From contig VGEU01000013.1 in assembly GCA_016869145.1 (NCBI GenBank), forward strand, positions 1 to 50,542: a DNA stretch of 50,542 nucleotides. Direction: 5' to 3'. Shown piece after piece: positions 1 through 50,542 of this stretch (position 1 is the first letter of the stretch; the number at the start of each line of letters is the position of its first letter). The translations under genes were made by a program, and so were the position numbers. The notes below the pieces were generated by a model. It saw only the letters and a program-made list of their open reading frames with translations. It was not told where the DNA came from and ran no database searches. Origin of the DNA: Alphaproteobacteria bacterium. Its GTDB lineage: Bacteria > Pseudomonadota > Alphaproteobacteria > MPNO01 > VGEU01.

Positions 1-14
1 TCCAGGTCAGTCAT
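1..14 (-). CDS. Third precursor peptide of the array, start only (partial)
   Basis: The ATG lies at complement 12-14, preceded by the same AGGAGG and 127-bp upstream block as the two complete copies. Only the first four codons (MTDL) are in the window; the gene continues off the left edge. By analogy with its neighbours it should encode the same leader followed by another core. Confidence 0.55.
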
Positions 15-107
15 GCAAAGCCTCCTGTCGGTTGTCGTCAGAGCCGGCGCAGGGCCGCACAGCCCGCCGCAGGAGACGGGGGCAGAACTGAACGGCACCG
101 CCTCGAC

Positions 108-275
108 TCAGCGGTCAGCTACTGGTTGGGCAGCAGCAGGCGCACCAGCAGAAAAATGAGAGACGGCAGGGCCGCACACAAGGCAACTCCCCTCCTCCCG
201 ATCGAGCGCCTCGTCGGAGAGTTCGTCGGTGAAGTCGGCGGTCTCGACGTCCGTCGTCATGTCCAGGTCAGTCAT
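108..275 (-). CDS. RiPP-like precursor peptide B (55 aa)
   Basis: The ATG at 275 is chosen because AGGAGG lies six bases upstream and the first 29 codons equal those of precursor A. The leader is acidic and contains DVETADFTDELSDEALDR followed by EEG, in the style of peptide leaders recognised by RiPP-modifying enzymes. The core begins SCLVCGPAVSHFSAG, with a CxxC pair and several Ser residues, and ends in the shared downstream repeat by reading its third frame (QPVADR then TGA at 108-110). No modifying enzyme or transporter for it is visible. RiPP assignment is inferred from leader/core architecture; I did not recognise a named family. Confidence 0.6.
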   Translation of the reverse strand: MTDLDMTTDVETADFTDELSDEALDREEGSCLVCGPAVSHFSAGAPAAAQPVADR

Positions 276-379
276 GCAAAGCCTCCTGTCGGTTGTCGTC
301 AGAGCCGGCGCAGGGCCGCACAGCCCGCCGCAGGAGACGGGGGCAGAACTGAACGGCACCGCCTCGACTCAGCGGTCAG

Positions 380-550
380 CTACTGGTTAGGCGTATTCAG
401 AAACATAGAGGCGTCGGTGAGATCCCCTCGGCAGGAGTGGGAACAGTAAGAAACAGCCATCATCCCCTCCTCCCGATCGAGCGCCTCGTCGGAGAGTTCG
501 TCGGTGAAGTCGGCGGTCTCGACGTCCGTCGTCATGTCCAGGTCAGTCAT
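380..550 (-). CDS. RiPP-like precursor peptide A (56 aa)
   Basis: The start at 550 has AGGAGG six bases upstream. The leader of 29 residues is identical to that of precursor B at both protein and nucleotide level. The core starts MMAVSYCSHSCRGD and continues with Thr, Ser and Asn residues; it has no similarity to the core of B beyond containing two Cys (here CxxxC). It ends with NQ and TAG at 380-382, using the first frame of the common stop cassette. A 23-bp duplication just upstream places an 8-codon ORF (547-573) that overlaps this start by ATGA, so translation may be coupled. Function as a modified peptide is inferred. Confidence 0.6.
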   Translation of the reverse strand: MTDLDMTTDVETADFTDELSDEALDREEGMMAVSYCSHSCRGDLTDASMFLNTPNQ

Positions 551-590
551 GCAAAGCCTCCTGTCGGAGTCATGCAAAGCCTCCTGTCGG
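545..590 (-). repeat. 23-bp tandem duplication of start/RBS region making an uORF
   Basis: The 23 bases at 568-590 repeat 545-567 exactly, so the ATG and AGGAGG of precursor A are duplicated. The extra ATG (573) opens a reading frame of eight codons, MTPTGGFA, whose TGA (547-549) overlaps the precursor ATG (548-550). The other copies in the array lack this duplication. Confidence 0.85.
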
Positions 591-684
591 TTGTCGTCAG
601 AGCCGGCGCAGGGCCGCACAGCCCGCCGCAGGAGACGGGGGCAGAACTGAACGGCACCGCCTCGACTCAGCGGTCAGCTACTGG

Positions 685-858
685 TTCGCAACGCAAACGC
701 GGTTCGCCGCACCTACAACCACGCAGACCACGTCAAGGATCGAGCCCGCGACCGGCGCCGCGGAAGCCGTCTTCTTCTTCGCCCGGCGGGAAGCCGCGCT
801 CCGCGCCTTCGTCGAGCCGCTGATCCGCGCCCAGTTCGCCTGCATCGTCGTCGCGTAG
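685..858 (+). pseudogene. Possible 3' remnant of an unidentified gene
   Basis: Reading from 685 to TAG at 856-858 gives an open frame whose last 40 codons look truly coding (G/C at third positions, RREAALRAFVEPLIRAQF near the end). It has no credible start, and its 5' side abuts the end of the peptide array at 686. I could not assign a family. It may be the tail of a gene disrupted when the array formed, or chance in GC-rich DNA. Confidence 0.25.
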
Positions 859-872
859 GCCGAGGGCCCGGC

Positions 873-1472
873 TCAGAGTGCGGCGGACTTCGCGACCGGC
901 TCGTCGGTCGCCCATTGGCCGAGGAAGGACGCGGTGCGCGTCGAGGTGTCGACCAGCTTCTCGACCGTCGCGGCGAGGGCGGCGAACTCCTCGGTGTCGA
1001 GCCGGCCCAACAGCGTGTCGTTCATCAGCCGGACGAGCGGCGCGTAGCGGTCGATCAGCACCCTTCCCTCGGCCGAGACCTGGAGACTGACCCGCCGGCG
1101 GTCGCCGTCGTCGCGTCGCTTGGCGATAAGCCCCATCTCGATCAGCCGGCCGGTCTCGACCGTGATGAACGCCGGCGACACGTTGAGGACGCGCGCAATG
1201 GTGTCGGCGCTCACGCCCTCGCCGTCGTCGTGGCGCGCGATCGCCATCAGCACGCTGTATTGCGGACCGCTGACGCCGAACTTGCGCGCGACGATGTTGC
1301 GGCAGGTGTCGAGATGATCGGCGAGTGCGAGGAGGTTGTAGATGAGCCGACGGCAGGTCCGGTCCGATCCGCCAGCGAGGAGATGCGGGCGCGACACCGC
1401 GGGCGGAGCGCGCCACCGGACCGGCTCGCGCACCGCCCGGGGGCCGTCACGATCGCTGTTCCTGTTTCGCAT
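873..1472 (-). CDS. MarR-family transcriptional regulator
   Basis: 199 aa. Winged-helix regulator: after a ~40-residue N-terminal extension comes a dimerisation helix (LIYNLLALADHLDTCRN), the recognition-helix region (SADTIARVLNVSPAFITVET) and the wing DDGDRRRVSLQVSAEG typical of MarR proteins. The N-terminal extension is low in recognisable structure, so a start further in (for example an in-frame GTG near residue 14) is possible. It is divergent from the alcohol dehydrogenase at 1622 with an AT-rich patch between them, so autoregulation and control of that gene by a small aromatic ligand is a reasonable inference, not shown. Confidence 0.88.
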   Translation of the reverse strand: MRNRNSDRDGPRAVREPVRWRAPPAVSRPHLLAGGSDRTCRRLIYNLLALADHLDTCRNIVARKFGVSGPQYSVLMAIARHDDGEGVSADTIARVLNVSPAFITVETGRLIEMGLIAKRRDDGDRRRVSLQVSAEGRVLIDRYAPLVRLMNDTLLGRLDTEEFAALAATVEKLVDTSTRTASFLGQWATDEPVAKSAAL

Positions 1473-1522
1473 GACACCCGCCCGTGGCTGATCCGCTCGC
1501 TGCCATGGTGCACCCCGGACGG

Positions 1523-1544
1523 TGATTAATCTAGTTCAACAATA
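1523..1544. promoter_or_regulatory. AT-rich intergenic patch, putative promoter/operator
   Basis: TGATTAATCTAGTTCAACAA is a conspicuous AT-rich stretch in otherwise very GC-rich DNA, between the divergent marR-type gene and the dehydrogenase. It is the likely place for promoters and for MarR binding, although no perfect palindrome is present. Confidence 0.4.
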
Positions 1545-1621
1545 GCGGCCATCGCCGCGCGCCAGGCGGCGTAGCCTCGACCCGTTCGCCGACCATGCGG
1601 CCAGGAGCGGGAAATCGACCG

Positions 1622-2713
1622 ATGAAAGCGTGGCTCTCCTACGACTTCAACGACATGCGGATGGAAGACGTGCCGATGCCGCACGCCGAGCCCGGCTGGG
1701 TCGTGGTCAAGGTGCGCATGCTGGAGCTGTCGGTCACCGAGGTCGCCGAGTTCCGCGGCCTGCCGGTGTCGAGCCACGCCAACATCAAGCGCATGCTGGC
1801 CGAGAAGCGGCCCTTGCAGCTGTGGGGACACGAGTTCTCGGGCGAGGTGGTCGAGGTCGGCAGAGGCGTCACCAACGTCCGGCTCGGCGACCACGTCTTC
1901 TACCATCGCGGCGTGCCCTGCGGCACCTGCAAGTACTGCACGGCCGGCTATCCGCAATATTGCCGCTCGTGCATCAACGTCGCCGAGGACACGCCGGGCT
2001 GCCTCGCCGAGTTCTTCGCCATCCCGTCGAGCACCATCGTCGCGATCCCCGACGCGATCACCGACATGGAGGCCTGCGCCATGCAGCCCCTCGTCAGCAT
2101 CATGGGCACCGTCGAGGCCGCGCGCATCGAGATGGGCGATACCGTCGTCGTCATCGGCCAGGGGCCGATGGGCCTCGACTGCATGCAGGTCGCGCGCACG
2201 GTCGGCGCCGGCAAGGTGATCGCGATCGCGCGGCGCAACGAGGTGCTGTCGCTGTCCAAGCGCCTCGGCGCCGACATAACGATCAACACGACCGAGATCG
2301 ATCCCGTCGCGGCCGTGATGGACATCACCCGCGGCCTCGGCGCCGACGTCGTGTTCGAATGCGCCGGCGGCGCCAAGGAGCAGGGACATTCCGGCACCGA
2401 CACGATGATGCAGGGCCTCGACATGCTGCGGAACGAGGGCAAGTTCGTCGAGATCGGCTATCTCCCCTAAGACTCCGCCGTTCCGATCGGCGCGATCGAC
2501 AAGAAGGGGCTGCGCATCATCGGCCGGCGCTATCCGTCGCCGCGCATGATCGCCTACGCGATCGACCTCGTCGCCTCGAAGCGGGTGCAGATCGAGCCCA
2601 CGGTGACGCACGTGCTCCGCGGCCTCGACAAGGTGCCGGAGGCCTTCGAGATCACCGGCAACAAGGCGAAGTACGGCGCGGTCAACCCGGCGCAGATCAT
2701 CGTCGCCGAGTAG
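1622..2713 (+). pseudogene. Zinc-dependent alcohol dehydrogenase interrupted by in-frame TAA
   Basis: Medium-chain dehydrogenase of the threonine/sorbitol dehydrogenase type. Visible features are the catalytic-site GHEFSG, the structural zinc cysteines in CGTCKYCTAGYPQYC and the nucleotide-binding VVVIGQGPMG. Codon 283 is TAA (2468-2470). The same frame then continues for 80 more codons with clear family character (DKKGLRIIGRRYPSPRM, then ITGNKAKYGAVNPAQIIVAE) to TAG at 2711-2713. The whole is 363 codons, the usual family length. So either the gene carries a nonsense mutation or the base call is wrong; the short product alone would lack the C-terminal part of the catalytic domain. Start chosen at ATG 1622 from the family's N terminus. 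Confidence 0.85.
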
Positions 2714-2772
2714 CGCGCACTCATCCACGGACGCCCAGCGGGCCACGCGCCCGGCAAACCAGGAGAACGGCG

Positions 2773-3741
2773 ATGTTGGGACGCAGCATTGTTCTGTCGA
2801 CGGTCGCGGCGATCACCCTCGCGGCGGCGCCCGCGATGGCGCAGACGCCGGAGAGGGTGAAGGTCGCGGCCTCGTTCGTCGGCCTCTGGGACACCAGCCA
2901 GCCGACGTTCTGCAAGGACCGCGGCGAGTTCGCCAAGGCCGACCTCGACGTCGAGATCACCTCGACCCGCGGCGGCTCGGAGACCGTGCAGGCGGTGACC
3001 GCGGGCGGCATGGACATCGGCTATTCGCCGGGCACCAACGCGGTCATGGCGGCGTTCATGCAGGGCGCGGCGCTCCGCGTCATCTCCTCGCAGTTCATCG
3101 GCCAGAACGACACGTTCATGTACGTCAAGGCCGACAGCCCGATCCGCGCCATCGCCGATCTCGCCGGCAAGAAGATCGCCTATCCGCGGCCGGGCGGCGC
3201 GTCGGAAGCGATGCTGCTCGCGCTCAAGGCCGAGCGGAAGATGGACTTCCAGCTCGTCGCGACCGGTGGGCTCGACGCGACGCACACCATGGTCATGACC
3301 AACCAGGTCGACGTCGGCTATTCGTTCCCGCCCTACGGCATCGAGCGCGCGCTCAAGGGCGAGACGCGCATCCTGTTCTCGGGCGATGCGGCGGAGACGC
3401 AGAAGGACATCACCAACCGCGTCAACATCGCGCGCACCGAGTTCGTCAAGAACCGCCGCGCGGTGGCGCAGAAGTTCATGGCGACGCTCGATGCGTGCGT
3501 CAACTGGATGTACGCGAACCCGGAGCCGGCGACGAAGATGTACGCCGATCTGAGCAAGGTGAGCGTCGAGGTCGCGCGCGAGGCGATGAAGTACTATTCG
3601 CGGCCCGCGCTCGCCTTCGCGCCGATCAAGGGCCTCGACCAGAGCGTCAAGCAGGCGATCCAGTTCAAGTTCATCGACAAGGCGCCGACCGCCGATCAGC
3701 TCAAGGAGATGGTCGACATCGTCTATCAGCCGTCGTCGTGA
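2773..3741 (+). CDS. ABC transporter substrate-binding protein, NMT1/SsuA type
   Basis: 322 aa. Sec signal peptide with a hydrophobic segment and cleavage after APAMA (about residue 23). The mature part is a periplasmic-binding fold of the NMT1/TauA/SsuA class (VGLWDTSQPTF, DLAGKKIAYPRPGGASE). Ribosome site AGGAG seven bases before ATG 2773. It lies 59 bp after the interrupted dehydrogenase and 34 bp before an aminotransferase. Two matching permeases lie at 7073-8697, but no ATPase is in the window. Such proteins usually bind small organic acids, amines or aromatics; the substrate cannot be told here. Confidence 0.88.
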   Translation: MLGRSIVLSTVAAITLAAAPAMAQTPERVKVAASFVGLWDTSQPTFCKDRGEFAKADLDVEITSTRGGSETVQAVTAGGMDIGYSPGTNAVMAAFMQGAALRVISSQFIGQNDTFMYVKADSPIRAIADLAGKKIAYPRPGGASEAMLLALKAERKMDFQLVATGGLDATHTMVMTNQVDVGYSFPPYGIERALKGETRILFSGDAAETQKDITNRVNIARTEFVKNRRAVAQKFMATLDACVNWMYANPEPATKMYADLSKVSVEVAREAMKYYSRPALAFAPIKGLDQSVKQAIQFKFIDKAPTADQLKEMVDIVYQPSS

Positions 3742-3775
3742 CGAGTGCGGTCGGACACGCGGCGGGCGGCGGACG

Positions 3776-5173
3776 ATGATCTCGGAGGTGGAGCTCGCGC
3801 GGCTCTCCTATCCGGAGATGCCGAAGATCGTCACCAACGACGTGCCGGGCGCCAAGGCGAAGGCGCTCGCGGCCGCGGCGCTCGTCCACCAGACCCCGAC
3901 GCGTCCCTCGGTGCGCGGCACGCTCGTGATCGAGGAAGGCAAGGGCGCCGGCATCAAGGACCCGGACGGCAATATCTATATCGACCTGTCGGCGGGCGTC
4001 GCGGTGTCGGCGGTCGGGCGCAACCACCCGGCGGTGATCGAGGCGATCCGGCGCCAGTCGGAACGGCTGATGCATTCGGCCGGGCTCGTCAGCGAGACGA
4101 CGGTCGCGCTCGCCGCGAAGCTCGCCGCGGTCATGCCGGGGGGCTTGCGCGGCAACGCGTTCACCTGGTTCGGGATGAGCGGCAGCGCCGCGGTCGAGAC
4201 TGCGATCAAGTACGCCAAGGCGATCACCGGGCGAAGCCAGTTCGCCGCCTTCGAGGGCGCCTATCACGGCGTCTTCCACGGCGCGCTCGCGCTGACGACG
4301 CGCGAATCCTACCGCGCGCCGTTCCGCCCGTTCATGCCGGGCGTGTTCCACATGCCCTACGCCTATTGCTATCGCTGCTTCGCCGGCCTCTCCTTCCCGT
4401 CCTGCGCCGTCGCCTGCGGCTCCTATCTCGACTACAAGCTGACCACGCCCAATACCGGCGCCGACGACGTCGCGGCCGTCATCGTCGAGCCCATGCAGGC
4501 CGATGGCGGCTATATCGACCCGCCGGTAGAGTTCCTGCAGAAGCTCCGCGCGGCCTGCGACAGGTCGGGCGCGCTCCTGATCGCCGACGAGGTGCAGGCG
4601 GGCGGCGGGCGCACCGGAAGGATGTGGTCGATCGAGCATTCGGGAGTCGTTCCCGACATGCTGATCTGGGCCAAGGCGGTCGGCGGCGACATGCCGCTTT
4701 CGGGCGTCACCGTGCACGAGAAGCACCGCGATCGCCTGCCGCCGTCCTCGCAGGTCATCACCAGCGCCGAGAACGCGCTTGCCAACGTCGTCGCGCTCGC
4801 CAATCTCGAGATTCTGGCCGACCCCGACCTCGATCTGATCGGCCGCTCGGTCGCGCTCGGCGACGAGGTGCGCCGCCTATTCACCGAGGCCGCGCGCACG
4901 AGCCGGGTGATCGACGAGGTGCGCGGCCGGGGCTTCTTCATCGGCGTCGAGCTGGTCAGGGACAAGGCGACCCGCGCGCCGATCGAGGCGAAGGGCATGG
5001 GGCTCCTCGCCCAGCGCTGCGAGCGGCGCGGCGTCCGCTTCATGGGTTGCGGCCGCTACGGCTCGACCATCCGGCTGATGCCGCCGCTCGTCATCACCCG
5101 CGAGCATCTGATGCGGGGCGTCGGCATCCTCCTCGACGTGATCCGCGACAGCGAGGCCGAGGTCCTCGCCTGA
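3776..5173 (+). CDS. Class III PLP-dependent aminotransferase
   Basis: 465 aa. Fold-type I aminotransferase of class III: GSAAVETAIKYAK (around 137-149), YHG at 163-165, cofactor Asp in DEVQAGGGRTG (271), and the Schiff-base lysine in WAKAVGGDMPLSG (Lys300). A cysteine cluster CYRCFAG...CAVAC (198-214) marks a subgroup found in several such enzymes and may bind metal; that role is not established. It follows the binding-protein gene by 34 bp and probably shares its transcript, suggesting that the imported compound is an amine or amino acid that is transaminated. The exact donor is unknown. Confidence 0.9.
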   Translation: MISEVELARLSYPEMPKIVTNDVPGAKAKALAAAALVHQTPTRPSVRGTLVIEEGKGAGIKDPDGNIYIDLSAGVAVSAVGRNHPAVIEAIRRQSERLMHSAGLVSETTVALAAKLAAVMPGGLRGNAFTWFGMSGSAAVETAIKYAKAITGRSQFAAFEGAYHGVFHGALALTTRESYRAPFRPFMPGVFHMPYAYCYRCFAGLSFPSCAVACGSYLDYKLTTPNTGADDVAAVIVEPMQADGGYIDPPVEFLQKLRAACDRSGALLIADEVQAGGGRTGRMWSIEHSGVVPDMLIWAKAVGGDMPLSGVTVHEKHRDRLPPSSQVITSAENALANVVALANLEILADPDLDLIGRSVALGDEVRRLFTEAARTSRVIDEVRGRGFFIGVELVRDKATRAPIEAKGMGLLAQRCERRGVRFMGCGRYGSTIRLMPPLVITREHLMRGVGILLDVIRDSEAEVLA

Positions 5174-5175
5174 GC

Positions 5176-6948
5176 TCAGGCCTCGGCGAGCCAGTCGAGA
5201 TTCGATCCCGCCTCGGGATCGATCGCGACCGCGACGAGATGGGGCGCACCGGCGTCGACGATCGCGAGCCCGCGCTCGAGCGCGCCGGCAAGCGCGCCCG
5301 CCGTCCGCACCGGCCCTTCCGCCGAGACGCCAAAATCGCGCGCGAGGCCGGCGATGTCGACCGGCGGATCGTCGATGCGCTGGCCGATCCACTTGTTGGC
5401 GACCGCGCGGCCGCGATGGCGCGCGACGAGTTCCTGCTGCACCTCGTCGGTGTAGTAGGAACGGTTGTCGGCGACGACGAGCACCGGGATGCGGTAATGC
5501 GCCGCCGTCCACAGCGCGCTCGGCGCGGCGAGAAACTCGCCGTCGCCCATGATCGCGACCGCGAGCCGTCCCGAGCCTTCGAGCGCGAGCGCGGCGCCGA
5601 CCGCCATGCCCGGTCCCGAGCCGACACCGCCGCCGCCGTCATAGCCGAGGAATTCGAGCGGGTCGCGGAACGGATAGGCATCGCCCGGCCAGTTGAGCGG
5701 CACGCGGACGAGGCACGCGTTGCGCCCGCCGAGGAGGTGGCGGAGGACGAGGCCGATGTCGGCGAGCGTCGAAAGTCGCGTCGCGCCGGCGAGCGCGGAC
5801 AGTGGCGGCACGGCGCGGGCCGGCGGCCGCGTCGACCACGGCGTGCGCGCCGTCGCGGGCAGCGCATCGAGAAGCGCCGCGACCAGCGCGTCCGGCTCGA
5901 GCGCGAGCCGGATGTCGGCCGGCGCGAGCCGCTGGTGATCCATGCTGCAGCCGTTGTGGACGTGATGGTCGAGCGACGCGTGGATGATCCTCGCCGCCGC
6001 CGGACCATGGTCGCGCGCCTGCACCATGACGTCGGCGAGGTCGGGCCAGTCGAGGGCGAGGACGACATCGGCCGCGGCGACGAGCCGGCGGTCGGCGGTC
6101 GCGAGAAAGAGGTCAGGCGGTCCGCCGTGGAGCGGGTGGTCGGTCGGAAACGCCGCCGCCGAGCGGAGATCGGTGAGAACGCGCGCGCCGAGCGTCTCGG
6201 CGAGACGGATGCGGCGGCCCCAGTCCGCGCGCGACCGCGACATGCGCCCCATAAGGATCAGCGGCCGTTCCGCCGCTGCGAGAAGTGCGAGCGCCGGCGC
6301 GAGCATCGCGGCCGACGGCTCGACGCGGGCGGGCGCCGCGAACCGCGCTGGATCGGGAAGCGCTGGCGGCGCCGCGAGCGCATCCTCCTGCAGCCGGCGG
6401 TCGAGGACGACATAGGCCGGCCCACAGGGCGGCGTCGTCGCCTGCTGATGGGCGCGGAGGAGTGCCTCGACCGCGGCCGCCGGCGAGGCCGGCACGTCGT
6501 CCCACTTGAGGAAGGCGCGCAACATCGCGGCCTGGTCGCGGAAGGTATGCACCCAGTCGATCCAGCTCCGCCGCACCGCGGCATCGACCACGCCGGTCGC
6601 GCCGAGCATGAGGACGGGCACGCGGTCGCACCAGGCGTTGTAGACCGCCATCAGCCCGTGCATGAGCCCGACATTGCTGTGCACGACGACGGCCATCGGC
6701 CGGCCGGTGAGCTTGGCGTAGCCGTGCGCGATGGCGACGACACTTTCCTCGTGGAGCGCGAGAAGGAGTGTCGGGCGTTCGTTGCCGAGGTAGTTGACGA
6801 GGCTGTCCTGGAGTCCGCGGAAGCTCGAGCCGGGATTGAGGCAGACATGGTCGATGCCGAGCCGGCGCAGCATCTCCGCCACGACGTCGCTGCCCCATTT
6901 CATCGCGCGGTCGCCGCCGATCTCGGCTTCGTCGCGTCGCATGTGCAT
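5176..6948 (-). CDS. Thiamine-diphosphate-dependent enzyme (acetolactate synthase/decarboxylase type)
   Basis: About 590 aa. ThDP enzyme of the acetolactate synthase/benzoylformate decarboxylase superfamily. The N-terminal domain has the cofactor-activating Glu in HEESVVAIAHGYAK. The C-terminal domain has IMGDGEF near residue 468 followed by a metal-binding region ending ADN. The family has no reliable substrate signature here. Three starts are possible: 6948 (used), 6942, or 6903 where the conserved MKWGSDVVAEML begins; none has a good ribosome site. It is convergent with the aminotransferase, whose stop is two bases away, and divergent from the permeases. A 2-keto acid produced by transamination is a plausible substrate, by inference. 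Confidence 0.85.
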   Translation of the reverse strand: MHMRRDEAEIGGDRAMKWGSDVVAEMLRRLGIDHVCLNPGSSFRGLQDSLVNYLGNERPTLLLALHEESVVAIAHGYAKLTGRPMAVVVHSNVGLMHGLMAVYNAWCDRVPVLMLGATGVVDAAVRRSWIDWVHTFRDQAAMLRAFLKWDDVPASPAAAVEALLRAHQQATTPPCGPAYVVLDRRLQEDALAAPPALPDPARFAAPARVEPSAAMLAPALALLAAAERPLILMGRMSRSRADWGRRIRLAETLGARVLTDLRSAAAFPTDHPLHGGPPDLFLATADRRLVAAADVVLALDWPDLADVMVQARDHGPAAARIIHASLDHHVHNGCSMDHQRLAPADIRLALEPDALVAALLDALPATARTPWSTRPPARAVPPLSALAGATRLSTLADIGLVLRHLLGGRNACLVRVPLNWPGDAYPFRDPLEFLGYDGGGGVGSGPGMAVGAALALEGSGRLAVAIMGDGEFLAAPSALWTAAHYRIPVLVVADNRSYYTDEVQQELVARHRGRAVANKWIGQRIDDPPVDIAGLARDFGVSAEGPVRTAGALAGALERGLAIVDAGAPHLVAVAIDPEAGSNLDWLAEA

Positions 6949-7072
6949 CCCGCCATCTCGTCCGTAACGACGATAGAACAAACGGCCGCGCGATGCTGTG
7001 TTATCCTCGACCGCGCGCATGTTTTAGCGGGTTAAACGATCCGCGGCGGCGCGAGCTCGGAACCACCGACCA

Positions 7073-7894
7073 ATGATGCGCGTGGACGAACGCGGGATCG
7101 ATGCGGGTGCGGGCGTCGCCGTCGCGGCAGCCGCGGCGTCGCGTCCGCGGCCGCGCATGTCGCCCGCGCTCGCGGGCTTCGCGGGTCTTCTCGTCGTCCT
7201 CGCCCTCGTCGAGGCGGCCGTGCGGGCGGGCCTGATCGTTCCTACCGTGGTGGCACGGCCGACGGACGCGGTCGCCGCGATCTTCACGCTGCAGCGGAAG
7301 GTCGATTTCGTCGCCGCCACGCTCGCCACCTTCGCGATGACGACGGCGGCGCTCGTCCTCGCGATCTTCGTCGCGCTGCCGGCGGGCTGGTTGATGTACC
7401 GGCGCGCCGCGCTCGGCCTCGCCTTCGAGGGCTGGCTCGCGGCACTCTTCGCCGCGCCCGTCTTCCTCCTCTATCCCCTGTTCATGGTGGTGTTCGGCCG
7501 CACCTGGCTCACGCTCGTGCTGATGGGCTTCATCCCCGGCGTCATCCCGATGATCATCCAGATCCGCGCCGGGCTCCTCGGCGTTTCGCCGACGCTGATC
7601 AATGTCGGGCGCACGCTCGGCCTCGGCGATCGCGGCATCTTCTGGAAGATCATGGTGCCGGCGGCGGCGCCCGCGATCTTCACCGGCTTCCGCCTCGGCC
7701 TGATGTACACGCTGATCAACATCGTCGCGATCGAGTACCTCCTCGATTTCGGCGGGCTGGGTCGGATCGTCTCCGACCGTCATTTCCGCTTCGACATCCC
7801 CGGCACCTACGCGAGCATAATCGCGATCGCGGCGATCTCGATTACGCTCAACTGGGCGATCGGGCGCTGCGAGCGCAGGGTGGCGCCGTCGTGA
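7073..7894 (+). CDS. ABC transporter permease (SsuC/TauC-like) 1
   Basis: 273 aa inner-membrane protein with an N-terminal polar tail and about six hydrophobic segments (for example AGFAGLLVVLALVEAAVRAG and LAALFAAPVFLLYPLFMVVF). The coupling region matches the BPD_transp_1 EAA loop (VGRTLGLGDRGIFWKIMVPAAAPAIFTG split across 207-235). It overlaps the next permease by GTGA, so the two are made together as a heterodimeric membrane channel. The nearest binding protein (2773) is separated by two genes, and the ATPase is missing from the window. Confidence 0.88.
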   Translation: MMRVDERGIDAGAGVAVAAAAASRPRPRMSPALAGFAGLLVVLALVEAAVRAGLIVPTVVARPTDAVAAIFTLQRKVDFVAATLATFAMTTAALVLAIFVALPAGWLMYRRAALGLAFEGWLAALFAAPVFLLYPLFMVVFGRTWLTLVLMGFIPGVIPMIIQIRAGLLGVSPTLINVGRTLGLGDRGIFWKIMVPAAAPAIFTGFRLGLMYTLINIVAIEYLLDFGGLGRIVSDRHFRFDIPGTYASIIAIAAISITLNWAIGRCERRVAPS

Positions 7895-8697
7895 CCGCGA
7901 TCGCCCGCGGACGACCGGCGCGCGGCGGCGAGGTGTTCCGCATCCGGCTCGCCGCGATCGTCGCGGGGCTCGCGACGTGGGAGGCGATGGCGCGATCGGG
8001 CCTCTTCTACGAGGGCATCATGCCGCCGCTCGCCGAAGTCGCGGCGGCGACGGTCGCGGAGGCCATCTCCGCCGGCTTCTACCGCGATCTAGGCATCACG
8101 CTGATCGAGGCCGGATTCGGTTTCGTCGCCGGATCGGTGATCGCGGTCGCGGTCGGCATCCAGCTCGGCCTCGACCCCTATCTCCGCCGCGCGATCGAGC
8201 CCTATCTCAACGCGATCGGCGGCACGCCCAAGATCATCTTTCTGCCGATCCTGTTTCTCCTGTTCGGTCTCGGCATCGAATCGAAGATCGCCAAGGGGGC
8301 GCTGTCGGCGTTCTTCCCGGTGGTCTACAGCGCGACGCTCGGCATCGTCGGCATCCGGCCGATCCTGCTCCGGGTCGGCAGGAGCTTCCGTCTCACGCGC
8401 CGGCAGATGGCGACCAAGATCTATTTTCCCGCGATGGTGGCGCCGGTGGTCGCCGGGCTCCGCCTCGGGCTCGCCATGGCGATCATCGGCATTCTCGCGG
8501 CCGAGATTAAGTATTCCGACGGCGGCCTCGGTCACCGGCTCGCCCATTATGCCGACAGCTTCAAGATCGCCGCGATGTATGCGACCGTGATCCTGATCTT
8601 CACGGTCGCGATCGGCCTCAACACGGCGATCTCGCGGCTGGAGGGCCGTCTCCGAGGCGGCGCGGGGTCGCGGGCGGGCGTCCTCGGCCCGAGCTGA
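7891..8697 (+). CDS. ABC transporter permease (SsuC/TauC-like) 2
   Basis: 268 aa. It starts at GTG 7891 inside the stop of the upstream permease (GTGA), a translational-coupling arrangement. BPD_transp_1 fold with about six membrane segments and the EAA-like coupling loop RVGRSFRLTRRQMATKIYFP before a proline-rich turn. It partners the preceding permease. Nitrate/sulfonate/taurine-class importers normally add an ATPase of about 260 aa in the same operon; none follows, the next gene being a VOC protein 76 bp downstream. Confidence 0.88.
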   Translation: MTAIARGRPARGGEVFRIRLAAIVAGLATWEAMARSGLFYEGIMPPLAEVAAATVAEAISAGFYRDLGITLIEAGFGFVAGSVIAVAVGIQLGLDPYLRRAIEPYLNAIGGTPKIIFLPILFLLFGLGIESKIAKGALSAFFPVVYSATLGIVGIRPILLRVGRSFRLTRRQMATKIYFPAMVAPVVAGLRLGLAMAIIGILAAEIKYSDGGLGHRLAHYADSFKIAAMYATVILIFTVAIGLNTAISRLEGRLRGGAGSRAGVLGPS

Positions 8698-8773
8698 GTG
8701 TCCTTCCGCCGGGTGGACTTCGGGCCGCCGTTTCGGCGACAATAGCGCCAGCCCATCCCAGCAGGAGCGGACC

Positions 8774-9175
8774 ATGGCCAAGCTACGCCACATCGCCATG
8801 CAGGTGCCCGACCTCGAGAAGGCCGCGGCGTTCTACGAGAAGGTGTTCGGCCTGGAGCGCGTCGTGCGCGGCGATACGCCGTTCGGCAACGCGCTGATGC
8901 TGTCGGACGGGGTGATCAATCTCGCCCTCCTCCAGTTCCCGCCCGGGACCAAGGGCATGATGAACGGTCCCGACTGGGCCGGGCTCCACCACTTCGGCTT
9001 CATCGTCGAGGACGCCGGGGAGACCAAGAAGCTGATCGAGAAGGAGGGCGGGTCCTATTTCACGACGCTGCCCGGCGGCTTCGAGGGCCTCCAGGCCGAG
9101 GAGAAGTACAAAGACCCGAACGGCATCGTGTTCGACATCTCCGAGCACGGCTGGCGCACCAAGAAGCTTCCCTGA
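8774..9175 (+). CDS. VOC-family (glyoxalase/dioxygenase fold) protein
   Basis: 133 aa, one complete pair of beta-alpha-beta-beta-beta modules. It starts KLRHIAMQVPDLEKAAAFYE, whose His is the first metal ligand; HHFGFIVED near residue 75 and FDISEHGW at the end supply further ligands. Such proteins are lyases, isomerases or ring-cleaving dioxygenases; the substrate is unknown. AGGAG lies just upstream of ATG 8774. It is followed 34 bp later by the HD-domain gene, probably co-transcribed. Confidence 0.85.
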   Translation: MAKLRHIAMQVPDLEKAAAFYEKVFGLERVVRGDTPFGNALMLSDGVINLALLQFPPGTKGMMNGPDWAGLHHFGFIVEDAGETKKLIEKEGGSYFTTLPGGFEGLQAEEKYKDPNGIVFDISEHGWRTKKLP

Positions 9176-9209
9176 CGCGTCCACGCGACCTTTGCCACAG
9201 GAGTCTCCC

Positions 9210-9953
9210 ATGACCGCCGCGCGCGACATGAATGCGATCGCCGATGCCCACGAGCACGCCCTGATGCATGCCATGGCGCCGATCATCACCCGATCGGTCC
9301 TGTTCAACCTCGCCGACGGCAAGCGCGAGTTCTCGATGGGCGACGGCAAGAGCCGGGTGCAGATGGGCGAGGACCCGCGCCTGCCCAAGATGCCGGCGCG
9401 GCCGACGCTCCTCGATTTCTTCCGCCTCCGCTTCCCGCCGACCCAGAACCATCTCCTGCAGAGCGCCGCGCTCGCGCGGAAGAACGGGCTCCCGGAGAAG
9501 ATGGTGCTCGCCTGTCTCCTCCACGACATCGCGGTGATCGGCTATATCCGCTCCGACCACGGCTATTGGGGCGCGCAGCTGATCGAGCCCTATGTCGACG
9601 AGGAGGTGTCGTGGGCGATCCGCAACCACCAGTCGCTCCGCTTCTTCCCCGACGATTCGGTCGGCTACGCCTATCCCGACGCCTATCGCATGCTGTTCGG
9701 CGACGACTACAAGCCGGACGACTACATCGTCGAGGACTACAAGCGCGCCCGTGCCCACAAGTGGTACATGTCGGCGCGCCAGATCTGCGTCAACGACCTC
9801 TATTCCTTCGATCCCAACGCCAAGGTGTCGCTGGAGGAGTTCGAGGACGTGATCGGGCGGCACTTCCGCCAGCCCGCGGAAGGGCTCGGCTACGACAACA
9901 GCCCGGTCGCCCACATGTGGCGGACGCTGATCCGCCCCGCCAACGCGCTCTGA
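9210..9953 (+). CDS. HD-domain protein
   Basis: 247 aa. Start set at ATG 9210 because AGGAGT precedes it at the right distance. Metal-binding HD signature: NHLLQSA, then LLHDI, then RNHQSLRF, a spacing seen in HD phosphohydrolases and in the diiron oxygenases of the PhnZ/inositol-oxygenase group. The pairing with a VOC protein in a catabolic setting makes an oxidative role possible, but no diagnostic residue settles it. Its 3' end overlaps the extended frame of the convergent aldo/keto reductase. Confidence 0.75.
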   Translation: MTAARDMNAIADAHEHALMHAMAPIITRSVLFNLADGKREFSMGDGKSRVQMGEDPRLPKMPARPTLLDFFRLRFPPTQNHLLQSAALARKNGLPEKMVLACLLHDIAVIGYIRSDHGYWGAQLIEPYVDEEVSWAIRNHQSLRFFPDDSVGYAYPDAYRMLFGDDYKPDDYIVEDYKRARAHKWYMSARQICVNDLYSFDPNAKVSLEEFEDVIGRHFRQPAEGLGYDNSPVAHMWRTLIRPANAL

Positions 9954-10782
9954 GCCCTACACCCCCCCAGAGCGCCCTGCGATCGTCGTCGTCGAGGCTG
10001 ATCCGCCCGGCGGCGACGTTCTCGCGGAGGTGCTCGATCGAGCCGGTCCCCGGGATCGGCAGCATCACCGGCGAGCGCGCGAGGAGCGCCGCGAGCGCGA
10101 TCTGCGCCGCGGTCGCCGCGTGCTTCTTCGCGATGCGGACGAGCGTGCGGTCGGTCCACGCGATCGAGCCGTCGCCGAGCGGCATCCAGGGGAGAAACGC
10201 GATGCCCGCCGCCGCGCACGCCTCGAGGACGCCGGCGCCCGACTTGTAGCGGACGTTGAACGGGTTCTGCACCGAGACGACCTCGACCGCGCGGCGCGCG
10301 GTCTCGAGCTCGCCGACGCCGACATTCGAGATGCCGATCGCCGCGATCTTCCCCTCCCGCCGGAGATCGGCGAGCGTCCCGATGGAATCGGCGTAGGGAA
10401 CCCTCGGATCGGCACAGTGGAGCTGGTAGAGATCGATCCGCTCGACGCCGAGCCGCTTCAGGCTCGCCTCGCACGCGGCGCGGAGATGGGCGGGCCGCCC
10501 GTCGCTCACCCACGAGCCCGGCCGCTCGTGGCGATAGCCGCCCTTGGTCGCGATCACGAGACCCGCGTAGGGGTGGAGCGCGTCGCGGAGCGCACTCTCG
10601 GCCGAGCCGTTGCCGTAGGAATCGGCGGTGTCGAACAGCCGCACGCCGAGCGACGCCGCCTCGCGCAACAGCGCGATAGCGTTCTTCTTCGCCGCGCCGA
10701 AGCCGCGGTCGACGGTGATGTAGAGCGTGCCGAAACCGATGCGCGACATCGGGGTGCCGCAGAGCGTGAACATCTCGGTCAT
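9790..10782 (-). CDS. Aldo/keto reductase, C terminus probably frameshifted
   Basis: NADPH-dependent reductase of the AKR fold: SRIGFGTLYITVD at the start, the catalytic Asp/Tyr in LFDTADSYGNG, the lysine in VIATKGGY and the His in YQLHCADP. Normal homology ends near RISLDDDDRRALW. Directly after this lies a run of seven G (gene strand, 9962-9968); losing one would give TAG at 9957-9959, four bases from the HD gene's stop. As written the frame instead runs about 57 residues into the HD gene in antisense, with Arg/Ser/Pro-rich sequence of no recognisable kind. Start overlaps the stop of the upstream MDR gene by ATGA. Confidence 0.82.
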   Translation of the reverse strand: MTEMFTLCGTPMSRIGFGTLYITVDRGFGAAKKNAIALLREAASLGVRLFDTADSYGNGSAESALRDALHPYAGLVIATKGGYRHERPGSWVSDGRPAHLRAACEASLKRLGVERIDLYQLHCADPRVPYADSIGTLADLRREGKIAAIGISNVGVGELETARRAVEVVSVQNPFNVRYKSGAGVLEACAAAGIAFLPWMPLGDGSIAWTDRTLVRIAKKHAATAAQIALAALLARSPVMLPIPGTGSIEHLRENVAAGRISLDDDDRRALWGGVGLRARWRGGSASATCGRPGCCRSRALPRAGGSAARSRPRTPPATPWRWDRRNRGR

Positions 10783-11777
10783 AGTCCCTCCTGCACCATG
10801 ACGAGGCGTCCGCGCGCACTCCGGTCCGCGATCGCGGCGAACGCCTCGTGGACGCGATCGATCGGCAGCACGGCGGTCGGCAACGGCCTGATACGGCCCG
10901 CCGCGTGGAGCGCGAAGATCTCGTCGAAGCAGCGCGCGGTCTTGTCCGGCCGCCGCTTGCGGTAGTCACCGATCTGGAGCCCGCACACGTCGATGTTGCG
11001 CACCAGGAGATAGTTGGTGCGGAGCGTCGGGATGCGCCCGGCCGCGAAGCCGATGACGACGAGCCGGCCGCACCAGGCGAGTGCGCGGATCGCGGCATCA
11101 AAGATCGCATCGCCGAGCGGGTCGATCACGATGTCGGCGCCCTTGCCGTCGGTCGCGGCATAGACCTGGGCGCGGAGGTCGTCGATCAGGTTCACCCGGT
11201 CGAGCGCGATGATCGCATCGGCGCCCGCCGCGCGCGCGAGATCGGCCTTCGCCGGCGTGGCGATGCCGGCGAGCACGCGCGCGCCGAGCGCCTTGGCGAG
11301 CTGGATCGCGGCGAGGCCGACCCCGCCCGAGGCGCCGAGGACGAGGACGGTCTCGCCCTCCTGGTAGCGGCCGCGCTCGCGGAGCGAGAACCAGGCGGTG
11401 TCGTAGACGAGCGCCATCGACGCCGCGTCGACGAAGGAGAGCGCGTCCGGCATGCGGTGGCACTGGCTCGCCGGCACCGCGATCTCCGCCGCGAAGCCGC
11501 CGCCCGGCTCGCACATCGCGAGCACCCGGTCGCCCGGCGCGAAGCCGGTGACGTCGCCGCCGACGCCGCGCACGATCCCGGCCGGCCCCTTGCCCGGGAT
11601 GAACGGGAGCGGCGGCTTCGACTGGTGCCGGCCCGCGATCAGCACGAGGTCGACATAGTTGGCGGCGGTCGCCCGCACCTCGACCAGGAGCTCGTCCGGC
11701 CGCGGCACCGGCGCCGGCACATCGCGAATCCGCGCGTTCGCGATCGGCCCGAACTCGTCGACCACCAGAGCGCGCAT
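10779..11777 (-). CDS. Quinone-oxidoreductase-like MDR protein
   Basis: 332 aa. Zinc-free medium-chain reductase of the NADPH:quinone oxidoreductase family: PFIPGKGPAGIVRGVG near residue 60 and the NADPH-binding motif VLVLGASGGVGLAAIQLAKA near 140. It typically reduces quinones or enoyl-type double bonds. It lies 17 bp downstream of an acyl-CoA synthetase and overlaps the aldo/keto reductase by ATGA, forming a three-gene minus-strand operon. Its partners suggest reduction of an acyl-CoA or enone intermediate, which is inference. Confidence 0.85.
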   Translation of the reverse strand: MRALVVDEFGPIANARIRDVPAPVPRPDELLVEVRATAANYVDLVLIAGRHQSKPPLPFIPGKGPAGIVRGVGGDVTGFAPGDRVLAMCEPGGGFAAEIAVPASQCHRMPDALSFVDAASMALVYDTAWFSLRERGRYQEGETVLVLGASGGVGLAAIQLAKALGARVLAGIATPAKADLARAAGADAIIALDRVNLIDDLRAQVYAATDGKGADIVIDPLGDAIFDAAIRALAWCGRLVVIGFAAGRIPTLRTNYLLVRNIDVCGLQIGDYRKRRPDKTARCFDEIFALHAAGRIRPLPTAVLPIDRVHEAFAAIADRSARGRLVMVQEGL

Positions 11778-11793
11778 CGCGCCGGTCCCTTCG

Positions 11794-13443
11794 CTAGCGT
11801 TCGGCCGCGACCGCGACGGGCACGACCGTGCCGTCGGCGATCCAACGCACGATGTCGAGCTTCTGGATCTTGCCGTTCGCCATCAGCGGGATCTCGGCGA
11901 GCTCGAGGGTGAATTCCGGCATCTCGTAGCGGGAGAGCCCGGCCGCGGCAAGATGGTCGAGCACCGCGCGCGCCGGCGCGGCGTGTCCGTCCTTCCACAT
12001 CAAGGCGAGGCAGACCCGCTCGCCCAGACGCGGATCAACGACCGGCACCGCGGCGGCGCGCGCGACCGCGTCGTGGTGGAGGGCGAGCTCCTCGATCCGC
12101 GCCGGGTTGATGTTGTGCCCGCCGCGGATGATGACCTCCTTCTTGCGCCCGGTGAGGCGGAGATAGCCGCGGTCGTCGATGGTGCCGAGATCGCCGGTGA
12201 GGAACCAGCCGCCGGCGTTGAAGGCGGATTCGCTCGCGATCTGGTCGTCGAAATAGCCGAGCATCAGGCTCGCGCCGCGCCCCGCGACGAGGCCGGTCGC
12301 ACCCGGCGGCAGGATGCGGTCGGGCTCGTCGGGATCGACGACGACGAGCGCGTAGCCCGCGCAGGCCCGCCCGCAGGTGCCGGTGATCAGCGCCGGATCG
12401 TCGCCCGGGCGCGTGTACTGATGCGCGTTGGTCTCGGTCATGCCGTAGCCCGATTGCGGCTCGATGCCGCGGTCGAGGAGCTCCTGGAGGAGGCCAGGCG
12501 GCGATGCCGCACCCGACACGCGGAAGGCGGTGACGCGGCCGAGCCGATCGAGCCCGCGCGCGCGCATCTCGGCGAGGAGATCGATCGCGTGCGTCGGCAC
12601 GCCCACGAGATAGGTGGCGCCGGACTCGACCAGACGGTCGACCAGGCTCTCGCCGCGACCGCGGTCGTGGATCACGATCTCGGCGCCGCCGACGATCGCG
12701 GTGATGAGCGTACCGGTGCCGAGATTGTGGCTGAGCGGGCTCAGCGAGTAGACGACCGAGCCGGGGCCGATCCGCCAGTCGCGCGCGATTGCGCGCGCGG
12801 TGAGGAGGAGCGTGTTTTCCGAATGCATCACGCCCCTGGGCCGTCCGGTCGAGCCCGAGGTGAAGGCGAGATAGCCAACGCGGTTCGGATCGGCGCTGGG
12901 CGGCGGCGGCGCAGCCGCGGCAGCCAAGAGCCGGCCGGCGAAAGGCGGTCGTGCGTCGGGACCATCGAGGCGGTAGAGATGGCGGACGCAGCCGAGATCG
13001 GCGATCGCGGCCCCGATGTCGCGCGCCCCCCCGTCGGCGCCGAAGCCGTCCTGGTAGATGAGCGCCGCCGCCCGCATCCGCGCGAGAAGCTCGGCCACCT
13101 CGGCCACCGTGTGATTGCGATGCGGCGACGGCGAGATCACGTGGCCGTTCCGCGAGCAGGCGAGGACGGCGACGACCGATTCGATGCGGTCCGGCATCCA
13201 GAGCGCGACCCGCTGGCCCGGGCGCACGCCGCGCTGCGCGAGGTCGGCCGCGAGCGCGTCCGCCGCCGCGAGGAGCGTCCGCCAGTCGAGCGCGCGGTGC
13301 CGGTCGCGCACCGCGATGCGCTCGGGCATGCGCGCGGCGTGGCCGGCCGCGATCGCCCAGATCGTCTCGTCGCGCCAGAAGCCGCGCGCCGTATAGTCCG
13401 CGATCGTCGTCGCGGACAGGAGCGACAGGATTGTCGACGTCAT
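11794..13443 (-). CDS. Acyl-CoA synthetase/AMP-binding ligase 1
   Basis: About 549 aa. ANL-superfamily ligase: P-loop-like motif LAFTSGSTGRPRGVMHSENT, the adenylate motif YGMTETNA, the hinge region FLTGDLGTIDDRGYLRLTGR and the catalytic lysine of PLMANGKIQK near the C terminus. It activates a carboxylic acid as acyl-AMP and then acyl-CoA. Start 13443 gives a normal N terminus; an upstream ATG at 13527 would run through the promoter region and into the divergent gene. It heads the operon with the MDR and aldo/keto reductase genes. Confidence 0.88.
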   Translation of the reverse strand: MTSTILSLLSATTIADYTARGFWRDETIWAIAAGHAARMPERIAVRDRHRALDWRTLLAAADALAADLAQRGVRPGQRVALWMPDRIESVVAVLACSRNGHVISPSPHRNHTVAEVAELLARMRAAALIYQDGFGADGGARDIGAAIADLGCVRHLYRLDGPDARPPFAGRLLAAAAAPPPPSADPNRVGYLAFTSGSTGRPRGVMHSENTLLLTARAIARDWRIGPGSVVYSLSPLSHNLGTGTLITAIVGGAEIVIHDRGRGESLVDRLVESGATYLVGVPTHAIDLLAEMRARGLDRLGRVTAFRVSGAASPPGLLQELLDRGIEPQSGYGMTETNAHQYTRPGDDPALITGTCGRACAGYALVVVDPDEPDRILPPGATGLVAGRGASLMLGYFDDQIASESAFNAGGWFLTGDLGTIDDRGYLRLTGRKKEVIIRGGHNINPARIEELALHHDAVARAAAVPVVDPRLGERVCLALMWKDGHAAPARAVLDHLAAAGLSRYEMPEFTLELAEIPLMANGKIQKLDIVRWIADGTVVPVAVAAER

Positions 13444-13473
13444 CGGCCTCGGCCCGCCCGTATCGCCGGCGCG

Positions 13474-13500
13474 GATAATTTCATATAGAACCGGAATTGC
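13474..13500. promoter_or_regulatory. AT-rich divergent promoter region
   Basis: The 82 bp between the divergent synthetase (start 13443) and MBL gene (start 13526) contain one AT-rich patch, GATAATTTCATATAGAACCG and following bases. TATAGA-like and GATAAT-like hexamers are present on either strand. It is the most likely promoter site for both genes. Confidence 0.35.
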
Positions 13501-13525
13501 AACCGATCGCGGAGCCGCGCGCGGC

Positions 13526-14515
13526 ATGGGACGCTGGACCTACCGGAAGGGCCTTCACGACCTCGGGAACGGCGCCTGGGCCTATCTCCTGCCCGACGGG
13601 AGCTGGGGCTGGAGCAATGCCGGCCTGATCGTCGACGGCGGCGAGACGCTTCTCGTCGACACGCTGTTCGATCTCGCGCTGACCGGCGAGATGCTCGCCC
13701 GCATGCGCGATGCCGTGCCCGCGGCGCGCGCGATCGGGACGCTGGTCAACACCCACGCCAACGGCGACCACACCTATGGCAACCAGCTCGTCCATGGCGC
13801 CCGCATCGTGGCGAGCCGGGCCGCCCGCGACGAGATGGAGCGCCGCCCGCCCGCGGCCTTCATCGACCGGGTGAAGAACTGGCGCAACGAGGGCGAGAGA
13901 GGGCGGATCATTTGGGAGCTGATGGGCCGCAAGTTCGATTTCGCGGGCATCGTGAACACACTGCCGACCGAGACCTTCGAGCGCGAGGCGACGCTCCGCG
14001 TCGGCGACAAGCGGATCGAGCTCGTCAATGTCGGCCCGGCGCATACCCGCGGCGATACGCTCGTCCACGTGCCGGCCGACCGGCTGGTCTATACCGGCGA
14101 CATCGTCTTCGTCGGCGGCCATCCCGTGATGTGGGCGGGCCCGGTCGCCAACTGGATCGCGGCCTGCGACCGCATCCTCGCCTGGGACGTCGAGACCGTC
14201 GTCCCCGGTCACGGCCCGATTACCGACAGGACCGGCGTGCGCGAGCTCCGCGCCTATCTCGTGACGCTCCGCGACGCCGCCCGCGCGCGCTTCGACGCCG
14301 GCCTCGACTGGGTCGCGGCGGCCGAGGAGATCGTCGTCGACCACTTCCCGCATTGGCTCGACCGTGAGCGCGTCTTCGTCAACGTCAACAGCCTCTACCG
14401 CGAGTTCACCGGCGACCGGAAGCCGCTCGCCGTGACCCGGGTCTACGAGGCGATGGCGCGCTGGTACTGGGCCAACCGGCCGGCCTCTGCCGACCACGCG
14501 CACCACGACCATTGA
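13526..14515 (+). CDS. MBL-fold metallohydrolase
   Basis: 329 aa. Metallo-beta-lactamase fold with the zinc motif NTHANGDHTYGN (about 73-84). The usual HxHxDH appears as HxNxDH, as in a recognised subgroup of MBL hydrolases near sulfur or quinoprotein genes. Further ligands are the His in VGPAHTRGD, the Asp in YTGDIVF and the final His in VPGHGP. The C terminus ends in a His/Asp-rich tail (ADHAHHDH). It is 57 bp upstream of a rhodanese gene, suggesting the pair acts on a thioester or persulfide-type compound, which is inference. Confidence 0.87.
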   Translation: MGRWTYRKGLHDLGNGAWAYLLPDGSWGWSNAGLIVDGGETLLVDTLFDLALTGEMLARMRDAVPAARAIGTLVNTHANGDHTYGNQLVHGARIVASRAARDEMERRPPAAFIDRVKNWRNEGERGRIIWELMGRKFDFAGIVNTLPTETFEREATLRVGDKRIELVNVGPAHTRGDTLVHVPADRLVYTGDIVFVGGHPVMWAGPVANWIAACDRILAWDVETVVPGHGPITDRTGVRELRAYLVTLRDAARARFDAGLDWVAAAEEIVVDHFPHWLDRERVFVNVNSLYREFTGDRKPLAVTRVYEAMARWYWANRPASADHAHHDH

Positions 14516-14572
14516 GCGGGACGGCGCCCCCTTGCTATCGTCGGGGTCGCGCGCGAGACGGGAGACGAGGCG

Positions 14573-14989
14573 GTGGCGCAGACCATTCGGACTTCGGCGA
14601 TGACGCTGGTCGCGGCGGCGAACGCCGCCGTGCGCACGCTCTCGGTCGCCGAGGCGCGCGCGCTCCACGGCCGCGCCGATGTCACCTTCGTCGACATCCG
14701 CGATGTGCGCGAGGTGGCCAAGACCGGCCGCGTCGCCGGCGCCCACCACGTGCCGCGCGGCATGCTCGAGTTCTGGATCGATCCCGAGAGCCCCTATTTC
14801 AAGCCGTTCTTCGGCGAGGACAGGACCTTCGTCTTCTACTGCGCCGGCGGCTGGCGGTCGGCGCTCGCGGCCAAGACCGCGCAGGACATGGGGCTCGCGC
14901 CGGTCGCCCATATCGAGGGCGGCATGAAGGCCTGGATCGATTCGGGCGGACCGGTCGATCCGCCGAAGGAGACGCGCGAGCCGTCATGA
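14573..14989 (+). CDS. Rhodanese-like sulfurtransferase
   Basis: 138 aa, a single rhodanese domain. The fold markers are FVDIRDVREVAKTGRVAGA and the active loop CAGGWRSALA, with the catalytic Cys near residue 90; the terminal IEGGMKAWIDSGGPV is typical. It starts at GTG 14573, eight bases after GGGAGACGAGG. It overlaps the downstream UbiD gene by ATGA. It may move sulfane sulfur or act as a persulfide sensor; the UbiD linkage has no obvious chemical explanation. Confidence 0.85.
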   Translation: MAQTIRTSAMTLVAAANAAVRTLSVAEARALHGRADVTFVDIRDVREVAKTGRVAGAHHVPRGMLEFWIDPESPYFKPFFGEDRTFVFYCAGGWRSALAAKTAQDMGLAPVAHIEGGMKAWIDSGGPVDPPKETREPS

Positions 14990-16395
14990 GCCTCCGCTCC
15001 AACAGCCCCTATTCGCCCGACCTCCGCGGCTTCATCGCCTTTCTCGAGGCCGAACACCCCGAGCACGTGATCCGGATCACGCGCGAGGTCGACCCGAAAT
15101 TCGGCGTCTCGGCGATCCTCCATCGGCTCGAGAAGGACGAGAAGTTCCCGCTCGTGATCTTCGAGAACGTCAAGGGCTCGCGCCTGCCGCTCGTCGCCAA
15201 CATGCATGCGAGCTTCGAGCGGCTCCGCCTCGCGGTCGGGCTCGACAACGGCGGCGTCAGGGAGTTCGTCAAGGAGTGCGCGCGGCGCGAGGCGAGCCCG
15301 ATCGCGCCGGTCGCGGTCGAGACCGGCCCGGTGCAGGAGATCGTCCGCCTCGGCGCCGACGTCGACATCGAGGCTTTGCCGGTCTGCACCTATCACGAGA
15401 AGGACGCCGGCAAGTACATCACCGCCGGCCTCGTCCTGATGCGCGACCCCGACACCGGCATCGACAATATCGGCATCTACCGCCTGATGGTGCACGAGCG
15501 GAACCTCCTCGGCGTCCAGATCTCGGAGACCGCCGACGGCAACGTGATCTGGAAGAAATACGAACGCCGCGGCCTCGCCTGCCCAATGGCGGTGATCCTC
15601 GGCCATCACCCGGCGTTCTTCATCGGCTCGCTCGCGTTCTCCTCGATCGACACCGACGAGCTCGCCGTCGCCGGCGCGATGCTCGGCCGGCCGGTGCCGC
15701 TGGTGCCCTGCCGCACCATCCCGCTCGCCGTGCCGGCGGACGCCGAGATCGTCCTCGAATGCGAGACCCGGCCGCACGAGCGCCGGCCCGAGGCGCCGTT
15801 CGGCGAGTTCCCCGGCACCTATGGGCCTGAGCGCATGAACCCGGTGGTCGAGATCAAGGCGATCACCCACCGGCGCGATCCGTTGTACCAGAACGCGTTC
15901 GTCGGCCATGCCGACAACCTCCTCCTCTCCGGCGTCATCCGCACCTCGTTCATCGAGAACGTCGTCAAGATCGCCTGCCCCACGGTGCGCGCCGTCGCCG
16001 TGCCGCGCTCGGGCCGGTTCCGCTTCATGTGCTTCATCGCGATCGAGAAGATGATGGAGGGCGAGGCGAAGCAGGCCGCGATGGCCGCCTTCGTCGCCGA
16101 CCCGTTCCTCAAATTCGCCGTCGTCGTCGACCACGACGTCGATGTGTGGAACGATACCGAGGTTCTGCACGCGATCGCGACGCGGGTGCGTGCCGACCGC
16201 GACATCTTCATGGTGCCGTGGGCCAAGGGCTCGCCGCTCGATCCCGCGTCCTACGATCCGGCCCAGGGATCGCATCTCGTGACCAAGACCGGAATCGACG
16301 CGACGCGGAAGGACAACTACCCGGAGGAGATCGCGGTGCCGGACGCCGACGGGATCGACCTCGCCGACTTCATCCCGGGCTATCGCGCCCGCTAG
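14986..16395 (+). CDS. UbiD-family decarboxylase 1
   Basis: 469 aa. Prenylated-FMN-dependent decarboxylase/carboxylase: the cofactor-region signature RPEAPFGEFPGTYGPERM (about 265-282) carries the acidic residues needed for catalysis, preceded by IGIYRLMV and followed by ITHRRDPLYQNA. Members act on aromatic, heteroaromatic or unsaturated acids. The start at 14986 overlaps the rhodanese stop (ATGA). No ubiX-type prenyltransferase is in the window, so the cofactor must be supplied by a gene elsewhere. Confidence 0.9.
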   Translation: MSLRSNSPYSPDLRGFIAFLEAEHPEHVIRITREVDPKFGVSAILHRLEKDEKFPLVIFENVKGSRLPLVANMHASFERLRLAVGLDNGGVREFVKECARREASPIAPVAVETGPVQEIVRLGADVDIEALPVCTYHEKDAGKYITAGLVLMRDPDTGIDNIGIYRLMVHERNLLGVQISETADGNVIWKKYERRGLACPMAVILGHHPAFFIGSLAFSSIDTDELAVAGAMLGRPVPLVPCRTIPLAVPADAEIVLECETRPHERRPEAPFGEFPGTYGPERMNPVVEIKAITHRRDPLYQNAFVGHADNLLLSGVIRTSFIENVVKIACPTVRAVAVPRSGRFRFMCFIAIEKMMEGEAKQAAMAAFVADPFLKFAVVVDHDVDVWNDTEVLHAIATRVRADRDIFMVPWAKGSPLDPASYDPAQGSHLVTKTGIDATRKDNYPEEIAVPDADGIDLADFIPGYRAR

Positions 16396-16487
16396 AGCGC
16401 GGCCCGCGGCGGCACGACCCGACGACGACCGCGGCGAAGACTGCGGCGACGGGACGAGCGCTTGATCCGATGACCGGGAGGACGACG

Positions 16488-17984
16488 ATGACCATGCTGA
16501 GCCGCGACGAGCTCGAGAGACTGTCACCCGCCGAGGAGGCGGCGTTCCCCTCGCCGGTGCCGACCCAGGTCGTCTCGAGCGATGAGTTCTTCCCGATCCC
16601 GCAGACCGAGAAGCAGAAGCGGGTCGAGGCCCGGCTCAAGGTTCTCGGCGACGAGAACGCGCGACGGAACGGGCTCTCGCGCCGGGGCTTCTTCAAGACC
16701 GCGGCCGGCATGGCGACCGCGTTCGCGGCGATGAACGAGGTGTTCGGGCCGCTCTACGACGTCGGCCGCGCGGAGGCGGCGAGCGTCGATGTCGCGCAGG
16801 CACGCGCGCAAGGGCTCGCCGGCCAGTTCATCATGGACGTCCACACCCATTTCCTCCGCGACGACACGCGGCTGATGAACTTCGTCCGCGCGCGCGAGAA
16901 CGTCGGCAAGGCGGGCTGGAACCCGGCGCTCGTCGGCAACGCGCAGACTATCGACGACCTCAAATACCCGAACTGGTTCAAGGAGATTTTTCTCGACAGC
17001 GACACCAAGGTGGCGCTGATCTCGGGCTCCGGCTCGGAGGAGCCGCGCGACTGGTTCCTCACCAACGAGATGAAGCATGCCGCGCGCGCACGCGTGAACC
17101 GCGACGCCGGCACGCGGCGCTGCCTCGCCCACGCGATCGTCATGCCCGGCATGCCCGGCTGGCTCGACGAGGTCGACCGCGTCATCGTCGAGCTCAAGCC
17201 CGATTCGTGGAAGGGCTACACGGTCGGCGACAACACCAACAAGCCACTCAGCCGGCATCCGTGGCGGATGGACGACGAGAAGCTCCTCTATCCCTTCTAC
17301 GAGAAGATCCTGAAGGCCGGCCACACCATCGTCTGCGTGCACAAGGGGCTCTATCCGCCCTCGACCGAGCGCAACTTCCCCCACCTCGTCCCCTACGCCA
17401 AGGTCGACGACGTCGGCCGCGCCGCGAAGGACTGGCCTGAGATCAACTTCGTCATCTACCACTCCGCCTATCGCTGGGCGGCGGGTGGCAATGCCGCCGA
17501 CGGACTGCGCCAGTTCGAGGAGACCGGCCGCGTCGAATGGACGTCCGACCTCGCCGAGATTCCGGAGAAGTTCGGCGTCTCGAACGTCTATGGCGATCTC
17601 GGCCAGATCTTCGCGCAGACGACCGTCGTCGAGCCGAGACTGTGCGCCGCGCTGATGGGGATGCTGGTCAAGGGCCTCGGCGCAGACCACGTGATCTGGG
17701 GCACCGACGCGGTGTGGACCGGCGCGCCGCAATGGCAGATCGAGGCGCTGCGCCGGCTCGAGATCCCCGAGGACATGCAGAGAAAGCACGGCTTCGCGCC
17801 GCTCGGCGCCGCCGATGGTCCAGTCAAGACCGCGATCTTCGGCGCCAACTCGGCGACGATGTACAAATACGACATCCGCCGCGCCGGTCTCGAGACCGAC
17901 CGCGTCACCGCGCTCAAGGCCGACTACGACGGCGCCGGGCCGGGGCGGAGCAATCTCCGCTACGGCTATGTCGTGAAGGGCTGA
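16488..17984 (+). CDS. Tat-exported amidohydrolase-family protein
   Basis: 498 aa. TIM-barrel amidohydrolase (Amidohydrolase_2): metal motif MDVHTHF at about 112, and GTDAVWTG near the end. Before it lies a twin-arginine signal SRRGFFKTAAGMATAFAA (64-81), set behind an unusually long 63-residue N-terminal region. Among three nearby ATGs, 16488 is favoured by GGGAGG seven bases upstream. Folded export to the periplasm is implied. It is downstream of UbiD by 92 bp, so periplasmic hydrolysis or decarboxylation of an aromatic precursor is plausible, not shown. Confidence 0.85.
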   Translation: MTMLSRDELERLSPAEEAAFPSPVPTQVVSSDEFFPIPQTEKQKRVEARLKVLGDENARRNGLSRRGFFKTAAGMATAFAAMNEVFGPLYDVGRAEAASVDVAQARAQGLAGQFIMDVHTHFLRDDTRLMNFVRARENVGKAGWNPALVGNAQTIDDLKYPNWFKEIFLDSDTKVALISGSGSEEPRDWFLTNEMKHAARARVNRDAGTRRCLAHAIVMPGMPGWLDEVDRVIVELKPDSWKGYTVGDNTNKPLSRHPWRMDDEKLLYPFYEKILKAGHTIVCVHKGLYPPSTERNFPHLVPYAKVDDVGRAAKDWPEINFVIYHSAYRWAAGGNAADGLRQFEETGRVEWTSDLAEIPEKFGVSNVYGDLGQIFAQTTVVEPRLCAALMGMLVKGLGADHVIWGTDAVWTGAPQWQIEALRRLEIPEDMQRKHGFAPLGAADGPVKTAIFGANSATMYKYDIRRAGLETDRVTALKADYDGAGPGRSNLRYGYVVKG

Positions 17985-17992
17985 CGCGCGGA

Positions 17993-18028
17993 CGAGGATC
18001 GGGTCGAGGATCGGGCCGAGGGTCGGGC
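17993..18028 (+). repeat. 12-bp tandem repeat, three copies, between convergent genes
   Basis: CGAGGATCGGGT, CGAGGATCGGGC and CGAGGGTCGGGC follow one another from 17993, eight bases after the amidohydrolase stop and ending four bases before the MFS stop on the other strand. No hairpin is obvious. Confidence 0.8.
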
Positions 18029-18032
18029 CGCG

Positions 18033-19316
18033 TCATCCGCCCGGCGACGCGCGCGCCGGGCGGGTGCGAATCATCAGCGACATCAGTGTCGTCGTCACCG
18101 CGAGCAGGATCATCGCGCTCCCGAACAGCGACCAGTGGATGCCGACCAGCGCGCCGCCGATGCCGACCGTGACGCCCGAGAAGGCGCGGAGCCCGAGCCC
18201 AAACATGTGGTAGAGCCCGACGACGCGGCCACGGATCTCGGGTGGGGCGTTGAGCTGGACGAGCGTCTGTGCGGTCGAGTTGTAGGTGAGATCGAGGAAG
18301 CCCGCGACGAACAGGAGCGCGACCGCGAGCGCGTAGACCTCGGTCATCGCGAAGCCGCCGATCGCGCAGCACCACAGCATCGCGAGCCCAACCGCGATCT
18401 GCGGCCGGGCGAGGACGACGCCGCGGCTCTCGAGCAGGATCCCGGCGACGAGCGCGCCCGCCGCGGTCGCCCCGAGAAGAATGCTGTAGGAGAGATCGGC
18501 GTGGTCGTGGCCGAAATCATGGGCGAACTCGGGCATCTGCGCCTGATAGGCGTTCCCGACCAGGAGCGAGGCGCCGCCCGCGAGCGCGATCATCGTCACC
18601 ACGATGCGGTTGCCGAGGATGCGGCAGATGGTCTCGAAGATGTCGGCGAAACCGCGGATCGCCTGGCGCTGCGCTCGCTTCTCGCTCGAGAAATGCGGAC
18701 CGTAGGGCGCCTTCCACAGCCACAGCGTGAGCGGCACGTAGATCAGGACGTTGAACAGGATCCCCCAGGCCGGGCCGAGCACCAGCATGATCGCGCCGCC
18801 GACCGCGGGGCCCATCAGGAGCCCGAGCGTGCGGAACATCGAGATCAACCGGATCGCGCTCTGGAGCTGCGCCGGGCCGACGATGTCGTGCACCAGGACC
18901 TGGCCCGCCGGCCCCCACAGGACGCCCGCGAAGCCGTGCATGGTGAGGATCACCATCGCGTGCCACTCGCGCAGCGTGTCGGTGAGCAAGAGCACGCCCC
19001 ACGACAGCGACGCCAGCATGAACATCACCATGCCGAGCTGGATGATGCGGCGCGGATCGAAGCGGTCGGCGAGCGCGCCGGTCCACACCGAGAAGAACAG
19101 GAACGGCAGCCAGTGCGACACGACCGCGAAGCCGCCGAGCGCGGGCGACTGGAACCTCTCGTAGATGATCCAGTAGCTGATCACGTGCTCGATGCTGTCG
19201 GCCATCATCGCGGCCGCCGAGCCGATCAGATAGATACGGGCACCGCGATGGCGCAGCGCGGCGAAGGCCTGCTGCGGCGCCGGGGCGCCGGCGGCGGTCT
19301 GTCGCGGCTCGCTCAC
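18033..19316 (-). CDS. Major facilitator superfamily transporter 1
   Basis: 427 aa with about twelve hydrophobic segments. It begins APQQAFAALRHRGARIYLIG and has an MFS loop-2/3-like motif GALADRFDPRRIIQ. The class resembles Bcr/EntS-type drug or metabolite exporters of the MFS_3 group. The gene is convergent with the Tat amidohydrolase and lies downstream of the GMC oxidoreductase, separated by the 25-bp repeat array. Direction of transport and substrate are not evident. Confidence 0.85.
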   Translation of the reverse strand: MSEPRQTAAGAPAPQQAFAALRHRGARIYLIGSAAAMMADSIEHVISYWIIYERFQSPALGGFAVVSHWLPFLFFSVWTGALADRFDPRRIIQLGMVMFMLASLSWGVLLLTDTLREWHAMVILTMHGFAGVLWGPAGQVLVHDIVGPAQLQSAIRLISMFRTLGLLMGPAVGGAIMLVLGPAWGILFNVLIYVPLTLWLWKAPYGPHFSSEKRAQRQAIRGFADIFETICRILGNRIVVTMIALAGGASLLVGNAYQAQMPEFAHDFGHDHADLSYSILLGATAAGALVAGILLESRGVVLARPQIAVGLAMLWCCAIGGFAMTEVYALAVALLFVAGFLDLTYNSTAQTLVQLNAPPEIRGRVVGLYHMFGLGLRAFSGVTVGIGGALVGIHWSLFGSAMILLAVTTTLMSLMIRTRPARASPGG

Positions 19317-19337
19317 GTCGGGCCAGCCGTCATCAGA

Positions 19338-19437
19338 TCACGCGGCCTTCGCCGTAGGCAAGTCACTCGGCCTTCGCCGTAGGCAAGTCACGCGGCCTTC
19401 GCCGTAGGCAAGTCACGCGGCCTTCGCCGCTGGCTCG
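19338..19437 (-). repeat. 25-bp tandem repeat, four copies, seeded by a gene 3' end
   Basis: Copies begin at 19338, 19363, 19388 and 19413. The last is the end of the GMC oxidoreductase coding sequence itself, including its stop codon. The three copies beyond it repeat GGCGAAGGCCGCGTGA (gene strand), so the terminal codons and stop are reiterated. The three outer copies differ from each other at one base and from the coding copy at a few. Confidence 0.9.
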
Positions 19438-21026
19438 CGCCGCGCGGCCTTAATCATGTCGGCCGCCTTCTCGGCGATCATGATGGTCGGCGCGTTGGTG
19501 TTGCCCGAGACGAGCCGCGGCATGATCGAGGCGTCGACGACGCGCAGGCCCGCGATGCCATGGACGCGGAGCTCCGGATCGACGACGGCGGCCGGATCGA
19601 TCCCCATCTTGCAGGTGCCGACGGGGTGATAGACGGTGGCGCCCGTCTCGCGCGCATAGCCGAGGAGCTCGTCGTCGGTCTCGAGCCGCTCGCCGGGGCG
19701 GATCTCCTCGGCCCGCCACGGCGCGAGCGCCGGCGCACCGAGGATCTTCCGGCTCCAGCGCATACCGGCGACCGTCGTCTGGCGGTCGAGCGGGCTCGCC
19801 AGGAAATTGGCGCGGATCGCCGGATGGGCGGCGGGATCGGCCGATTTCAGATGCACGCTGCCGCGGCTCTCGGGCCGGAGCTGGCACGGCGCGCAGGAGA
19901 TGCCGGGAAAGCGGTCGAAGATGCGCTTGACCGGATCGGCGAAGCTCGCGGGGTGGATGTGATACTGGACGTCCGGCGTCTCGAGCTCGGGCCGGGTGCG
20001 GACGAACGCGACCACGCTCGCCGCCGGCAGCGTGAGGAGCCCGGTCTTGAACAGCGCGTAGCGCGCCACCTCGCACACCAGCGGCAGCCCGCGCGACAAC
20101 TCGTTGAAGCTGACCGGCTGCGTCGCCCGCCACTGCATGCGGATGATGAGGTGATCCTGCAGGTTCTCGCCGACGCCGGGAAGATCGTGCGCGACGGCGA
20201 TCCCGAGATCGCGGAGCCGCGCCGCCTGGCCGATGCCGGAGAGCTCGAGGATCTGCGGCGAGGCGATCGCGCCGGCAGCGATGATGACCTCGCGCCCGGC
20301 GCGCGCGGTGCGGACCTCGCTTCCGACCCGGTACTCGACGCCGGTCGCGCGGCGGCCGTCGAGGAGGACGCGGCGCGCCAGCGCGTTGACCTCGACATGG
20401 AGATTGGGGCGCGACTGCGCGGGCTTCAGGAACGCCTGCGCGGTCGAGGCGCGCTTGCCGTTCTGGACGGTCACCTGGCTGTAGCAGATGCCTTCCTGGT
20501 TCCAGCCGTTGTAGTCGTCGTTCCGCGGCAGGCCGATCTCGGTCGCCGCCGCGATGAAGGCATCGCAGATCGGGTTGGTCATCGTGAGATCGGTCACATC
20601 GAGCGGACCGCCGACGCCGTGCAGCGCGCTCGCGCCGCGGTGGTTGTTCTCCGACTTCTTGAAATAGGGCAGCACGCTCTCGAACGACCAGCCGCGGCAG
20701 CCGAGCTGGGCCCAGATGTCGTAGTCCTGGCGCTGGCCGCGCACATAGATGAGGCCGTTGATCGACGACGAGCCGCCGAGCACCTTGCCGCGCGGAATCG
20801 GGATCGCGCGGCCGGCGAGCGCGGGCTCGGGCTCGGTCGCGTAGCGCCAGTTGACGTCGGGGTTATCGAGCGTCTTCACGAAGCCGGCCGGCACGTAGAT
20901 CCAGGGGTTGGTGTCCCGGCCGCCCGCCTCGAGGAGGAGGACGCGCACCGCGGGGTCCTCGCTCAACCGGTTCGCGAGCACGCAGCCGGCCGAGCCGGCG
21001 CCCACGATGATGTAATCGACGTCCAT
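19413..21026 (-). CDS. GMC-family FAD oxidoreductase (choline dehydrogenase type)
   Basis: 537 aa, full length. N-terminal FAD-binding motif [23 protein letters not shown] signature region [18 protein letters not shown] (about 86-103); catalytic His in [10 protein letters not shown], and the second His/Asn region in [20 protein letters not shown]. It oxidises an alcohol to an aldehyde, passing electrons to a quinone or other acceptor. It ends in AKAA followed by the repeat array. It is divergent from an alpha/beta hydrolase, with about 130 bp between. The true alcohol substrate is unknown. Confidence 0.9.
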
Positions 21027-21157
21027 GCGCGTTCTCCGTGCCGCGCGGTGGCGCGGTCGCGGAAGCTTGGGTTACGACCGACCCGCGCGTCAAGGCGCGG
21101 CTTCGACACCCGGCGTTCCGCGTGCTATCGAGGCGCTCGCGCAACCGGGGATCGCCG

Positions 21158-22033
21158 ATGACCGCGCCGCTCGAGGGGCCCACGTCCCGCTTCTACGTCT
21201 CACAGCGCCTCCGTCTGCATTACGTCGACTGGGGCAACCCGGACGCGCCGCCGCTCGTCCTCCTGCATGGCGGGCGCGACCACTGCCGCAACTGGGACTG
21301 GACCGCCGAGGCGCTCCGGCGCGACTGGCACATCATCGCGCCCGATCTCCGCGGCCACGGCGACAGCCAATGGTCGGGCGACGGCAACTACACGATGGCG
21401 GGCTATCTCTACGACTTCGCCCAGCTCATCCACCAGCAGAACCTCGCGCCGGTCACCATCGTCGCCCACTCGCTCGGCGGCAACATCGCGCTCCGCTATG
21501 CCGGCATCTATCCCGACAACGTGCGCAAGCTGGTCGCGATCGAAGGCCTCGGCCCCTCGCCCAAGGTGCTCGCCGAGCGCGCCAGCGAGACCGTCGTCGA
21601 CCGCATGCGCAAATGGGTCGACGAGAGCCGCAAGCTCGCCGGCCGCCTGCCGCGCCGCTACGCCTCGATCGAGGAGGCGTTCAAGCGGATGCAGGAGGAG
21701 AACCCGCATCTGTCGCCCGAGCGTGCCCGCCATCTCACCGCGCACGGCGTCAACCAGAACGAGGACGGCACCTATGGCTGGAAGTTCGACAACTATGTCC
21801 GCGTCTGGCCGCCCTACGACATGACGCGCCGGGATGTCGAGCTCCTGTGGTCGGCGATCACCTGCCCGACGCTGCTCGTCTACGGCAAGGAGAGCTGGGC
21901 GTCCGATCCCTCGATCGACGGCCGCGCCGCGCATTTCCGCGACGCGCGCGTCGTCCTGATGGAGAAGGCGGGACACTGGGTCCATCACGACCGCTTCGAG
22001 GCCTTTCTCGACGAGGTGCGCGCCTTTCTCTAG
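21158..22033 (+). CDS. Alpha/beta hydrolase
   Basis: 291 aa from ATG 21158 (an upstream ATG at 21038 would add 40 residues of unstructured sequence). Classic fold: oxyanion region VLLHGGRDHCRNWDW, nucleophile elbow VAHSLGGN, Asp in the late strand region, and the catalytic His in EKAGHWVHHD. It probably cleaves an ester, lactone or C-C bond. The stop codon lies inside the first unit of a 24-bp repeat array, and an SDR gene follows by 157 bp. Confidence 0.87.
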   Translation: MTAPLEGPTSRFYVSQRLRLHYVDWGNPDAPPLVLLHGGRDHCRNWDWTAEALRRDWHIIAPDLRGHGDSQWSGDGNYTMAGYLYDFAQLIHQQNLAPVTIVAHSLGGNIALRYAGIYPDNVRKLVAIEGLGPSPKVLAERASETVVDRMRKWVDESRKLAGRLPRRYASIEEAFKRMQEENPHLSPERARHLTAHGVNQNEDGTYGWKFDNYVRVWPPYDMTRRDVELLWSAITCPTLLVYGKESWASDPSIDGRAAHFRDARVVLMEKAGHWVHHDRFEAFLDEVRAFL

Positions 22034-22099
22034 CGCGGCCCAGCCGCGGGTCTCTAGCGCGGCCCAGCCGCGGGTCTCTAGCGCGGCCCGGGCGCGGGC
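22028..22099 (+). repeat. 24-bp tandem repeat, three copies, including the stop codon
   Basis: Units begin at 22028, 22052 and 22076, each opening CTCTAGCGCGGCCC; the first unit carries the hydrolase's last codon and its TAG. The third unit has diverged. The stretch 22100-22190 that follows is GC-rich without other visible features. Confidence 0.85.
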
Positions 22100-22190
22100 T
22101 CTGGCGCGAGCGAGCGCGGGCCGCCGCCGTCCTTGCCAGGCTCCCGCGCCTCGCGCATGCTCGCCCGGCAATTCGAGGAGCTCGTCCGCC

Positions 22191-22949
22191 ATGGCCCGTC
22201 TCGCCGCAAAGTGCGCGTTCGTCACCGGGGCCGGCGGTGCGATCGGCGGCGCGATCGCGCGCCGCTTCGCCGTCGAAGGCGCCCGCGTCTTCTGCACCGA
22301 CAGCGACGGCGCCGCCGCCGGGCACACCGCGGCCGACATCGCGGCCAAGGGCGGCACCGCCTTCGCCCGCGCGCTCGATGTCCGGAAATCGTCCGACGTC
22401 CACGCCGCGATCGAGACCGCGGTCGCGGCGTTGGGGCGGCTCGACATCGTCGTCAACACCGCCGCCAACGACGATCCGACCGCACCCGCGGGCGATCTCG
22501 ACGAGGCGGACTGGAACGACGCGATCGCGGTCAACCTCACCGGCACGTTCCTGGTGTGCAAATACGCGCTGCCGAAGCTGATCGCCGGCGGCGGCGGGCG
22601 CATCATCAACATCGCCTCGCAGCTCGGCCAGGTCGTGATCCCGAACCGGCCCGCTTATGTCACGAGCAAGGCGGCGGTGATCCAGCTCTGCCGCTCGCTC
22701 GCGCTCGACTACGCCAAGCACAACATTCGGGTGAACAGCCTGTCGCCCGGCGCGATCGAGACCCGCCGCCTCCTCCGGCGCTTCGGCACCATGGATGAGG
22801 CGCGCGCGGTGCTGGCCCCCGGCCACCCGATCGGCCGCCTCGGCCAGCCCGACGAGATCGCCCACGGCGCGGTCTTCCTCGCGAGCGATGAATCCTCGTT
22901 CATGACCGGCGCCGATCTCGTGATCGACGGCGGCTACACCGCGGTCTGA
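22191..22949 (+). CDS. SDR-family oxidoreductase
   Basis: 252 aa. Classical short-chain dehydrogenase: TGAGGAIGGAIARRFA cofactor motif, the NNAG equivalent as NTAAN (about 87), catalytic Ser in INIASQLG, and the YxxxK pair in AYVTSKAA; the C-terminal IDGGYTAV is typical. It oxidises or reduces an alcohol/ketone with NAD(P). It is followed by an AstE-like gene after 32 bp. Confidence 0.9.
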   Translation: MARLAAKCAFVTGAGGAIGGAIARRFAVEGARVFCTDSDGAAAGHTAADIAAKGGTAFARALDVRKSSDVHAAIETAVAALGRLDIVVNTAANDDPTAPAGDLDEADWNDAIAVNLTGTFLVCKYALPKLIAGGGGRIINIASQLGQVVIPNRPAYVTSKAAVIQLCRSLALDYAKHNIRVNSLSPGAIETRRLLRRFGTMDEARAVLAPGHPIGRLGQPDEIAHGAVFLASDESSFMTGADLVIDGGYTAV

Positions 22950-22981
22950 AGCCGCAGAGGCACGGCACGGGAGGCGCGACC

Positions 22982-23971
22982 ATGCTCGACATCGCCGGCA
23001 TCACGGTGCCGCCCGGCACGCGGCGGCGCCACGCGCTCGAGCTTCTCGAGCTCGCCGAAGGCACCAAGGTGTCGCTGCCGCTCGATCTGATTGCGGGCGC
23101 CCGGCCGGGACCGCGGCTCTATCTCGGCGCGGCGATCCATGGCGATGAGGTCAACGGCGTCGCGATCCTCTACAAGGCGCTCGCCGGCATCGACCCGGCG
23201 ACGCTCCGCGGCAGCATCGTCTGCGTGCCGGTGCAGCATCCGTTGTCGTTCCACGCCGACCACCGGCTGCCGTTGTCGCAATTCATGAAGTCGCCGCTCG
23301 ACCAGGCGCCCGCCGATGCCTGGACCTGCTTTCCCGGCGCCAAGGACGGCAACCTCGCCCAGATCGTCGCGGCGACGCTGTTCGACCTCGTCTGCCGCTG
23401 CAACTGGGCGGTCGACATCCACACCCCGACGCGCGGCGGCCGCTACGTGCCGATCGCGATCCTGCCGCATCCGCGCCTCGGCGAGAACCACGCCCGCGCC
23501 GAGGCGATGGCGCATGCGATGGGCAGCGGCTGGATCATGCGCACCGACACCGGCTTCTACGTCGCCGACGGCATCCTCTGCGTCGAGGCGACGCGCGCGG
23601 GCGTGCCCTCGTTCACCTTCGAGACCGGCGAGGGCGGCCGGCTCGAGGAGGACGTCATCGACGACGGCGCGCGCTGCATCCGGAACATCATGCGCTGGCT
23701 CGACATGATCGACGGCGCGCCCGAGCCGGCCGCCCGGACCCATGTGATGCGCGAGTTCGTCGGCCTCCGCGCCCAGCGTGGCGGCCTCCTCGTCAACCGG
23801 CGGAAGCTCGGCGATGTCGTCCGCAAGGGCGACGTCCTCTGCTCGATCAAGAACATCTACGGCGACGAGGTGGAGACGATCATCGCGCCCGCCGATGCCA
23901 TGTTCGTGCGCACCACGACGCTCTCGACCGTCTCGCGCGGCGAGCGCGCGGCGACGCTCGGCCTCCTTTGA
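22982..23971 (+). CDS. Succinylglutamate desuccinylase/aspartoacylase-family hydrolase
   Basis: 329 aa. Zinc carboxypeptidase-like (M14) deacylase: the zinc motif GAAIHGDEVNG at about 43-53, a further His in VDIHTPTRGG, and the catalytic Glu in FTFETGEGG. The family removes acyl groups from amino acids or cleaves N-acyl linkages. A C-terminal beta-barrel-like segment from about residue 250 ends EAPADAMFVRTTT-like in style. It overlaps the following M20 peptidase by TTGA, so the two probably degrade the same N-acyl or amide substrate. Confidence 0.85.
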   Translation: MLDIAGITVPPGTRRRHALELLELAEGTKVSLPLDLIAGARPGPRLYLGAAIHGDEVNGVAILYKALAGIDPATLRGSIVCVPVQHPLSFHADHRLPLSQFMKSPLDQAPADAWTCFPGAKDGNLAQIVAATLFDLVCRCNWAVDIHTPTRGGRYVPIAILPHPRLGENHARAEAMAHAMGSGWIMRTDTGFYVADGILCVEATRAGVPSFTFETGEGGRLEEDVIDDGARCIRNIMRWLDMIDGAPEPAARTHVMREFVGLRAQRGGLLVNRRKLGDVVRKGDVLCSIKNIYGDEVETIIAPADAMFVRTTTLSTVSRGERAATLGLL

Positions 23972-25224
23972 CCGGCACGGACGAGATACGCGCGCGGTTC
24001 GCCGCGCGGCTCGCGGCGCGGCAGGAGGAGCTCGTCGAGCTCTGCCGCGCGCTGGTGCGGATCGACAGCCAGAACCCGCCCGGCGACACCTCAGGCCTCG
24101 TCGGCGCGATCGAGGCGGCGCTCGCCGCCGTCCCCGGCATCGAGACCCGCCGCATCGTCGCCAAGCCGCCCGCGGTCAACCTCCTCGCCCGCATCGCCGG
24201 CGCCGCACCCGGCCGAAGGCTCGTCTTCAACGGCCATCTCGACGTGTTCCCGATCGGCACCGGCGCCTGGACCACGGCGCCGCTCGGGGCGGAGCGTCGC
24301 GACGGGCGCATCTATGGCCGCGGCGCGTGCGACATGAAGGCGGGCGTCGCCGCGACCGTCATCGCCTTCCTGACGCTCGCCGAGTTCCGCACCGCCTGGC
24401 ACGGCGAGGCCGTGCTCGCGCTGGTCGGCGACGAGGAGACCGGCGGCACGTGGGGGACGCAGCACCTCCTCGCCGAGGTGCCGGAGGCCCGCGGCGATGC
24501 GATGCTCAACGCCGACGCCGGCTCGCCCTTCGTCGCCCGCATCGGCGAGAAGGGCCATCTCTGGGTCGAGATCGAAGCGGCAGGGATCGCGAGCCACGCG
24601 GCGCACGCCCATCTCGGCCGCAACGCCGTCGATGCGCTGATCGCCGCCCTCGCGCCGGTCCGCGCGCTCGCCGGCGAGACCGCGACGCTGCCGCCCGCGC
24701 TCGCCGCCACGATCGCGACGGCGAAGCCGGTCTCGGAGCCGATCTCGGGCGCCGGCGAGAGCGACACGCTCCGGCGCATCACCGTCAACATCGGCCGCAT
24801 CGAGGGCGGCATCAACGTCAACACCGTGCCGGATCGCGCGCGCGCGCTGGTCGACATCCGCCTGCCGCCGGGAACGACCATCGCCGAGATCGAGGCGCGG
24901 CTTGCCGCGATCCTCGACCCCCTGCCCGACGTCGCGTGGAAGATCCTCGCGGCGTGCGAGCCGAACTGGACCGACCCGGACCACGAGATCGTCGCGCTCG
25001 TCCTCCGCAATGCCGCGGCCGTGATGGGCCGCGCGGTCGCGGTCAACCTGCGGCCCGGCTTCTCGGATTCGCGCTTCTACCGCCAGGCTGGCGTGCCGAG
25101 CGTCGTCTACGGCGTCGCGCCGCACAACATGGGCGGCGTCGACGAATACGCCGAGATCGCCGACATGGTCGCGGTCGCGGCGGTGCACGGCCTCACCGCG
25201 TTCGACTTCCTCGGCCGGACCTGA
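23968..25224 (+). CDS. M20-family peptidase/deacylase (ArgE/DapE type)
   Basis: 418 aa, starting at TTG 23968 which overlaps the upstream stop. Di-zinc hydrolase: FNGHLDVFPIG (first metal His/Asp, about 89-99), RGACDMKAG with the bridging Asp, and GDEETGGTWG with the catalytic Glu. A dimerisation domain lies in the middle, and a late His in VAPHNMGGVDEYA. It cleaves amide bonds of small N-acyl or dipeptide substrates. It is convergent with the flavin monooxygenase at 25227. Confidence 0.9.
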   Translation: MTGTDEIRARFAARLAARQEELVELCRALVRIDSQNPPGDTSGLVGAIEAALAAVPGIETRRIVAKPPAVNLLARIAGAAPGRRLVFNGHLDVFPIGTGAWTTAPLGAERRDGRIYGRGACDMKAGVAATVIAFLTLAEFRTAWHGEAVLALVGDEETGGTWGTQHLLAEVPEARGDAMLNADAGSPFVARIGEKGHLWVEIEAAGIASHAAHAHLGRNAVDALIAALAPVRALAGETATLPPALAATIATAKPVSEPISGAGESDTLRRITVNIGRIEGGINVNTVPDRARALVDIRLPPGTTIAEIEARLAAILDPLPDVAWKILAACEPNWTDPDHEIVALVLRNAAAVMGRAVAVNLRPGFSDSRFYRQAGVPSVVYGVAPHNMGGVDEYAEIADMVAVAAVHGLTAFDFLGRT

Positions 25225-25226
25225 TC

Positions 25227-26417
25227 TCAGACGAAGGGCGGCTTGGGTGCGAGCCCGAACTCGACCCGGCCCGCGTTCTCGGCGGCGAAGGCGGGCGTCA
25301 GGACGAAGTGGCTCCGGAGCACGTGGATGTCGCGGAAGGCGCGCTGCAGCGGATCGCCGTCGAGCGCGACGCCGGTGCCGGCATCGCAGAACAGGTCGTA
25401 GACGACCCGCGTCGCCACGTCGACCGCCTCGACCGCCATCATGCGCATCCGCACGCGGTCGGCGACGGGCACGGTTTCGCCCGCCTCGTAGCGATGCGCG
25501 AACTCGGCCACGACCGCGAGGAACTGCCGGCGCGCGCCGTCGAGGCGTGCGACCGCGCGGCCGAGAATCGACTGCGACGACGGCCATTCGGTCTGCGACG
25601 ACGGCATGCGCGCGTTCCAGCGCTGCACCAGCCGATCGCGGTAGGCATTGATCGCGGCCTCTGCGATGCCGACCGCCGGTGCGGCAATGACGAAGGCGAA
25701 TAGCGTGCCGGTCGGCCGGGTGTCGTCGCCCTTGGCCGCGGCGACGTCGCGCCGGCCGAGCTCGGCATAGACGGCGACGCGGTGCGCCGGCACGACGAGC
25801 TTGTCGAGGTGGACGGACTTGCTGCCGGTGCCGCGCATCCCCATCGCGTACCAGTCGTCCTCGATCCGGACGTCGCGGCGCGGCACGAGCGAGGTCAAGA
25901 CGCGCTTCGGGTCCTCGGGCGCGCGGGCGCTCAGGAGGAACCAGCTCGCGTAGTCGGCGCCGCTGACATAGGGCCAGCGGCCGTCGAGGATGACCGCCCC
26001 GTCGGCGCCATAGGCGGCGGTGACGGGCGGCCCCATCACGAGGCCGGTGAACAGCGGCCGGCCATCGGCCCGCACCTCGGCCAAAGCGCGCGCCGGATAC
26101 CAGCCGACGAGATAGTTCTGGTAGCCGACCAGCGACTGGGTCCAGGCCGTCGACGCGCAGCCCTCGGCGAGTGTCGCCGCGACCTCGATGTGGGCGCGGA
26201 TGCCGGCGCCGAGACCGCCCTGGTCGGCCGGCAGGAGGATCCGGAACAGCCCCGCCGCGGCGAGGGCGTCGTGCACCTCCGGCAGAAGCGTCCGTCGGCG
26301 CTCGGTCTCGTCGGCGCGCGCGGCGAGGACCGGCACGAGGGCGCGGGCGCGGGCAAGGAGGGCGTCGCGGTCGGCCGGATCGGTCGTCGCGGGCGCGGCG
26401 GGCGAGGCGGTATCCAT
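25227..26417 (-). CDS. Acyl-CoA dehydrogenase-fold flavin monooxygenase
   Basis: 396 aa from ATG 26417, the second ATG of the frame. Acyl-CoA dehydrogenase fold: N-terminal helices with LFRILLPADQGGLGAG, STAWTQSLVGYQNYLVGWYP, and the flavin-contact region SGADYASWFLL. The sequence lacks a clear catalytic Glu region and instead resembles group D flavin-dependent monooxygenases such as HsaA and DszC, which use reduced flavin and O2. No flavin reductase partner is nearby. It likely hydroxylates or desulfurises an aromatic compound, by inference. Confidence 0.78.
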   Translation of the reverse strand: MDTASPAAPATTDPADRDALLARARALVPVLAARADETERRRTLLPEVHDALAAAGLFRILLPADQGGLGAGIRAHIEVAATLAEGCASTAWTQSLVGYQNYLVGWYPARALAEVRADGRPLFTGLVMGPPVTAAYGADGAVILDGRWPYVSGADYASWFLLSARAPEDPKRVLTSLVPRRDVRIEDDWYAMGMRGTGSKSVHLDKLVVPAHRVAVYAELGRRDVAAAKGDDTRPTGTLFAFVIAAPAVGIAEAAINAYRDRLVQRWNARMPSSQTEWPSSQSILGRAVARLDGARRQFLAVVAEFAHRYEAGETVPVADRVRMRMMAVEAVDVATRVVYDLFCDAGTGVALDGDPLQRAFRDIHVLRSHFVLTPAFAAENAGRVEFGLAPKPPFV

Positions 26418-26515
26418 CGTCCGTTGGTAACAGGGCCGCCTCGGTGCGTCCACCCCGCTCGGCAGGGCGCGAAACGGCGTGACAGCGGCCGCCGCGCGGC
26501 GCCATCCTCAGGCCC

Positions 26516-26833
26516 ATGCCCTCGACCCCGCTCGTCTTCCGATGGACCGCCGGTATCGCGCCCTTGCATGTCGCCCGCGTCCGCGACATCACGGAGCGCC
26601 AGGACGACGAGGCGCGGCCGAGGCGCCACGGGGCCGAGCGCGCCCGCATCGGGCGGCGCGCCGCCTCGGGCGAGAGGGGTGCGGCGCTTGCCTACGGGAT
26701 CAACCAGAAGCTGACCGCGATGATCGGCGTCGACCACGCCTGCCAGACGGTTCTCCGCCACCCCGCTGCGGCCGGCCTCGCCGCCGCGCGCGACCGCCGT
26801 CACGCGGACCATCACCCCGGGCCACAACCATGA
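26516..26833 (+). pseudogene. Remnant of a FixL-type sensor histidine kinase
   Basis: A 105-codon frame carrying a PAS C-terminal motif (HVARVRDITERQ) and a decayed HisKA dimerisation motif, ALAYGINQKLTAMIGVDHAC. In working FixL-like kinases the latter reads with HE.NQPL.A. Here the phosphoacceptor His has become Tyr and the conserved Pro a Lys, and nothing of the ATPase domain follows. It ends four bases into the downstream regulator gene, at a TGA overlapping ATG 26830. A deletion of the 5' PAS part and of the 3' catalytic part is inferred. Confidence 0.6.
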
Positions 26834-27444
26834 CACGTGCCGCGACCGTCTTCGTGGTCGACGACGACGCGGCCGTGCGCGACGGGCTCGACACGCCCCT
26901 CGCCGCCTATGGCTACACCGTCGAGACCTTCGAGAGCGCCGAACGCTTCCTCGACCGGCCGCCACCGGATGCCGGCGGCTGTATCGTGGCCGACATGCGG
27001 ATGCCGGGCATGGGCGGGCTCGAGCTCCTGCGCGAGCTGGCGCGGCGCGGCGTCACGGTCCCGGTCATCATCATCACCGGCCATGGCGACATCCCGATGA
27101 CGGTCGCCGCGTTCAAGGCCGGCGCGGTCGATTTCCTCGAGAAGCCGTTCGACGGCGATGCCCTGGTCGGCGCGATCGACGAGGCGCTGAAGCGGCGCGG
27201 CGCGGCGATGGCCGATCTGCCCGCGCGCGACGCCCTCGCCGCCCGGCTCCGCGAGCTCAGCCCGCGCGAGCGCGAGGTCATGGACCTGGTGGTCGCCGGC
27301 CTCCCCAACAAGGTGATCGCGCACCGCCTCGGCATCGCGGTCCGCACCGTCGAGGTGCACCGCGCCCGGCTGATGGAGAAGTCCGGCGCGCGCAACCTGT
27401 CCGAGCGCGGCCGCATCGCGATCCGGCTCGAAGGGCCCCGCTGA
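26830..27444 (+). CDS. FixJ/NarL-family response regulator
   Basis: 204 aa. Receiver domain with the acidic pair (Asp11-Asp12), phosphoacceptor Asp55 in VADMRMPGM, Thr83 in ITGHGD and Lys105 in LEKPF. It is joined to a LuxR-type helix-turn-helix (LSPREREVMDLVVAGLPNKV to MEKSGARNLSERGRIAIRL). All receiver residues are intact, so it can still be phosphorylated, but its adjacent kinase is only a remnant; another kinase or a small phosphodonor would be required. Targets are unknown. Confidence 0.9.
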   Translation: MTRAATVFVVDDDAAVRDGLDTPLAAYGYTVETFESAERFLDRPPPDAGGCIVADMRMPGMGGLELLRELARRGVTVPVIIITGHGDIPMTVAAFKAGAVDFLEKPFDGDALVGAIDEALKRRGAAMADLPARDALAARLRELSPREREVMDLVVAGLPNKVIAHRLGIAVRTVEVHRARLMEKSGARNLSERGRIAIRLEGPR

Positions 27445-27606
27445 CGGAGCCTTTCCGGGTCGCCGCTAGTGGACAACCACAATAGGAGCCCGCGGCCCCC
27501 ATCCGTAGCTTCCGCGACCCCGTATGAGTGCGGATGGAGCCATCCACCGCAGTCGGTTGATCCATGTCTTGCGGCAACGCGAGACGATTAGGGAATCGCC
27601 CGCGCG

Positions 27607-28365
27607 ATGGACTTCGAGGTCGTCCTCACACTCCTGACGCTGACCGGTCTCGAGATCATCCTCGGGATCGACAACATCGTCGTCATCGCGATCATCGCCG
27701 CGACCCTTCCCGTCCACCAGCGCGAGAAGGCCCTGATCATCGGCCTGTCGCTCGCGATGATCACCCGCCTCCTCCTGTTGTTCTCGCTGAGCTGGATCGC
27801 CGGTCTCACCGCGCCGATCGCCACGCTCGGCACGTTCGAGATCTCCGGCCGCGACCTCCTGATGCTCGCCGGCGGCGTGTTCCTGATCGTCAAGGCCGTG
27901 ACCGAGATGCACGCCGCGGTCGCCGAGGAGGGCGAGCACGGCGGCGGCCGCCGCGCCACGAGCTTCAGGAACGCGCTGGCCCAGATCGTGATGCTCGACA
28001 TCGTGTTCTCGTTCGATTCGGTCATCACCGCGGTCGGCATGGCGAACCAGCTCTGGGTCATGGCGACCGCGGTGATCATCGCGGTGATCGTGATGCTGAT
28101 CGCCTCGGGCCCGATCATCCGCTTCATCCACGTCAACCCGTCGGTGAAGATGCTGGCGCTCGCCTTCGTGCTGCTGATCGGCGTGATTCTCTGCGCCGAC
28201 GGCTTCGGCTACCCGATCCCGAAGGGCTATCTCTACTTCGCGATGATGTTCTCGGTGTTCGTCGCCGGGCTCAATATCATCTGGAGCCGGCGCGTGGAGC
28301 GCCGTGCCGCCGCGCGCGCCGCCGCCGAGAACGGCGACGCCAAGAGCGAGAGCGCGACCGCCTAG
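27607..28365 (+). CDS. TerC-family integral membrane protein
   Basis: 252 aa with about seven hydrophobic segments. Motifs of the TerC/YkoY family: LEIILGIDNIVVIAII (residues 17-32) and MLDIVFSFDSVITAVGM, each with a conserved acidic residue within a membrane segment. The family is tied to tellurite resistance and, more securely, to manganese or metal export. The 162 bp upstream hold no clear metal riboswitch. The 3' flank is a short tandem repeat. Confidence 0.9.
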   Translation: MDFEVVLTLLTLTGLEIILGIDNIVVIAIIAATLPVHQREKALIIGLSLAMITRLLLLFSLSWIAGLTAPIATLGTFEISGRDLLMLAGGVFLIVKAVTEMHAAVAEEGEHGGGRRATSFRNALAQIVMLDIVFSFDSVITAVGMANQLWVMATAVIIAVIVMLIASGPIIRFIHVNPSVKMLALAFVLLIGVILCADGFGYPIPKGYLYFAMMFSVFVAGLNIIWSRRVERRAAARAAAENGDAKSESATA

Positions 28366-28370
28366 CGACG

Positions 28371-28415
28371 CCGGGAGAAGCCCAGCCGGGACAAGCCCAG
28401 CCGGGACTAACCCAG
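28371..28415 (+). repeat. 15-bp tandem repeat, three copies, after terC-like gene
   Basis: CCGGGAGAAGCCCAG, CCGGGACAAGCCCAG and CCGGGACTAACCCAG follow in order from 28371, five bases after the stop codon (28363-28365). The rest of the 160-bp gap up to 28527 is GC-rich with no other feature seen. Confidence 0.85.
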
Positions 28416-28526
28416 GCCGCCCGCGCGCCCCGTTCCGCTGTTCGGACCCCCGTCCGACCACTACAATCAGCCGCGACCGAGGGCCGCCGGCACCCTGCCG
28501 CGCGGGGCGATGCGGTGTGGCGCGCG

Positions 28527-30249
28527 ATGAACATCCTCCTCACCCCGGCCCGGATCGGCCCGGTCGAGATCCCGAACCGGATCGTGATGCCGCCGATGAC
28601 CACGCGGTCCTCGGACGAGGCGGGCTTCGTCACCGAGGACGCCCTCGCCTACTACGCCGCCCGGGTGCGGGGCGGCGTCGGCCTGATCACGGTCGAGATG
28701 GCCTCGCCCGAGAAGGCCGGCCGCCATCGCTTCCGCGAGCTCGGCATCTACGACGACCGGTTCATCCCCGGGCTCCGCCGCCTCGTCGACATGATCCATG
28801 CCGGCGGGTCCAAGGCCTCGATCCAGCTCGGCCACGGCGGCGGCCACACCCGGATCGACATCTCGGGCGAGACCCCGGTCGCGCCGTCGGCGATCCCGCA
28901 TCCGGTCTATGAGATCACCTTCGAGACCATCGTGCCCGAGGCGATGAGCGTCGCGCGCATCGCGGCCGCCGTCGCCGCCTATGCCGCCGCCGCGGTCCGC
29001 TCCCGCGAGGCCGGCTTCGACTGCGTCGAGATCCACGCCGCCCACGGCTATCTGATCTCGCAGTTCCACACCCCGTTCGAGAACCGCCGCACCGACGCCT
29101 ATGGCGGCGCGCTCGCGAACCGCGCCCGCTTCGGGCTCGAGGTGCTGCGCGCGGTCAAGGCCGCGGCGCCGACGCTCGGCGTCGTCTACCGGCTCTCGGT
29201 CGAGGACTATTTTCCCGACGGCATGCCCTACGAGGAGGGCCGCGAGATCGCGGTCTGGGCGGCGGAGGCGGGCGCCGATGCGCTCCACATCTCGGCCGGC
29301 CATTACCGGTCGCTGCCGTCGGCGGCGCGGATGAACCCGACGATGGCGCTCCCCGAGGCGACGTTCCTCGGCTACGCCTCCGGCATCAAGGCACGCGTGA
29401 AGGTCCCCGTGATCGCTGTCGGCCGGCTCGGCGATCCGGCCGTCGCGACCGCGGCGGTCGCCGAGGGCAAGGCGGATTTCGTCGCCATCGGCCGCCCGCT
29501 CGTCGCCGATCCGGACTGGGTGGCGAAGCTCCGGCGCGGCGCGCCGATCCGCCGCTGCCTCGCCTGCAACACCTGCATCAACGAGATGCGGGGCGGCATC
29601 GGCATCTCGTGCGTCGTCAACGGCATGGCCGGGCGCGAGCGCGCCTTCGCCGACGCCCGCCCGCCGCAAGGCGAGCGCATCGCCGTGATCGGGGCGGGCC
29701 CCCGCCGGGCTCACCTATGCCGCCCTCGTCGCCGCCGGCAACAGCGTCACCCTGTTCGAGCGCGCGGCCGTGCCGGGCGGCGGGTTCCGCCACGCCGGCA
29801 AGGCGCCGCTGTTCCAGGAGGTCGAGGCGCATCCTTTGGTGTTCGAGCGCTACATCGCAGACCTGGTCGCCGACTGCACGCGCCAGGGCGTCGTCATCCG
29901 CTGCGGCACCGACGTCCGCGCCGATCCGGCGCTGCTCGCGCCGTTCGACCGCCTCGTCGTCGCGACCGGCGCGCGCGCCCGCTTCGGCCTCGGCGCGCTC
30001 GCCCCTGCTCTACTCGATCTCGGGGCCGGGCGCTGGCCGGGGCTCCGCCGTCTCCTCGCCGATCCGAAGCTCCGCGACTGGTTCTATTACCGCGCGCGCA
30101 CGCCGACCGCCGACCGCATCCGCGCGCTCGCCCGCCCCGGCCAGACCGTGATCGCGATCGGCGATGCGGTCGCGGCGGGCAAGAGCAAGGAGGCGATCCG
30201 GAGCGCCTTCGACGCGGCACTCCTCGGCGCCGGCGGGCGGGCGGGATGA
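28527..30249 (+). pseudogene. NADH:flavin oxidoreductase (FadH/OYE-like), frameshifted
   Basis: OYE-type FMN barrel (LLTPARIGPVEIPNRIVMPP; active-site IHAAHGYLISQF; LACNTCINE cluster cysteines) fused to an FAD/NAD domain, as in 2,4-dienoyl-CoA reductase. The frame is lost at the dinucleotide-binding motif. The sequence should read IGAGPAGLTYAALVAAGNSV, but five C at 29699-29703 instead of four shift it by one base. The remainder resumes in the next frame (GGGFRHAGKAPLFQEVEAHP) and ends at TGA 30247-30249. Total about 573 codons, shorter than FadH. If the C run is miscalled the gene is intact. Confidence 0.85.
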
Positions 30250-30298
30250 CGGCGTGCTAGACTGAGCGCATCGGCTGGCCGGAAACGGGAGGGACGAC

Positions 30299-31134
30299 AT
30301 GGCGCGTGTTCTCGACGACGCACGGCAGCGGACCGTCAAGGCGCCGGTGCAGTTCGCGCTCCGGACCGGCGAGACGCCGGTGACGCTGGTCGGCCGGCCT
30401 GGCGAGGCGCAGGTCCAGACGAGCGGCGGGTTCGAATGGAAGGACATCGTCGTCGCCGACGGGCGCCCGGTCGCCGACCGCCTTGACCTCGACCGCGAGG
30501 GATTCGTGCTCCGGCGCCACGACACCGCGATGGTCGATTTCTACGACGAGGCCGAGGTCTCAGCGGTCTATTACCCGGAGATGGAGCGGCTGGTGAAGGC
30601 CGAGACCGGCGCCGCCAAGGTGATCGTGTTCGACCACACGATCCGGAACGACGATCCGGCCGCGCAGACGGCCAAGGGGCTGCGGGCGCCGGTCTCGACC
30701 GTCCACAACGACTCACCATCGCGTCCGCCGCGCAGCGCGTGCGCGACCTCCTGCCCGCCGACGAAGCCGACCGGCGGCTCGCCCGGCGCTACGGCTCGAT
30801 CAATGTGTGGCGGCCGATCCGCGGGCCGGTCGAGAACAAGCCGCTCGCGATCTGCGCCTACGACGCGATCGAGACCGGCGATCTCGTCGCCGCCGAGCGC
30901 CGCTACGGCGACCGCATCGGCGGCATCTACTACCTCGCCTACAACCCGGCGCAGCGCTGGACCTATTTCCCGCGCATGACGCGCGCGGAGGTGATCGTGC
31001 TCAAATGCTTCGATTCGCTCACCGACGGCACCGCGCGCTGGACCGCGCACGGCTCGTTCGAGGATCCCGCGGCGCCTTCCGGCGCGCACCCGCGCGAGAG
31101 CATCGAGATCCGGACCCTCTATTTCTTCGACTGA
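30299..31134 (+). pseudogene. CmcJ/NvfI-family 2-oxoglutarate oxygenase-like protein, frameshifted
   Basis: About 278 codons. ATG at 30299 follows GGGAGG. N-terminal family blocks are clear (REGFVLRRHDTAMVDFYDE; VIVFDHTIRND), then the frame breaks in the VHND motif at about 30713. One missing base after GAC restores YTIASAAQRVRDLLP and the rest in the other frame (SINVWRPIRGPVENKPLAIC; RWTYFPRMTRAEVI; PRESIEIRTLYFFD). The family includes gibberellin GA4-desaturase-like and CmcJ oxygenases; this member's substrate is unknown. Confidence 0.8.
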
Positions 31135-31144
31135 GGCGCCGACC

Positions 31145-31408
31145 ATGAAGCTCGAGGGCGCCGTCGCCATCATCACCGGGTCCTCGAGCGGCGTCGGCGC
31201 CGCGACGGCCCGGAAGCTCGCCCGCCGCGGCGCGCGCGTCGTCGTCAACTGCACGCGGCGCGTTGCCGAGGGCAATGCCGTCGTCGCCGACTGCAAGGCG
31301 GCCGGCGCCGATGCGATCCTGACGACCGGGCAGATGATCGTCTGCGATTCCGGCGCCGGGCTCGGCCCGATGGGCTCCTCGACCCCGCCGCGCCGCGGCA
31401 ACCGCTGA
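31145..31408 (+). pseudogene. SDR dehydrogenase with large internal in-frame deletion
   Basis: 87 aa. Residues 1-58 are the N-terminal Rossmann half of a short-chain dehydrogenase (IITGSSSGVGAATARKLARR). Residues 59-70 (LTTGQMIVCDSG) are the very C-terminal strand of the same family. About 170 residues that should lie between them, including the Ser/Tyr/Lys catalytic centre, are absent, yet the frame is kept. It cannot be a working dehydrogenase. Confidence 0.75.
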
Positions 31409-31521
31409 CACCGCCCGCGCCCGCGGTCCCGGGCGAACCCCTCTTGCGCCGGCGGATCGATGGTGACAGCATCCACCCCGATTTTCCGTTCCGCAGCACG
31501 TTCTCGGACGAAGGAGGCGGC

Positions 31522-32391
31522 GTGAAGGCGCCCAAATTCAGCTATGTGCGCGCAGAGAGCGTGGACCACGCGCTCGCGCTCCTCGACCAGCACGGCGACG
31601 AGGCCCGCATCCTGGCCGGCGGCCAGAGCCTGATGCCGACGCTCAACATGCGGCTGTCGCGGCCGCAGCTTTTGATCGACATCAACCGCCTCGACGCGCT
31701 CAAGGGCATCGCGCTCCAGGGCGATCGGGTGCGCATCGGCGCGCTCGCCCGCCATGTCGAGGTCCTGAACTCGCCGGTGGTGGCGAAGAACCTGCCGCTG
31801 ATCGCCGAGGCGATGCCGCATGTCGCGCATGTCGCGGTCCGGAACCGCGGCACGTTCGGCGGCTCGGTCGCGCTCGCCGATCCGGCGGCCGAGATGCCGG
31901 CCTGTGCGCTCGCGCTCGGCGCGACCTTCGTCGTCCAGAGCAGCAAGGGCCGACGCGAGATCGCGGCCGATTCCTATTTCAAGGGCCTCTACGAGACCGC
32001 GCGCGCCGTCAACGAGATCCTGGTCGAGGCGCTGATCCCGGTCGAGAAGCCGGGCACCGTCTCGGTCTTCCTCGAGCTCGCGCGCCGGCACGGCGATTTC
32101 GCGATGGCCGGCCTCGCCTGCCACGCGCGGATCGACAAGGGCGTCATCGCCGAGGCGCGCCTCGTCTATTTCGCGAGCGAGGTCAGGCCGACGCTCGCCA
32201 CCCGCGCGATCGCCGCGATCAAAGGCAAGCCGTGGAACGACGCGACGCGCGATGCGGCGCTCGCCGCGCTCGCCGACGATCTCGACCCGATGACCAATCT
32301 CCACGGCAGCGCGGCGATGAAGCTCCATCTGCAGCGCGTTCTGACGCGGCGCGCGATCGATCAAGCCGTCGCGCGGGCGAGGGCGGCATGA
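31522..32391 (+). CDS. Molybdenum hydroxylase FAD-binding subunit (CoxM type)
   Basis: 289 aa starting at GTG 31522, five bases after AAGGAGG; an upstream ATG at 31444 would add an unrelated 26 residues. FAD-binding PCMH fold: ILAGGQSLMPTLNMRLSRP and VRNRGTFGGSVALADPAAE are the FAD pyrophosphate and isoalloxazine loops. It passes electrons from the iron-sulfur subunit to the acceptor. First gene of a tight M-S-L operon; it overlaps the next gene by ATGA. Confidence 0.92.
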   Translation: MKAPKFSYVRAESVDHALALLDQHGDEARILAGGQSLMPTLNMRLSRPQLLIDINRLDALKGIALQGDRVRIGALARHVEVLNSPVVAKNLPLIAEAMPHVAHVAVRNRGTFGGSVALADPAAEMPACALALGATFVVQSSKGRREIAADSYFKGLYETARAVNEILVEALIPVEKPGTVSVFLELARRHGDFAMAGLACHARIDKGVIAEARLVYFASEVRPTLATRAIAAIKGKPWNDATRDAALAALADDLDPMTNLHGSAAMKLHLQRVLTRRAIDQAVARARAA

Positions 32392-32873
32392 CCGGCGAGG
32401 AGACGACCGAGATCACGCTCACCGTCAACGGCGAGCGCATCGCGCGACGGGTGCGGGTGCGCGAGCATCTGGTCGACTTCCTGCGCGGTGAGTTGCAGCT
32501 CACGGGCTCGCATCTCGGCTGCGAGCACGGTATCTGCGGCGCGTGCTCGGTGCGCGTCGACGGCGTCGTCGTCCGCGGCTGTCTGATGCTCGCCGTGCAG
32601 GCCGACGGCGCCGAGGTGACGACGATCGAGGGGCTGACCGACACCGGCGAGATCGCCGATCTGCAGGCCGCGTTCGTCGAGCGGAACGCCCTCCAATGCG
32701 GCTTCTGCTCGCCCGGCATGCTGGTGACCGCGGCCGATCTCCTCAAGGCGGCCAAGCCCGCGACGCGCGAGGAGATCCGGAACTTCCTGTCCGGCAATTT
32801 CTGCCGCTGCACCGGCTATCACGCGATCGTCGATGCGGTCGAGACGACGCTCAACAAGCGCCTCGGACGATAG
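32388..32873 (+). CDS. Molybdenum hydroxylase 2Fe-2S subunit (CoxS type)
   Basis: 161 aa. Plant-type cluster motif GCEHGICGACSVRVDG (near residue 44) with a later Cys in RGCLML, then an alpha-helical domain with CGFCSPGM and CRCTGYH for the second cluster. It relays electrons from the molybdenum centre to FAD. Start at 32388 overlaps the FAD subunit stop. Confidence 0.93.
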   Translation: MTGEETTEITLTVNGERIARRVRVREHLVDFLRGELQLTGSHLGCEHGICGACSVRVDGVVVRGCLMLAVQADGAEVTTIEGLTDTGEIADLQAAFVERNALQCGFCSPGMLVTAADLLKAAKPATREEIRNFLSGNFCRCTGYHAIVDAVETTLNKRLGR

Positions 32874-32884
32874 GGGCGGAGATC

Positions 32885-35284
32885 ATGGCGAACGACATCC
32901 CGACCAAGGCGACGCTGACGCCCTTCGACCGGCCGAACAGCTATGTCGGCCGCAACCTGTCGCGCCCGGGCGCGCGGCGCGCGGTCGCCGGCCGCGGCAC
33001 CTATACCGACGACGTGGTGCTGCCGCGCATGCTGCACGGCGCGTGCGTGCGGAGCCCCTATGCGCACGCCAAGATCGTCCGCATCGACACGACCGCGGCG
33101 CGGAAGGCGCCCGGGGTCGCGCTGGTCATGACCGGGGCCGAGCTCGCCAAGCGCTGCACCGCGCCCTGGATGGGCACGCTCAAGGTCTTCGAGGGCATGA
33201 AGTCGGCACCGCAATACCCGATGGCGGTCGACCGCGCCTGCTGGCAGGGCGAGCCCGTGGTGTTCATCGCCGCGCGCACGCGCGCCGAGGCCGAGGACGC
33301 GGCGGAGCTGGTCGAGGTCGCCTGGGAGGAACTCCCGGTCGTCGCCGAGAAGAAGACCGCGCTCGATCCGAAGACACCCGTCCTCCACGCCTCGCTCGGC
33401 GACAATCTCGCCTTCCGCAAGCTCATCGACACCGGCGACGTCGAGGCCGCGTTCAAGGCCGCCGATCACGTGATCGAGGAGACCTTCGAGTTCGGCCGCC
33501 ACACCGCCGTCAGCCTCGAGCCGCGCTCGATGATCGCCGACTGGAACCCGGCGAACGAGCGGCTCGCCGTCTACATCTCGAACCAGGTTCCGCACATGAT
33601 GCAGTATTTGTTCTCGCGCACGCTCGGCGTGCCCGAGCACAATGTCCGCGTGGTGAGCCACGACGTCGGCGGCTCGTTCGGGATGAAGATCCATTCCTAT
33701 GGCGACGAGGTCGCGGCCTGCGCCGCCTCGATGATGCTAGGCCGCCCGGTGAAGTTCATCGCCGACCGGCTCGAATCCTTCCTCACCGACATCCACGCGC
33801 GCGAGAACACGGTCAGGGCGAAGATCGGCTTCAACAAGGACGGCACGATCACCGCCTTCGACATCGACGATTTGTCGGGTATCGGCGCCTATTCGCAATA
33901 TCCGCGCACCAGCGTGTTCGAGGCGAACCAGATCCTCAACATCACCGCCGGGCCGTACAAGCATCCGAACTACCGCGCGCGCGCGACGGTGGTCTACATG
34001 AACAAGGTGCCGACCTCGCAGTACCGCGCCGTCGGCCACCCGATCGGCATCACCGTCGCCGAGGCGCTCGTCGACCGCGCCGCCGAGACGCTTGGCATGG
34101 ACCCGGTCGAGATCCGCCGGCGTAACGTGATGGAGGATAACTCCTATCCGCGCCTGACGGGCTCGGGCATCAAGGTGTTGGATCTGTCGCACCAGGCCTG
34201 CCTCGAGAAGCTGGTGCGGCTGATGGACTATGACGCGCTCCGCGCCGAGCAGGCGCTCCTCCGCAACAAGGGCATCTGGCGCGGCATCGGCATCGCCGCC
34301 TTCATCAAGGGCACCGCGCCCGGGCCGCAGGGTCTCTATGGCGCGGGCGGTGCGCCGATCGCCGCGCAGGACGCCTGCACCATCAAGCTCGAGCCGTCGG
34401 GCAACGTGATCTGCGCCGTCGGCGTCAGCGAGCAGGGCCAGGGAGTCGACACCGTGATGCAGCAGATTGCGGCGACCGGTCTCGGCGTTCCGTTCGAGAG
34501 CGTGCGCGTGATCTCGGGCGACACCGAGACGACGCCCTATGGCGGCGGCACCTATGCCTCGCGCGCCACCGCGATCGGCGGCGAGGCGACCTACCAGGCC
34601 GCGCGCAAGCTCCGCGCCGAGATCCTCGTGATCGCGGGCGCGCTCCTCCAGTCCGATCCCAAGGTGCTCGACATCCGCAACGGCGTCGTCGTCGACGCCG
34701 CGAACGGCACGCTCCGCATCCCGTTGTCGGAGATCGGGCGCATCGGCCACTTCCAGCTCGGCGAGCTCCCGAACGACGTGCAGCCGACGCTCTCGGTGAC
34801 GCACCGCTACCGGCTGCTCGACCTCCCCTACATCTTCACCAACGGCATCCACGGCGCCTATGTCGAGGTCGACGTCGACACCGGCTTCATCCGCCACCTC
34901 AAGCACTGGGTGGTCGAGGATTGCGGGCGCATCATCAACCCGCAGCTCGCCGACGAGCAGGTGCGCGGCGGCGCCGTCCAGGGCCTCGGCGGCGCGCTCT
35001 ACGAGCACTGCATCTACGACGAGAATGCGCAGCTCCAGAACGGCACGCTCGCCGACTACATCATCCCGATGGCGGTCGAGATGCCCGACATCGTGGTCGA
35101 CCACGTCCAGACGCCGACCGGCCAGTCCGAGCTCGGCGCCAAGGGCGCGGGCGAATCCGGCACCGGCGCCGCACCCGGCGTCATCATGGGCGCGGTCAAC
35201 GATGCGCTCCGCCCGTTCGGCGCCCGGGTCACGATCCAGCCGATGACGCCCGAGGTCGTGCTCCAGGCGCTGGGCAAGCTGTGA
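32885..35284 (+). CDS. Molybdenum hydroxylase large subunit (CoxL/xanthine dehydrogenase type) 1
   Basis: 799 aa. Molybdopterin cytosine dinucleotide-binding subunit: VSHDVGGSFGMKIHSYGDE, the active-site loop SQYRAVGHPIGITVAE, GVSEQGQGVDT and the catalytic Glu in GAKGAGESGTGAAPG. The active-site loop is not the AYxCSFR of true CO dehydrogenase, so it hydroxylates an organic substrate (heteroaromatic, aldehyde or aromatic-CoA) with water as oxygen donor. Eleven bp after the iron-sulfur subunit. It is followed by a strong terminator and a UbiD gene; a hydroxylate-then-decarboxylate route is possible by context. Confidence 0.92.
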   Translation: MANDIPTKATLTPFDRPNSYVGRNLSRPGARRAVAGRGTYTDDVVLPRMLHGACVRSPYAHAKIVRIDTTAARKAPGVALVMTGAELAKRCTAPWMGTLKVFEGMKSAPQYPMAVDRACWQGEPVVFIAARTRAEAEDAAELVEVAWEELPVVAEKKTALDPKTPVLHASLGDNLAFRKLIDTGDVEAAFKAADHVIEETFEFGRHTAVSLEPRSMIADWNPANERLAVYISNQVPHMMQYLFSRTLGVPEHNVRVVSHDVGGSFGMKIHSYGDEVAACAASMMLGRPVKFIADRLESFLTDIHARENTVRAKIGFNKDGTITAFDIDDLSGIGAYSQYPRTSVFEANQILNITAGPYKHPNYRARATVVYMNKVPTSQYRAVGHPIGITVAEALVDRAAETLGMDPVEIRRRNVMEDNSYPRLTGSGIKVLDLSHQACLEKLVRLMDYDALRAEQALLRNKGIWRGIGIAAFIKGTAPGPQGLYGAGGAPIAAQDACTIKLEPSGNVICAVGVSEQGQGVDTVMQQIAATGLGVPFESVRVISGDTETTPYGGGTYASRATAIGGEATYQAARKLRAEILVIAGALLQSDPKVLDIRNGVVVDAANGTLRIPLSEIGRIGHFQLGELPNDVQPTLSVTHRYRLLDLPYIFTNGIHGAYVEVDVDTGFIRHLKHWVVEDCGRIINPQLADEQVRGGAVQGLGGALYEHCIYDENAQLQNGTLADYIIPMAVEMPDIVVDHVQTPTGQSELGAKGAGESGTGAAPGVIMGAVNDALRPFGARVTIQPMTPEVVLQALGKL

Positions 35285-35292
35285 GGCGGTCG

Positions 35293-35366
35293 GGCGGCGC
35301 TTGACGCCGCCTCTGCCGGCCCCGAAGCTCAGGCGCGCGCCCGACCGGCGCGCGCCTTCTTCATTC
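35293..35366 (+). terminator. Two GC-rich hairpins, the second an intrinsic terminator
   Basis: Nine bases after the hydroxylase stop a 7-bp stem lies at 35293-35311 (loop CTTGA). A second, perfect 11-bp stem AGGCGCGCGCC at 35331-35341 pairs with 35347-35357 around the loop CGACC and is followed by TTCTTCATT. It should end the hydroxylase transcript before the UbiD gene at 35380. Confidence 0.75.
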
Positions 35367-35379
35367 GGGGACCCGGCCG

Positions 35380-36993
35380 ATGCTCTATCGCGACCTCCGC
35401 GCCTATCTCGATGCGCTCGACAAGCGCGGGCTCCTCGTCACGGTCGACGAGCCGGTCAGCAAGGACACCGAGCTCGTGCCGCTGGTCCGGCTCCAGTTCC
35501 GCGGCCTCCCCGAGCCGAGCCGCAAGGCGTTCTGGTTCCGCAACGTCACCGATGCGCGCGGGCGCCGCTTCGACGGCTCGGTCGTTCTCGGCACGCTCGG
35601 CTCCTCGCGCACGATCTACGGCGCGGCGCTCGGCGTCGGTCCCGACGAGATCGGCGCCAAGTGGGCGTCGGTCCAGGGCAAGCCGCTCACCCCGCGGCGC
35701 ATCGAGCGCGGCGAGGCGCCGGTCAAGGAGGTCGTCGTCCGCGCGCCCGATCTCGGCGACGGCGTCGACCGCTTCCCGCATCTGATCTCGACACCCGGCT
35801 TCGACCCGGCGCCGTTCCTGACCGCCGGCGTCTGGGCGACGCGCGATCCGGAGAACGGCAGCTACAATCTCGGCATCTATCGCGGGATGATCAAGGCGCC
35901 CGACCGGATCGGCTGCGCCACCGACGTCCCCACCCAGCATCTCGCCATCCAGTGGGAGAAGGCGCGCCGCATGGGCCGGCACCTCGAGGCGGCCTGCTTC
36001 ATCGGCGGGCCGCCCGCGCTCCTCCTCGCCGCGGCGAGCAAGGTGCCCTATGGCGTCGACGAATACGGTGTCGCCGGCGCGCTCAACGGCGCGCCCCTCG
36101 ATCTCGTCGCGGCCGAGACCTTCGACTGCCTGGTGCCGGCCGGCGCCGAGATCGTCATCGAGGGCCGCATCCGGACCGACATCCTCGAGCCCGAGGCGCC
36201 GTTCGGCGAGGCTTCGGGCTATCTCGGCCCGCGCAAGATGGAGAAGGTGTTCGAGGTGACCGCGATCACCCACCGCCGCCAGCCGATCTACCAGGGCATC
36301 ATCTCGGAATTCCCGCCGAGCGAATCGAGCGTGATGCGCAAAGCCGCGTTCGATGCAATCTATCTCCGCCATCTCCGCGACGCGTGCAACATCCCCTCCG
36401 TCACCAAGGTCGCCTGCCACGAGATGGCGAGCTGCAACATGCTGTTCGTCATCCAGCTCGACCGGCCGGTGCTCGGCCAGCCGTGGCAGGCGCTGCGCGC
36501 CGCGGCCGCCTTCGACGCCTCGCTCGGCAAGTACTTCATCGCGGTCGATTCCGACGTCGACCCGGATTCGATGGACGCGGTCCTGTGGGCGCTGTCCTAT
36601 GCGACCCAGCCGCACCGCGACGCCGAGATCATCCGCGGCAAGGTGCCCCGGCTCGATCCCTCGGTGACGCCCTCGGCCGATGAGCGCCAGTTCGCCTATC
36701 CTGACGGCGCCGGCGCCTCCGCGATCCTGATCAATGCCTGCCGCGAGCACCCTTATCTGCCGGTCTCGCTGCCGCGGCGGGACTTCATGGAGGCGGCGCG
36801 GGCGCGCTGGGCCGCGCTCGGCCTGCCGGCGCTCGAGCTGCGGGCGCCCTGGCACGGCTATCCGCTGTCGGCCTGGACCGAGGAGAACGCCGAGGAGGCG
36901 GCGCTCGCCGTCGCCGGGCGCTATCTCGAGACCGGCCGCAAGCTCGCCGGGCGGCGCACCACACCGGACGGCAAGCCGATCGCCGGCGAATAG
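35380..36993 (+). CDS. UbiD-family decarboxylase 2
   Basis: 537 aa. UbiD signature LEPEAPFGEASGYLGPRKM (about 268-286) with the catalytic acidic residues, preceded by GIYRGMIKAPDRIG and followed by ITHRRQPIYQGI. It is longer than UbiD 1 (469 aa) at the C terminus (extra 60-70 residues ending GRRTTPDGKPIAGE), and the two are clearly different subfamilies, not a recent duplication. Substrate unknown; needs prenylated FMN from a UbiX not seen here. Confidence 0.9.
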   Translation: MLYRDLRAYLDALDKRGLLVTVDEPVSKDTELVPLVRLQFRGLPEPSRKAFWFRNVTDARGRRFDGSVVLGTLGSSRTIYGAALGVGPDEIGAKWASVQGKPLTPRRIERGEAPVKEVVVRAPDLGDGVDRFPHLISTPGFDPAPFLTAGVWATRDPENGSYNLGIYRGMIKAPDRIGCATDVPTQHLAIQWEKARRMGRHLEAACFIGGPPALLLAAASKVPYGVDEYGVAGALNGAPLDLVAAETFDCLVPAGAEIVIEGRIRTDILEPEAPFGEASGYLGPRKMEKVFEVTAITHRRQPIYQGIISEFPPSESSVMRKAAFDAIYLRHLRDACNIPSVTKVACHEMASCNMLFVIQLDRPVLGQPWQALRAAAAFDASLGKYFIAVDSDVDPDSMDAVLWALSYATQPHRDAEIIRGKVPRLDPSVTPSADERQFAYPDGAGASAILINACREHPYLPVSLPRRDFMEAARARWAALGLPALELRAPWHGYPLSAWTEENAEEAALAVAGRYLETGRKLAGRRTTPDGKPIAGE

Positions 36994-37057
36994 TGCTAGA
37001 CTTGCCGCCGCGCGCCCGGTCCAGGGGCGCGGCAGCGCCAAACGAGGAGACCGCGCC

Positions 37058-37903
37058 ATGATGGTGCAGAACGCCAAGCCCGGCGAGGCGCATTTCGTAT
37101 GCACGATGCGCGAGCACAACGATCTCTGCGGCCAGTTCGCGCGCGCCTACGGCAATGACCGGTTCGAGCGTCTCGATCCGTTCGAGGAGATGGTCTACGT
37201 CGTCAGCCACCACGACTATGGCTGGGACGAGTTCGACGCCAACCCGACCGTCGATCCCAAGACGCGCATGCCGGCCGGCATCGGTGCGGCGCCCGCCGAC
37301 ATGACGATCGAGGCCAATCGCCGCTCGCCGCAGTACAACGAGGCGCGCCACCTCTATTGCGGCCTTCTCGCGAGCATGCACTCGTGGGGCCTGTTCAACG
37401 AGCGCTACGGCTATTCCGATTTCCGCGTCCGCAAGGGCGGCTCGCTGTCGGTGCCGATCCCGTCGGGCAACCGCGACGCCGGGCTCGCCATGCTGGAGGG
37501 CGAGAAGGAGCGCCAGAAGCGGCTCCGCGCCGCGCTCGCGGCCAGGCCCGAGACCCGCGCCTGGGTCGAGGAGAAGCACCTGTTCCAGAACTACAAGCAG
37601 CTCCAGTTCTTCGACACGCTCGCGCTCTATTTCAACCTCCGCCACGAGAGCGAGCGCGCGGTCGAGGTCTATACCCACGTGCCGATGACCGCCGATCGGG
37701 ACACCACCGTGACCGTGACGCCGCAGGGCGGTTTGACCTACGCGCTGGCGCCGTTCCCGTTCGCGGGCCAGCGTCTCGAGGTCGTCTGCCAGGGCCGCTA
37801 TGTGAAGCCTCTGCCCGAGGGCGAGATGGCCCCGGCCCGGGTCGGCGCCCTGCTTGAAGCGCTGCCGAAGACGACCCAGATATACACCTTCGTGGCGGGC
37901 TGA
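37058..37903 (+). CDS. DUF3891-family protein
   Basis: 281 aa. Matches the uncharacterised DUF3891 family in its early HNDLCGQFARAYG and VSHHDYGWDEFD segments, whose His/Asp spacing suggests a metal-dependent hydrolase. Later LYFNLRHESE and a beta-rich C-terminal part follow. Start 37058 (ATGATG) has an upstream GAGGAG. It is 65 bp from UbiD 2, so co-transcription is possible. No established activity. Confidence 0.8.
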   Translation: MMVQNAKPGEAHFVCTMREHNDLCGQFARAYGNDRFERLDPFEEMVYVVSHHDYGWDEFDANPTVDPKTRMPAGIGAAPADMTIEANRRSPQYNEARHLYCGLLASMHSWGLFNERYGYSDFRVRKGGSLSVPIPSGNRDAGLAMLEGEKERQKRLRAALAARPETRAWVEEKHLFQNYKQLQFFDTLALYFNLRHESERAVEVYTHVPMTADRDTTVTVTPQGGLTYALAPFPFAGQRLEVVCQGRYVKPLPEGEMAPARVGALLEALPKTTQIYTFVAG

Positions 37904-37922
37904 ACCGCGCGCGGGATAGTCC

Positions 37923-37952
37923 TTGAATCGCGCACCCGCGCCGGGCGATAAA
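37923..37952 (+). promoter_or_regulatory. Candidate sigma-70-type promoter
   Basis: TTGAAT at 37923-37928 and GATAAA at 37947-37952 with an 18-bp spacer, placed about 38 bp before the small ORF at 37990. It matches the housekeeping consensus only loosely, but the position in a short unit ending in a terminator supports it. Confidence 0.35.
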
Positions 37953-37989
37953 GGCCCGCTGTCGTTCACAACGGAAAGGAGGTGATCCA

Positions 37990-38067
37990 GTGTCTCATTG
38001 TCTTTCACCGCGGCCGTCGGTCGCCCGGACCTGGATCCTCGCCTCGGCGGAGGGCCGGCTCGGCTGA
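37990..38067 (+). CDS. 25-aa small ORF with extended Shine-Dalgarno
   Basis: GTG start at 37990 is preceded by AAAGGAGGTGATCC (37975-37988), complementary to 14 bases of the 3' end of alphaproteobacterial 16S rRNA, far longer than any other ribosome site here. The peptide starts MSHCLSPRPSVARTWIL and ends at TGA 38065-38067. A candidate promoter precedes it and an intrinsic terminator follows at 38114, so promoter, strong ribosome site, tiny ORF and terminator make one unit. It may be a small protein or a ribosome-recruiting regulatory RNA; I do not know the family. Confidence 0.5.
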   Translation: MSHCLSPRPSVARTWILASAEGRLG

Positions 38068-38113
38068 CCAGACGCCCTGCGGTCCGCATGGCCGGGCCGC
38101 GGTATGACAATGG

Positions 38114-38146
38114 AAGGGCCGCCTCAACGGGCGGCCCTTCTTTGTT
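38114..38146 (+). terminator. Intrinsic terminator
   Basis: Perfect 10-bp stem AAGGGCCGCC (38114-38123) with 38130-38139 around the loop TCAACG, followed by CTTTGTT. It closes the small-ORF transcript 36 bp before greB. Confidence 0.85.
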
Positions 38147-38182
38147 GCGGCGCCGCGGCGCTCTCGGCGATCATCGGCGGTC

Positions 38183-38740
38183 ATGAGCAAGGCCTTCACC
38201 CGCGAGAGCGACGGCGAGGACGACGACGGCCCCGAGCGCGACCCGGCGACGCCGCCGGGCACGCGGAACTACATCACGCCCGCGGGCCACGCGCGGCTTC
38301 GCGACGAGCTCCGCACGCTCCGCCAGAGCGAGCGACCGCGCATCGTCGAGATCGTGTCCTGGGCCGCCGGCAACGGCGACCGGTCGGAGAACGGCGACTA
38401 TCTCTACGGCAAGCGGCGCTTGCGCGAGATCGACCGCCGCATCCGTTTCCTGGTCAGGCGGCTCGAGGCAGCCGAAATCGTCGATCCGGCGCGGCAGAAG
38501 AACCGCGACCAGGTGTTCTTCGGCGCGACCGTGACCTTCGCCCATGTCGAGACCGACGCGGAGCGGACGGTCACCATCGTCGGCCAGGACGAGGTCGACC
38601 CCGACCACGGGCGCATCAGCTGGATCTCGCCCGTCGCGCGCGCCCTCCTCAAGGCGCGCGCCGGCGATGTCGTCGAGGTCCGCATGCCCGCGGGGCCGGA
38701 GAGCATCGAGGTGGTGGCGATCCGCTACCCCGAGGCGTGA
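38183..38740 (+). CDS. greB: Transcription elongation factor GreB
   Basis: 185 aa. N-terminal coiled coil with the GreB/GreA pattern NYITPAGHARLRDELRTL, acidic tip residues in NGDRSENGDY (Asp and Glu that stimulate RNA polymerase cleavage), RLREIDRRIRFLVRRLE, then the FKBP-like C-terminal domain (FGATVTFAHVE; GRISWISPVARALLKARAGD). It rescues backtracked RNA polymerase. An acidic N-terminal extension (EDDDGPERD) is present. Convergent with the NIPSNAP gene, four bases apart. Confidence 0.93.
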   Translation: MSKAFTRESDGEDDDGPERDPATPPGTRNYITPAGHARLRDELRTLRQSERPRIVEIVSWAAGNGDRSENGDYLYGKRRLREIDRRIRFLVRRLEAAEIVDPARQKNRDQVFFGATVTFAHVETDAERTVTIVGQDEVDPDHGRISWISPVARALLKARAGDVVEVRMPAGPESIEVVAIRYPEA

Positions 38741-38743
38741 GCG

Positions 38744-39070
38744 CTATTTCACCGACGAGAACGCGGTCGGCTGCAGGATGGTGTTCGACAGGGTCGCCAC
38801 GATCGGGCCGTCGCGCTCGCTCTCGGCGCGCTTGGCGAGCCATTCGGGGTCGGTCGCGAAGGCGTCCCACTTCCGCTCGCGCTCGGCGAGCGAGTCCCAG
38901 GCGAGCATGTAGAAGAGCTCCTGGTTCGATTCGCCGACCACGACGGTCCAGAACCCAGCCTGGCGGATGCCGTGCCTGTCCCAGAGCTTGAGGGTGACGT
39001 TCTTGAACCGATCGAGGAGCGCCGGCAGCCGGCCGGGCACGCAGCGATAGACGCGAAGCTCATAGATCAT
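38744..39070 (-). CDS. NIPSNAP-family protein
   Basis: 108 aa, one NIPSNAP domain (dimeric alpha/beta-barrel): MIYELRVYRCVPGRLPALL at the start, GIRQAGFWTVVVGESNQELFYML-like central strands (here residues 35-56) and WDAFATDPEW. Start 39070 has GGAGG nine bases upstream. Proteins of this type often sit in catabolic gene sets; the function is unknown. Confidence 0.85.
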   Translation of the reverse strand: MIYELRVYRCVPGRLPALLDRFKNVTLKLWDRHGIRQAGFWTVVVGESNQELFYMLAWDSLAERERKWDAFATDPEWLAKRAESERDGPIVATLSNTILQPTAFSSVK

Positions 39071-39171
39071 CGGGGCCTCCCTCACTGGATCGCACGAGCA
39101 TGCCCCAGCCGCACGCCCGGCCGCAACGCGGGCGGCGGAATTGAGGGTCGCCCCGCGCGCGCTTCTCCGGT

Positions 39172-40469
39172 ATGGAAAACCTCCCGCCACCCCGCAACCG
39201 CCGCGCGCCGGACGAGGCCGCCCGATCGCCGATGACCCTCTCCGCCGATCCAGACGCGCAGAAGCGCCGCCGTACGATCATCCTCGTCGGCTCGATCTGG
39301 CTCCAGCTCGTGAGCGCGGGCGGCATGTATCTGATCGTCGTCGCGCTGAAGGAGGTGGCGGAAGAGTTCTCCTGGCCGCGCGAGGTTCCCTCGCTCGCCT
39401 TCTCGCTCCAGTTCATCGGCTCGGGCTTCGGCGGCATCATCATGGGTCACGTGCTCGACCGGCTCGGCTTCGGCGTGCCGGCGCTCGTCGGTGTCCTGAT
39501 GATCGGGATCGGCTCGATCTTGGTCAGCGTGATCGATGCGCCGTGGCAGCTTTATCTCATCTACGCCTTCATGATCGGCGTGTTCGGCCAGGGGAGCTTC
39601 TCGGCGCCGGCGATGGCCAACATCGCGCGCTGGTACGACGAGCGCCGCGGCATGGCGGTCGGCATGGTGGCGAGCGGGCAGAGCCTCGCCGGCATCGTGT
39701 GGCCGCCGATCTTCGGCTATGTGCTCGCGACCGAGGGCTGGCGGCCGATGTTCGTGTGGTACGGCGTCTTCATGCTCGTGGTTCTGCTGCCGGTGTGCTG
39801 GTTCGTCCGCAGCCGGCCGCCGCGCGCGGCACCGCCGGTCCAGGGCGGCGCCGGCACCGGCTATCGCGGATTGTCGCCCGAGAGCCAGGCGATGCGCCCG
39901 GTCGCGATCGCGATGACGCTGTGCGTGGCTATTCTCGGCTGTTGCGTCGCGATGGCGCTGCCGCTCGGCCATCTCGTCGCGCACGTCTCCGATCTCGGCC
40001 ACTCGATCACCGAGGCGGTCGAGGTCCTGTCGGCGATGCTGATCACCGCCTTCCTGAGCCGGGCCGTTGTGGTCGGGTTCCTGTCCGACCGGCTGGGCGG
40101 GCTCCGCGCGCTGTTCATCTTCTCGGTCGTCCAGGCGACGATGCTGTTCGCGCTCACCGTCGTCCGCGATCTGCCGGCGGTCTATCTCGTCGCCGCCCTC
40201 CTCGGGCTCGGCTATGGCGGCATCTTTCCGGTCTACGCGGTCGCCGTGCAGGACCACATGCCGCTCGCCCAGACCGGGCGGTGGACCGGGATCGTGTTCC
40301 TGTTCGGCGCCATCGCGATGGGGTTCGGCAGCTGGATGGGCGGCGTCCTGTTCGATCTGACGGGCTCCTACCGCCTGCCGTTCCTGATCGGCGTCGCGTG
40401 CAACCTGGTCAATCTCGCGATCGTCGCCTATCTGATCGCGCGGCTCGGCCCCCTCCGCCCGCGGCCGCG

Positions 40470-40479
<10 letters not shown>
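39172..40479 (+). CDS. Major facilitator superfamily transporter 2
   Basis: 435 aa (415 if the second ATG at 39232 is used; neither has a good ribosome site). About twelve membrane segments. Carries MFS features such as GHVLDRLGFGVPALVGVLMI and WYDERRGMAVGMVASGQSLAG, which resemble monocarboxylate/oxalate-formate-type carriers. Probably imports an organic acid for the neighbouring CoA ligase. It is convergent with that ligase and their coding sequences overlap by 10 bp at the 3' ends. Confidence 0.88.
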
Positions 40480-42035
<1,556 letters not shown>

Positions 42036-42075
42036 GGCGCCTCTCGACCGTCGCGTGTGCCGGCCAAGGAGCTTA

Positions 42076-42102
42076 GGCGATGACGGCGGCGCCGTCATCG
42101 CC
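42076..42102. promoter_or_regulatory. Perfect 12-bp inverted repeat between divergent genes
   Basis: GGCGATGACGGC (42076-42087) is followed by a GGC spacer and its exact complement GCCGTCATCGCC (42091-42102). It lies 41 bp from the ligase start and 82 bp from the Mo-hydroxylase start. A terminator is unlikely between divergent genes and there is no T run, so an operator for a dimeric repressor or activator is more likely. Confidence 0.5.
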
Positions 42103-42183
42103 ACATCGCGGCCCTGGCCGATAGGCGCGGATCGGACTAGGCTCGCCCCCCGAGGCGCTGCGCGGCGGGGAGGCGGGCACAGC

Positions 42184-44520
42184 ATGAGCGACGGCATCGG
42201 CGCACCGCTCCGGCGACGCGAGGACCAGCGTCTCCTGACCGGCGCGGGCGCGTTCTCGGACGACATCTCGGTCGCCGGCGAAGCCTACGCCGTCATGGTC
42301 CGCTCGCCGCACGCGCATGCCCGCATCCGCGCGATCGACACCGTGTCCGCCCGCGCCGTGCCGGGCGTCCTCGTCGTCCTGACCGGCGCCGACGCGCTCG
42401 CCGACGGTCTCGCGCCGATCCCGCACAACCCGTCGTCGAGCAGCCCGCCCGACATCATGCTGCGGAACCGCGACGGCAGTGACAAGTTCATGGCCCCGCA
42501 TTGCGTGCTCCCGGCCGACAAGGCGCGCTTCGTCGGCGAAGCGGTCGCCATGGTGGTTGCCACCTCGCTCGAGACCGCGCGCGACGGCGCCGAGCGGGTC
42601 GCGGTCGACTACGCGGTCCTGCCGGCCGTCACCGATACGCGCCGCGCGGCCGAGCCGGGCGCGCCTTGCGTCTGGGAGGATCGCGGCGGCAATCTCGCGA
42701 TCGATGCCGACGTCGGCGATCCGGCCGCGACCGAGGCCGCCTTCGCGCGCGCCGCCCACATCGTCCGGCTCGACACCTGGGTCGCCCGTGTCACCGGCGT
42801 GCCGTTGGAGCCGCGCGCCGCGCTCGGCCTCTACGATGCCGCGACCGGGCGCTACACGGTGCACGCCGGCTCGGGCGGCGTCGTCCGCCAGAAGCGCGAG
42901 CTCGCCGGAATCCTCGGCGTGCCCGAGGATCGCGTGCGCATGGTCGCGCGCGACGTCGGCGGCAATTTCGGCACCCGCAACGCCTTCTTCCCCGAGTTCG
43001 CGCTGGTCGCCTGGGCGGCGCGGTGCGTCGGCCGGCCGGTGAAGTGGACCGCCGAGCGCCAGGAGGCGTTCCTCAGCGACTACCAGGGTCGCGATCTCGC
43101 CGTCGAGGCCGAGCTCGCGCTCGACGCCGCGGGGAACTTCCTCGCGCTCCGCGGCACCGCCATCTCGAATGTCGGCGCCTACACGGCCTCGTTCGTGCCG
43201 CTGACCAAGGGCGTCGAGATCATGTCGACGGTCTACCGCATCCCGGCGGCGCATATCCGCGCCTGCGCGGTGATGAGCAACACGCCGCCGACCAATCCCT
43301 ATCGCAGCGCCGGGCGCCCCGAGGTCGTCTTCGTCATGGAGCGCCTCGTCGATCTCGCCGCGCGACGCTGTGGCTTCGATCCGATCGTGCTCCGGCGCCG
43401 CAACCTGATCCCGCCCTCGGCCATGCCCTATGCCAACCCGCTCGGCATGACCTATGACAGCGGCGCCTACGCGAAGGCGCTCGACGAGATCATCCTCCTC
43501 GCCGACTGGGAGGGCTATGACGTGCGCAAGGCGCGCTCGGCGGCAAAGGGTCGCCGGCGCGGGCGCGGGCTCGCGGTCTATGTCGAGACCTCGACCGGCC
43601 AGCCGCGCGAGCGCACCGAGATCACGATCCGCCCCGAAGGCCGCATCGACATGGTGATCGGCACGCTGTCGAGCGGCCAGGGCCACGAGACGAGCTTCGC
43701 CCAGCTCCTCGCCGAGTGGCTCGGCGTCGCGGCCGACTGCGTCGATCTGATCCAGGGTGACACCGACATCGTCGCGGTCGGCGGCGGCTCGCATTCGGGC
43801 CGCTCGATGCGCCTCGCCGGCATCATCGCCGACAAGGCGTGCGCCGAGATCATCGCCAAAGGGCGCGAGATCGCGGCCCATGTGCTCGAAGCCGCCGCCG
43901 CCGACATCGCGTTCGCGGCCGGCCGCTTCCGCGTCGCGGGCACCGATCGCTCGATCGGGCTGTTCGAGGTCGCCGGCGCGGCGGCGACGCGGCGCGATCT
44001 TCCCGACGCGCTCCAGGGCGCGTTCGGCGCCGTCGGGGACGCGACCGTGCCGGTGCCCGCCTTTCCCTATGGCGCCCATGTCTGCGAGGTCGAGGTCGAC
44101 ATCGAGACCGGCCGCGTCGAGATCGACCACTATGCCGGCATCGACGACGTCGGACGCGCGATCAATCCGCTGATCCTCCACGGCCAGGCGCATGGCGGCA
44201 TCGTCCAGGGCCTCGGCCAGGCGCTCCTCGAGCACGCTTACTACGCACCCGACACCGGCCAGCTATTGGCCGCCTCGTTCATGGACTACGCATTGCCACG
44301 CGCCGACGACGTGCCGTTCTTCGCGACCGCGATCAGCGAAGTGCCGTCGCCGACCAACGCACTCGGCATCCGCGCCGGTGGCGAGGGCGGCACGACGCCC
44401 GCGCTCGCGGTGCTGGTGAGCGCGATCGCCGACGCGATCGCCGATCTCGGCGTCGACCACGTCGAGATGCCGACGACGCCCGAACGCGTATGGCGCGCGA
44501 TCGAGCGCGCCCGAAATTGA
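42184..44520 (+). CDS. Molybdenum hydroxylase large subunit 2 (orphan)
   Basis: 778 aa. Same superfamily as the gene at 32885: MVARDVGGNFGTRNAFFPE, loop NPYRSAGRPEVVF, GTLSSGQGHETSF and IRAGGEGGTTP at the catalytic-Glu region. It starts MSDGIGAPLRRREDQRLL. Iron-sulfur and FAD subunits are not beside it; the nearest are 10 kb upstream in the other hydroxylase operon, so it may borrow them or have partners elsewhere. It is followed 26 bp later by an enoyl-CoA hydratase, which with the ligase points to CoA-thioester chemistry. Confidence 0.88.
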   Translation: MSDGIGAPLRRREDQRLLTGAGAFSDDISVAGEAYAVMVRSPHAHARIRAIDTVSARAVPGVLVVLTGADALADGLAPIPHNPSSSSPPDIMLRNRDGSDKFMAPHCVLPADKARFVGEAVAMVVATSLETARDGAERVAVDYAVLPAVTDTRRAAEPGAPCVWEDRGGNLAIDADVGDPAATEAAFARAAHIVRLDTWVARVTGVPLEPRAALGLYDAATGRYTVHAGSGGVVRQKRELAGILGVPEDRVRMVARDVGGNFGTRNAFFPEFALVAWAARCVGRPVKWTAERQEAFLSDYQGRDLAVEAELALDAAGNFLALRGTAISNVGAYTASFVPLTKGVEIMSTVYRIPAAHIRACAVMSNTPPTNPYRSAGRPEVVFVMERLVDLAARRCGFDPIVLRRRNLIPPSAMPYANPLGMTYDSGAYAKALDEIILLADWEGYDVRKARSAAKGRRRGRGLAVYVETSTGQPRERTEITIRPEGRIDMVIGTLSSGQGHETSFAQLLAEWLGVAADCVDLIQGDTDIVAVGGGSHSGRSMRLAGIIADKACAEIIAKGREIAAHVLEAAAADIAFAAGRFRVAGTDRSIGLFEVAGAAATRRDLPDALQGAFGAVGDATVPVPAFPYGAHVCEVEVDIETGRVEIDHYAGIDDVGRAINPLILHGQAHGGIVQGLGQALLEHAYYAPDTGQLLAASFMDYALPRADDVPFFATAISEVPSPTNALGIRAGGEGGTTPALAVLVSAIADAIADLGVDHVEMPTTPERVWRAIERARN

Positions 44521-44546
44521 GCCCCTTTCAGACAGGAGACCATGCG

Positions 44547-45287
44547 ATGTCGAACGATCTTCTCGTCCAGCAGGACGGCACCATCCTCCGCCTCACGCTG
44601 AACCGGCCCGAGCACGGCAACGGCGCGACGGACGCGATGGCGGCCGAGATCACGCGCCTCCTCATGGCCGCGCACGAGAAATCCGAGGTCGTCATCCTCC
44701 GCGCCAACGGCCCGCAGTTCTGCATCGGCCGCGCCTCGATGGGCGCGCCGCCGCCCAAGGTGCCGCTTGAGGCGCTGGCGCGCCGGCATGCCTTCGAGGT
44801 CGTCTTCGACTGCTATGACGCGTTTCGCCGCTGCCAGGTGCCGGTGGTCGGTGTCGTCGATGGGCTCGCGGCGGGCTTCGGCTGCGCGATCGCGGCGCTC
44901 TGCGACATCACGATCGCCTCCGACCGGGCGACGTTCCAGGTGCCGGAGATGCAGCACAACATCATGCCGACCGTCGTCATGTCGGCGCTCCATGACCGCG
45001 TGCCGCGCAAGGCGCTCGGCTATCTCGTGTGGTCGACCGCGATCATCCCGGCCGAGCGCGCTCTCGCGTTCGGGATCGTGAGCCACGTCGTGGCGCGCGC
45101 CGCGCTCGAGCCGGCGGTCGATGCGGTCGTCGGCCAGATCCTGAAGGAGCCGAAGGTCGCCATCATGGGCGTCAAGGAATATATCCGCGCCGCGCTCCAC
45201 ATGGACCCGCAGGGCGCGGTCGCCTTCGCGCGCAACATCCACGCGACGATCAACACCTCGAGCGAGATGCTGACGAAGAAGAGCTAG
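44547..45287 (+). CDS. Enoyl-CoA hydratase/isomerase-family protein
   Basis: 246 aa, crotonase fold: ILRLTLNRPEHGN near the N terminus, the CoA/oxyanion region NGPQFCIGR and VVGVVDGLAAGFGCAIAALC. The two Glu of classical hydratases are not both in place (only one acidic residue in the helix region), so it could be an isomerase, hydrolase or hydratase. CAGGAGA precedes ATG 44547. Its TAG and the TAG of the convergent nuclease overlap in the four bases CTAG (45284-45287). Confidence 0.85.
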   Translation: MSNDLLVQQDGTILRLTLNRPEHGNGATDAMAAEITRLLMAAHEKSEVVILRANGPQFCIGRASMGAPPPKVPLEALARRHAFEVVFDCYDAFRRCQVPVVGVVDGLAAGFGCAIAALCDITIASDRATFQVPEMQHNIMPTVVMSALHDRVPRKALGYLVWSTAIIPAERALAFGIVSHVVARAALEPAVDAVVGQILKEPKVAIMGVKEYIRAALHMDPQGAVAFARNIHATINTSSEMLTKKS

Positions 45288-45913
45288 CGTCTACGCCGCG
45301 GTGTACCCGCGCTGAGACTGACGGCGAATTCCAACAGTCGGCGGCGCGCTCGCCCAAGGCTGTCCGCCCGGCTCGACGCGGCGTCCGGATTCGACGCCAC
45401 CGCCACGAAGCATTCGAACAAGGTGTTGTACTCAGGGCCGATCATCAATCGGCCCCCTGCGCCATACCGAACCATCGCGGTGCGAATGTCTCGCCGACTG
45501 GATCGCGCGAGGAGCCCGAGCAGTGTCGCCTTCGGATCGTCCAGGGCCTCGGGCTGCGGCGGTACTTGCGACTCCGACGCTATGCCGAACGTGCCTGCGA
45601 GCCCTGCGGTATCCGCCATCAACCACGCTTCGACCGACCGGACGACGATTCTAAGCCTCATCAAGGTGCTGGGGTGCGGAACCAGCCTGCGGGCGAGCGC
45701 GGCTGGACACTGGGCATCGTGATCGAGATCACGGGCCACGAGCCACGGTGCGAATTGGGCTGCGTCATTGTACCCGACGATACGATTGTCGAGGCGTCCT
45801 TTGCCTGCGCCGCCGTGTTCATGCCCCGGTTCCAGACCGACGTCGCGCACGAGCCGGCGCAGGACAGCGAAATCGATCAGGCCCTCCGCCGCCAAAGTGA
45901 CTGCGACCGGCAT
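45284..45913 (-). CDS. TOPRIM/DUF4276-like putative nuclease, defence-type
   Basis: 209 aa from ATG 45913, which overlaps the upstream ATPase stop as TGATG and has GGAG just before it. TOPRIM-like features: Glu10 in MPVAVTLAAEGLIDFAVLRR and a DxDxD at residues 62-66 (RDLDHDAQCP), plus RIVVRSVEAWLMAD in the middle, as in DUF4276-type proteins paired with AAA ATPases. Its ORF has more mixed third positions than its neighbours. It is likely the effector of an ATPase-nuclease anti-phage pair, inferred from family and neighbour. Confidence 0.65.
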   Translation of the reverse strand: MPVAVTLAAEGLIDFAVLRRLVRDVGLEPGHEHGGAGKGRLDNRIVGYNDAAQFAPWLVARDLDHDAQCPAALARRLVPHPSTLMRLRIVVRSVEAWLMADTAGLAGTFGIASESQVPPQPEALDDPKATLLGLLARSSRRDIRTAMVRYGAGGRLMIGPEYNTLFECFVAVASNPDAASSRADSLGRARRRLLEFAVSLSAGTPRRRR

Positions 45914-47055
45914 CAGGATCTCCAGAAGTCCCCTTGTGACCACTTCTCGATTCCGGAAGGCTTGGTCATGGGCATGATTGCTTCGCCAAGCGGCACCCCG
46001 TTCTCGACCAGCGCGACAACTTCTTTCATCGACGCGCCCGTTCTTATCAAGGTGCCTTCGTCGCCTGGAACAAGAAGATGGACCTCGTCCGCCACCACGG
46101 CGTTCGACAGAAGCTCAGCGGAGTGCGTCGTTATCAGGCTTTGCCGCTTCGAGGATCGGGATGCACGCGAAAGCATCGGCGCGAGCCGGGCGACGATCGC
46201 CGCGTTGAGCGAAAGCTCGGGCTCCTCCAGGAGCAGCGGCCCGCCTTTCTCCTGCAGGGCCCAGATGAGACCGAGAAGCCGTAGCGTCCCATCCGAAAAG
46301 CTACTCTCGCGCTGCCACGCACCACGAGGCCGCCAATGTTCGTACTTGGCCTTCAGGTGCGGAACGCCGCTCGCATCGATCTCGAGCTCAAGGTCGCTGA
46401 GCTGTGGTACAGCGATCTTCAGGGCGTGCCCCATGCGCCTCAAGCGGCTATCACGGCTCTTCCTCGGTGTGGCGTTGATCCGAGCGATGAGATCACCGCC
46501 GAAAGGGTCGTCCTTTCCGCCGGCGCGTCCCGGGTCACGAACAATCTGCGGCACCACGTGGAGGTATCGGATCGATTCGAGAAAGTTGGCGACCTCGCGA
46601 AATCACTTGTTGAAGTTCACTTGCTCGAGAGCGGTCTGGCTCAGCCGCTCGGGATCCGTTCGATCGTCGAGATCCGGTCGCTTCAGGACACTTTTTCCAT
46701 CCTGCGACACATTCTCCGATGTCAGGCGCGGGCTCCTCGCCTTGCCATGGGCGTTGAATTCGACCGAATAGGTCCACTGTATCGAGTTGGCGTCGTCGCC
46801 GAGATCGATCTGGATGGCGACGTTGGGATTACTCTTCGCCGACAGGCAACGCAGCTCGCTCAACCCCCCTCGACGCCCGACCGCTTCCTGCAAACCGCCG
46901 CCGACGGCGACGATGTCTCGGAGAAAGCGCAGCGCATCCAGAAGGTTCGACTTGCCCGAAGCATTGGGGCCGACAAAGAAGGATCGTTGCGATAGACGCA
47001 CCTCGACGCGCTTGAAGTTCCGCCAGTTCTGGAGCTTGAGCCGCGTGATGCGCAA
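45913..47055 (-). pseudogene. AAA/ABC-type ATPase (defence family) with in-frame TGA
   Basis: Starts at TTG 47055 (AAGGA seven bases upstream) giving MRITRLKLQNWRNFKRVEV, the standard start of OLD-like/AAA_21 ATPases. Walker A VGPNASGKSN (28-37), signature region FSDGTLRLLGLIWAL, Walker B LLLEEPELSLN and the H-loop ITTHSAELL are all present. Codon 151 is TGA (46603-46605), inside NFNK-stop-FREVANFLESIRYLH, after which homology continues in the same frame to the stop at 45913-45915. One base change separates it from an intact gene of about 380 aa. Codon use is visibly less GC-biased than in the flanks, suggesting transfer. Confidence 0.8.
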
Positions 47056-47083
47056 TCGCCTGTCCTTATTCGGGTCCGCGGGC

Positions 47084-47947
47084 TCACGCCGCGGGCGGGG
47101 CGTCGGCCTCGATCTGGATGCGCCGGAGGAGGCGGCGCTCGTTGATCGAGAAATCGGTGCGCGCGTGCGCCGAGCAGAGATTGTCCCAGAGGAGAAGATC
47201 GCCCGGCGTCCAGACGTGCTCGTAGACGAACTCGGGCCGCTCGGCCACATCGAACATGGTTGCGAGGATCGCGTCGCTCTCGGCTTGCGGCAGGTCGTCG
47301 ATGCGCTGGGTCATGAGGCGATCGACATAGAGCGCGCGCCGGCCCGAGCGCGGATGGGTGATGACGACGGGGTGCCAGAAGCTGTCGAGCGTACCGTGCG
47401 CGTTCGGCTTGACGCCCTGCCGGTGGTCGATCGTCTCGTAGTCATAGGCGTGGAACGCCTTGTGGCCGACGACGCGCGTCTGGATCGCGGCGGGGAGCGC
47501 GTCCCACGCCTTGTAGCAATTGTTGAACTTGGTGTTGCCGCCCGTCGACGGCACCTCGATCGCGTAGAGCATGGTGCCGAGATGCGGCTGCTTCTTGTAG
47601 ATCGTGTCGTGGTGGAACATCATCTCGCCGTCGGGGAGCGAGCCGATCGGCTTGCCGTTCTCGCGGATGTTCGAGATCAGCATGAAGGCCGGGTGGAGCT
47701 TGGAGAAATCCTCCGGGCGCTGCTCCTTCGGGCGCGGCCGCTCGCCGATCCGCCCGAAGCAGGCCGCGAGCCGGAGGTGATCGCCCTGGTCGAGGTCGGG
47801 CTTGCGGAACAAGAGGAGGATGTTCTCGGTCCACGCCTCGGCCAGCTCCTCGGTCGTCGCCGTGTCGAACGTGCGGGTAAGATCGAGCCCCAGGATCTCG
47901 GCCCCGAGGGCGCTCGACAGGGGGCGTGTGTCGAAATTCTTCGCCAT
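47084..47947 (-). CDS. TauD/TfdA-family dioxygenase
   Basis: 287 aa. Fe(II)/2-oxoglutarate oxygenase: the HxD pair in EMMFHHDTIYKK (about residue 112), LLLWDNLCSAHARTDF with the distal His, and the Arg of RRLLRRIQIE that binds 2-oxoglutarate. Members oxidise taurine, 2,4-D or related acids. Start 47947 has GGAGAAGG upstream. Downstream, after 28 bp, comes the ATPase of the defence pair; upstream lies the amidohydrolase stop 37 bp away. Confidence 0.88.
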   Translation of the reverse strand: MAKNFDTRPLSSALGAEILGLDLTRTFDTATTEELAEAWTENILLLFRKPDLDQGDHLRLAACFGRIGERPRPKEQRPEDFSKLHPAFMLISNIRENGKPIGSLPDGEMMFHHDTIYKKQPHLGTMLYAIEVPSTGGNTKFNNCYKAWDALPAAIQTRVVGHKAFHAYDYETIDHRQGVKPNAHGTLDSFWHPVVITHPRSGRRALYVDRLMTQRIDDLPQAESDAILATMFDVAERPEFVYEHVWTPGDLLLWDNLCSAHARTDFSINERRLLRRIQIEADAPPAA

Positions 47948-47984
47948 GGCGACGGTCCTTCTCCGATGCGGACGCGGACGAGTG

Positions 47985-48950
47985 TCAGGGGGCGAGCTTA
48001 GCAAGCCGGGGAAAGAGCGCCAACGCGTTCTGGCGCTCCATCAGGGGACGCGCCGTCGCATCGAAGCCGGCATAGGCATCGAGCCGCCCGCTCTCGGCCT
48101 CGACGATGCGGTCGGCGACATAGGGATAGTCGCTGCCATAGAGGATATGGGTCGGATCGGTGAGTGCCTGGAGCGCCCGGAGCGCGTTAGGATCGGACGA
48201 CAGCGCGACGTCGTAATAGAGCCGGCGCAGATAGTGCTTCGCCCCTTCCGGATAGCGCTCGGCGAAGGACGTCACGCCGTCGAACAGCGACAGCCGATGG
48301 GCGAGGAACGGCATCGCGCCGCCGGCGTGCGACAGGATCATCCGGATGTCGGGGAGTTTCGCCAGCATGCCGGTAAACAGCATGTAGGAGATGGTGCGCG
48401 TCGTCTCGAGCGGATAATCGATGAAGGCGCGGGGCACCATCCAGTCGCGCTCCTCGCTCCGCGGCGGATAGGTCGGGTGGATGAAGAGGACGGCGCCCCG
48501 CCGGTTCAACTCCTCGTAGACCGGCCAGTAGTCGGCGTGCCCGACATAGCGGCCGTCGACATGGGTGAGGTGGACGACGCCATCGAGCTTGAGCGTGTCG
48601 AGCGCGCGCGCGAGCTCGGCGAGTGCGGCGTCGACATCGGGAAGCGGCAGCATCGCGAAGGCGCCGAAGCGCTTCGGGTGCCTCGCCACGAGCGCGGCGA
48701 GATAGTCGTTGCAGGTGCGCGCGAGGCGCACCGTCTCGGCGCGGTCGCCGAACCAGATGCCGGGCGCGGTGAAGGACTGGATCGCGATCGCAATGCGCAT
48801 TCGATCCATCAGCGCGATCGCCTTCTCCGCCGTCCAGTCGGGAAACGACGTATAGGCGGTTCCCTTCATCCCGGCGGCCTTCTGCGCCTCGATGTAGAAC
48901 GCCGGCACCAGATGGTGGTGGACGTCGATCCGGTTCGTTGCTGCGGTCAT
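47985..48950 (-). CDS. Amidohydrolase-family (ACMSD-like) decarboxylase/hydrolase
   Basis: 321 aa, TIM-barrel Amidohydrolase_2: the metal motif RIDVHHHL at residues 7-14, HPTYPPRSEERD and SHAGGAMPFLAHRL near residue 220, and YGSDYPYV with the last Asp. The group includes aminocarboxymuconate-semialdehyde and resorcylate-type decarboxylases as well as hydrolases. Start 48950 with GGGAGAG upstream; it overlaps the DUF188 gene by ATGA. It has no signal peptide, unlike the Tat-dependent relative at 16488. Confidence 0.87.
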   Translation of the reverse strand: MTAATNRIDVHHHLVPAFYIEAQKAAGMKGTAYTSFPDWTAEKAIALMDRMRIAIAIQSFTAPGIWFGDRAETVRLARTCNDYLAALVARHPKRFGAFAMLPLPDVDAALAELARALDTLKLDGVVHLTHVDGRYVGHADYWPVYEELNRRGAVLFIHPTYPPRSEERDWMVPRAFIDYPLETTRTISYMLFTGMLAKLPDIRMILSHAGGAMPFLAHRLSLFDGVTSFAERYPEGAKHYLRRLYYDVALSSDPNALRALQALTDPTHILYGSDYPYVADRIVEAESGRLDAYAGFDATARPLMERQNALALFPRLAKLAP

Positions 48951-49435
48951 GGCTCTCCCTTTCTCCCGCTGTCGGCGAGCGCTGCGCGCACGGCGGCTTC
49001 CAGCGCCTCGAGGAATCGCGAGCGGTCCTTGGCCGCGAAGGACGGCCCGCCGCCCCGGATCGCGCCGGTGTCGCGGAGGTGGTTGTTGAGCTCGCGCATC
49101 GCGACCGCGGCGCCGATATTGGCATCGGTGAAGGCGCGCCCGGTCGGACCGATCGCGGCCGCGCCCTTGGCGAGGAGCCGCGCGGCGAGCCGGATGTCCT
49201 GCGTCACCGCGATGTCGCCCGGCCCGATCCGCGCCGCGATCCAGTCGTCGGCGGCGTCGGAGCCCTCGCCGACGACGACGCGCTCGATCCGCCCGGCATT
49301 GGCGGCATGGAGCCCGGCACGGCTCCACTGGTTGCCGACCAGATAGACGGCGAGCCCGTGGCGGCCGGCGACGCGGATCACCTCCTCTTTCACCGGGCAG
49401 GCATCGGCATCGACATAGATCGCGGGCGCGCTCAT
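48947..49435 (-). CDS. DUF188 family protein (YaiI/YqxD)
   Basis: 161 aa. Begins MSAPAIYVDADACPVKEE, the family hallmark of a PIN-like nuclease fold. LVGNQWSRAG, EGSDAADDWIA and VTQDIRLAARLLAKGA follow. Biochemical role is not established. It is joined to its two neighbours by ATGA overlaps (48947-48950 and 49432-49435), a three-gene translationally coupled set. Confidence 0.9.
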   Translation of the reverse strand: MSAPAIYVDADACPVKEEVIRVAGRHGLAVYLVGNQWSRAGLHAANAGRIERVVVGEGSDAADDWIAARIGPGDIAVTQDIRLAARLLAKGAAAIGPTGRAFTDANIGAAVAMRELNNHLRDTGAIRGGGPSFAAKDRSRFLEALEAAVRAALADSGRKGEP

Positions 49436-50542
49436 GCCTCGGCCTCGCGCTTGATCTCGAGCGCGAGCCATTCCTCCTCGGCCACGGCGAGCCCGGCGCG
49501 CGCCGCGGCGAGCGCATCGGCGGCATCGCGGAACCGCGCCGGATCGCGGCCGTAGAGCGCGGGATCGGCGAGCGCGGCGCCGAGCCGGACGATCGTCGCC
49601 TCGAGATCGCGGATGCGTCCGGGCAGCGTCTCGAGCGCGTGCTTCTCCTTGAACGAGAGCCCCTTGCGTACGCGCGGCGCACGCTCGGCGGCCGGCGCGC
49701 GCAGGGCGGCCTTCTGCTTCGCCGCCAGGGCGTCGGCCCGGGTCGCGACGCCCGCGCCGCGCTGCGCCACCATGTCGGCATAGCCGCCGGCATACTCGAT
49801 CCACGTCCCGTCGCCCGCGCCATAGAGGATCGCGGTCACCGTGCGGTCGAGGAAGTCGCGGTCGTGGCTGACCAGGAGCACCGTGCCGGCATGCTCGGCG
49901 ACGAGCTCCTGTAACAGATCGAGTGTCTCGAGATCGAGATCGTTGGTCGGCTCGTCGAGGACGAGGAGGTTCGCCGGCCGCGCCAGCGCGCGCGCCAGCA
50001 TCAGCCGTGCCCGCTCGCCGCCCGACAACGCGCCGACCGGCGTCTCCGCCTGCTCGGGCGCGAACAGGAAGTCCTTCATGTAGCCGATCACGTGGCGGGC
50101 CGTGCCGCCGGCGATCACGCTGTCGCCGCGCCCGCCGGTGAGCATCGCGGCGAGGCTCGCCGCCGGATCGAGGCTCGCGCGGCCCTGATCGAGGGTGACG
50201 ATCTCGAGATTGGTCCCGAGCCCGACGCGGCCCTCGTCGGGGGCGAGCGCCCCGGTCAGGAGGGCGAGGAGCGTCGTCTTGCCGGCACCATTGGGCCCGA
50301 CGATGCCGATGCGATCGCCGCGCTGGATGCGGAGCGTGAAGTCCTTGACGATGGTGCGCGCGCCGAATGCCTTGGCGATGGCCTTCGCCTCGATCACCGT
50401 CTTCCCCGACACCGCGCCGTCGGCCGCCGTCATGGCGAGCGCGCCCGGCCGTTTTCGCTCGTCGCGGCGGGCGGCGCGGAGCGCCTGGAGCGCGCGGAGC
50501 CGGCCCTGGTTCCGCCGCCGCCGCGCGGTCACGCCGCGGCGC
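49432..50542 (-). CDS. uup: ABC-F ATPase, C-terminal half (Uup type), partial
   Basis: Cut by the right edge; about 370 C-terminal residues are visible. They contain the linker region (ARRRRNQGRLRALQALRAAR), then the second ATPase domain: Walker A VGPNGAGKTTLL, signature LSGGERARLMLARALA, Walker B LLVLDEPTNDLD and the H-loop SHDRDFLDRT. The C-terminal coiled coil of the Uup kind (KEKHALETLPGRIRDLEATI) follows. Such proteins act on ribosomes or DNA, not membranes. The first ATPase domain is off the window. Confidence 0.82.
   Translation of the reverse strand, partial: RRGVTARRRRNQGRLRALQALRAARRDERKRPGALAMTAADGAVSGKTVIEAKAIAKAFGARTIVKDFTLRIQRGDRIGIVGPNGAGKTTLLALLTGALAPDEGRVGLGTNLEIVTLDQGRASLDPAASLAAMLTGGRGDSVIAGGTARHVIGYMKDFLFAPEQAETPVGALSGGERARLMLARALARPANLLVLDEPTNDLDLETLDLLQELVAEHAGTVLLVSHDRDFLDRTVTAILYGAGDGTWIEYAGGYADMVAQRGAGVATRADALAAKQKAALRAPAAERAPRVRKGLSFKEKHALETLPGRIRDLEATIVRLGAALADPALYGRDPARFRDAADALAAARAGLAVAEEEWLALEIKREAEA

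Follow-up and report, generated by a model that had tools for sequence, protein, structure and literature searches.

At the left end of an alphaproteobacterial contig, two short genes carry the same leader down to the nucleotide and then continue into cores that have no alignable similarity, which raises the question of what such genes encode, which enzymes would act on their products, and how one leader came to precede such different cores. The array lies on the minus strand within positions 1-686 of the window, by which we mean the whole 50,542-nt stretch of DNA that was analysed. This window is contig C13 of genome G000 (3.93 Mb in 247 contigs, 99.2% complete, 2.7% contaminated), and because it begins at base 1 of the contig, the left side of the array is truncated. 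The features, all on the minus strand, are as follows:

1-127, minus strand: contig-end-truncated copy of the invariant module (cap, intergenic DNA, ribosome-binding site (RBS) and first leader codons), without substitution against 188-388 over its extent
108-122, minus strand: three-frame stop cap GTAGCTGACCGCTGA after core 1, from motif search
108-275, minus strand: precursor gene 1, leader MTDLDMTTDVETADFTDELSDEALDREEG followed by SCLVCGPAVSHFSAGAPAAAQPVADR, from its reading frame; ends at the third cap stop; leader matches profile A3 at 3.5e-13
128-187, minus strand: variable core slot 1, not alignable with core 2; 2 Cys in frame, 7 Cys in frame f2
188-388, minus strand: full 201-nt copy of the invariant module (cap, intergenic DNA, RBS, gene 1 leader), from repeat comparison
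189-275, minus strand: gene 1 leader with the L(X)4L docking motif LSDEAL, identical to 464-550; both Leu invariant in 18 leaders
369-383, minus strand: three-frame stop cap GTAGCTGACCGCTGA after core 2, from motif search
380-550, minus strand: precursor gene 2, leader MTDLDMTTDVETADFTDELSDEALDREEG followed by MMAVSYCSHSCRGDLTDASMFLNTPNQ, from its reading frame; ends at the first cap stop (TAG); leader matches the profile
389-462, minus strand: variable core slot 2, not alignable with core 1
463-686, minus strand: copy of the invariant module carrying a 23-nt tandem duplication, with cap, intergenic DNA, two RBSs and the gene 2 leader; no leader lies upstream of the cap
546-591, minus strand: 23-nt tandem duplication of RBS and start codon (546-568 and 569-591), by direct sequence reading
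667-681, minus strand: three-frame stop cap GTAGCTGACCGCTGA belonging to the leaderless slot with which the array ends on the right, from motif search

The anatomy of the array is directly visible, and the unit that repeats is larger than the leader alone. The invariant module spans AACCAGTAGCTGACC, the intergenic DNA, the RBS and the leader up to its end at GGGGA, and its three copies show zero substitutions over up to 201 nt. Repeat comparison returned a 131-nt family with three members (1-131, 262-392 at 99%, and 560-690) and a 105-nt family with two members at 100% identity (188-292 and 463-567), and the 87 nt of leader DNA, which encode the common 29 residues, are the same in both genes. 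The two cores differ by 14 nt in length and are terminated in different frames, with core 1 running beyond its AACCAG end to PVADR and a stop, and core 2 closing with NQ and a stop. As the 201 flanking nucleotides are unsubstituted, drift cannot account for wholly different cores of unequal length, while replacement can. GC content is 61% and 52% in the cores, 66% in the module and 70% in the window.

An earlier note, made from sequence alone, had claimed nucleotide-identical leaders before unrelated cores, and the repeat comparison and the failed core alignment bear this out, as the GC values do for its claim that the cores are AT-richer. Its claim of at least three tandem genes holds only in part: there are only two whole genes; the contig end truncates the left copy, and the rightmost module, with no leader upstream, is just a leaderless slot. 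We found no second place for the window cores in the genome. A leader-like stretch on contig C89 (84% over 37 nt) was rejected as a chance match within an unrelated long gene, apparently CoA-ligase-like, and mis-binning of the contig was likewise rejected, given its compositional correlation with the genome (r 0.998) as against only 0.92-0.95 for Reyranella-type loci. Outside the array, the window carries a zinc-dependent alcohol dehydrogenase gene (1622-2713, plus strand; Pfam ADH_N and ADH_zinc_N) with an in-frame TAA at 2468-2470, after which the frame reopens to 2713, reflecting either a pseudogene or a sequence error.

The leader defines a family that extends beyond this genome. Upon running a degenerate pattern for ELSDEALDR against 84,980 species genomes, a search that the earlier note had proposed, we recovered chance matches in ordinary proteins and one coherent family of short genes in other Alphaproteobacteria, each with a leader resembling MSEMEMKTEAEVEDFTDELSDEALDRAEG followed by a short core with Cys, Ser and Thr. 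The leader (…FTDELSDEALDR) occurs in arrays of about ten other alphaproteobacterial metagenome-assembled genomes (MAGs), labelled Reyranella, Enhydrobacter, Rhodoplanes, Asaia or unclassified Alphaproteobacteria, both as tandem arrays and as dispersed copies, and the leaders nearest to those of the window are 66-79% identical. A profile built on 18 leaders was run on 15 chosen genomes and found between 1 and 45 copies in each, with G071 and G072 the weakest and marginal. The family is rare, because only 4 of 385 genomes sampled across the class, the window's genome counted, were positive; within the order to which the window belongs, the leader was not found in the 26 other genomes, nor did a plasmid search with leader and DNA return anything. 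Pfam and NCBIfam models matched no family in the window precursors up to an E-value of 10.

Genome G063 (JADHSZ; loci L142, L143, L066, L086 and others), a 95%-complete MAG without a YcaO or LanC match, holds 45 precursors with the related leader MPKTDIKKIESEDLKELSDEALDR, dispersed among housekeeping genes on more than 10 contigs, with cores that mostly end in SPAE or APSD. On a 4,796-nt contig (L139, G067:C86), precursor pairs sit at both ends in opposite orientation, and two different module types occur there within one genome. A near-identical transposase/integrase-like frame opens array-bearing contigs of two different genomes (L132, 3-683; L144, 2-553), which may merely reflect repeats ending contigs. 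Finally, L012 (contig WLNV01000227.1) is filed under an Actinomycetota MAG and is probably mis-binned, since both its array and its DNA resemble the Reyranella type.

On their far side, the cores abut a second fixed element. In a side-by-side reading, they run into the 15-nt motif GTAGCTGACCGCTGA, which offers TAG, TGA and TGA, one stop per frame; the probability that a random 15-mer carries a stop in every frame is 0.0002-0.001 at 50-65% GC. This cap is specific to the arrays: it was found with at most one mismatch in 10 of the 15 genomes, with perfect matches on leader-bearing contigs, while a reversed control gave only isolated matches. All three stops are in use: among 24 leader-cap pairs (including a few orthologous pairs), 16 cores enter the cap and terminate at stop 1, 2 or 3 in 3, 7 and 6 cases, the remaining 8 ending earlier. 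Hence, core length is free modulo 3 and not tied to one frame. Some cap variants keep the stop (TAG to TAA in G073, TGA to TAA in G062, G070 and L012), and three others lose one stop. As the cap is conserved beyond its stop codons as well, stop selection is not the sole possible cause of the conservation. A conserved hairpin behind the cap (ACCGC...GCGGT) was considered and dropped, as visual inspection supported it in roughly half of the modules only and one spaced pattern gave zero matches. Viral contigs yielded 28 exact cap matches, of which only L093 is a known array and the others were not inspected; in a collection so large, a number of this order probably reflects chance for a 15-mer.

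Comparison of relatives shows that cores are indeed replaced. G062 and G069 share DNA that is 97% identical over 3.2 kb between an M1 peptidase gene and the first leader, yet behind that leader the core is ANACGTGPGNTGACNC in one genome and AAVVSSMRCA in the other, with a length difference of 16 nt that changes the cap stop in use. Conversely, the G063 core ACLTYVICHGPCSSPA is present on two contigs with one mismatch in ~50 nt, behind leaders that are ~80% identical and ahead of unrelated DNA. These two cases, a swapped core at an orthologous locus and one core behind two leaders, indicate that cores move independently of leaders, and they support the earlier note's proposal of module replacement over slow drift. 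Homologous recombination within the shared flanks would be the simplest mechanism, which we infer. The replacements were seen in relatives, not among strains of the window's own species.

The cores are enriched in cysteine in the frame set by the leader (13.4% against 4.6% in shuffled sequence, with 0 of 2000 shuffles as high). In 6 of 25 cores, however, another frame, always f2, contains at least three Cys and more than the leader frame, where 1.3 such cores were expected from mononucleotide shuffles (p 0.0015) and 2.4 from codon shuffles (p 0.007). Core 1 of the window is of this kind, with frame f2 (128-188) reading LPCVRPCRLSFFCWCACCCPT with 7 Cys against 2 in frame, a count that shuffles of core 1 reach in some frame with p 0.0001; similar out-of-phase Cys-rich frames were seen in L175, L180 and L133. 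Because the threshold was picked after looking, we regard this excess as a lead and not a result. It fits cores that change frame with respect to the leader, a shift that the cap would permit, or plain decay. General dual coding of the cores was rejected, as stops are not depleted in the other frames.

What chemistry these precursors undergo is suggested by their neighbours in relatives. At L008, L014, L018 and the extended loci L132-L138, a protein of ~765 residues is encoded near the precursor genes. Scans of two copies gave matches to TIGR03604 (SagD family), TIGR03882 and Pfam YcaO (PF02624), and in a search of PDB sequences one copy aligned over its full length, paired CxxC motifs included, with the cyanobactin heterocyclases TruD and LynD (E 1e-142 to 1e-140). 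Other neighbours vary by genome and include a SagB/ThcOx-like dehydrogenase, an AurF-like protein (oxygenase), an M1 peptidase (G062, G065 and G068) and an ABC transporter (G068 and G074). The leader, in turn, carries L-SDEA-L, an L(X)4L motif whose two Leu are conserved without exception in 18 leaders; PatE docks on the leader-binding domain of LynD via such a motif, and MprC needs it too (PMC12455567). Relatives thus present hallmarks of azol(in)e peptide (TOMM) systems, with a precursor-linked YcaO cyclodehydratase that has a leader-binding partner domain, a SagB-type dehydrogenase, and short precursors with a conserved leader and a variable core rich in Cys, Ser and Thr. SagB-type FMN dehydrogenases are frequent, though not universal, in TOMM systems. 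Given the TruD/LynD-like cyclodehydratase, the neighbouring enzymes in relatives and the L(X)4L leader, azol(in)e peptide precursors are the best reading of these genes. The earlier note had called them RiPP-like and left the family unrecognised, adding that the absence of modifying enzymes near the array in every relative would refute it; the enzymes are present in relatives, and the family can now be placed among TOMM systems with a cyanobactin-type cyclodehydratase.

Known systems resemble the array only in part. Cyanobactins (PatE/TruE with TruD/LynD) share a cyclodehydratase homologous over its whole length in relatives, the L(X)4L leader motif, and hypervariable cassettes in a conserved genetic background (PMC4663559). 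They differ in that the array leader has 29 residues, the family resides in Alphaproteobacteria in dispersed arrays with a three-frame stop cap, and no PatA/PatG-type proteases were seen among the precursor neighbours, the only genes scanned for them. The array would work like the cyanobactin heterocyclase step, yet we do not class it as a cyanobactin, because its core runs to the stop without flanking C-terminal recognition sequences. NHLP/Nif11 TOMM precursors (including MprE1-10 with MprC) likewise combine many paralogues, variable cores, the L(X)4L motif and one YcaO enzyme, sometimes distant, whereas their leaders are long, structured, nitrile-hydratase- or Nif11-like and end in Gly-Gly, in contrast to a short leader unmatched in NCBIfam and Pfam. 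Hypervariable cores are known from cyanobactins, NHLP and Nif11 precursors (PMC4603692, PMC4663559, PMC2887384). Prochlorosins (ProcM with many ProcA) similarly pair one promiscuous enzyme with many variable-core precursors, but rely on lanthionine chemistry and Nif11 leaders; a lanthipeptide assignment was rejected, since no LanC-like domain was found in the window's genome, nor in 9 of 10 other genomes, G074 being the exception. As regards an integron cassette array, the repeated module includes a coding leader (integrase lay outside the search). The criterion for a diversity-generating retroelement was unmet, as the cores are unalignable, of unequal length and without a second genomic copy (reverse transcriptase lay outside the search). 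The leader string had no match in the open-access literature searched, and neither the leader family nor a three-frame stop cap beside RiPP cores was found described there, which, given the limited search, is weak evidence of novelty.

We consider it likely that the array encodes short azol(in)e-peptide (TOMM/LAP) precursors whose cores are exchanged as cassettes. With a fixed leader, capped cores and a matching ring-forming enzyme in relatives, it looks like a natural plug-in cassette system. The leader segment ELSDEAL would dock on the leader-binding domain of the TruD/LynD-like YcaO cyclodehydratase, which would cyclise Cys, and perhaps Ser and Thr, of any core placed behind it; the SagB/ThcOx-like dehydrogenase would oxidise the rings, and trimming and export of the product would probably fall to the M1 peptidase and the ABC transporter. 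Recent duplication or conversion may keep the module (cap, intergenic DNA, RBS and leader) uniform; recombination in the flanks that the copies share would swap cores as cassettes, and the conserved cap would terminate each core whatever its frame. Chemistry, docking, the mechanism of recombination and selection on the cap are all inferred.

Against this reading, no product is known, and the window's own genome has not been shown to encode a modifying enzyme. There, a search with the relatives' cyclodehydratase gave no match, nor did a Pfam YcaO search, though its controls were positive, or searches for the SagB-type dehydrogenase and the AurF-like protein. YcaO was also not found in G061/G153 (~100% complete, 8 leader matches) or G063/G099 (45 leader matches). 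Arrays tend to break assemblies, with 13 of 18 related array loci lying at most 1 kb from a contig end where 3.4 were expected, and an enzyme cluster to the left of base 1 may therefore have been lost from the assembly. That the window's genome holds the enzymes beyond the contig end is an inference, and their action there is inferred from relatives only.

The rival that survives best is an orphan or decaying array, in which TOMM precursors were received or kept while the enzymes were lost or never present, the copies being relics of recent duplication. In its favour are the YcaO, SagB and AurF-like genes not found in a 99%-complete assembly, the leader's absence from the 26 other genomes of the order, the leaderless slot, and a core 1 that is Cys-richer out of phase; against it, leader, RBS and caps are intact, and the contig-end position is that of the 13 related loci, where the enzyme cluster often lies. 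We regard it as unlikely, although it cannot be excluded. Less credible still is that in genomes lacking YcaO a different class of enzyme, radical SAM or another, serves the same kind of precursor: G063 and G061, with their many leader matches, speak for it, whereas most genomes with the closest leaders (66-79%) have YcaO, and a LanC-like domain is absent from G000, G061 and G063 (radical SAM lay outside the search). It is very improbable as well that the first 0.7 kb are an assembly artefact or a chimeric join. The array does start at contig base 1, where repeat assembly fails, and is too short for a composition test, but the same architecture recurs in other species, in assemblies made independently and also within contigs, the modules are separated by distinct cores, and the rest of the contig matches the genome.

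The cassette reading of TOMM precursors admits a bolder version, which we put forward only as a possibility: a frame-agnostic core-cassette system, in which the cap is selected so that any DNA arriving after the leader becomes a terminated precursor. Cores would then be taken up, swapped or shifted in frame, perhaps at the G-run where leader and core meet, and one slot could give different peptides.

Overall, the analysis names an alphaproteobacterial precursor family that had gone unrecognised and has no database model, and links it to a cyanobactin-type cyclodehydratase. In addition, it provides a testable anatomy for RiPP core exchange, in which the core lies between a fixed leader and a three-frame stop cap. 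Should the cap prove functional, core length and frame could vary freely while termination is retained, and core turnover at the strain level would become measurable. Were the bolder version true, these bacteria would possess a built-in device for peptide innovation, with one promiscuous cyclodehydratase serving all the peptides.

Follow-up and report, generated by a model that had tools for sequence, protein, structure and literature searches.

A conserved three-frame stop element behind the hypervariable cores of tandem RiPP-type precursors

The stretch of DNA analysed here, referred to as the window, spans contig C13 in full (50,542 bases) and is part of a 3.93-Mb assembly of 247 contigs (genome G000). 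The first 690 bases of the window are occupied by one end of a tandem array of short precursor genes, encoded on the minus strand. Read in the direction of the genes, the array starts with a stop cassette (686-667) and continues with an intergenic spacer (666-551), the leader of precursor A (550-464) and its variable core (463-383). A second cassette (388-369) is followed by a spacer (368-276) that carries, as seen by inspection, a ribosome-binding-like AGGAGG ahead of leader B (275-189). Core B (188-122), a third cassette (127-108), another spacer and the start of a third leader (14-1) come last; the contig begins inside this third leader, so that the array is cut by the assembly. Precursor A extends from 550 to 380 and uses the TAG of its cassette (382-380), and precursor B extends from 275 to 108, uses the last TGA (110-108) and thereby acquires a VADR tail encoded by the cassette. 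The two leaders (MTDLDMTTDVETADFTDELSDEALDREEG) are identical in 87 of 87 nucleotides. The core of A (MMAVSYCSHSCRGDLTDASMFLNTPNQ) and the core of B (SCLVCGPAVSHFSAGAPAAAQP, then VADR) show 30% ungapped identity and share nothing beyond chance. They measure 60 and 74 nt when counted from the last shared base, or 67 nt (B) and 81 nt (A) from the ALDREEG codons to the TAG. Around the start codon of precursor A, a short tandem duplication in the spacer (551-597) creates an upstream ATG and a tiny overlapping reading frame. Mis-binning of the contig was ruled out, as the tetranucleotide usage of the window matches that of 20 other G000 contigs (distance 0.086-0.108, compared to 0.069-0.116 among the G000 contigs themselves and 0.27-0.30 relative to the mean for Reyranellales).

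All three copies of the cassette read AACCAGTAGCTGACCGCTGA (20 nt), with TAG at nucleotides 7-9, TGA at 11-13 and TGA at 18-20, one stop in each frame. The initial annotation had described this sequence and its three stops exactly as they are present, and its core lengths of 60 and 74 nt as well as the termination of precursor A at the first-frame TAG and of precursor B at the third-frame TGA could be confirmed. Its statement that the cassette stands after every variable core applies to both cores of the window, while the third copy (667-686) has no leader before it. The 20-mer occurs three times in the 3.93-Mb assembly, always in the window, and its reversed control does not occur at all. The chance that a random 14-mer closes all three frames lies between 0.00025 (spacer composition) and 0.0008 (equal bases), and only 6 of the 101,058 14-mers on both strands of the window do so. 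Across 14 genomes, the 14-mer TARCTRACCGCTGA was found at 36 sites in eight of them, compared to one site for the reversed pattern. Together, the 20-mer counts, the distribution of the 36 sites and the closure rate of random 14-mers rule out a chance match as the origin of the cassette. A genome-wide repeat of the Chi or REP type was likewise ruled out, since all 36 sites lie on leader-bearing contigs.

Precursor A, searched against 84,980 species genomes, matched at three loci, which are distributed over two MAGs, one titled Enhydrobacter aerosaccus and the other Alphaproteobacteria. With eight aligned leaders as the query, matches were obtained in 7 of the 385 genomes from the class and, in the order to which G407 belongs, in 10 of 76; we take this order to be Reyranellales. 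Within the window's own order, a single-leader query matched 1 of 27 genomes, namely the window's own, and no second carrier was detected. Many matches in relatives sit at contig ends, as expected, because repeats break assemblies. One IMG/VR contig (L168) bears a leader, a core and a cassette. A 16-mer scan of viral contigs returned five contigs with a leader only on L172, which is the same contig as L168; the pattern scans of viral contigs that included a downstream leader and the scan for a 21-mer of one spacer type all gave 0 matches, and no plasmid copies were found. A further IMG/VR contig (L173) carries a run of GCTGACC/GCTGATC-type heptamers that matches the cassette, with the leader absent nearby. 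The locus L003 (contig C89) was rejected as a relative, the DNA match being due to chance. Large dispersed sets of precursors with Cys-containing cores, an ELSDEALDR-type leader and no stop cassette were observed in G405, G139 and G085 (L046-L063), with 18 matches in G085 and 19 in G405. Many of the G085 precursors end in a C-terminal PSD, PAE or PTD, and no YcaO was found in this genome. At L065 (G399:C5), several ORFs lie about 750 bases apart; they are nearly identical, carry FTFDVDGLSDEALD and differ in their tails.

The genes of the array have the composition of RiPP precursors, as short ORFs combine a shared leader with unrelated cores that contain modifiable residues. In 23 cores, 40 Cys codons are in frame with the leader, compared to a shuffle mean of 15 (maximum 27 in 2000), while the two remaining frames hold 7 and 28; at least one Cys is present in 21 of the 23 cores. 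Such an enrichment is what leader-directed modification of Cys, Ser or Thr would select. The precursors match no Pfam or NCBIfam model. In five of the eight cassette-bearing genomes (G422, G423, G435, G469 and G470), a SagD-family, TOMM-type YcaO scoring over the TIGR03604 cut-off is encoded on a leader-bearing contig, and the TOMM leader-binding domain TIGR03882 was present where it was scanned for (L095 in G423, L100 in G470 and L103 in G450). The precursor of G423 is flanked by genes for a cyclic-peptide export ABC transporter, a DUF697 protein and a Band 7 protein, and G450, a relative that lacks the 14-mer, encodes a SagB-type dehydrogenase (L103). The window's genome, which is rated 99.18% complete, yielded 0 matches for TIGR03604 and PF02624, which speaks against a YcaO product there, although the array runs off the contig end and the sequence may have a gap; no YcaO was found in G407 and G408 either. 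By leader homology, we propose that the precursors of the window may feed a YcaO-type (thiazole/oxazole) maturase.

The cassette follows 20 of the 23 distinct cores of the leader loci, and 21 of 24 when L168 is added; the underlying table has 25 rows and 22 cassettes, with the core shared by L095 and L098 listed twice. The cassette is missing after L093, after the final unit of L105 and after the final minus-strand unit of L107, and in none of these three cases does the available sequence show a further leader downstream. Every junction that precedes another leader, in contrast, carries the cassette (11 of 11, counted by inspection). Hence, the element is not universal as had been supposed: it is absent from 3 of 24 distinct cores, and the relatives with the ELSDEALDR leader end differently. 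The length of the core modulo 3 is 0 in four, 1 in eight and 2 in nine of 21 distinct units, for which the identical cores of G435 and G469 (equal to the L095 core) were counted once and L097, cut by a contig end, was excluded. The cores of homologous arrays are thus free in phase, as the initial annotation had anticipated. All three stops of the cassette are in use, TAG or TAA at positions 1-3 in four units, TGA or TAA at 5-7 in seven and TGA at 12-14 in six. The remaining four of the 21 cores end at an earlier stop within the core, shortly before the cassette, which is then not used.

Closure was also measured without use of the cassette regex. All three frames were closed within 14 nt around the used stop in 19 of 24 clade cores, compared to 1 of 40 ELSDEALDR relatives (ORFs no longer than 190 aa whose cores have 3-60 residues, from loci L046-L063 and L102-L104). 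Fisher's test gave a p-value of 9e-11, which overstates the difference as the sequences are related and not independent. Outside the 14-nt limit were 39 of the 40 relative units and five of the 24 clade units, these five being the three cassette-less units and two units with a damaged third stop. An alternative measure, which starts at the used stop and covers the following 20 nt, gave 7 of 24 versus 4 of 40 and misses stops lying upstream.

Stop-preserving changes within complete cassettes were limited to two kinds, G3A (TAG to TAA) in G408 and G6A (TGA to TAA) in G422 and G470, which is too few for a test of selection. Two cassettes have lost the third stop; each is accompanied by another copy at most 35 nt downstream, and the last copy is intact in both cases. 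The three stops are therefore conserved in homologous arrays, where changes lead from stop to stop and damaged copies are backed by intact ones, and it is likely that they are under selection. Between lineages, the identity is 95.5% for the 14-mer, 40% for the rest of the spacer and 79% for the leader, values that derive from 15 modules picked by the cassette regex, so that positions 1-12 are partly imposed and the 95.5% is inflated. Conservation also extends beyond the stops. C4 and C8-C11, which lie between the stops, and the G before the TAG are the same in all 22 unit rows (one core being listed twice). Of the 42 possible single changes of the 14-mer, 18 keep the three stops and 15 of these fall at the five free positions, where none was seen; therefore, something beyond the stops is also kept. 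A design based on stops only, as suggested by the initial annotation, is consequently insufficient as the reason for the conservation.

We consider it probable, at roughly 60%, that the cassette is a phase-free three-frame stop element that closes the swappable cores of tandem RiPP-type precursors, with a YcaO maturase assigned by leader homology. The repeat module would then comprise the stop cassette, the spacer with its ribosome-binding site and the conserved leader up to its end, and the unique cores would lie between modules. As the module opens with stops in all frames, the preceding core would be closed within 14 nt and be extended by no more than four residues (VADR). Cores could be swapped, and could gain or lose any number of bases, without read-through into the spacer and the next leader; it is because each module opens with three-frame stops that they would be freely exchangeable and resizable. 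The exchange itself may proceed by homologous recombination in the conserved flanks, and selection would maintain the stops.

The invariant positions C4, C8-C11 and the preceding G also fit another reading, which we regard as possible, albeit distinctly less probable than the stop element. The 15-mer GTARCTRACCGCTGA could foremost be an RNA or DNA element, for instance one that forms the basal arm of a hairpin between the genes or that binds a protein at its heptamer repeat GCTGACC-GCTGA, with the stops as a by-product. Five of nine folded Reyranellales modules reach a z-score of -4 or lower with the cassette bases paired in the basal stem, and the cassette pairs with a downstream partner in an alignment of 12 modules. 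However, the modules of the window, of G408 and of both G407 arrays fold at most barely better than their shuffles (z -1.8 to +0.7) despite a 14-mer that is the same or one base off. The covariation term in the 12 modules is +0.2, which lends the pairing no support, and the sole pair changed on both sides lies outside the cassette. The rarity of three-frame closure among random 14-mers likewise speaks against stops as a by-product. A known RNA family was rejected, as window positions 1-1600 gave no Rfam match at E-values up to 1.

Alternatively, the cassette might be conserved merely because the arrays spread recently and were homogenised by recombination, without specific selection. Leaders and spacers are indeed nearly identical within one array, and tandem duplications and partial modules are present. 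Between lineages, in contrast, the identity of the spacer adjoining the cassette is down to 40%, compared to the 95.5% given above for the 14-mer, which already weakens this explanation, and the window's genome belongs to a different order from the other carriers. We therefore consider it unlikely.

Identical leaders are combined with unrelated cores not only in precursors A and B of the window but also at L093, L099 and L107, which share the same 87-nt leader in three genomes. The breaks at the leader border are sharp, with leaders of at least 95% identity followed by 0-2 matching bases. Point mutation is a poor account of this change, because the cores appear random whereas the 87 adjoining bases are unchanged. 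Either the cores are exchanged as blocks or gene conversion homogenises the leaders, and both outcomes would follow from homologous recombination in leader and spacer. Instability of the arrays is apparent from a tandem duplication of 36 nt at L094, from cassettes repeated in L107, from partial modules at array ends and from the short duplication at the start codon of precursor A. Another sign of it is found at L091 (933-1005), where a second apparent core, which by inspection reads AVVPTCSCS in the frame of the leader, stands directly after a 13-nt cassette without a leader of its own, the result of either a module deletion or a core insertion. In eight assemblies, no donor copies were found for the 20 cassette-bearing cores of the 23 (L168 not included); the best non-self match of 21 nt is about chance level, and copying of cores from elsewhere in the genome was rejected on this basis. 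Serine resolvase domains adjoin the single precursors L096 (590-1279) and L093 (2482-3081), and the neighbourhoods of L091 and L100 contain an integrase-core domain and an IS630-type domain, respectively; these neighbours are not consistent among arrays.

The abrupt leader border, the second core of L091 and the resolvases at L096 and L093 could be reconciled with a site-specific exchange, in which the cassette and the leader end serve as recombinase recognition sites for the excision and insertion of cores, but we think this very improbable, as resolvases occur at two of the scanned array loci and not at all of them, homologous recombination in the flanks yields the same borders, and the donor search found nothing beyond chance matches of about 20 nt. 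Of the earlier suggestion that the system tolerates core insertion in any phase, the phase freedom stands (4, 8 and 9 of 21 units), while the insertion mechanism that it implies is not supported. Returning to the stop element, it may be speculated, with considerable caution, that an exchangeable core cassette has the 15-mer as its right border and that arrays trade whole cores of any length and phase and by any recombination route, in which case the three-frame stop would be an adaptation that makes blind exchange safe.

In integron gene cassettes, a repeated DNA element stands behind each variable coding piece in an open-ended array. The arrays described here resemble them in both respects and differ in that the leader belongs to the repeat and the core alone varies. 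With TOMM and linear azol(in)e peptides they share short precursors with a conserved leader and Cys-, Ser- or Thr-bearing cores and, in the relatives, the SagD-family YcaO with its leader-binding domain and the cyclic-peptide exporter; the SagB-type dehydrogenase was seen in G450. Unlike these, the arrays have a three-frame stop element at the DNA level and phase-free cores, their precursors match no family model and no YcaO was seen in the window's genome. For the NHLP-Burk family, hypervariable cores and tandem precursors are described (Cox et al. 2015, PMC4603692). Prochlorosins, for which many precursors are served by one promiscuous LanM, are similar in the hypervariability of the precursors and different in the enzyme and in the leader family, which is Nif11; core insertion-deletion events and recombination have been proposed for them (PMC10783134). 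A literature search for the leader motif gave no match, and searches for three-frame stop codons with hypervariable precursors and related terms, largely without full text, returned no description of such an element. We assign the array to a known kind, that of RiPP precursor arrays with hypervariable cores; its phase-free termination element appears to be a variant that we have not found described.

Hypervariable RiPP arrays pose the old question of how cores can change fast and the gene yet stay intact. With a conserved DNA feature that protects the next gene from core changes of whatever size, this question would become testable, and the module would represent a ready design for peptide libraries. 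If the 15-mer is indeed the border of exchangeable cores, the arrays may constitute a natural platform for combinatorial peptide evolution.
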